Shown here: piece after piece, positions 1 through 36,558 of the stretch | How the letters are laid out: every line of letters begins with the position of its first letter | Position numbering within the stretch: the first letter of the stretch is position 1 | Origin: Saprospiraceae bacterium | Lineage (GTDB): Bacteria; Bacteroidota; Bacteroidia; Chitinophagales; Saprospiraceae | Assembly: GCA_020847915.1 (NCBI GenBank) | Contig: JADLBE010000002.1 | Span: 1-36,558 of the forward strand | Direction of reading: 5' to 3' | Length of the DNA: 36,558 nt | Notes under the pieces: generated by a model | The model's database searches: none | Told to the model about the DNA's origin: nothing | What the model saw: the letters and a program-made list of their open reading frames with translations, nothing else | Made by a program: the position numbers and the translations under genes

Positions 1-213
1 ATCATCGGTTTCTACCTGCCTGAGGCAACGGAAGCAACGCTGAACGTGTACGACGAAACGGGTCGCCTGTTGTACAACCAAACGGGAGATTTCGCCAAAG
101 GACACAACGCCTTCACACTGGATAAAGTGCTTGTAAACACCACCGGCTTGCTGTACTACCAGGTTTCGACTTCGGAACACAGCGCGACGATGAAGATGAT
201 ACAAACGAAGTGA
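1..213 (+). CDS. 3' end of a secreted protein with T9SS type A C-terminal sorting domain (partial)
   Basis: Open frame from base 1: IIGFYLPEATEATLNVYDETGRLLYNQTGDFAKGHNAFTLDKVLVNTTGLLYYQVSTSEHSATMKMIQTK*, typical Por-secretion tail. Confidence 0.8.
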   Translation: MIGFYLPEATEATLNVYDETGRLLYNQTGDFAKGHNAFTLDKVLVNTTGLLYYQVSTSEHSATMKMIQTK

Positions 214-227
214 TCCTTGACAGGATG

Positions 228-290
228 ACAAGTTCCCACGCTACGCTGGGATGACAAGATCCCACACTTTGCTGGGATGACAAGTGCCGC
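228..290. repeat. Two tandem copies of a short palindromic repeat (TCCCACGCTACGCTGGGATGACAAG type)
   Basis: Direct reading; related copies near 7172-7200 and 11911-11935. Confidence 0.75.
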
Positions 291-359
291 TCCGGGTTTC
301 CGGGGCGGCGCTTTGTTTTTCGCTCAAAATCAGTTACTTAGGTTCGGGGGCACTAAGTC

Positions 360-414
360 TATAGACCTGCCAAGTTTTAAGACCTGGAAAGTCTATAGAC
401 TTGGCAGGTCTATA
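360..414. repeat. Inverted repeat, 16-nt perfect arms (TATAGACCTGCCAAGT / ACTTGGCAGGTCTATA)
   Basis: Arms 360-375 and 399-414 are exact reverse complements. Confidence 0.85.
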
Positions 415-499
415 AACTTGGAATGTCCCTTTGTTTTAGTATTTTACAGGCAAATAAATGTCCTGGAAGCCCGAATTCGCAAACGAACAACCTGGAACC

Positions 500-958
500 A
501 TGCGGACCTTCTTTTACCCAATTGCATTCGTAATATCCATCGGTTTTTTTGGAGGCTGCAATAAAACCGAAGACCTCCCACCTTACCCGCAATCAGCATT
601 TGCACCATGCCATGGTGCTACGCGTACCTGGGATGTACCGTCCATTTCTGATTCACTTGTCGGCCAGTGGTTGTGGGTGTACCAGCGTTGTACGGATTTT
701 GATTCCTACGGACACGAAACAGATACCGCCAACCTGGTTATCGACATAAAACCAAACAATACTTTGGTGGTATTTCGACACGGAATACCTTCAGATACCC
801 TGGACTGGCATCTTACCAAAGAGGGAAACGCCTACCACGTCTTCAATAAATCTGGGGGGTCTATTCCAGCTTATGGACGCATTTTTTTCTGCGGTAATGA
901 ATTGATGCTGAACGGATCGTACAGGGACTTGTGCGACAATGTTTTCCGCAGGGAGTAG
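500..958 (+). CDS. Small putative lipoprotein, unknown function
   Basis: MRTFFYPIAFVISIGFFGGCNKTE: lipobox-like signal; ORF track start 458 trimmed to ATG at 500. Confidence 0.6.
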   Translation: MRTFFYPIAFVISIGFFGGCNKTEDLPPYPQSAFAPCHGATRTWDVPSISDSLVGQWLWVYQRCTDFDSYGHETDTANLVIDIKPNNTLVVFRHGIPSDTLDWHLTKEGNAYHVFNKSGGSIPAYGRIFFCGNELMLNGSYRDLCDNVFRRE

Positions 959-1089
959 TTAGCGGTTAGCAGTTAGCCGTTAGCAGTTAGTAAAAAAGAC
1001 GCCAGCAATGATTCCTGGCGTCTTTTTTACTAACTGCTAACGGCTAACTGCTAACGGCTAACTGCTAACCGCTAACGGCTAACCGCTAA
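959..1089. terminator. Terminator hairpin (AAAAAAGACGCCAG..CTGGCGTCTTTTTT) flanked by inverted period-7 arrays (TTAGCNG units)
   Basis: Hairpin core about 993-1031 with A/T runs on both sides; heptamers TTAGCGG/TTAGCAG/TTAGCCG on the left, complementary array on the right. Confidence 0.8.
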
Positions 1090-2064
1090 TCACCAAATCT
1101 TCTCTTCCAGCAAATACCGCTGCACATAATCCTCAATACCTTCTTCCAACCCGAAAAACGGCTGGTGGTATCCGGCGGCGCGCGCTTTTTTCATGTCAGC
1201 TTCTGTGAAATACTGGTAGGTATCGCGGATGTCGATGGGTGTATCCACAAAACTGATTTCAGGTTCCAGTCCCATGGCGTGGAAGGTGCCTTTGGCCAGG
1301 TCGAGGAACGGACGTGCTTTGCCTGTGCCGAGGTTGTAAATGCCGTCTGCCGGCTTTTTTTCCAGAAAAAACAACAGTAAGTCCACCACGTCTTTTACAT
1401 AAATAAAATCACGGCTTTGTTCGCCGTCGCGGTAATCGGACCGGTGTGACCGGAACAACTTCATGGCGCCCGTGGCTTTGATTTGCCGGCAAGTGTGGAA
1501 AATCACCGATGCCATGCGGCCTTTGTGGTATTCGTTCGGACCGTAAACATTGAAAAACTTAAATCCCGCCCAGTGGGGTGGGGCAACGCCTGCCGCAATT
1601 TGCTGGAGCACCCACACATCAAAATCCTGTTTCGATTGTCCGTATGGATTCAGAGGCTTCAACTCCGGAATGAGGGTATGATCGTCCGTATAACCGAGCT
1701 CACCCAGTCCGTAAGTAGCTGCACTGCTGGCGTACAACAGGGGTTTGGGGAAAGCGCAACACATCATCCAAACGGCTTTGGAGTATTCCAGGTTGAGCTC
1801 GTCGAAGATGCGGGTGTCCATTTCCGTGGTATCGGTACGTGCCCCCAGGTGGATCACAGCGTCTACATCGGCGTGGTTGCGCTCGAACCAGCGTATGAAG
1901 TTGTTGCGATGTACTTCGCCCCAAATTTTTTTGCCTTCGAGGTTACGGTTTTTGTCGGGGCGACTGAAGTCGTCGACCACCAGAATGTCTTCATACCCTG
2001 CATCAAGCAGGCGGCGCACCATGCAGGAACCAATAAATCCGGCAGCTCCGGTAACTACAATCAT
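1090..2064 (-). CDS. hldD: ADP-L-glycero-D-manno-heptose-6-epimerase
   Basis: MIVVTGAAGFIGSCMVRRLLDAGYEDILVVDDFS Rossmann start, extended SDR family; start trimmed from 2166 to 2064. Confidence 0.85.
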   Translation of the reverse strand: MIVVTGAAGFIGSCMVRRLLDAGYEDILVVDDFSRPDKNRNLEGKKIWGEVHRNNFIRWFERNHADVDAVIHLGARTDTTEMDTRIFDELNLEYSKAVWMMCCAFPKPLLYASSAATYGLGELGYTDDHTLIPELKPLNPYGQSKQDFDVWVLQQIAAGVAPPHWAGFKFFNVYGPNEYHKGRMASVIFHTCRQIKATGAMKLFRSHRSDYRDGEQSRDFIYVKDVVDLLLFFLEKKPADGIYNLGTGKARPFLDLAKGTFHAMGLEPEISFVDTPIDIRDTYQYFTEADMKKARAAGYHQPFFGLEEGIEDYVQRYLLEEKIW

Positions 2065-2076
2065 AACGAAATTTTT

Positions 2077-2284
2077 GCAAAGGTAAATCAGGATTTGATC
2101 AGGATTTGCAGGATTAAAGGATTTGCAGGATTTTGGCTTCGAAGTACGGACCAACGGTTCATACAATAGGCTATTTGCTCAATATTTAATCAAAATGCAC
2201 CAAACAAGCAACCAATGTCCCGTTCTTCGAAGCCGAAATCCTGCAAATCCTGCAAATCCTGATCGAATCCTGATTTACCTTTGC
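2077..2284. promoter_or_regulatory. Divergent promoter region built on a large imperfect inverted repeat with TACCTTTG boxes at both tips
   Basis: Left arm 2077-2144 (GCAAAGGTAAATCAGGATT...GGCTTCGAAG) mirrored by 2225-2284 (CTTCGAAGCCGAAATCCTGC...AATCCTGATTTACCTTTG). Confidence 0.7.
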
Positions 2285-2288
2285 CCCG

Positions 2289-3065
2289 ATGTCCAAAACC
2301 TATTTCGCTTCCGATTTTCACCTCGGCGCCAATGCGCGCCTGTCCTCTGCCGAGCGCGAGAAACAAATGGTGCGTTGGCTCGAAGCTTCAGCGCCCGACG
2401 CCGACGCCATTTACCTGATGGGCGACATCTTCGAATTTTGGTTCGAGTACAAAACCACGGTGCCCAAAGGATACACACGCCTCCTGGGGTGTTTGGCTCG
2501 CCTGCGCGACAGCGGTGTACCCATCCATGCTTTTACCGGCAACCACGACCTGTGGATGTTTGGTTATTTTGAAGCAGAACTGGGTATCCCGGTGTACAAA
2601 GCGCCCATTCAAATCAATATTGGAGGAAAACAGTTTTTTCTGGGTCACGGCGATGGACTCGGTCCGGGCGACATGGGTTACAAACGTATGAAAAAGGTGT
2701 TTACCCACCCGTTGTCGCAGGCACTTTTCCGGTGGCTGCACCCCGACCTTGGAAACAGACTCGCACATTTTGCTTCGCAAACAAGCCGGGCAGCTACGCC
2801 GCCCGAAGAACGCGACTGGCTCGGGGAAGACAAAGAATGGCTTCTTCAGTATTGCCTGCGTAAAATCAGCCGGGGCGTCGAACCGGATTATTTCGTGTTC
2901 GGGCACCGTCATCTGCCCATCCACTGGCAACTACCCAACGGACGCAGCCAATACGTGAACCTCGGTGAATGGATGTTTTCCAATTCGTACGGCGTTTTCG
3001 ACGGACAAAACCTAAACCTTCATTTTTGGGAAAATGAAAATGGCCGTGTGGTGCGGAACTTTTAA
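2289..3065 (+). CDS. lpxH: UDP-2,3-diacylglucosamine diphosphatase-like metallophosphoesterase
   Basis: MSKTYFASDFHLGA...LMGDIFEFWFEY...TGNHDLWM...GHGDGLGPGD...FGHRHLP motifs. Confidence 0.82.
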   Translation: MSKTYFASDFHLGANARLSSAEREKQMVRWLEASAPDADAIYLMGDIFEFWFEYKTTVPKGYTRLLGCLARLRDSGVPIHAFTGNHDLWMFGYFEAELGIPVYKAPIQINIGGKQFFLGHGDGLGPGDMGYKRMKKVFTHPLSQALFRWLHPDLGNRLAHFASQTSRAATPPEERDWLGEDKEWLLQYCLRKISRGVEPDYFVFGHRHLPIHWQLPNGRSQYVNLGEWMFSNSYGVFDGQNLNLHFWENENGRVVRNF

Positions 3066-3097
3066 GGAGCAATCGGTGTCTAACCAAAAAAAACTCC

Positions 3098-3616
3098 ATG
3101 CTGGAAAATGAACAATTGCGGATCGTTTGCTGCGATCTCCCTATGGCCCAGGCGGTGATCCTTGGCGACAATGAATCCCTGGCACAGTTGCTGAGCTGCA
3201 GTATCCCGGAGGTATGGACCGAGTTCGGTGCTCCGGCTTTTCAGTGGACCGTTGACCAACTATCCCAAAATCCTGATTCAGCCGGTTGGTGGAGTTATTT
3301 GCCCATTTTAAAAGAAAACAATACCCTCGTAGGTTCGTGCGGCTACAAAGGGCCGGCCAACGAAGATGGTATGGTGGAAATCGGTTACGAAGTAGCCCGC
3401 GATTACCGCAACCGCGGCATTGCCGGCGCCATGGTGGACTTGCTTGTTCAGCATGCCTTTGCAAACAGCCATGTAACCACCGTTTGGGCCCATACGCTGG
3501 CTGAAGAGAACGCTTCGGTGCATGTTTTAAGGCGAAACGGGTTTGTTTTTACAGGCGCCCATGAAGATCCGGACGACGGGCCAATCTGGCGCTGGGAGAA
3601 AATGCGAGGGCAATAA
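3098..3616 (+). CDS. GNAT family N-acetyltransferase (RimJ/RimL-like)
   Basis: GSCGYKGPANEDGMVEIGYEVARDYRNRGIAGAMVDLLVQHAF ... NASVHVLRRNGFVFTG. Confidence 0.8.
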   Translation: MLENEQLRIVCCDLPMAQAVILGDNESLAQLLSCSIPEVWTEFGAPAFQWTVDQLSQNPDSAGWWSYLPILKENNTLVGSCGYKGPANEDGMVEIGYEVARDYRNRGIAGAMVDLLVQHAFANSHVTTVWAHTLAEENASVHVLRRNGFVFTGAHEDPDDGPIWRWEKMRGQ

Positions 3617-3667
3617 ACTTTCAAATTTTGTAGAAATTCGCTACTTTTGTTTTAAATTATCTTCAGA

Positions 3668-3892
3668 ATGTACATTTATAAAAACATCATAACCATTGAA
3701 CCTGGCAAGCGAAGTGGTAAACCTTGCATCCGCGGAATGCGTATCACGGTGGAAGATATACTTCACTGGTTAGCATCAGATATGACGTTTGATGATATTC
3801 TTCAAGATTTTCCAGAGCTTACTAAGGAGGATTTGGTAGCGGCACTTGAATTTGCCGCACTTCGTCAGCAACGAACTGTTATCGCTGCATGA
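3668..3892 (+). CDS. DUF433-family antitoxin-like protein
   Basis: IITIEPGKRSGKPCIRGMRITVEDILHWLASDMTFDDILQDFPELTKEDLVAALEFAA. Confidence 0.82.
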   Translation: MYIYKNIITIEPGKRSGKPCIRGMRITVEDILHWLASDMTFDDILQDFPELTKEDLVAALEFAALRQQRTVIAA

Positions 3893-4226
3893 ATGTCCTA
3901 ATTGACCAAAATATCTCCCATCGCATCATTCCATACATACAAGTCCTATTTACCAAGTCAAACATGTAAGGGATATTGGCATGATGGATGCATTTGATTT
4001 ACCTTTATTTATGGAAGCAAGAAAGCTCGGTTTTCATGCTGTAATAACCCAGGATGAAGATTTCTACAACATACTTCTTGCCCAGGGAGTCCCTCCTAAA
4101 ATAATATGGCTAAGGGTAGGAAATCGATCGACAGCTCATTTGGGAGGCATTTTAATGCATAACGCTGATGCCATCTGTTCTCTTTTCGAAGATCCGGAAC
4201 AAGATTGCCTGGAAATCTACAGTTAG
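3889..4226 (+). pseudogene. DUF5615-like (PIN-like) toxin, frameshifted
   Basis: ATGA overlap with the antitoxin; MNVLIDQNISHRIIPYIQVLFTKSNM* then another frame QVKHVRDIGMMDAFDLPLFMEARKLGFHAVITQDEDFYNILLAQGVPPKIIWLRVGN... Confidence 0.7.
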
Positions 4227-5035
4227 GGCGTAAACACCCTGTTGCTGATCAGGTGTTCCATCAGTTCCTCATTCACCACCCTGTGTCCCGTGTCCTCTAT
4301 CACAAACAAACGCACATTGGGCAGTCCCTCCGTCATTTTGCGCAATGACTTCAAACGAATCATCTCGTCGTTGTTGCCGAAATAAATATCGATCGGCAAA
4401 TTGTGCTCGCGCCAAAGGGCTTTGATGCGGCGGCGTCGCAGGTAAAAACTGTTGAGTGCAAGCCAGCATCCAAAAGTGCGGCGGAAACGTTCGGGACGGG
4501 TGAGGTTGCTGGCTATGAAATGGTTGATCAATGGTGGAACCACACCCAGTTTGCGTCCGGTTGAGGTAAGTTTTAAAAACCAGTCGGGCCGCTGGAGGGC
4601 GCCATACATCCAATTTCTCACCCCCATTGGCACACGTACGGCCACCGACATGCCCTGGGTATTGATGCCGTCGGGCGACAGCAGGTACAATTTGTCCAAA
4701 TGGGGTTCAAGTTCGGGAAGCAGGGCAAGGGTCAGCCGGCCTCCAAAGCTGAAAGCCATCATGGAAAGCCTGTCCTGGTTTTCATGTTGCATGACCTGCC
4801 TTACGATCTGCAGCAGGTCTTCCTTGGTAAACGTACGCGGAGTCCACTCCGTTTGTCCGTGAAAAGGCAAGTCGATGGCCACCACCGTATACAATTCGGC
4901 AAGGGCGTCTTCCAAAACGGCAAACATACGTGCACGATCGCCAAAACCATGAAGTGCCACCAGCAGCCGTGGGCCATGCCCAAAACGCAACGCATGCACT
5001 TTACCGTTCGTATGTTCAAAAAAAATGGATTCCAT
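4223..5035 (-). CDS. Alpha/beta hydrolase
   Basis: LLVALHGFGDRARMF, SMMAFSFGGRLTLALLP nucleophile elbow, IEDTGHRVV. Confidence 0.8.
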   Translation of the reverse strand: MESIFFEHTNGKVHALRFGHGPRLLVALHGFGDRARMFAVLEDALAELYTVVAIDLPFHGQTEWTPRTFTKEDLLQIVRQVMQHENQDRLSMMAFSFGGRLTLALLPELEPHLDKLYLLSPDGINTQGMSVAVRVPMGVRNWMYGALQRPDWFLKLTSTGRKLGVVPPLINHFIASNLTRPERFRRTFGCWLALNSFYLRRRRIKALWREHNLPIDIYFGNNDEMIRLKSLRKMTEGLPNVRLFVIEDTGHRVVNEELMEHLISNRVFTP

Positions 5036-5070
5036 AAAATTTCAAAGCAATCAAAACAATTTAACCTGTA

Positions 5071-5149
5071 AATGTCATTTCGGCCTCCCGGTGCCTGTTT
5101 TTTTTGCCTGCGGCAAAAAAAACAGGCACCGGGAGGCCGAAATGACATT
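5071..5149. terminator. Perfect 38-bp inverted repeat with 3-nt loop and T8/A8 tracts
   Basis: AATGTCATTTCGGCCTCCCGGTGCCTGTTTTTTTTGCC (5071-5108) / TGC / exact reverse complement (5112-5149). Confidence 0.85.
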
Positions 5150-5160
5150 CCCCTAACACC

Positions 5161-5859
5161 CTAATCCACCTTAAACTTAAACCCTACACCGTGGATGTTC
5201 TCAATTTTGATGCGTTCGTCCTGACTCAGGTATTTGCGGAGCCTTGAAATAAACACATCCAGGCTTCTTCCGAGGAAATAATCGTCTTTACCCCAAATGG
5301 TTTCAAGTATAAAGGACCGTTTGACCACCTGGTTGCGGTTTTCATGAAGCAATTTGAGCAGGTCGGCTTCTTTTTGGGTAAGCGTTTCTACATCGTCGCC
5401 AAAAGCCAGACTGAGGTTTTTGTAGTCGAAGTTGTACAGTCCGATGCCCGATGGGGTATTGATCTTAAGGATGTTGGTGTATTTGGAGCGGCGCAGGAAG
5501 ATGTCGATTTTCAGCAGCAGTTCTTCGATACTGAAAGGTTTGGTGATGTAATCGTCGGCGCCGATGGTAAGGCCGTGGATTTTATCCTGCTTCATGCTTT
5601 TGGCGCTGAGAAACAGAATAGGCACCTGATCGTCGCGTTGGCGAATTTCCTGGGCCAGGGTAAAGCCGTCGACTTCGGGAAGCATAACATCCAGGATGCA
5701 AAGGTCGAAATTTTGGCCGCTGCGAATGGTATCAAGCGCTATGCGACCGTCTTCGCAATACGTTACTTTATAGCCGTTGAGTTCGAGGTTGTCGCGGGTA
5801 ACGAAGCTGAGGCTTTCATCATCTTCTACATACAACAGGTGCGCTTTGGGTTCGGACAT
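5161..5859 (-). CDS. Two-component response regulator, OmpR/PhoB type
   Basis: LLYVEDDESLSFVTRDNL, DLCILDVMLPEVDGF, ILFLSAKS, GADDYITKPF, winged-helix DNA-binding domain. Confidence 0.92.
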   Translation of the reverse strand: MSEPKAHLLYVEDDESLSFVTRDNLELNGYKVTYCEDGRIALDTIRSGQNFDLCILDVMLPEVDGFTLAQEIRQRDDQVPILFLSAKSMKQDKIHGLTIGADDYITKPFSIEELLLKIDIFLRRSKYTNILKINTPSGIGLYNFDYKNLSLAFGDDVETLTQKEADLLKLLHENRNQVVKRSFILETIWGKDDYFLGRSLDVFISRLRKYLSQDERIKIENIHGVGFKFKVD

Positions 5860-5952
5860 GGCGTTCGTTGGGAATTGTTGAACAAGTTAGGATAAATAGA
5901 GCAACAGGGCAAACATAATTAAAATGCCTGACATGGTAGGGCAGGAGAGCGG

Positions 5953-6579
5953 TCATGTCTTTTTACGCACCATCATAAGTCCGTCGCGCAGGGGGAGGAT
6001 GAGGTTTTCCACGCGTGGGTCGGCGTGTACGTGTGCGTTGAAGTTGCGCAGGTAAATGGCCGTTGCGTCGGAAGAAAGTGGGTTGGGCACCTTGCCGTCC
6101 CACAAAACGTTGTCGATGAGCAAAAATCCGCCTGGCCGAAGCCTGGGCAGCAGGAGTTCGTAGTGGTTAAGGTAGTCGAGCTTGCCGGCGTCGAGGAACA
6201 CGAGGTCGAAAGGTTCGTCGCCGAGTGTGGGTACGATGGAGGCGGCATCGCCGTGGTGCAGGGAGATTTTGTGGTTCAATCCTGCTTTGGCGACAAATTC
6301 GCGAAAGATGGGTCCCAGTTCGTCGTCTACTTCGATGGTGTGCAGGTGCCCGTCGTGTGGCAGGCCCTGGGCGAGACAGATGCTGGCATAACCGGTAAAG
6401 GCGCCAATTTCCAATATCCTGCGGGGCTGCAACATGTGGCTTATGAATTGCAAAAGCAGTCCCTGGTGGGGACCCGACATCATTTGTGGGCTGATGGTGC
6501 GCAAGTGGGTGGCGCGTTCGAGCTCCTGAAGCACCGGAAGGGGAGGGGAGCTAAGCTCGGCACAGTAAGAATGGATCAT
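5953..6579 (-). CDS. Class I SAM-dependent O-methyltransferase (caffeoyl-CoA OMT-like)
   Basis: RRILEIGAFTGYASICLAQGLP ... FDLVFLDAGKLDYLNHYELLLPRLRPGGFLLIDNVLWDGKV. Confidence 0.88.
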   Translation of the reverse strand: MIHSYCAELSSPPLPVLQELERATHLRTISPQMMSGPHQGLLLQFISHMLQPRRILEIGAFTGYASICLAQGLPHDGHLHTIEVDDELGPIFREFVAKAGLNHKISLHHGDAASIVPTLGDEPFDLVFLDAGKLDYLNHYELLLPRLRPGGFLLIDNVLWDGKVPNPLSSDATAIYLRNFNAHVHADPRVENLILPLRDGLMMVRKKT

Positions 6580-6584
6580 GGCAG

Positions 6585-6640
6585 TTCAGTGTTCGGTGTT
6601 CGGAGTTTGAAGTTTGTAGTTCGGAGGTTTTTGAATGGGA
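6585..6640. repeat. Period-7 array (GTTCGGT/GTTCGGA/GTTTGAA/GTTTGTA)
   Basis: Direct reading of 7-nt phasing. Confidence 0.6.
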
Positions 6641-6774
6641 GGTTCGTTGCGCGCAAAATCGAAGTTTTTGCCACCAAATTCCACCTTTTGGGGCCAACAT
6701 TCCGCACCCAACCCCCTCGCTTCACTTTTTTCATTTTTTTTTTAAAATTAGTTTTTCTGTTTCCAGGTTTTATT

Positions 6775-6782
6775 TACCTTTG
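6775..6782 (+). promoter_or_regulatory. Bacteroidetes -7-like box TACCTTTG upstream of the tRNA-tuf operon
   Basis: Matches TAnnTTTG. Confidence 0.6.
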
Positions 6783-6867
6783 CACTCGCTTTTCGAAAAG
6801 GGGTAATTACCCTGCTTGAAAAAAGTTGATTGAAAGATGTTTTCGCCTGTGGAGGCCTAAGGAATTG

Positions 6868-6940
6868 GCCAGTGTAGCTCAGTTGGTAGAGCAGCTGATT
6901 TGTAATCAGCTGGTCGGGGGTTCGAGTCCCTCCACTGGCT
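6868..6940 (+). tRNA. tRNA-Thr (TGT)
   Basis: GCCAGTG...CACTGGC acceptor, loop TTTGTAA, TTCGAGT T loop. Confidence 0.95.
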
Positions 6941-6950
6941 CTAAGGAGTG

Positions 6951-7052
6951 GCGAATGAGGAATGCTGAATGCGGAATTTTCCCGACGAAAGTGAGGAAAT
7001 TTTGCTGAAGCAAGTGAATTCCGCATTCAACATTTCACATTCTACATTCGAA
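6951..7052. repeat. Period-7 GAATGNN array with inverted counterpart (GCATTCA/ACATTTC/ACATTCT) around a central hairpin
   Basis: GAATGAGGAATGCTGAATGCGGAATT ... AATTCCGCATTCAACATTTCACATTCTACATTC. Confidence 0.75.
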
Positions 7053-7055
7053 AAT

Positions 7056-7139
7056 GGGGGTGCCCCGGAGTTGGAGAGCCGGGCCAGACTGTAAATCTGG
7101 TGCTTTACTGCTGAGTAGGTTCGAATCCCACTACCCCCA
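7056..7139 (+). tRNA. tRNA-Tyr (GTA)
   Basis: Class II tRNA, GGGGGTG/TACCCCC acceptor, loop CTGTAAA. Confidence 0.94.
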
Positions 7140-7141
7140 CC

Positions 7142-7234
7142 TTTTCGAATGCGGAAAGAAGAATACGGAATTTGGTCCCACATTTTGTTGGGATGACAAT
7201 CCGGCATTCAACATTCCGCATTCTGCATTCCTTT
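7142..7234. repeat. Period-7 GAATGCG/GCATTCC inverted arrays around a TCCCACATTTTGTTGGGA hairpin
   Basis: Direct reading. Confidence 0.7.
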
Positions 7235-7235
7235 G

Positions 7236-7308
7236 GCGGTGGTAGCTCAGTTGGTAGAGCGTCAGCCTTCCAAGCTGAATGTCGCGAGTTCGAATCTCGT
7301 CCGCCGCT
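7236..7308 (+). tRNA. tRNA-Gly (TCC)
   Basis: GCGGTGG/CCGCCGC acceptor, loop CTTCCAA. Confidence 0.95.
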
Positions 7309-7357
7309 CTCCGTTTTTGTCGGCACTTTGCAAAGGCAGGTGGCGACAAAACATTTT

Positions 7358-7429
<72 letters not shown>

Positions 7430-7441
7430 CGAATAGCGAAT

Positions 7442-7519
7442 AGCGTTGTAGCTCAGTGGCAGAGCGGTCCGGCACTTGTGTCGGAAAGGTCGTGGGTTCA
7501 AAACCCATCAACGGTTCCA
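7442..7519 (+). tRNA. Aberrant tRNA-like element with encoded CCA; abnormal anticodon arm, identity undetermined
   Basis: D arm GCTC-AGTGGCA-GAGC, T arm GTGGG-TTCAAAA-CCCAT, acceptor AGCGTTG/CAACGGT (one G-G mismatch), T+CCA; anticodon region GTCCG-GCACTTGTGT-CGGAA is 3 nt longer than standard. Confidence 0.6.
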
Positions 7520-7557
7520 TATCATTTCACATAAATTGAATAAACATTTTCAAACCA

Positions 7558-8754
7558 ATGGCAAAAGAGACATTTGTTCGCAACAAGCCGCACGTAAATA
7601 TTGGCACGATCGGTCACGTAGACCACGGCAAAACAACGTTGACGGCTGCCATTACCTACGTACTTTCGCAAAAGGGTCTGGCTAAAAAGACGGACTACGC
7701 TGCCATTGATGCTGCTCCTGAAGAAAAAGAACGCGGTATCACCATCAATACGGCGCACGTCGAATACGAAACGTTGAAGCGTCACTACGCACACGTTGAC
7801 TGTCCGGGTCACGCTGACTACGTTAAAAACATGATCACAGGTGCCGCACAAATGGACGGCGCCATAGTTGTTTGCGCTGCAACTGACGGCCCAATGCCAC
7901 AGACGCGCGAGCACATCCTCCTCGCCCGCCAGGTAGGCGTTCCGCGTATCGTTGTTTTCATGAACAAAGTTGACCTGGTAGACGACCCGGAAATGCTTGA
8001 GCTCGTGGACATGGAACTTCGCGAACTGCTTAGCTCCTATGGCTTCGACGGCGACACCGCTTCCATCATCCAGGGTTCGGCTCTGAAAGCCCTCGAAGGC
8101 GATCCGACCTACTCGCAGCGCATCATGGACCTCATGGACGCTTGTGACAACGACATTCCGGACCCCGTTCGCGAAGTTGACAAGCCCTTCCTGATGCCGG
8201 TTGAAGACGTGTTCACCATCACAGGTCGCGGTACCGTAGCTACGGGCCGTATCGAACGTGGTGTTATCAACGTAGGCGATCCCGTTGAAATCATCGGTAT
8301 GATGAAAGAAAACGAAAAGCCTATGACTTCGACCATCACAGGTGTGGAAATGTTCCGCAAACTGCTCGATCGCGGTGAAGCTGGCGACAACGCCGGTCTC
8401 CTCCTCCGCGGTATTGAAAAAGAACAGATTAAGCGTGGTATGGTTATCTGCAAACCCGGCAGCGTTAAACCGCACAAGAGCTTCAAGTGCTCGGTTTACG
8501 TTCTGTCGAAAGAAGAAGGTGGCCGTCACACGCCATTCTTCAACGGATACCGCCCGCAGTTCTACTTCCGTACCACTGACGTAACTGGTGACGTTAAACT
8601 CCCGGTAAACGTTGAAATGGTAATGCCCGGTGACAACATCGAGCTGGAAGTAAAACTCCTGAACACCATCGCCCTCGAAAAAGGTCTCCGCTTCGCTATC
8701 CGCGAAGGTGGCCGTACAGTTGGCGCCGGACAGGTAACCGAGATCATCGACTAA
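7558..8754 (+). CDS. tuf: Translation elongation factor EF-Tu
   Basis: [33 protein letters not shown] ... [23 protein letters not shown]. Confidence 0.99.
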
Positions 8755-8763
8755 AATACAGTC

Positions 8764-8828
8764 ATCAGTCAACAGTCGACAGTCAACAGTTTTTTAACTG
8801 AGGACTGTCGACTGGCGACTGTCGACTT
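8764..8828. repeat. Inverted period-7 arrays (AGTCAAC/AGTCGAC) forming a hairpin between tuf and tRNA-Trp
   Basis: AGTCAACAGTCGACAGTCAACAGTTTTTTAACTGAGGACTGTCGACTGGCGACTGTCGACT. Confidence 0.8.
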
Positions 8829-8834
8829 TTATAC

Positions 8835-8910
8835 AGGGGCATAGCTCAATTGGTAGAGTGGAGGTCTCCAAAACCTCAGGCTGCGGGTTCGAGCCCTGCT
8901 GCCCCTGCCA
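8835..8910 (+). tRNA. tRNA-Trp (CCA), 3' CCA encoded
   Basis: AGGGGCA/TGCCCCT acceptor, loop CTCCAAA, followed by GCCA. Confidence 0.95.
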
Positions 8911-9026
8911 CCAAAAAAAAACACGTTTCCTGCCGTTCGTTGTGCCTATCCGGAACAACGAACTTTTTTAGCAATACAAAGCAGGTTGGAAACGCTACGA
9001 TCACAGCATAAAGATTGCCTTGCGCG

Positions 9027-9218
9027 ATGGAACGACTGACGCTTTACCTGAAAGAAAGCTACCACGAACTGGTAAAAAATGTATCCTGGCCCACCGCAGC
9101 CCAGCTGCAGGAAAGCACCATGGTGGTAATCGTTACCGCCGTGATACTTGCTTTGTTCATCTTCCTGATGGACGGTGCCTGCAATGCCATTATCGGCAGC
9201 CTTTACGGTACTTTCTAA
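9027..9218 (+). CDS. secE: Preprotein translocase subunit SecE
   Basis: MERLTLYLKESYHELVKNVSWPTAAQLQESTMVVIVTAVILALFIFLMD; synteny with nusG. Confidence 0.93.
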   Translation: MERLTLYLKESYHELVKNVSWPTAAQLQESTMVVIVTAVILALFIFLMDGACNAIIGSLYGTF

Positions 9219-9266
9219 CCATTGAATTCTCCCGATTCCTCCCCCAAGGCATCCTTCCCAGCTACC

Positions 9267-9854
9267 ATGAGTAAAGAGAAAGAAACGCTCGGCGCCGCAA
9301 AAGTGCCAAGTACCGAAAAGAAGTGGTACTCCCTGCGCGTGATCAGCGGTAAGGAGAAAAAAATCAAGGAACGTATCGACCATGAAATCGATCGGTCCGG
9401 CTGGAAGGAAATTGTCTTTCAGGTGATTGTTCCTACTGAAAAGGTATACAAAATCCGCAATGGCAAAAAAGTGGTTCAGGAACGCAACCTGCTTCCCGGC
9501 TACATTCTGATCGAAGCCATTGGCCAAAAACTGAACGGTGACGTCGCTAAAATCATCAGCGATATTCCCAATGTTATTCACTTTTTGGGCAAAGAAGTAC
9601 CCATCCCGATGACCCAGGTTGAAGCCAACCGGTTGTTGGGCAAAGTTGATGAAAGCAGCGAAGCCGGGGAAACCATGGTTGAGCCTTTCCTCATCGGCGA
9701 AACTGTTAAAATCATCGATGGACCGTTTACCGACTTTGTCGGCGACATCCAGGAAGTGAACGAAGAGAAGAAAAAAATTAAGGTGATCGTCAAAATTTTC
9801 GGACGAGGCACCGAGGTTGAACTGAACTTCATGCAAGTAGAAAAAATAAGCTGA
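9267..9854 (+). CDS. nusG: Transcription termination/antitermination protein NusG
   Basis: [21 protein letters not shown] ... [11 protein letters not shown] ... [47 protein letters not shown]. Confidence 0.97.
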
Positions 9855-9994
9855 TTTGGCCAAGGGGCCACGGTCGATGTCCGCTTCTCCCGGACACGCT
9901 TCCATCAGACCTCGCCCTACCGCCCTTCGGCAACATTCATACCAGCTTACCTTCAAAATCAGGCCTTAAAACCGGTTTTGTAAATGCAAAAACA

Positions 9995-10444
9995 ATGGCA
10001 AAAGAAGTTGATGTTTATATCAAACTCCAGGTGAAAGGCGGACAGGCTAACCCTGCCCCCCCAATCGGTCCGGCTCTCGGTTCGAAAGGTGTTAACATCA
10101 TGGAGTTCTGCAAGCGTTTCAATGCGCAAACCCAGGAGCAAATTGGCAAGGTATTGCCGGTGATCATTCAGGTGTATAAAGACAAAACCTTTGACTTTAT
10201 CATCAAAACCCCACCAGCAGCTATCCAGCTTTTCGAAGCTTCCAAACTTGCTGTGGGCAAAGGCTCGCCGGAACCCAACCGTAAAAAAGTGGGCACCGTA
10301 ACCTGGGAACAGGTACAGGCCATTGCAGAAGCCAAAATGCCCGACCTTAACTGCTTCACCGTAGAATCGGCCATGAAAATGATCGCCGGTACTGCGCGCA
10401 GCATGGGTTTGAGCATCACCGGTACACCACCGTGGGATAACTAA
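9995..10444 (+). CDS. rplK: 50S ribosomal protein L11
   Basis: [40 protein letters not shown]. Confidence 0.99.
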
Positions 10445-10445
10445 T

Positions 10446-10563
10446 TCAGTCGGTTAGTCTGTTAGTCAGTTGGTCGGTTAGTCAAAAAAAGTATGACTAA
10501 CCGACCAACTGACTAACCGACCAACCGACTAACCGACCAACCGACTAACCGACCAACAGACCA
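10446..10563. repeat. Inverted period-8 arrays (GTTAGTCN/GTTGGTCG and CTAACCGA/CCAACCGA) between rplK and rplA
   Basis: CAGTCGGTTAGTCTGTTAGTCAGTTGGTCGGTTAGTCAAAAAAAGTATGACTAACCGACCAACTGACTAACCGACC... Confidence 0.85.
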
Positions 10564-10614
10564 AACAAGGGAGTTCCGCCCAACGGAACGTTTAACCTTA
10601 AATAGTATTTTTCA

Positions 10615-11310
10615 ATGGCACAAATTACAAAAAAACGTAAAGTCGTTGATGCCAAGGTTGACCGCGACAAGCTTTACAGCTTGACTGACGCCATGTCGCT
10701 CGTTAAAGAGGTCAATACGACGAAATTCAACGCTTCGGTAGACGTACACGTGCGTCTCGGCGTCGATCCCCGCAAAGCCGACCAGGCCCTGCGCGGTACG
10801 GTGTCGCTTCCTCACGGTACGGGTAAAACCAAACGTGTACTCGTGTTTTGTACCCCCGACAAAGAAGCCGATGCCAAAGCAGCAGGCGCCGATTTCGTGG
10901 GTCTCGACGAGTACATCCAAAAAGTTAGCGAAGGCTGGATGGACATCGATGTGATCATCGCCACCCCCAACGTTATGGCTCAACTCGGTAAGGTTGCACG
11001 TATCCTCGGCCCACGCGGCCTGATGCCCAACCCTAAAACCGGTACCGTTACCAACGACATCGCTTCGGCCGTGTCGGAGGTTAAAAAAGGTAAAATTGCT
11101 TTCCGCGTCGACAAGTTCGGTATCGTACACGCTTCCATCGGTCGCGTATCGTTTACGCCGGACCAACTCACCGAAAACGCCCACGAACTCATCGCCACCC
11201 TGGTGCGCATGAAGCCTTCAACGGCCAAAGGTGTTTACATGAAGACGATCGCCGTGGCCAGCACCATGAGCCCGGGCATTATGGTTGATCCGAAATCCGT
11301 CAAAGTTTAA
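10615..11310 (+). CDS. rplA: 50S ribosomal protein L1
   Basis: [27 protein letters not shown] ... [16 protein letters not shown]. Confidence 0.99.
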
Positions 11311-11356
11311 GCCCGAACTCTTCCACTTTTTCCAACATCTCAATTTCACATAAGAA

Positions 11357-11884
11357 ATGACCAGAGAAGAAAAAACCTCCGCCATCGCGGAATTGAAGGA
11401 AGAGCTCGGCAGCACGCCGTTCTTTTACCTGACCGATTCCTCGACCCTGTCGGTGGCTAAAATCAATAAGCTCCGCCGGATGTGCTTCGAAAAAGGCATT
11501 ACGATGAAGGTTGCCAAAAACACCCTGATTCAAAAAGCCCTCGAAAACGAACCGGAAAGCAAAGGCTACAGCGCACTTTTCAGCGCCCTCGCCGGTCCGA
11601 CCACCATCATGATCTCCGACAACCCGAAAGCACCTGCCAAGCTGCTGGAAGAATTCCGCAAAACGGAAGAACGTCCGCTGCTGAAAGCTGCTTACATCGA
11701 TTCGTCGGTTTTCCTGGGCGACGACCAACTCAAAGCCCTTACGCAACTGAAGAGCAAAGACGAGATGATCGGTGAGATCATCGGCCTGCTCCAGTCGCCA
11801 GCAAAACGCCTCGCCAGCCAAATTACGGCTACCGGAACCAAAATCGCCGGTATCGTCAAAACGCTGGAAGAACGCCCGCAGTAA
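11357..11884 (+). CDS. rplJ: 50S ribosomal protein L10
   Basis: MTREEKTSAIAELKEEL ... KVAKNTLIQKALE; synteny. Confidence 0.98.
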   Translation: MTREEKTSAIAELKEELGSTPFFYLTDSSTLSVAKINKLRRMCFEKGITMKVAKNTLIQKALENEPESKGYSALFSALAGPTTIMISDNPKAPAKLLEEFRKTEERPLLKAAYIDSSVFLGDDQLKALTQLKSKDEMIGEIIGLLQSPAKRLASQITATGTKIAGIVKTLEERPQ

Positions 11885-11908
11885 GGACCAGGAGTCGGAA
11901 CAGCATGC

Positions 11909-11972
11909 AGATCCCACGCTTCGCTGGGATGATAAATTCTGCATTCCACATTCCGCACTCCGCATTCCACTA
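11909..11972. repeat. Palindromic GATCCCACGCTTCGCTGGGATGATAA element plus period-7 array (GCATTCC/ACATTCC/GCACTCC)
   Basis: Direct reading, rplJ-rplL intergenic. Confidence 0.75.
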
Positions 11973-12064
11973 TGGCTTCCAAGTACGCACAATACGTGTT
12001 CCAACCCTATTGAACCGCTTTTTTCACCATTTTTCGCACAAAAAACATTTTAAAAATTACAACC

Positions 12065-12442
12065 ATGGCAGATCTTAAAGTACTGGCCGAATCGCTCGTG
12101 AACCTCACGATCAAAGAAGCCAACGAACTGGCCAATATCCTGAAAGATGACTACGGTATCGAACCTGCTGCTGCTGCTGTAGCTGTAGCTGCTGCACCTT
12201 CCGGTGACGCTGCCGCTGCTCCTGCTGAGCAAACCGAGTTCGACGTGATCCTCAAAGACGCCGGCGCCAACAAGCTGAACGTTGTTAAAGAGGTGAAGAA
12301 CCTGCTCGGACTGGGCCTCAAAGAAGCCAAAGACCTCGTTGACGGCGCTCCAAGCCCCCTCAAAAACGGTGTAGGCAAAGCTGAAGCTGATTCCCTGAAA
12401 ACAGCCCTCGAAGCTGCAGGCGCGGTTGTAGAAGTCAAGTAA
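12065..12442 (+). CDS. rplL: 50S ribosomal protein L7/L12
   Basis: Ala-rich hinge and [68 protein letters not shown]. Confidence 0.99.
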
Positions 12443-12555
12443 GAATTGTTGTTCCGCCTCGGCGCGATACCATGCGCTCCGTCGTTTTCCAACAAATTCT
12501 TATACGATTTCGCAACCTCCATGCTAGGATTTAGGTTCCATACAAGATAGTTCAA

Positions 12556-12597
12556 AGGCTTAACGCGCCTTCCGCATGCCGGAAGCGCGTTAAGCCT
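12556..12597 (+). promoter_or_regulatory. Hairpin in the rplL-rpoB intergenic region (possible attenuator or processing site)
   Basis: AGGCTTAACGCGCcTTCCG / CGGAAGCGCGTTAAGCCT with a one-nt bulge. Confidence 0.6.
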
Positions 12598-12734
12598 GTA
12601 TTTGTCTGTACCAAACAGTTTTTGAACTTTCTTAGGTTTCATTACGTTTATAGGGTTGGCCCATCGGCCGCCCGACTGCCGGTGAAAGCACCGGCACTTC
12701 TGCAAATTCAGCACACAAGCACATTTTGCACAAA

Positions 12735-15700
12735 ATGACCAATAACGGCATCTCCAACGGGGCAGTCACCAAAACAGGCGTTCAAGACCGCGTCAACTTC
12801 GGTAAAATTCGCCTCGCCGGTCACTATCCTGACCTCCTCGAAATTCAGCTCAAGTCCTTCCAGGAGTTTTTCCAGCTTGAAACAACACCCGAAAACCGCG
12901 CCACCGAAGGCCTTTACAAGGTGTTTAAAGAAAATTTCCCCATCACCGATGCGCGGAACATTTTTAACCTGGAATTCCTCGACTATTTCGTCGACCCGCC
13001 GCGCTACACCATAGACGAGTGTATGCAGCGTGGCCTCACCTATTCGGTGCCTCTGAAAGCCAAATTGCGACTTTCATGCAACGATGAAGAACACATCGAC
13101 TTCCAGACGATTGTGCAGGACGTATTCCTCGGCAACATTCCGTACATGACGCCGAAAGGCACTTTTGTCATCAACGGCGCCGAACGCGTCATCGTTTCCC
13201 AATTGCACCGCTCCCCGGGCGTATTCTTCGGCCAAAGCTACCACCCCAACGGTACGAAGATCTACAGCGCACGTGTGATCCCTTTCAAAGGGGCCTGGAT
13301 GGAGTTTGCCACCGACATCAACCTGGTCATGTACGCGTACATCGACCGTAAGAAAAAGTTTCCTGTCACCACGCTCCTGCGGGCCATCGGTTTCGATACC
13401 GATAAGGCCATCCTCGACCTGTTCAACCTGGCCGACGAAATCGCATGCACCCGCGAAAACCTCGAAGGTAGCATCGGTCGCAAACTCGCCGCTCGGGTTC
13501 TGAAAACCTGGACGGAAGACTTCGTGGACGAAGACACCGGTGAAGTGGTAACCATCGAACGCAACGAGATCATCCTCGAACGCGACACCGTGCTCGATGA
13601 AGAAAACATCGAACTCATCCTCGATGCCAGTACCACCACCATCATCCTGCAACGTACCGACATCGACGAGGACTTCTCGATCATCTACAATACGCTGCAA
13701 AAAGACCCGACTTCGAGCGAACTCGAAGCCGTAACATACATCTACCGACAGCTGCGCGGTTCCGATCCCCCGGATGATGAAACCGCCCGCGGTATCATCG
13801 ACAAACTCTTCTTCTCCGACAAACGTTACAACCTCGGTGAAGTAGGACGTTTCAAGATCAACCGCAAGCTGCTTCTTGATATCCCCGACGACAACCTCGT
13901 ACTCACGAAGGAAGACATCATCTCCATCGTGCGCTACATCGTTAGTCTGATCAACAACAAAGCGGAGATCGACGACATCGACCACCTCTCCAACCGCCGC
14001 GTACGTACCGTGGGCGAACAACTCTACGCCCAGTTCGGCGTAGGTCTCGCCCGTATGGCCCGTACCATCCGCGAACGTATGAACGTACGTGACAACGAGG
14101 TGTTCACCCCCGTCGACCTCATCAACGCCCGCACGCTTTCGTCGGTCATCAACTCGTTCTTTGGTACCAGCCAACTTTCGCAGTTCCTCGACCAAACGAA
14201 CCCGCTGTCGGAAATCACCCACAAACGCCGCATCTCGGCACTCGGACCAGGTGGTCTGAGCCGCGAACGTGCAGGCTTTGAGGTGCGCGACGTACACTAC
14301 TCCCACTACGGCCGCCTGTGCACCATCGAAACGCCGGAAGGACCAAACATCGGTCTGATCTCGACGTTGTGCACACACGCCAAGATCAATAAAATGGGCT
14401 TCCTCGAAACCCCTTACCGCCGCGTATCCAGCGGTAAAGTGGTGCTCGAAGGCGATGTGGAATACCTGTCGGCCGAAGCGGAAGACTATATGAAGATCGC
14501 TCAGGCCAACTCGCCTGTTGATGAAAAAGGCGCCTTCCTGCAAGACCGCGTAAAAGCGCGCGAACACGGCGACTTCCCCATCCTCGGTCCGGAAGAACTC
14601 GAATACATCGACGTAGCTCCGAACCAGATTGTAGGTGTGTCGGCTTCGCTGATTCCATTCCTTGAGAATGACGACGCCAACCGCGCCCTGATGGGATCGA
14701 ACATGCAACGTCAGGCCGTTCCGCTCATCCGCCCGCACTCGCCGGTGGTGGGTACCGGTCTGGAAGCCAAAGTAGCCCGCGACAGCCGCATGCTCATCAA
14801 CGCCGAAGGCGGTGGTGTGGTGGAATACGTGGACGCCAACGAAATCGTCATCCACTACGACCGCACCGAAGAAGATCAGCTCGTGTCGTTTGAAGATGCC
14901 CGCAAAACGTACAAACTGACCAAGTTTATGCGTACCAACCAGGGCACCTGCATCAACCTGAAACCCATCGTTCGCCGCGGCCAGCGTGTGGAAGAAGGCG
15001 ACATCCTTTGCGAAGGTTATGCAACTGAAAACGGCGAACTCGCCCTCGGACAAAACCTGAAAGTGGCCTTCATGCCCTGGAAAGGTTACAACTTCGAAGA
15101 TGCCATCGTACTTTCTGAACGTGTAGTTCAGGAAGACGTGTTCACCTCCATCCACATCGAACACTTCGAACTCGACGTGCGCGATACCAAACTGGGTGAA
15201 GAAGAACTTACGGCCGACATCCCGAACGTAAGCGAAGAAGCTACGAAGGACCTCGACGAAAACGGTATCGTGCGCATCGGCGCATGGGCCAAAGAAGGCG
15301 ATATCCTTATCGGTAAAATCACACCGAAAGGCGAAACCGATCCCACCCCGGAGGAAAAACTGCTGCGCGCCATCTTCGGCGACAAAGCAGGCGACGTAAA
15401 AGACGCTTCCCTCAAAGTACCACCGAGCATCGGTGGTGTGGTGATCGACAAACAGCTTTTCGCCCGCGCCAAAAAGGATAAAATCCAGAAAGAACAGGAA
15501 AAAGCCCTGCTCGACAAACTCGACGACGAACACGCCGTAGCCATCAACAACCTGAAGACCATCCTCATCGATAAACTGCTCGTCCTGGTGAAAGACAAAG
15601 TCACCAACGGCATCCGCAGCATCTACGGCGAGGAAATGGCTCCCAAAGGCACCAAACTGACGGCGCAGGTACTTCGCGATACCATCGACTACAGCCAGGT

Positions 15701-16574
15701 GGATTACACCAACTGGACCAGCGAAAAAGGCGTTAACCAATTGATCGCCCGCCTGCTGCACAACTACAGCATCAAGGTGAACGAAGAAGTTGGCCGCTAC
15801 AAACGTGAGAAGTTCAACATCAGCATCGGTGACGAATTGCCCGCAGGCGTGCTCAAACTTGCCAAGGTATACCTTGCCAAAAAACGCAAGCTTAAAGTAG
15901 GTGACAAACTCGCCGGTCGCCACGGTAACAAAGGTATCGTGAGCCGTATCGTACGTATGGAAGACATGCCTTTCCTCGAGGACGGCACCCCGGTAGACGT
16001 GGTGCTCAACCCGCTGGGTGTACCTTCCCGTATGAACCTGGGTCAGATCTTCGAAACCGTACTCGGTTGGGCAGGTGAACGTCTCGGACTTAAATTCGCT
16101 ACCCCCATCTTCGACGGCGCCAAAACGCACGAAGTTGAGGAATGGATCGAAAAAGCAGGTCTGCCAAGCCTCGGACAAACGTACCTGTCCGACGGTGAAA
16201 CCGGCGACCGATTCCACCAGAAGGCCACCGTGGGCGTGATTTACATGCTCAAACTTAGCCACATGGTAGACGATAAGATGCACGCCCGTTCCATCGGACC
16301 ATACTCGCTCATCACTCAGCAGCCGCTCGGCGGTAAAGCTCAGTTCGGTGGCCAGCGTTTTGGTGAGATGGAGGTTTGGGCCCTCGAAGCATACGGAGCT
16401 GCCAACATCCTGCAGGAATTGCTCACCTACAAATCCGATGATATTCAAGGCCGCGCCAAGGCCTACGAAGCCATCGTGAAGGGCGACAACCTGCCGGAAG
16501 CCAACATTCCTGAATCGTTCAATGTACTTCTGCATGAACTCAGGGGCCTGGCACTCGACGTGAAGTTTGAATAA
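12735..16574 (+). CDS. rpoB: DNA-directed RNA polymerase subunit beta
   Basis: Full-length RpoB motifs ([51 protein letters not shown]); start 12726 or 12735. Confidence 0.99.
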
Positions 16575-16575
16575 G

Positions 16576-16658
16576 CAACGTTGATCGTTGTCGGTTTTGA
16601 CTGTTCAAATCTGAAAAGTCAAAATCGACAACGGCCAACGAAAGAAAGATCAACGTTC
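16576..16658 (+). repeat. Inverted repeat in the rpoB-rpoC intergenic region
   Basis: CGTTGTCGGTTTTGACT (16586-16602) / AGTCAAAATCGACAACG (16617-16633), one mismatch; outer CAACGTTGATC / GATCAACGTT. Confidence 0.75.
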
Positions 16659-16680
16659 AAAGAACAACGAACAAAGAAAC

Positions 16681-20988
<4,308 letters not shown>

Positions 20989-21011
20989 AACAGTTTTGTT
21001 TAAAAATAGTA

Positions 21012-21046
21012 AGAGCCGCTCCGATGTTTCGGGGCGGCTCTTTTTG
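21012..21046 (+). terminator. Intrinsic terminator after rpoC
   Basis: AGAGCCGCTCCGATGTTTCGGGGCGGCTCTTTTT. Confidence 0.85.
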
Positions 21047-21214
21047 AATGGGGAATTTTTTAAATGTGGAATGCGGAATGCATTTTTGTAGTGCTTATGG
21101 GTTTGTTGGAATGACAATTCAAAAAGTACTACAAACTTTTCGGATATTTGGAACTTTGCGGTCATGCAACGACAACCTCATAGACAACAAATAAACACAA
21201 ACAATTAAACGAAT

Positions 21215-21979
21215 ATGTCAATAACAAAAAACGAAGAACTTATCGGAATGAAAAAAGCGAGTGAAGCGGTTGCGTGCACTTTAAAAGAAATGCGTAACTA
21301 TGCTAAACCCGGTATGACTACAAAACAATTAGACAACTTTGGAGCAAAAATGCTTTCAGACTTTGGAGCAAAATCAGCACCGTATTTGACTTATGGTTTT
21401 CCAGGCTGGACCTGTATAAGCCTGAACAATGAATTTTGTCACGGCATTCCGTCTGACAATAGAATACTAAAAGAAGGCGATTTAATAAACATAGATGTTT
21501 CAGCCGAACTTGACGGTTTTTGGTCGGACAATGGTGGCTCTTTTGTGCTTGGCGAAGACGTTAACCAACATCAAAAACTTATTGACGCTTCAAAACAAAT
21601 CCTACTCAAAGCAATCTTCAATATTAAAGGAGGTGTTCGCATTTCAGACATTGGACTTTTAATAGAAACAGAAGCAAAAAAACTTGGTTACAAAGTAATT
21701 AAAAACTTAGCAGGACATGGAATAGGACGAGGTTTACATGAAGAACCAAGCAACATAACAAATTATAGAGACCGTTATAACCTGACAAGATTTAAAAAAA
21801 ACTCTGTTGTTGCCATTGAGACATTTATTACGACTACTTCAACTTATGCCGAAACGTTAAAAGACGGTTGGACAATGGTTGGAAACAAAGGCGGATTTAT
21901 GGCACAACACGAACATACTATTGTAGTTACAGACGGGAAGCCCATTGTATTGACAGAAATGAATGAAATTTGGAAATAA
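21215..21979 (+). CDS. map: Type I methionine aminopeptidase (extra or divergent copy)
   Basis: GMTTKQLDNFG, INIDVSAELDGFWSDNGGSF, AGHGIGRGLHEEP, VVAIETFITT, QHEHTIVVT; AT-rich coding. Confidence 0.88.
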   Translation: MSITKNEELIGMKKASEAVACTLKEMRNYAKPGMTTKQLDNFGAKMLSDFGAKSAPYLTYGFPGWTCISLNNEFCHGIPSDNRILKEGDLINIDVSAELDGFWSDNGGSFVLGEDVNQHQKLIDASKQILLKAIFNIKGGVRISDIGLLIETEAKKLGYKVIKNLAGHGIGRGLHEEPSNITNYRDRYNLTRFKKNSVVAIETFITTTSTYAETLKDGWTMVGNKGGFMAQHEHTIVVTDGKPIVLTEMNEIWK

Positions 21980-22135
21980 CATAAAATGGCCGAACTGCTA
22001 ACATCGTATTTGCAATAGTGGGGCTGACAGTTGTAAACTCAACATTTTTAAACAGTACCCAATTTTGACCTCATGCTTGAAGACTTTACCGGCCTAATCA
22101 ACGAATGGAAAAAATAAAAACTACTGCTAATAAGG

Positions 22136-22693
22136 ATGGTAAAAATGAAACAATTGACATGGAAAATAATTTTACCCTTGACTGTAATTTCCTTTGGGGC
22201 AATTACAAAGTGGTGGTATACTTTGCCTGTTGACGCACCCGACACTTTATACAGCGGTTTTCCATTTCCATTTGTTGGTGATGGCTGGCACACCTCAATG
22301 TCGCTACAAATTTTTGTTTTAGAACTAATTGCCGATTTTCTTATTTATTTCCTTTTATGGTTTGTAATGGTGTTTAGTATCAATAAATATTTGACAAAAA
22401 TAAAGACATACAAAATCGTGACAATTGGACTTTGGATAATTTCGGGAATTATAATTCTTGGGGCATCCTGTATCGCAAGTTTTTCCGAACATATTTTTTA
22501 CTTTAAACGACCTTATGAAATGGAAATCATGGAAACTGGATATAAGTTTATTTGGCAAAAAACAGAGAGACCTGACTATTTCAAATATCACCCAAAGACA
22601 GGGAGGAATGAAAAAACGACCCAGGAGATCGTTCCCTGTTCGAAATTCGATATTCCTTGTTCGATATTCGATATTCCATCAAAATCGCATTAA
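22136..22693 (+). CDS. Small integral membrane protein, unknown; C-terminal tail encoded by repeat sequence
   Basis: Four apparent TM segments (VMVFSIN..., IGLWIISGIIILGASCIASF); start 22136 or 22145. Confidence 0.55.
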   Translation: MVKMKQLTWKIILPLTVISFGAITKWWYTLPVDAPDTLYSGFPFPFVGDGWHTSMSLQIFVLELIADFLIYFLLWFVMVFSINKYLTKIKTYKIVTIGLWIISGIIILGASCIASFSEHIFYFKRPYEMEIMETGYKFIWQKTERPDYFKYHPKTGRNEKTTQEIVPCSKFDIPCSIFDIPSKSH

Positions 22694-22749
22694 ACAGAAT
22701 ATCGAATTTCGAACAGGGAATATCGAACTCCGAACTCCGAACTCCGAAC
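22632..22749. repeat. 23-bp perfect inverted repeat (TTCCCTGTTCGAAATTCGATATT) followed by period-7 CGAACTC array
   Basis: 22632-22654 and 22698-22720 exact reverse complements; then ATCGAACTCCGAACTCCGAACTCCGAACTC. Confidence 0.88.
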
Positions 22750-24060
22750 TCATTTCACCCAGTACCCCCAATCAAACAAGTGCCCCCAAATCCACACCAT
22801 TTTAGACCAGTTCCAGCGCCAGTCTGCGCCATCCCACGGTCCTGGCAGGTAGGTGTACAGCATTGACATTTGTACGCTGTAATACAGGAAAAACACCCAC
22901 ACCACCGTTAATCCCCACCGCCAAACCGAAGGCGCGTTAACCATTTTTTCCAAAACAAACGCCGTTGGCAGTGCGCCGAGGGCAAACAACTCGATGTAGC
23001 TGCGGTGCCCGAACGCGCCGCCGAACCACCATGCCCACCAACTGGCAAAAATGTAGGTCGCAAGCAAAAATACCGCTGCGAGCACCGGCGCCTGTACACG
23101 TTGGTCGCGCCGGCCCCATACCAGTCCAACAGGAATGAGCAGCGCAAGCGGGGAATACACAAACAGCCCGTTTTGGCTGTCGAACAACACCTCAAGGATT
23201 TTGGGCGCTTTCCAATAAATGAACCCTTCGTCGGTATAAGAGTAGCGCATCCAGTGGCCGGTCATTTCAAACCAGTACCACATTTGGGGTATAAAAAACA
23301 AAAAAGCTACCAGGGCTGCAACGATCAGTCTGGGGATGTTTTGCAAAAGCAACGTCAAACGAGCCCGCAAATCATGCCAGCTGTATATGCCGTAAAAGGC
23401 TACTAACAACACTGCCAGGATGTTGGTCGGACGTATAAGTACGATCCAGCCCATGGCGCCGCCCATCAACAAAGCGTTTTTCCAGGATAAGTTTTCCCAA
23501 AAACGCGGCGTGTGCCACAGTAAAAACGCAAACAGGAAAAATGAGTACACGTGCGACATGCCCGGCTCCTTCGTGGCGTAATGAAACAGGTTGGTGCCCA
23601 GAAATACCGTGAGCAAGGTGTAGGCCGATACGCGCCGACTAAAATGCCGCAACAACGTTTTTTGCAAAAAAAACAACCCCAAAAAGGTGATCAGGTAGCC
23701 TGTCCAAGCCACCGCACGGCCATAGGAATTGTGGTACAGGTCGCTGCGATCTATACCGCGCAAATCGTTTTGCAAACGCGCAACAAGAAAAAGTGGCAAA
23801 TTAAAAAACGCTACGCCACAGGTGTATTTCACCACCATTTCACCCTTTTCGTTTTTGATGGGCCACATGCTGCCCGGCGGAATGGCGTGCACATCACCCA
23901 GGGTCAATACACCCGGGAGGTACACGAAATACCCTTCAGCGTCGGACCAGATTACGCCGCGCGGATTTTTAAGGGAACGCTGCTGCAAAAACGGCAGGAA
24001 AGCAACCAGCAACAACAAGAGGTAATATCGCTTTGCGAAATCGGTAATTTTTTGCTTCAT
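22750..24060 (-). CDS. Polytopic membrane protein, possibly a GT39/ArnT-like glycosyltransferase
   Basis: About 10 hydrophobic segments; WSDAEGYFVYLP, GWIVLIRPTNILAVLL motifs. Confidence 0.6.
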   Translation of the reverse strand: MKQKITDFAKRYYLLLLLVAFLPFLQQRSLKNPRGVIWSDAEGYFVYLPGVLTLGDVHAIPPGSMWPIKNEKGEMVVKYTCGVAFFNLPLFLVARLQNDLRGIDRSDLYHNSYGRAVAWTGYLITFLGLFFLQKTLLRHFSRRVSAYTLLTVFLGTNLFHYATKEPGMSHVYSFFLFAFLLWHTPRFWENLSWKNALLMGGAMGWIVLIRPTNILAVLLVAFYGIYSWHDLRARLTLLLQNIPRLIVAALVAFLFFIPQMWYWFEMTGHWMRYSYTDEGFIYWKAPKILEVLFDSQNGLFVYSPLALLIPVGLVWGRRDQRVQAPVLAAVFLLATYIFASWWAWWFGGAFGHRSYIELFALGALPTAFVLEKMVNAPSVWRWGLTVVWVFFLYYSVQMSMLYTYLPGPWDGADWRWNWSKMVWIWGHLFDWGYWVK

Positions 24061-24083
24061 CGGTTCAAAATGATGTCGCGAAG

Positions 24084-27000
24084 TTACCGCACCAGCGTCA
24101 CATCCCCATCAATCACTTTGGTAGTTCCGTCGGCCAGTTTTATTTTCAGGTAATACACAAACACACCGGGGTTCACGTCCTTGTCTGCTGTTTTGCCATC
24201 CCAGCCCGGCCACTCGTTGGGCGGCAGCGGATTGTCCCAGAGGTACAACTTGTCGCCCCAGCGGTCGAAAATGGCCACTTCCTGAAGTTCCACCACACTC
24301 GATCCGGCATTTACCAGAAATATGTCTTCCAAACCGTCGTCGTTTGGACTAAAAACGTTGGGTACATAAATGTCGGCCCTTTGTTCCACCACGATGCGCA
24401 TTTCGTCGGTAGCCTCGCAACCCGTCGTATCCACCAGTATGGCTGTAAGCGTCAGGTTTTCAAAGGGTTGGAATTCCTGAACCGGACAACCTGCACAGGC
24501 AGGGTCGGGTAGGGGCGACCAAATAAGGGTATCGTAACTTGCGATGTTGATCAGGGCCTCTACACTGATGGTTTCTCCAAGTACCACCACGGCATCGGGC
24601 GGCAAAACAACCTGTGGTACGGGTGGCAGGTTCACCGCAATGATTGTATCGTAAATACAACCGTTGGCATCCTGCACACTTACGGTGTTAGAACCGTCGC
24701 CCAAAGCGAGGTTGTTGCCCGACTGTTGCTGGTTGTTTACAAAAACATTCAAAGGTGGTACGCCGCCTGAAAAAGTGGCCTGTCCGCCAAGTGTCTCGTC
24801 GCCGCACATGGGCACATCAACAACCACTTCAAGGGCCAAAGCAGGTGGCGCGGTAGCCTCGGCGTTGCCACTGCCGGTACAACCGTTTACATCGCTGATG
24901 GTAACGCTGTACATGCCGGCCCCGATGCCGGTAAGGGTGGATGCCGTTCCACCGGTGTTCCAGAGGTAATTGTAGGGCGCAGTTCCACCGCTCACCACGC
25001 TGCCCACCGTTCCATTCACATCATCTGCACAAGCAAGGGTAAAACCGTTGTGGATGTTGACGGCATTTACGGTCACGTTCAGTCCGGGTAAAACTGCCAG
25101 GGTAAACGGAAGGGTGGTACTCAAACCAATGGCGTCGGTAAGCGTGATGATGTAGGAGCCGGAAGTTAGTCCTGTTTCGGTTGTGGGCATGTTTAAAGCA
25201 GCAATGGTGTCGCTTCCACCAGACCAGGCATACTGAATCGGAACTTGTCCGCCGGTGATTGTGAGGGTAAAGCTGCCGTTGGAGGCGCCGCCGCAGGAAG
25301 GCGGCGTGCCGGTAAGTTGTGCTGTCGGCGCACAGGCAACCGGGTCGAAGGCTACAAGGGTGATGATGACGGAATCGCAACCGAACTGGTTGGTCAGGTT
25401 TTGGACGAACGAGCCTGCCTGGGTCGGATCGCAGGTGCTTTGAAAAAGATTGATCGTATCGGAAAGCAGCAGGCTAACCGTTGTGATGACCGTAGAATCG
25501 CAACCGAACTGATTGAAGAGGTTTTGGGTAAACGTGCCAGCCTGGGTCGGGTCGCAGGTGGTAGAACTCAACGAGGTCATATCGGATGGCAACAACGTTA
25601 CGGTGGTAACAACCGTCGAATCGCAGCCGAACTGGTTGGTCAAATTTTGGATAAACGTACCCGATTGTGTTGGATCGCAGGTGGTCGCGCTGAGGGTGAC
25701 CACATCGGACGGTAACAAAGTCACGATGTTGATCACCAGTGAATCGCACCCGTCGGAGCCGGCGAGCAGGGTTTGGCTGGTGCCGGCCTGGGTGGGGTCG
25801 CAGGTGGTGCCGCTCAGCAACGTGGTATCGATGAGTGTGGGATCAAAAGTTACGGTGGTGATGACCGTTGAATCGCAGCCGAACATGTTTGTCAGCACCT
25901 GAACAAAGGAACCCGTATTGGTTGGGTCGCAGGTGGTGGTACTTAAAGAAACGGTATCGGAAGGTAAAAGTGTTATGGTGCTGATCACCAGCGAATCGCA
26001 GCCGTCGGAACTTGTAAGTAAGGTTTGTGTTGTTCCAACCTGCGCCGGGTTACAAGTTGTACCTGTCAGCAGCGTTGTATCGATGTTTGCAGGATCGAAG
26101 GTTATGGTGGTGATCACCGTAGAATCGCAACCGAACTGGTTGGTGAGGTTTTGGGTAAAAGTGCCTGCGTTGTTCGGGTTGCATGTGGTTGCACTGAACA
26201 GCACCGTGTCGGAAGGCAATAGGGTGATGACACTGATCACCAGCGAATCGCACCCATCGGCGCCGGTGAGCAGGGTTTGGCTGGTGCCAGCCTGAGCGGG
26301 AATACACGTTGTGCCGTTCAGCAGGGTGGTATCCACAGCTGCGGGATCAAAGGTAATTACCGTGACAACCGTAGAGTCGCAACCGAACTGGTTGGTGAGG
26401 ATCTGGGTAAACGTTCCTGCGTTGTTGGGGTTGCAGGTAAGGTTGTTGAGCTGGATGGTATCTGGTTGGTTTACGACCACAAGGATGGACGCGGTATCGG
26501 GACAAGAGGTGAGGTCGCTGACGATCACGCTGTACATCGTATTTACCAGGGGAGCGACGGTGTTGGAATCGACTGTTAATCCGGTGTTCCAGAAGTAAAG
26601 GCTGCCGCCTGAAGCCACGAGTGTCGTGTTGTTTCCGGCACAAATGGTGTCTGTTCCTGAGATGGTTGCCTGGAGTTGGGGGGTAACATCAACCAGGACG
26701 GTTGACGAAGATGAACAACCGTTGACGGAGGTTACGGTTACCGTGTAGGATGTACTTGTGTCCGGAGCAATCGGATAGGCCGGAGTTGCCGGTCCGCCTT
26801 GCCATTGGTACGCATTGCCTCCGGAGGCCAGCAGGGTCGTGCTTTGTCCGGCGCATAGGGCCAAATCGCCGCCGATGGATACCGTCGGTGAGGTGAGCAT
26901 CAAGAGGTTGAAACTGATGGTCGGACCTGTACAAGTGCCCAGGGTGGGTGTAGCGGTAACCGTAGACACGCCTGATCCTGTGGCGGTAAAACTGATGTTG

Positions 27001-29306
27001 CCGTTGCCCGAAGCCGGAAGACCGGTGATTGGGTTGTTGTTGGTCCAGTTTACCGTCGAACCGGGCGAAGTGTTGAAATTGACGGTAATGGTATCCCCGG
27101 TACAACCCGATTGATCGGGCACGGTGGCAAGTGTGGGCGATGAGGAAACGGTGATGGTAAATGTTTGTGGTATCCCGCTGCAAATTCCGCTTTGTGGTGT
27201 TACCGTGATGGTGGCCGTTTGTGTTCCGCCGGGCGCCAAACCCGTAAAATTGATGTTACCGGTGCCTGCAACGGCCAGGCCGATGAGGGGGTTGCTGTTG
27301 GTCCAGGAATACGTCGGACTGCCCGAAGGAGCGCTGAACACCACCGAAATGGTGTCGCCCGCACAGGCCGCCTGGTTTGCTGGCGCATTCATGCTGGCTC
27401 CCGGCGTAATGGTTATTGTAAAGGTTTCCTGACTGCCCGGACAACCGCCGAAAGAGGGTGTTACCACCACCTGGGCTGTGCCGTTTCCTGTGGCTACAAA
27501 GTTGATGGGATTGGAGCTGCCTGACGCGGCCAGACCAATGGACGGATTTAAATTGACCCAATTGTAGGTTGCTCCCGGTGTGCCTGAAAATGGCACGTTG
27601 ATGGTTTGGCCAATACAACCCAAAACGTCGCTTACGGGGTTTACAGTGGGGGATGCCGATACCGTGACGGTAAAAATTTCTGGGGTACCGGGACAGGTTC
27701 CCAAAATGGGCGTAACCACGATGGTCCCCGATTGTGAACCCGATGGACTGGTGGCCACGAAATCGATGTTGCCCGAGCCCAGGGAGGCCAAACCGATGTT
27801 TGGGTTGTTGTTGGTCCAGTTGAAGGTAGCGCCTGGTGTGCCGTCGATGGTGATTTCGACTTGTTCGCCATTGCAAGCGGCAATATTGGTCAGGTCATTA
27901 ACTACAGGGGTGGGGTTTACCGTGATGGTGTAGGTACGCGGTATGCCGCTGCAAATGCCCAACATGGGTGTTACCGTGATGGTGGCTACTTCCTGCATGG
28001 TGACGGTGGCTGAAGGAAAATTCAAACCTCCTGTACCTGCAGCAGGCAGACCAATGGCCGGATTGTCGTTGGTCCAGGAAAACGTTGCGCCAGGTGTTCC
28101 GGTGAAATTCTGCATGATGGTGATGCCACCACACACCGTGATGTTTACCGGTTGGTTGACGTTCGGCAGAGGATTTACGGTGATGGTAAACGATTGCGCC
28201 GGACCCGTACACGGCGCCTCTACAGGGGTAATGGTGATGGTGCCGGTTTGAACGGAGGCAACATTGGCCGCCGTGAAGTCCAGATCACCGGTACCTGAAG
28301 CCGGTAAACCGATGGCCGGATTGGAGTTGGTCCAGTTGAACACCGGATTGCCTGTGCTGGTGAAAACAACCATCACATCGTCGCCGGAGCATACGTTTTC
28401 GTTGGCGGGATCGTCCATCACTGGTCCCGGGTTCACGGTAATCATAAACGTAACCGGCGGGCCATCGCAGCCACCCTGGGAAGGCGTTACGGTGATGGTA
28501 GCTGTTTCGGTGGCTGTTACGTTGGCGGCCGGGAAACTGATGTTGCCCGAGCCCGAAGCACCGAGCCCGATGGCTGTGTTGTCGTTGGTCCAGGAAAACG
28601 TTGCGCCAGCCGAGCCGGTGAAAGTAACAGTGCCTGTTTGTCCGCCGCAAAGGGGTAAATCGGCGGGAGGGTTAACCAGAGGAACATCACCGGTAACAAG
28701 CACATTGTCGAACCAATAGGTTTCAGCAGCGGCTTTGTTGGCAAGCCTGATCCGGATTTCAAGCGTGTTTCCGGTCAAACCTGCGGCCGTAAACGTGCCT
28801 GCGCCTCCGCCACAGAGGTAGCCGAACTGCACCCATGCTCCGCCGTCTATACGGTATTCGGCATGTATTTGGTCGTGACCGTTGTCGATGGCAACATTTC
28901 CGGTGCAACCGTAAAACGGTCCACCAGGAGTACATTCAAAAGTACCGATGGAACCGTAGGAAACAGAAATACCGACATTACACGCGCCGTTGATGTCGAT
29001 GGGGTTGGTGATCCATTCGTTGTCGTTGCCGCCACCGGCAGGGCAACATGGGGCGCCTTCCATGTCGATAACTTCATAACGGCCATTTTGTACGCCGTTG
29101 AAAGAACCCGCCGTCATGTCGCAATCGGTGAAATTGGCATCGCTCCAACCCTGGTTTGCGCCAGAGAAATCTTCTAGCCAGATGGTTTGAGCCTGGAGCG
29201 CCGGCAGGTTTAGCCAGGACAGGGGTGTCGCAAAAAACGGTACAAGGAGTAATGCAATGAGGGACTGGCGTGAAATGCAGGCCAGGTGGCAGTAATTCCG
29301 TTTCAT
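24084..29306 (-). CDS. Giant multi-repeat secreted or surface protein with gliding-motility-associated C-terminal (T9SS type B) domain
   Basis: Signal peptide MKRNYCHLACISRQSLIALLLVPFF..LQAQ; C-term IYVPNVFSPNDDGLEDIF...VAIFDRWGDKLYLWDNP...GWDGKTADKDVNPGVFVYYLKIKLADG; start trimmed from 29468. Confidence 0.92.
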   Translation of the reverse strand: MKRNYCHLACISRQSLIALLLVPFFATPLSWLNLPALQAQTIWLEDFSGANQGWSDANFTDCDMTAGSFNGVQNGRYEVIDMEGAPCCPAGGGNDNEWITNPIDINGACNVGISVSYGSIGTFECTPGGPFYGCTGNVAIDNGHDQIHAEYRIDGGAWVQFGYLCGGGAGTFTAAGLTGNTLEIRIRLANKAAAETYWFDNVLVTGDVPLVNPPADLPLCGGQTGTVTFTGSAGATFSWTNDNTAIGLGASGSGNISFPAANVTATETATITVTPSQGGCDGPPVTFMITVNPGPVMDDPANENVCSGDDVMVVFTSTGNPVFNWTNSNPAIGLPASGTGDLDFTAANVASVQTGTITITPVEAPCTGPAQSFTITVNPLPNVNQPVNITVCGGITIMQNFTGTPGATFSWTNDNPAIGLPAAGTGGLNFPSATVTMQEVATITVTPMLGICSGIPRTYTITVNPTPVVNDLTNIAACNGEQVEITIDGTPGATFNWTNNNPNIGLASLGSGNIDFVATSPSGSQSGTIVVTPILGTCPGTPEIFTVTVSASPTVNPVSDVLGCIGQTINVPFSGTPGATYNWVNLNPSIGLAASGSSNPINFVATGNGTAQVVVTPSFGGCPGSQETFTITITPGASMNAPANQAACAGDTISVVFSAPSGSPTYSWTNSNPLIGLAVAGTGNINFTGLAPGGTQTATITVTPQSGICSGIPQTFTITVSSSPTLATVPDQSGCTGDTITVNFNTSPGSTVNWTNNNPITGLPASGNGNISFTATGSGVSTVTATPTLGTCTGPTISFNLLMLTSPTVSIGGDLALCAGQSTTLLASGGNAYQWQGGPATPAYPIAPDTSTSYTVTVTSVNGCSSSSTVLVDVTPQLQATISGTDTICAGNNTTLVASGGSLYFWNTGLTVDSNTVAPLVNTMYSVIVSDLTSCPDTASILVVVNQPDTIQLNNLTCNPNNAGTFTQILTNQFGCDSTVVTVITFDPAAVDTTLLNGTTCIPAQAGTSQTLLTGADGCDSLVISVITLLPSDTVLFSATTCNPNNAGTFTQNLTNQFGCDSTVITTITFDPANIDTTLLTGTTCNPAQVGTTQTLLTSSDGCDSLVISTITLLPSDTVSLSTTTCDPTNTGSFVQVLTNMFGCDSTVITTVTFDPTLIDTTLLSGTTCDPTQAGTSQTLLAGSDGCDSLVINIVTLLPSDVVTLSATTCDPTQSGTFIQNLTNQFGCDSTVVTTVTLLPSDMTSLSSTTCDPTQAGTFTQNLFNQFGCDSTVITTVSLLLSDTINLFQSTCDPTQAGSFVQNLTNQFGCDSVIITLVAFDPVACAPTAQLTGTPPSCGGASNGSFTLTITGGQVPIQYAWSGGSDTIAALNMPTTETGLTSGSYIITLTDAIGLSTTLPFTLAVLPGLNVTVNAVNIHNGFTLACADDVNGTVGSVVSGGTAPYNYLWNTGGTASTLTGIGAGMYSVTISDVNGCTGSGNAEATAPPALALEVVVDVPMCGDETLGGQATFSGGVPPLNVFVNNQQQSGNNLALGDGSNTVSVQDANGCIYDTIIAVNLPPVPQVVLPPDAVVVLGETISVEALINIASYDTLIWSPLPDPACAGCPVQEFQPFENLTLTAILVDTTGCEATDEMRIVVEQRADIYVPNVFSPNDDGLEDIFLVNAGSSVVELQEVAIFDRWGDKLYLWDNPLPPNEWPGWDGKTADKDVNPGVFVYYLKIKLADGTTKVIDGDVTLVR

Positions 29307-29363
29307 ACAATAGAATAATAATTGCAGGCAGACCATGCAATTGGCTCGGAGAATTAAAAGAAA

Positions 29364-29371
29364 CAAAGGTA
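29364..29371 (-). promoter_or_regulatory. TACCTTTG -7-like box upstream of the T9SS type B gene
   Basis: CAAAGGTA on the plus strand. Confidence 0.5.
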
Positions 29372-29484
29372 CACACCAAATACCTACACACACTTCACCA
29401 CACGTTAAATAACGATTACTTTCCTTTTGCCGGCGTCCTGCAAAACCAGAAACAAACAGGTTCGTCATTTTTTCGTTGCAAGGC

Positions 29485-29516
29485 TTGTATTATTCCATCA
29501 GTACACTTTACCTTTG
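29485..29516 (+). promoter_or_regulatory. Bacteroidetes-type promoter of the his operon (TTG - 21 nt - TACCTTTG)
   Basis: TTG at 29485-29487, TACCTTTG at 29509-29516. Confidence 0.6.
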
Positions 29517-29520
29517 CCCC

Positions 29521-29601
29521 ATGATCAACGTCGTGTTTTTCCATCTGCATCACCATACCACACCTGCTACCGGCAAGTGGGGCGGTTTTGCACGCGGATA
29601 A
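29521..29601 (+). CDS. his operon leader peptide MINVVFFHLHHHTTPATGKWGGFARG
   Basis: 26-codon ORF with HLHHH run, 4 nt after the TACCTTTG box, upstream of a terminator and hisG. Confidence 0.82.
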   Translation: MINVVFFHLHHHTTPATGKWGGFARG

Positions 29602-29623
29602 ACAACACAGTTTATCAGACAGC

Positions 29624-29666
29624 AAAACAGGCTTGCCGGACGCTCCGGCAAGCCTGTTTTGTTTTT
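29624..29666 (+). terminator. his operon attenuator terminator
   Basis: AAAACAGGCTTGCCGGA - CGC - TCCGGCAAGCCTGTTTT perfect 17-bp stem then GTTTTT. Confidence 0.88.
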
Positions 29667-29690
29667 ATTCCAAACCCATTCCAACATACC

Positions 29691-30560
29691 ATGTCCAACC
29701 AACCTTTGTTGCGCATCGCCGTTCAAAAATCCGGCCGCCTGTTCGACGCTTCTGTAGCCCTGCTGCGCGACGCCGGCATCACCCTGAGCAACGGCTCCAA
29801 CCGACTGTTGCGCGCGACGGCCAGCAATTTTCCGCTGGAAGTTATTTTCCTGCGCGACGACGATATTCCAGAATACGTTGAAGAAGGCGTCGTAGATGCC
29901 GGCATTGTAGGCGAAAATGTCGTTTTGGAAAAACAAAAAAACGTGGAAATACTCGAAAGGCTAGGTTTTGGACATTGCCGCCTTTGCCTAGCCTTGCCCA
30001 AAAACAGCGTTTACGAAAGTAAAACAAGTCTGGAAGGGTTGCGCATCGCCACGAGTTATCCCCGTATTTTATCCGGTTTTTTGGGAAAAAACAACATCAA
30101 AGCCGAACTACACGACATCAGCGGCGCCGTTGAAATCACGCCTTCCCTGGGCCTCGCCGACGCCATTTTCGACATCGTGTCCACCGGCAGCACCCTGCTC
30201 GCCAACGGATTGCGCGAAGTCGAAACCGTGCTCGAATCACAAGCCATCCTCATCGCCAACCACAAACTCGGCGATGCCCAGCGCGACATCATGCAACGCC
30301 TGCTTTTCCGCCTGCACGCCAACCGAAACGCCAAAAACCACCGCTACATCCTGCTCAATGCCCCCAACGAACGCATCGACGACATCATCGCCGTACTCCC
30401 GGGCATCAAAAGCCCAACCATCCTGCCCCTCGCCATCCCGGGCTGGAGCAGCCTGCACAGCGTGGTGCCCGAAAATGTGTTTTGGGATGTACTCGAAAAA
30501 CTCAAAGCCGCCGGCGCACAAGGGATTCTTGTGGTGCCGATTGAAAGAATGATTGTATAA
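29691..30560 (+). CDS. hisG: ATP phosphoribosyltransferase
   Basis: MSNQPLLRIAVQKSGRLFDASVALLRDAGI ... DDIPEYVEEGVVDAGIVGENVV; start trimmed to 29691. Confidence 0.96.
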   Translation: MSNQPLLRIAVQKSGRLFDASVALLRDAGITLSNGSNRLLRATASNFPLEVIFLRDDDIPEYVEEGVVDAGIVGENVVLEKQKNVEILERLGFGHCRLCLALPKNSVYESKTSLEGLRIATSYPRILSGFLGKNNIKAELHDISGAVEITPSLGLADAIFDIVSTGSTLLANGLREVETVLESQAILIANHKLGDAQRDIMQRLLFRLHANRNAKNHRYILLNAPNERIDDIIAVLPGIKSPTILPLAIPGWSSLHSVVPENVFWDVLEKLKAAGAQGILVVPIERMIV

Positions 30561-30575
30561 AAAAGTCGGTTGGGG

Positions 30576-30799
30576 AAACAGGTGTCTCCCTTCGGTCGAC
30601 ATGACAGGGCTCATTGGATCAAGGCAATATTCGGATTTCTCGCTACGCTCGAAATTTTAGAATGTCAATCCCTCCTGGGCGTTAATCATTGATCACGCTC
30701 AGAGCAGAGCACGTTCAGAATTTCGAGCGTAGCGAGAAATCCGAATAATACCTTGATAATAAGCACCCTGTCATGTCGAGCGAAGCGAGACACCTGTTT
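30576..30799. repeat. Nested long inverted repeat between hisG and hisD
   Basis: Outer 34-nt arms 30576-30609 / 30766-30799 (2 mismatches); inner perfect 28-nt arms 30629-30656 / 30719-30746. Confidence 0.9.
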
Positions 30800-30802
30800 T
30801 TA

Positions 30803-30930
30803 CCTGACCAACCGACCAACCGACCAACCGACTAACCGACCAACCTGACCAACCTGACCAACCGACTAACCGACCAACCTGACCAACCTGACCAACCGAC
30901 TAACCGACTAACCGACTAACCGACTAACAG
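30803..30930. repeat. Tandem array of ACCAACCG/ACTAACCG/ACCAACCTG units
   Basis: Direct reading; same family as 10446-10563. Confidence 0.88.
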
Positions 30931-30934
30931 ACCA

Positions 30935-33511
30935 ATGATCATAAACCGTTTCCCCGACTTCAACCCCAACGCGCCGCTGCTCGAACGGCCGGAAAACCTG
31001 CAATCGTACAATCTTTCATTGGCAAAAACGATGCTCGACGAGGTACGTTCCGGCGGCGATGCCGCCGTTCGCCGTTTTGCCGGACGTTTTGACGGACCCT
31101 TGGCCGATGTGCCGCTCGAGGTATCGGCTGCCGAAATCACTGCCGCGATCGCAAAACTGCCGCACGAACTCAAAACCGCCATCCGCCAGGCGTACGACAA
31201 CATCCGGAAGTTCCACCTCAGTCAGCGCGAATCCGTGACGGTGGTGGAAACCATGCCGGGTGTGTCGTGCTGGCGGCGCAGTACACCCATCGACAAGGTG
31301 GGTTTGTACGTGCCCGGCGGTTCCGCGCCGCTTTTTTCTACGGCACTGATGCTGGGTGTGCCGGCCCAAATTGCAGGTTGTGAAGAAGTCATCATGTGCT
31401 CGCCGGAACAGGGCGATTTGCTTCCGCACCCCGCCGTATTGTACGCTGCATCGCTTTGTGGCATCACCCGTATTTTCCGTATTGGCGGCGTACAGGCCAT
31501 CGGAGCGATGGCGTACGGCACGGAAAGTGTACCAAAAGTGTGGAAAATCTTTGGTCCGGGAAACAAGTGGGTCACCGCCGCGAAACAACTCGTGAGCATC
31601 GACGGCGTGGCCATCGACATGGTGGCCGGTCCGTCGGAAGTGGCCGTAATTGCCGACGCCAGCGCCAATCCCGCTGTGGTGGCCGCCGACCTGCTCAGTC
31701 AGGCCGAGCACGGCTCCGACAGCCAGGTGTTGCTGCTGTGCACCGAAGAAAACCTGCTTCAGGCCATACTATCCGAACTCGACCGCCAACTTGCCGTACT
31801 TCCCCGCCGGGAAATGGCCAGTGCAGCTTTGCAAAAAAGCAACGCTATTTTGGTGAACACCACCACCGAAGCCATGGCCTGGGCAAACGCCTACGCCCCC
31901 GAACACCTGATCATTCAAACAGCAGATGCCGCCCAACTTGCATTGCAGGTGCGCAACGCAGGTTCGGTATTCCTCGGCCACCTCACCCCCGAAAGCGCGG
32001 GCGACTACGCTTCCGGCACCAACCACACCCTGCCCACGGGCGGCTATGCCCGCTCGGGTGCCGGCGTGTCGCTCGACAGCTTCGTAAAAAAAATAACCTT
32101 CCAGGAAATTACCCCGGAAGGCCTCGAAAACCTGGCACAAACCGTAACCACCATGGCCCGCGCGGAAGAACTGGAAGCGCACGCCAGAGCCATTGAAGTT
32201 CGGAGTTCGGAGTTCGGAGTTCGGAGGGCGGAGAGTGTAGGGGCGCCCCTTGCGGGTGCCCGTGATGCGGCCGGCGCCCTTGATGCGCCCGGCGAGCCCA
32301 ATTCCGCCGCCCACGATGCGTTAATTGAAGGTCTGATTCGGGAAAACATCCGTTCGTTAAAGCCGTACAGCTCTGCGCGCGATGAGTTTAAAACAGCAGG
32401 TAAGGACAATACGGAACTTCTTGCAAATGTGAATCCGGCCGACGAAATGGCGCCTTTGCAGACCAAAGGGCACCCGCAAGGGGCGCCCCTACAGACTCCG
32501 GACTTCGGACAGATCCTCGGCCTGGCCGGGATCACAACTCCGAACTCCGAACTCCAAACTCCGAACTTAATTTTCCTCGACGCCAACGAGAATAGTCTCG
32601 CCCATCCCTGGAACCGCTACCCCGACGCCCGGCAGCGGGAGATGAAACAAGCTGTGGGCAAACTGAAAGGTGTGGCGCCGAACCAGATTTTCCTGGGCAA
32701 CGGCAGCGACGAAGCCATTGACCTTTTGATGCGCGCTTTTGTGGAACCGGGCAAAGACAACATTATTTTGATGCCACCCACCTACGGCATGTACGCCGTA
32801 CAGGCAGGCATCCACGGTGCGTCCGTGCGCAAAGCGCCGCTCCGGGCTGAGTTTTCACCCGACATGGGAGCGTTGCGGCAGGAAACGGACGAAAACTCCA
32901 AACTGCTGTTCGTTTGTTCGCCCAACAACCCCAGCGGCAACCGTATACCCGATCCTTTCATCGAGGACGTGTTGGAATTTTTCCCCGGACTGGTGGTGGT
33001 GGATGAGGCGTACATTGATTTTTCAGACAAACCCTCCTGGCTCACACGGCTGAACCAACACCCAAGACTGGTGGTTTTGCAAACGTTTTCCAAAGCGTGG
33101 GGACTGGCGGGTTTGCGGCTCGGCATGGCCTTCGCGCACCCGAAAGTGATTGAGGTTTTGGATAAAATCAAATACCCCTACAACCTCAGCAGTGCCAACA
33201 TCGGTTTGTTGTACGAGGCTTTGGGTAAACAAGATGTGGTGGAAGAACAGGTAAAAACGCTGATTGCAGAGCGCCGCCGTCTGGAAACCGAATTGCCCAG
33301 GCTGTCCGTGGTGGAAAAAGTGTTTCCCAGCGACGCCAATTTTTTGCTGGTGCGTGTAAAAGATGCCGCTAAAATTTACCAATATTTAATCGAAAAAGGC
33401 ATTGTGGTACGCCGCCGCGATGGCGAACTTCACTGCGAACATTGTTTGCGTTTTACGGTGGGAACGCCGGAAGAAAATGAACGTTTGTTGGCGGCTTTAC
33501 ACGACGTTTGA
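30935..33511 (+). CDS. hisD-hisC: Fused histidinol dehydrogenase - histidinol-phosphate aminotransferase
   Basis: HisD: GPGNKWVTAAKQLV, DMVAGPSEVAVIAD, EHGSDSQ, LPTGGYARSGAGVS; HisC: IRENIRSLKPYSSARDEF, FLDANEN, NGSDEAIDLLMRAF, FVCSPNNPSGN, VVDEAYIDF, FSKAWGLAGLRLG. Confidence 0.93.
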   Translation: MIINRFPDFNPNAPLLERPENLQSYNLSLAKTMLDEVRSGGDAAVRRFAGRFDGPLADVPLEVSAAEITAAIAKLPHELKTAIRQAYDNIRKFHLSQRESVTVVETMPGVSCWRRSTPIDKVGLYVPGGSAPLFSTALMLGVPAQIAGCEEVIMCSPEQGDLLPHPAVLYAASLCGITRIFRIGGVQAIGAMAYGTESVPKVWKIFGPGNKWVTAAKQLVSIDGVAIDMVAGPSEVAVIADASANPAVVAADLLSQAEHGSDSQVLLLCTEENLLQAILSELDRQLAVLPRREMASAALQKSNAILVNTTTEAMAWANAYAPEHLIIQTADAAQLALQVRNAGSVFLGHLTPESAGDYASGTNHTLPTGGYARSGAGVSLDSFVKKITFQEITPEGLENLAQTVTTMARAEELEAHARAIEVRSSEFGVRRAESVGAPLAGARDAAGALDAPGEPNSAAHDALIEGLIRENIRSLKPYSSARDEFKTAGKDNTELLANVNPADEMAPLQTKGHPQGAPLQTPDFGQILGLAGITTPNSELQTPNLIFLDANENSLAHPWNRYPDARQREMKQAVGKLKGVAPNQIFLGNGSDEAIDLLMRAFVEPGKDNIILMPPTYGMYAVQAGIHGASVRKAPLRAEFSPDMGALRQETDENSKLLFVCSPNNPSGNRIPDPFIEDVLEFFPGLVVVDEAYIDFSDKPSWLTRLNQHPRLVVLQTFSKAWGLAGLRLGMAFAHPKVIEVLDKIKYPYNLSSANIGLLYEALGKQDVVEEQVKTLIAERRRLETELPRLSVVEKVFPSDANFLLVRVKDAAKIYQYLIEKGIVVRRRDGELHCEHCLRFTVGTPEENERLLAALHDV
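32196..32568. repeat. Inverted repeat arms embedded in the hisDC ORF (TTCGGAG heptamers + GTAGGGGCGCCCCTTGCGGGTGCCC)
   Basis: 32237-32261 and 32468-32492 exact 25-nt reverse complements; (TTCGGAG)n at 32196-32226 mirrored by (CGAACTC)n at 32536-32568. Confidence 0.92.
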
Positions 33512-33589
33512 GAAACCTTGAAGGTTTCTCAAACGTAGCCAGGAGTAACCCACGAAACGTTTAAGAAACCTTGAAGGTTTCTCAAACGT
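33504..33589. repeat. Two copies of a 33-nt palindrome ACGTTTGAGAAACCTTGAAGGTTTCTCAAACGT
   Basis: 33504-33536 perfect palindrome with single central base; 33557-33589 one mismatch. Confidence 0.9.
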
Positions 33590-33624
33590 ATGTTACCCCC
33601 ACTTCAAACTTTAAACTTCAAACT

Positions 33625-34788
33625 TTGAACTCGAAAAAGCTGCTTTTTATAGACCGCGACGGATGTCTCATCGAGGAGCCCTTGCCCAGCCGGCAAATCG
33701 ACAGTTACGACAAACTGCGTTTCCTGCCCGGCGCCTTGTACGCCCTTGCACGCCTGGTGCGCGAAACGGACTACACGCTTGTGATGGTCACCAACCAGGA
33801 CGGCATGGGTACGCCCGCTTTTCCGGAAGACACCTTTTGGCCGGCCCACAACCTCATGATGCACACCCTCGAAAGTGTGGGTGTGACGTTTAAAAACGTG
33901 CACATCGACCGGAGTTACGCGCACGAAAACCTGCCGACGCGCAAACCCGGCATTGGCATGCTCACCGAATACCTTTCGGGCGACTACGACCTGGCCAACT
34001 CCTACGTGATCGGCGACCGATTAACCGATGCCCAGCTTGCACAAAACCTCGGTGCCCGCGCCATTTTGGTGTTGAATGCCGAAGCAGAAAAACTGGAACC
34101 CGGCATGTACGATCCGGCCAAATCCGCAGCGCCCATCGAAAAGGTGGCGCACAGCTGGTACGAGGTGTACGAACACCTGCGCCTGCCGCAACGCCGCGTA
34201 CACCACCGGCGCAAAACCAAGGAAACAGACATAGAAATCACGCTTAACCTGGATGGGACTGGCAAATACGACATCAAAACCGGGTTGGCTTTTTTCGACC
34301 ACATGTTGGAGCAGCTCGCCCGTCATGGCGGCCTCGACCTGGACCTCGTGACCCGCGGCGACCTGCACATCGACGAGCACCATACCATCGAAGATACCGC
34401 CCTGGCGCTCGGGGAAGCCTTTTCGCTGGCGCTTGCCGACAAAAGAGGTATGGCACGTTACGGCTCCTACAATCCGTCGGCCGAATTCCTGTTGCCCATG
34501 GACGATGCCCTGGCCCGCGCCGCCATCGATTTCGGCGGACGTAACTGGCTGATTTGGGAAGCGGAATTTGAACGCGAAAAAATAGGCGACATGCCCACCG
34601 AAATGTTTTTCCATTTTTTCAAATCCTTTACCGACACCGCGCGTTGTAACCTCAACCTGCGTGTGGAAGGCAAAAACGAACACCACAAAATCGAATCCCT
34701 TTTTAAAGCATTCGCACGCGCCATCAACATGGCCGTAAAACGTGATCCGGAAAATTTGGAACTGCCCTCGACTAAAGGAATCTTATAA
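33625..34788 (+). CDS. hisB: Bifunctional histidinol-phosphatase / imidazoleglycerol-phosphate dehydratase; non-ATG start
   Basis: LLFIDRDGCLIEEP, VTNQDGMGTPAFP ... FFDHMLEQLARHGGLDL, DEHHTIEDTALALGEA, FFKSFTDTARCNL; TTG at 33625 (or 33571). Confidence 0.93.
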   Translation: MNSKKLLFIDRDGCLIEEPLPSRQIDSYDKLRFLPGALYALARLVRETDYTLVMVTNQDGMGTPAFPEDTFWPAHNLMMHTLESVGVTFKNVHIDRSYAHENLPTRKPGIGMLTEYLSGDYDLANSYVIGDRLTDAQLAQNLGARAILVLNAEAEKLEPGMYDPAKSAAPIEKVAHSWYEVYEHLRLPQRRVHHRRKTKETDIEITLNLDGTGKYDIKTGLAFFDHMLEQLARHGGLDLDLVTRGDLHIDEHHTIEDTALALGEAFSLALADKRGMARYGSYNPSAEFLLPMDDALARAAIDFGGRNWLIWEAEFEREKIGDMPTEMFFHFFKSFTDTARCNLNLRVEGKNEHHKIESLFKAFARAINMAVKRDPENLELPSTKGIL

Positions 34789-34797
34789 GCGGTTAGC

Positions 34798-34879
34798 GGG
34801 CAGCAGGCAGCAGGCAGCGAAAACCCACCAGGGTATCATTGCCACCGCAGCCTGCTGCCTGCTGCCTACTGCCTGCTGA
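34798..34879. repeat. Inverted period-7 GGCAGCA / CTGCCTG arrays between hisB and hisH
   Basis: GGGCAGCAGGCAGCAGGCAGC ... GCCTGCTGCCTGCTGCCTACTGCCTGCTG. Confidence 0.88.
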
Positions 34880-34882
34880 ATC

Positions 34883-35473
34883 ATGACTGCAATCGTAAAA
34901 TACAATGCCGGCAACATCCGCTCGGTACTTTTGGCCCTCGAAAGGTTGGGCGAACAAGCCGTATGGACCGACGACCCGGCCGTACTTCGCAGCGCCGACC
35001 GCGTCATTTTTCCTGGCGTGGGTGAGGCTGCTTCGGCCATGGCTTATTTGAAGGAGCGTGGTCTCGACGAAGTTTTGCGCTCCCTGCAGCAGCCCGTTTT
35101 GGGCATTTGTCTGGGTTTGCAGTTGTTTTGCAGGCATTCGGAGGAGGGCGACACGAACTGTCTTGGCATTTTTGATGTTGAGGTAAAAAAGTTTTCCGGC
35201 ATGAATGGTACGCTCAAAGTGCCACACATGGGTTGGAATACCCTTGAAAACACGCGTGGAACCTTGTTTGAAGACCTCGGTGCCGAACCTTATGTGTATT
35301 TTGTGCACAGTTTTTATGCTGAAACCAACCAATACACCACCGCAGCATGCCGTTATGGCGAAACGTTCAGCGCGGCTTTGCAGCGCAATAATTTTTACGC
35401 CGTACAATTTCACCCCGAGAAGTCGGGTTTGACAGGACAACGTATCTTGCAGCAATTTCTCAGACTAACCTGA
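34883..35473 (+). CDS. hisH: Imidazole glycerol phosphate synthase subunit HisH
   Basis: KYNAGNIRSVLLALERLG, PGVGEAASAM, LGICLGLQLFC, HMGWNTLE, FHPEKSGLTGQRIL. Confidence 0.96.
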   Translation: MTAIVKYNAGNIRSVLLALERLGEQAVWTDDPAVLRSADRVIFPGVGEAASAMAYLKERGLDEVLRSLQQPVLGICLGLQLFCRHSEEGDTNCLGIFDVEVKKFSGMNGTLKVPHMGWNTLENTRGTLFEDLGAEPYVYFVHSFYAETNQYTTAACRYGETFSAALQRNNFYAVQFHPEKSGLTGQRILQQFLRLT

Positions 35474-35475
35474 TT

Positions 35476-36198
35476 ATGGACATTATACCTTCTTTCGATC
35501 TTATGGGCGGCCGCATCGTGCGCCTCCGCCAGGGAGATTTTGATCAAAAAACCGAGTACGCCATGGAACCCCTCGAGTTGGCTTACCAACTCGAGGCGGC
35601 CGGCATCAAACGCCTGCACATGGTGGACCTCGACGGCGCCCGCGCGGGCAAACCCATGAACCTGCATGTTTTGGAACAAATTGCAGCACGTACACGCCTT
35701 GCCATCGACTACGGTGGTGGCCTGCGCAGCATCCCCAACCTCCGGCAGGTTTGGGATGCCGGAGCAGCATTGTTCTCCGTGGGCAGCGTGGCAGTGATGG
35801 CGCCCGATGAATTCAGGGCCTGGGTGGAAAAATTTGGTCCGGACCGTTTCCTTGTAGGCGCCGACGTGCGCGACCGCCGCATCGCCGTGCACGGCTGGAA
35901 AAACCAAACCGAGCTCGATCTTTTCGATTTTATCGAACGCCTCGAAAAACTCGGTGTGCACCAGATCTCCGTTACCGACATCGAACGTGACGGCGAAATG
36001 GGTGGTCCGGCCGTAGAACTTTACCGCGAAATCCTGGAACGTTTTCCAAAAATCCAGTTGGTGGCCAGCGCCGGCGTACGCGACGTAGCCGACCTCGAAG
36101 TGCTCGCCAAACTGGGTTGCAACGGCGCCATCGTAGGCAAAGCATTTTTGGAAGACAAAATCCCGATTGATTACTTCCGCGTGGCTTCGAAAGTTTAA
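35476..36198 (+). CDS. hisA: Phosphoribosylformimino-5-aminoimidazole carboxamide ribotide isomerase
   Basis: MDIIPSFDLMGGRIVRLRQGDF, HMVDLDGARAGKPMN, IDYGGGLRS. Confidence 0.95.
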   Translation: MDIIPSFDLMGGRIVRLRQGDFDQKTEYAMEPLELAYQLEAAGIKRLHMVDLDGARAGKPMNLHVLEQIAARTRLAIDYGGGLRSIPNLRQVWDAGAALFSVGSVAVMAPDEFRAWVEKFGPDRFLVGADVRDRRIAVHGWKNQTELDLFDFIERLEKLGVHQISVTDIERDGEMGGPAVELYREILERFPKIQLVASAGVRDVADLEVLAKLGCNGAIVGKAFLEDKIPIDYFRVASKV

Positions 36199-36242
36199 GA
36201 GCCTGTTTAAACTTCAGTCGCACTAAAATTTAAACAGGCTCT
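36198..36242. repeat. Inverted repeat between hisA and hisF (AGAGCCTGTTTAAA ... TTTAAACAGGCTCT)
   Basis: Perfect 14-nt arms 36198-36211 / 36229-36242. Confidence 0.85.
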
Positions 36243-36247
36243 AAGGT

Positions 36248-36558
36248 ATGCTCGCCAAACGTATCATTCCCTGTCTGGACATCAAGGACGGGCAAACGGT
36301 CAAAGGCATCCAATTCGAAAACCTGCGCAATGCCGGTGATCCGGTGGAGCTGGCTGCTGCGTACGCTGCCCAGGGCGCCGATGAATTGGTGTTTCTCGAC
36401 ATAACGGCCACCCACGAAGGGCGCGATACGCTTATCGAACTGGTGCAACGTGTGGCAAGGGTGCTCAACATCCCGTTTACCGTGGGCGGCGGCATCAGCT
36501 CGGTGGCCCAGGTGGAAGCGTTGCTGCAAGCCGGCGCCGACAAGGTGAGCATCAACTC
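36248..36558 (+). CDS. hisF: Imidazole glycerol phosphate synthase subunit HisF (partial, runs off window)
   Basis: [55 protein letters not shown]. Confidence 0.96.

What the first reader, a model, noticed from the sequence alone, without database searches (positions are those of the whole stretch)
7442..7557. tRNA-like element with abnormal anticodon arm in the tuf leader
Between tRNA-Thr(GGT) and tuf (ATG 7558) lies a cloverleaf-like sequence with good D and T arms and an encoded CCA. It resembles the adjacent tRNA-Thr(GGT) in both flanks but has a 3-nt longer anticodon region (GTCCG-GCACTTGTGT-CGGAA). That region can extend into a long stem (GTCCGGCAC/GTGTCGGAA) leaving no normal 7-nt loop. 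The order Thr-Tyr-Gly-Thr-tuf matches E. coli thrU-tyrU-glyT-thrT-tufB, where I recall a proposed tRNA-like tufB leader. Possible roles: a tRNA mimic for EF-Tu autoregulation, an RNase P/Z processing signal, a decayed duplicate tRNA, or a tRNA with an expanded anticodon loop.
Basis: partly seen in the sequence, partly recalled or inferred. Interest (0 to 1): 0.8.

Follow-up and report, generated by a model that had tools for sequence, protein, structure and literature searches.

The report
Hairpin-armed tRNA-Thr copy before tuf
Just before the gene for elongation factor Tu lies a non-decoding copy of the neighbouring threonine tRNA whose anticodon arm has become a closed hairpin; it belongs to a previously unreported (as far as I could search) class of such copies found beside many tRNA genes across Bacteroidota, often together with a small GIY-YIG nuclease gene.

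Summary
7442-7519 is a tRNA-like sequence with sound D and T arms, an encoded CCA and a 20-nt anticodon arm (normal 17) that closes into a 7-bp hairpin with a CTTG loop, so it cannot decode. The EF-Tu regulation idea is not supported: none of 29 other genus genomes with a readable tRNA-Thr-to-tuf spacer has it. One further genus member (G051) has at least two tandem copies directly after the same tRNA-Thr, with the same-length arm as a perfect 9-bp hairpin (TCCCGACACTGGTGTCGGGA). From there a wider class appeared: copies of Val, Ala, Lys, Arg, Pro, Asn and Thr tRNAs beside the intact gene, the anticodon arm replaced by a palindrome (TCCCG...CGGGA). They occur in 26 of 395 class genomes (0 for the reversed pattern) and inner stem positions covary. 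The copies often bracket a small GIY-YIG nuclease gene; 25 of the 30 best GIY-YIG loci lie within 200 bp downstream of a tRNA. The window's own genome has at least three more. Best reading: a solo, inactive tRNA-Thr copy from a GIY-YIG-linked tRNA duplication process (nuclease role inferred), before tuf only because tRNA-Thr is.

The parts
7442..7519 (+). tRNA-Thr-derived copy with hairpin anticodon arm (tRNA-like, non-decoding)
   Evidence: ARAGORN tRNA-???; Rfam tRNA 38.7 bits; closest own tRNA is Thr(GGT); relative in G051
7467..7486 (+). 20-nt anticodon arm GTCCGGCACTTGTGTCGGAA; 7-bp hairpin 7468-7474 / 7479-7485, loop CTTG 7475-7478
   Evidence: same-length arm in G051 with a double compensatory change C-G to T-A
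7451..7465 (+). D arm GCTC AGTGGCA GAGC, intact
7492..7508 (+). T arm GTGGG TTCAAAA CCCAT, intact
7442..7448 (+). 5' acceptor strand AGCGTTG; pairs with 7509-7515 except G:G at 2:71
   Evidence: 5' acceptor ends are also mismatched in the copies of G051 and L296
7516..7519 (+). discriminator T and encoded CCA
7358..7430 (+). intact tRNA-Thr(GGT), the presumed parent
7430..7443 (+). direct repeat CGAATAG CGAATAG between tRNA-Thr and the copy; its second unit runs two bases into the copy's 5' acceptor strand
   Evidence: read directly
7558..8754 (+). tuf (EF-Tu), downstream neighbour, not part of the element
   Evidence: ORF of 398 aa; tblastn relatives

Best explanation
The element is a duplicated copy of tRNA-Thr(GGT) that has lost decoding ability because its anticodon arm is replaced by a palindrome. 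It is one member of a Bacteroidota-wide class of hairpin-armed tRNA copies. Shown: such copies, whole or half tRNAs, lie upstream or downstream of the intact tRNA of the same kind, often as tandem arrays; they frequently flank a small GIY-YIG nuclease gene lying just after the intact tRNA; the palindrome sits at the anticodon arm and its stem is kept by covariation. Inferred: the GIY-YIG nuclease cuts tRNA genes (as the phage enzyme SegB does) and the repair produces tandem duplications of the tRNA segment; the extra copies carry the palindrome, which removes the anticodon so they are harmless, and which may be the nuclease's or a recombination protein's site or may destroy the cut site. In the window the nuclease gene is absent and one solo copy remains. 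It precedes tuf because tRNA-Thr(GGT) does; its transcription as part of the tRNA-tuf operon is incidental.
For: Same-place relative: G051 has tRNA-Thr followed by at least two tandem copies with arm TCCCGACACTGGTGTCGGGA. Other copies in the window's own genome: C8:107-136 (Val copy after the C-terminal codons of a GIY-YIG-like gene), C182 (Val copy beside intact tRNA-Val), C440 (Ala copy beside tRNA-Ala). Class scan: ATCCCGAN{2,25}TCGGGANGGTC in 26 of 395 genomes, 23 genera, reversed-pattern control 0; phylum scan 9 of 248, control 0, some outside the class; genus scan 8 of 42 genomes. Covariation without selecting on inner pairs: pair 6 paired in 29 of 30 arms and pair 7 in 26 of 30, 0 of 5000 shuffles as high. 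GIY-YIG link: 25 of the 30 best class GIY-YIG loci, plus the genus locus L308, have a tRNA within 200 bp upstream, and 19 of these 31 have a TCC-hairpin within 150 bp after the ORF; Pfam GIY-YIG E 1e-11 to 3e-16. Tandem GIY-YIG plus tRNA-part arrays: 10 units after tRNA-fMet in G165, 3 in G337. SegB precedent: PMC13096335.
Against: The window's own stem is off-consensus (TCCGG.../...TCGGA, one G:T pair and an outer G:A mismatch), so alone it would not match the class pattern; membership rests on the G051 relative. No GIY-YIG gene is in the window or beside this tRNA. The Val copy in C8 follows only a 30-codon remnant that Pfam does not recognise on its own. Nuclease cutting of tRNA genes, and any role of the palindrome, are untested. 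G000 and G051 are not sister species on the tuf tree, so shared descent at this locus needs losses, transfer or repeated origin.
Confidence: 0.66

Rival explanations
1. Small palindromic elements (comparable to Rickettsia palindromic elements or REPs) insert into expendable tRNA copies; the GIY-YIG gene is a separate tRNA-linked parasite or merely the carrier.
For: TCCCGA...TCGGGA palindromes are over-represented in most genomes tested (G412 45 vs 7 in the reversed control, G051 56 vs 4, G158 54 vs 5, G000 21 vs 3; but G437 4 vs 9), many outside tRNAs. Other palindromes sit in the D loop (L224, L241) or T loop (L227, L229) of copies, and just after the anticodon in fMet copies.
Against: In nearly all copies the palindrome is at the anticodon arm, replacing it rather than adding to it, and the copies are duplicated together with flanks and the GIY-YIG gene.
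Confidence: 0.2
2. A plain decayed tandem duplicate of tRNA-Thr with a chance hairpin.
For: Mismatched acceptor position, absent in most relatives, lower tRNA score.
Against: Same-length, covarying hairpin in G051 and the class-wide recurrence with a conserved stem; D and T arms are intact.
Confidence: 0.08
3. A tRNA-like tuf leader that binds EF-Tu and regulates tuf, or a processing signal that frees tuf mRNA.
For: Position directly upstream of tuf; D and T arms and CCA kept, so RNase P or EF-Tu contact is conceivable.
Against: Absent before tuf in 29 other readable genus genomes and 55 named tuf loci; the same class sits at tRNA-Val, Ala, Lys, Arg and Pro loci without tuf; 5' acceptor mismatch.
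Confidence: 0.04
4. A functional tRNA with an expanded anticodon loop (e.g. a frameshift suppressor reading a 4-base codon).
For: ARAGORN proposes a 4-base anticodon cttg.
Against: The loop closes to 4 nt or fewer; in G051 it closes to 2 nt; loop sequences vary freely across the class while stems are kept.
Confidence: 0.02

Closest known systems
SegB-type free-standing GIY-YIG homing endonucleases of T-even phages (PMC13096335)
   Same: Small GIY-YIG nuclease gene beside tRNA genes; SegB cuts within tRNA genes and drives tandem amplification of a tRNA segment together with its own gene.
   Different: Here the genes are in Bacteroidota chromosomes; no phage record matched the protein; PHROGs similarity is weak; the extra tRNA copies carry a palindrome in place of the anticodon arm, which the SegB paper sections read do not describe.
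Rickettsia palindromic elements / REP-like small palindromes (from general knowledge)
   Same: Short palindromes with a conserved outer stem and variable inside, dispersed and also inside genes.
   Different: Here placed at one site of tRNA copies, linked to a GIY-YIG gene and to duplication of the tRNA.
tRNA-targeting integrative elements (duplicated 3' tRNA halves at att sites; general knowledge)
   Same: A tRNA 3' part is duplicated beyond an inserted gene while an intact tRNA is kept.
   Different: No integrase seen in the unit; 5' halves and whole tRNAs are duplicated too; the junction is a palindrome in the anticodon arm.
Proposed tRNA-like tufB leader of E. coli
   Same: Position between tRNA-Thr and tuf.
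   Different: Not conserved at tuf; the class occurs at other tRNAs. No paper on it was found in the held library.

Membership tests
Functional elongator tRNA (Rfam RF00005) | cloverleaf with D and T arms, score above the gathering cut-off | tested here: met
   38.7 bits vs 29
Functional elongator tRNA (Rfam RF00005) | 7-nt anticodon loop on a 5-bp stem with T33 and an anticodon | tested here: not met
   20-nt arm closing into a hairpin with a loop of 4 nt or fewer
Functional elongator tRNA (Rfam RF00005) | transcribed, matured and aminoacylated | not testable with these tools
   no RNA data
tRNA-like tuf leader for EF-Tu control | conserved upstream of tuf in relatives | tested here: not met
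   0 of 29 other genus genomes with a readable spacer; 0 of 9 same-order genomes; 55 named tuf loci, of which two have only an ordinary tRNA in the spacer
tRNA-like tuf leader for EF-Tu control | binds EF-Tu | not testable with these tools
   none
Hairpin-armed tRNA copies (class defined in this report) | beside an intact tRNA of the same kind | tested here: met
   11 nt after tRNA-Thr(GGT), its closest own tRNA
Hairpin-armed tRNA copies (class defined in this report) | anticodon arm replaced by a palindrome | tested here: met
   7-bp hairpin
Hairpin-armed tRNA copies (class defined in this report) | outer stem TCCCG/CGGGA | tested here: not met
   window has TCCGG.../...TCGGA; the co-located relative in G051 meets it
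Hairpin-armed tRNA copies (class defined in this report) | GIY-YIG gene in the same cluster (frequent, not universal) | tested here: not met
   none in the window; a GIY-YIG-like C-terminal remnant precedes another copy in the same genome
SegB-type GIY-YIG homing endonuclease (for the linked gene) | GIY-YIG domain and tRNA adjacency | tested here: met
   Pfam E 1e-11 to 3e-16; 25 of the 30 best class loci within 200 bp downstream of a tRNA
SegB-type GIY-YIG homing endonuclease (for the linked gene) | cuts tRNA genes and amplifies the segment | not testable with these tools
   tandem arrays are consistent with it
YrlA (Rfam RF02553) | score above the gathering cut-off | tested here: not met
   21.2 bits vs 69, partial overlap only

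The most novel reading that the evidence does not exclude
Bacteroidota chromosomes carry a distinct class of selfish or domesticated genetic unit that lives on tRNA genes: a GIY-YIG nuclease gene that duplicates the tRNA around itself while marking every extra copy with a covarying palindrome in the anticodon arm, so that the host keeps exactly one working tRNA; the window shows a nuclease-less remnant at tRNA-Thr/tuf.
Probability: 0.42. Interest if true: 0.8.

Novelty: new variant of a known kind. Interest (0 to 1): 0.63.

Why it matters
If right, a whole class of 'tRNA-???' and spurious tRNA-Lys(TTT) annotations in Bacteroidota has one explanation; tRNA gene counts for these genomes would need correction; and it gives a chromosomal counterpart to the recently described phage SegB-driven tRNA amplification, with a cis signal (the palindrome) that can be tested directly.

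Tried and rejected
EF-Tu leader mimic: rejected on distribution. Expanded-loop or frameshift tRNA: rejected because stems are kept and loops vary. Sequencing error: a whole 20-nt arm differs and a relative has the same-length arm. YrlA-like RNA: sub-threshold. Phage-borne class: the viral pattern scan returned mostly ordinary phage tRNAs with a TCCCG stem and 7-nt loop, with perhaps two real copies (L312, L320), and the GIY-YIG protein had no match in 50,697 phage records. A first covariation count had selected arms on six outer pairs and was replaced by the unselected one. Fold energy of the element is unremarkable (z -1.66). The odd 309-nt tRNA-Thr-to-tuf spacer of G026 (L027/L336) has a TCCCG...CGGGAGGTC motif next to a D-arm-like stretch, but I could not show it is a copy of the same kind. 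Own-genome GIY-YIG hits above threshold at C287 and C302 have no ARAGORN tRNA in their fetched flanks. Ten paper searches found no description of this class; the library is open-access only.

Full report
WHAT IS THERE. Between tRNA-Thr(GGT) (7358-7430) and tuf (ATG 7558) lies a 78-nt tRNA-like sequence, 7442-7519. Acceptor, D and T arms are present and Rfam scores it above the tRNA cut-off (38.7 vs 29 bits), but the anticodon arm is 20 nt and closes into TCCGGCA-CTTG-TGTCGGA. There is no anticodon loop. One acceptor pair (2:71) is G:G. Among 30 tRNA genes of the same genome its best match is tRNA-Thr(GGT).

RELATIVES AT THE SAME PLACE. The genus (the set nearest G000) includes G002, which by contig coordinates appears to be the record titled uncultured Saprospiraceae bacterium. 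In 29 other genus genomes the tRNA-Thr-to-tuf spacer can be read and none holds a tRNA-like element; 9 same-order genomes and 55 named tuf loci from the genome collection also lack it (two of the latter have an ordinary tRNA there). One genome, G051, does have it: its tRNA-Thr is followed by a complete copy and then the start of a second, where the contig ends; its tuf lies on another contig that starts 43 bases before the ATG, so the join to tuf is inferred. The arm has the same length as in the window and is a perfect 9-bp hairpin, TCCCGACACTGGTGTCGGGA. Compared with the window, one pair changed on both sides (C-G to T-A) and one on one side (A-T to G-T). On a tuf tree the two genomes are not sisters.

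THE WIDER CLASS. A class-wide pattern for long anticodon arms brought in copies at tRNA-Arg, Val and Pro in other families, all with the arm replaced by a palindrome TCCCGA...TCGGGA (TTCCGA in one genome). A second pattern (ATCCCGAN{2,25}TCGGGANGGTC) matched 26 of 395 genomes in 23 genera, and none for the reversed pattern. A few of those matches have no tRNA in the fetched flanks. At phylum level 9 of 248 genomes match a stricter form, some outside the class, control 0. Within the genus 8 of 42 genomes have copies with the consensus stem, at Ala, Lys, Val and Thr tRNAs. In the window's own genome there are at least three more: a Val copy following GIY-YIG-like codons at the start of contig C8, a Val copy beside intact tRNA-Val at the start of C182, and an Ala copy beside tRNA-Ala(GGC) in C440. 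The C8 and C182 copies have the same palindrome at contig ends and could be two ends of one collapsed array. ARAGORN reports several such copies as tRNA-Lys(TTT).

ANATOMY OF THE CLASS. Three forms recur: 5' tRNA part plus palindrome upstream of the intact tRNA, sometimes in tandem (L223, 87-bp period); palindrome plus 3' tRNA half downstream, with the parent's terminator copied too (L221, L245, L296); and a GIY-YIG gene between the intact tRNA and a copy, where the D arm of the copy can supply the gene's stop codon (L216, L229, L308). Whole-tRNA copies with a mismatched 5' acceptor end occur in G051 and L296, as in the window. tRNA-fMet has its own version: the palindrome (TCCGCC...GGCGGA or TCCGTT...AACGGA) directly after the anticodon, with tandem GIY-YIG arrays of 10 (G165) and 3 units (G337).

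STEM CONSERVATION. Taking arms from loci fetched by GIY-YIG protein similarity or by a pattern that fixes only the outer five pairs, pair 6 is formed in 29 of 30 and pair 7 in 26 of 30 arms, with several pair types; none of 5000 shuffles reaches either number. Pairs 8 and 9 are not above chance. So the outer TCCCG/CGGGA is conserved as sequence, the next two pairs as structure, and the rest is free loop. Relatedness of the sequences can exceed such shuffles without structure, so this is strong but not a formal probability.

GIY-YIG LINK. An 83-aa GIY-YIG protein from one cluster has relatives in 90 of 395 class genomes. Of the 30 best loci, 25 have a tRNA within 200 bp upstream on the same strand, as does the genus locus L308; 19 of these 31 have a TCC-hairpin within 150 bp after the ORF. 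With roughly 45 tRNA genes in a 4-Mb genome I estimate a chance adjacency near 1 percent. The query came from a tRNA-linked cluster, so the best hits are biased towards such clusters. Pfam confirms the domain; similarity to phage homing endonuclease families is weak.

HOW IT MOST LIKELY WORKS. Shown here: duplication of tRNA segments, palindrome in place of the anticodon arm, stem conservation, adjacency to GIY-YIG genes, tandem arrays. Inferred: the nuclease cuts tRNA genes and the repair yields tandem segments. The nearest tested precedent is phage SegB, which cuts inside tRNA genes and drives amplification of the tRNA segment with its own gene (PMC13096335). The palindrome would make the extra copies non-decoding and could be a binding site or a destroyed cut site. 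The main rival is an independent palindromic element that inserts into expendable copies; genome-wide excess of the same palindromes and palindromes in D or T loops of some copies speak for it.

THE WINDOW ELEMENT. It meets adjacency to its parent tRNA and the palindromic arm, but not the exact outer stem, and has no GIY-YIG gene beside it; its place in the class rests mainly on the G051 relative and on the other copies in its own genome. Its nearness to tuf follows from the tRNA-Thr-tuf gene order.

VERDICT. Observation confirmed; EF-Tu mimic not supported; a solo member of a class that I did not find described in the open-access library searched.

Noticed in passing
window 6946-7049, 7147-7223, 8760-8827: The spacers between the tRNAs and after tuf hold long imperfect inverted repeats built from short repeated words (AATGCGGAAT; CAGTCGACAG). 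Related species have different repeat words in the corresponding spacers, e.g. GAGTGATTGA in G051 and GTGATGATT in G008.
   Followed up: partly
L333 (G165:C9:905400-911400): Ten tandem units of 457 bp after tRNA-fMet, each a GIY-YIG gene plus a 3' tRNA part.
   Followed up: partly
L296 1480-1805; L214 2251-2331; L232 1577-1651: Hairpin-armed copies are reported by ARAGORN as tRNA-Lys(TTT); tRNA counts of such genomes are probably inflated.
   Followed up: partly
L335 (G337:C10:152400-154600): An intact tRNA-fMet is flanked upstream by two palindrome-marked 5' copies and downstream by three GIY-YIG plus marked 3' copies: a symmetric array around one working tRNA.
   Followed up: partly
L027 / L336 (G026), tRNA-Thr to tuf spacer of 309 nt: Contains TCCCGGTTAAACGGGAGGTC followed by a D-arm-like stretch; possibly a degraded copy of the same kind at the tuf locus.
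   Followed up: partly
G000 contigs C70 and C107 (L282, L283): The palindromes TCCCGACTAAATCGGGA and TCCCGATTGAATCGGGA sit inside similar longer inverted repeats with no tRNA called in the fetched flanks, so the palindrome is not confined to tRNA copies.
   Followed up: no

Follow-up and report, generated by a model that had tools for sequence, protein, structure and literature searches.

In-frame palindromic repeats in a hisD-hisC fusion gene and in other protein-coding genes of Saprospiraceae

Introduction

GTAG-REPs have been reported in Proteobacteria, Cyanobacteria, Chloroflexi and the PVC group, and Bacteroidota are not listed among their hosts (Di Nocera et al. 2013, PMC3733652). Some of these repeats reside inside open reading frames, where they give rise to inserts of 20 to 82 aa, and in two Xanthomonas species they occupy about the same site of recB. 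According to the same paper, REPtrons can be missing. The Rickettsia palindromic elements (RPE) comprise few sequence families, and those considered in PMC3733652 carry a CGTC tag. TAACTGA heptamers have been described in Beggiatoaceae, Cyanobacteria and some Bacteroidetes (MacGregor 2015, PMC4679880). They involve a single unit, the repeats of which are direct (with one indirect exception in the genome described there) and mostly immediately precede start codons. Coding palindromes have also been found in the mitochondria of Nematomorpha, where both arms encode conserved protein (PMC6649704).

Here, we describe a hisD-hisC fusion gene of an uncultured Saprospiraceae bacterium in which a nested inverted repeat is read in frame. 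The window analyzed (36,558 nucleotides) is an entire contig of a 5.2-Mb draft genome with 534 contigs. This genome (G000) was the only one of its species in our comparison; G and L numbers denote the other genomes and loci.

Results

As the original prediction had claimed, the window contains a single open reading frame that joins HisD to HisC, and its 858 codons are free of stops. The features of the fusion gene and of the repeats are as follows:

30935..33511, + strand: hisD-hisC fusion ORF, 858 aa, no internal stop, codon-usage gene call score 223
30935..32203, + strand: HisD domain (aa 1-423; PF00815, TIGR00069)
32197..32226, + strand: left heptamer array (AGTTCGG)4.3, starting where the relatives' hisD stops and extending into the linker
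32204..32332, + strand: interdomain linker (aa 424-466), first part repeat-derived, no in-frame ATG/GTG/TTG, pLDDT <50 over most of its length
32237..32261, + strand: left 25-mer, GTAG-REP-like (GTAG plus 8-bp stem with 5-nt loop; exact match, fold)
32333..32389, + strand: conserved HisC N-terminal segment LIRENIRSLKPYSSARDEF (aa 467-485), between the repeat arms, confident in the model
32390..32569, + strand: HisC loop insert (aa 486-545), loop of 67 aa vs 12-18 in homologues, mostly low pLDDT
32468..32492, - strand: right 25-mer, reverse complement of the left one (exact match), encoding GHPQGAP
32536..32567, - strand: right heptamer array, (AACTCCG)4.6 on the coding strand, adjoining the FLDANEN core
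32570..33508, + strand: HisC catalytic core (aa 546-858; profile matches)
22724..22751, + strand: AACTCCG-type heptamer array, intergenic, adjoining the 3' end of the gene 22750-24060(-)

In profile searches, the HisD part matched PF00815 at aa 26-423 (E 4e-162) as well as TIGR00069, and the HisC part matched PF00155 at aa 550-855 and TIGR01141 (E 3e-100). Both domains are complete within one reading frame, which is what defines a HisD-HisC fusion. Between aa 407, which is located inside HisD, and aa 499, which lies past SSARDEF, there is no in-frame ATG, GTG or TTG. Since aa 408-498 do not offer a start codon, HisC carrying its N-terminal segment can only be made as a fusion, barring an unusual start. 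When we searched the genome for a second intact hisC, none was found. Most likely, the product is a bifunctional HisDC enzyme that works and in which the repeats encode two disordered stretches; we infer that the fusion is expressed and active. Our literature search for hisD-hisC fusions in Bacteroidota did not find one named in PMC8305728.

For structural modeling we used AlphaFold on the linker plus HisC with 45 homologues. The HisC core and the N-terminal segment were modeled with high confidence, and confidence was low in the linker (model residues 11-38) and in the larger part of the insert (about 75-134). A Foldseek search with this model matched HisC structures. For a tolerated insertion one would expect just such a picture, with the N-terminal segment docked and a disordered stretch on either side of it.

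The original prediction was right about the positions of the heptamer arrays and of the 25-nt inverted pair, which is exact. The 25-mer at 32237-32261 (GTAGGGGCGCCCCTTGCGGGTGCCC) is separated by 206 nt from its reverse complement. Arrays and 25-mers form a nested inverted repeat, the outer arms of which (31 nt) are 97% and the inner arms (43 nt) 86% complementary, and this structure, located in the linker and in a surface loop of HisC, encloses the HisC N-terminal segment. RNA folding of positions 32190-32575 gave -205.4 kcal/mol vs -137.7 ± 6.5 for shuffled sequences (z -10.5), so the long mRNA hairpin that had been proposed is strongly predicted as a very stable fold. The claim of a long HisC insert was also borne out, but the loop contains some 50-55 extra residues and not about 60. 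Of two heptamer arrays said to lie outside genes, the one at 22724-22751 is perfect, but that near 6598-6626 is degenerate. An additional 8-nt array (GACCAACC/GACTAACC, about 16 copies) occupies window positions 30806-30935 and extends up to the start codon of hisD; beside it, we saw no inverted partner.

Allowing up to one mismatch, we located the 22-nt core of this 25-mer at 65 places of the genome and its backward control at none, which means that the element is repeated far beyond chance. With up to two mismatches, the complete 25-mer was found at 75 places in the window genome and at 12 in its relatives (7, 4 and 1 in three of them, none in the rest). Most copies are intergenic, and many are arranged as inverted pairs with the GTAG end pointing outward and about 50 to 430 nt between them. 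In the predicted fold (-15.9 kcal/mol), GTAG remains unpaired beside an 8-bp stem with a 5-nt loop. Thus, the 25-mer has the properties of a GTAG-REP: the GTAG motif next to a short stem-loop, high copy number, dispersed and mostly extragenic location, and inverted dimers. We searched the genome for a transposase carrying the 25-mer and found none. The draft genome contains two Y1 transposase genes (PF01797), and neither has a 25-mer nearby at up to seven mismatches, as would be expected of a flanked RAYT. At L249:1098-2273, a Y1 transposase gene is located between inverted arms of about 150 nt that consist of other palindromic repeats, an arrangement that is TIRtron-like.

Exact AACTCCG arrays gave 40 matches in the window genome and 0 in 41 other genomes of the genus. 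CCACCGT arrays were found 125 times in G041 and 41 times in G025 and were lacking in the window genome, and CCACCCT arrays occurred 14 times in G015 and once in G014. For an array census we sampled 534 kb of the window genome, 400 kb of G028 and 321 kb of G041, and genes were called by a purpose-written codon-usage script. In the sample of the window genome there were 111 arrays of period 7 or 8, with 94 being intergenic, 8 at gene edges and 9 inside genes. Outside genes, 60 of 102 arrays start within 8 nt of a gene end (14.5 expected for random placement in the same gaps), and for 70 of the 102 the nearest gene boundary is a 3' end. A same-unit inverted partner within 600 nt was present for 58 of the 111 arrays vs 12.6 with shuffled units. 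Examples of arrays at gene ends, often as inverted pairs, can be seen in the window at 957-990/1030-1089, 8758-8827, 10448-10564 and 34795-34878. Between the two heptamer arms of the first of these, at 991-1029, a bidirectional terminator-like hairpin separates convergent genes, and the unit variants of the arms are mirrored over 33 nt. Also in the window, a 1794-aa ORF on the minus strand (24084-29468) contains internal repeats of 123, 252 and 258 nt.

The arrays have a polarity. When the unit is read away from the adjoining gene, G exceeds C in 58 cases in the window genome, equals it in 8 and falls below it in 1; the corresponding numbers for G041 are 31, 5 and 1. By analogy, this geometry would be like that of telomeres fused head to head. 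The hisDC pair fits the array rules if the HisD end and the FLDANEN edge of HisC count as gene ends. Of 35 variable pairs, 12 had arms in which the order of unit variants was mirrored (p ≤ 0.05 for each of them), and the hisDC pair was uninformative in this respect. Because of this mirroring, at least some arms were probably copied from one another, and independent addition of one unit to both arms is weakened as a general explanation. In 17 of 18 in-gene cases the unit lacks a stop. The 400 kb of G028 (L209-L228) contain only 7 arrays of period 7-8, one of them in the HisC loop, which hints that in-gene arrays may outlast intergenic ones.

In about 125 HisC homologues across Bacteroidota, the loop between SARDEF and DANEN comprises 12-18 residues. 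Longer loops were found in the window (67), G041 (46), G015 (30), G028 (23) and G025, the contig of which terminates inside the array, and every one of them is a period-7 array. The units are AACTCCG, CCACCGT and CCACCCT and differ between lineages. In the sister genomes G015 and G028, the loop differs by 7 aa, which equals 21 nt or three heptamers. Parsimony on the HisD+HisC tree requires at least three changes; an AU test does not reject a single clade of the five HisC arrays (p 0.18), and therefore the independent origin of the arrays rests mainly on the differing units. Within the genus, hisD and hisC are as a rule separate neighbors with a stop between them, and the window genome carries the sole fusion among the loci examined. 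In other genera of the family (L181, L192, L203, L207), fusions with a plain linker free of repeats were observed. Fusion is thus recurrent and not tied to repeats, and the idea that the repeats caused the HisD-HisC fusion is weakened.

By following the other AACTCCG sites of the window genome, we found arrays in the genes for two further conserved proteins, a lipoyl ligase and an OppC-type permease. The former, which has a lipoyl ligase A/B catalytic domain and judging from its motifs would be LipB, contains an inverted pair between DYTGVWV and KICAIG. All 40 genomes of the genus that were surveyed keep this loop in frame, and its length is mostly 27-60 nt. Period-7 inverted arrays with different units occupy it in the window genome (159 nt), G023 (150), G032 (132) and G005 (93); G014 (51 nt) seemingly retains a short remnant, and G040 (111 nt) has another palindrome. 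The insertion-hotspot pattern thus repeats beyond HisC, in a gene picked solely because it holds an AACTCCG array. Besides the HisC loop, the one between DYTGVWV and KICAIG is a site at which period-7 palindromes recur within the genus (L257:1062-1169; L274, L275, L276, L280, L288). The OppC-type permease has four REP-like copies and an AACTCCG array ahead of FPLGTD, and its insert shares the peptide GHPQGAPLQTP with that of HisC; none of the 13 relatives surveyed had the OppC insert. Further arrays of the window genome are located in a UvrD-type helicase and form C-terminal tails. In G041, HisB, encoded just downstream of the array-bearing hisC, has a 33-aa array flanked by the two IGPD halves, which in an alignment correspond to residues 4-96 and 98-196 of 6fwh. 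Arrays also interrupt TsaB and PEP carboxylase (PEPC) of this genome, the latter as an in-gene inverted pair; coordinates of its in-gene arrays are L229:11650-11752, L239:19482-19546 and L248:9100-9303. Taken together, in-frame insertion affects unrelated proteins in both genomes (HisDC, OppC, LipB and UvrD in the window genome; HisB, HisC, TsaB and PEPC in G041).

Discussion

Our data are best explained if palindromic repeats belonging to the genome itself have colonized length-tolerant loops, in frame and neutrally, and if the fusion is a working HisDC enzyme; we assign this reading a probability of about 0.8. Private units read in frame at the same loops in several species, and missing from most relatives, can be taken directly from the sequences; the order of events and the generating mechanism are what we infer. 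The genome carries a large and apparently still spreading stock of palindromic repeats, consisting of inverted heptamer pairs and GTAG-REP-like hairpins. These elements would saturate the intergenic space right up to the gene ends, with selection acting as the filter. AACTCCG, CCACCGT and CCACCCT are stop-free in every phase on both strands, so an array is translated into low-complexity peptide without interruption, and seven codons correspond exactly to three heptamers. For these two reasons, arrays would be tolerated in coding DNA wherever the protein bears extra length. At the hisD-hisC locus, a compound pair (array plus REP, followed by the inverted REP and array) now makes up much of the linker and of the SSARDEF-FLDANEN loop, with the HisC N-terminal segment retained between the arms. 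The inserts are probably passengers of presumably neutral effect.

That noncoding repeats had turned into linker and insert with the frame intact was the core of the original prediction, and two observations uphold it: both repeat types are mainly intergenic in this genome, and relatives show short loops or other repeats at the same HisC site. We also looked among the relatives for the same insert made of non-repeat sequence and did not find it. In-frame capture of repeats is real, but what had appeared as a single accident is one of many cases.

The very stable predicted fold could also point to regulation. In this case, the coding hairpin would have been selected because the stem in the hisDC message adjusts how well its HisC part is translated or how stable it is, and the inserts would have been kept for this purpose. 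The arms are inverted, as in the intergenic arrays, and the inserts of LipB, PEPC and HisB contain inverted pairs too. We consider this explanation unlikely, however, since in the other lineages with HisC arrays the interval between hisD and hisC contains no inverted counterpart of the array, so that the hairpin is not what recurs there. Moreover, HisD and HisC form one protein, which leaves little for differential translation to act on, and the targets are functionally unrelated.

That inserts recur at the same loops of HisC and LipB might instead reflect a selected function of the insert at the protein level, for instance as flexible tether, partner site or protease site. This appears still less probable, as the insert peptides of different species are unrelated (TTPNSELQTPNL, RRPSTVHRPPSTV, LTLHPPPSTF), most species lack the insert, and it was predicted with the low confidence that would be typical of disorder. 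An artefact, in which two ordinary genes were joined by a misassembled repeat, has to be considered for a fragmented repeat-rich draft, because short-read assemblies break at repeats, as in G025. We regard it as very improbable: the ORF is open over 858 codons and HisC has no start of its own, arrays in the same loop are present in well-assembled genomes (G015 with 7 contigs, G028 with 9), and no genome surveyed has a LipB loop that is out of frame.

Neutral colonization of tolerant loops leaves the question which machinery makes species-private heptamer palindromes of fixed polarity. Tentatively, a so far undescribed DNA process might be at work in these Saprospiraceae; it would make species-private 7-8 nt arrays beside genes, often inverted and with the G-rich strand nearly always directed away from the gene (as if telomere-like ends were joined head to head), and would repeatedly drive them into essential enzymes, at the same loops that tolerate a change in length. 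This is a possibility to which we give limited credence. If it holds true, the array-making process would continually supply new protein segments. Loops of housekeeping enzymes that hold different repeats in several lineages can serve as a natural map of length-tolerant sites, and they provide recent cases of noncoding DNA turning into protein.

Among the described systems, GTAG-REPs resemble the 25-mer in its GTAG motif, stem and loop and in its dispersed inverted pairs, mostly outside genes. Here, however, the REP is joined with heptamer arrays and the two Y1 transposase genes are not flanked by it. With RPE, our elements share the in-frame location of palindromic noncoding-type DNA in unrelated, including essential, proteins, but the Saprospiraceae units are many, tandem and species-private, and the 25-mer is tagged by GTAG instead of CGTC. 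The TAACTGA repeats are likewise heptamer arrays, mainly intergenic near genes, with some overlapping or inside ORFs. In contrast to them, at least 30 units were present per genome sample, about half of the arrays form inverted pairs, and they are mostly located at gene 3' ends; the unit at the hisDC locus is AACTCCG. As in Nematomorpha, long inverted repeats lie within coding sequence, but the hisDC arms encode a low-complexity insert. Both the insertion of palindromes in frame (RPE, intragenic REP) and the occurrence of heptamer arrays within ORFs (TAACTGA) have been described before. In the open-access literature searched, we did not find many private units combined with fixed-polarity inverted pairs at genes and repeated loop use. 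Relative to RPE, REP and TAACTGA, what is new is the multitude of species-private units and the recurrence of their target loops.
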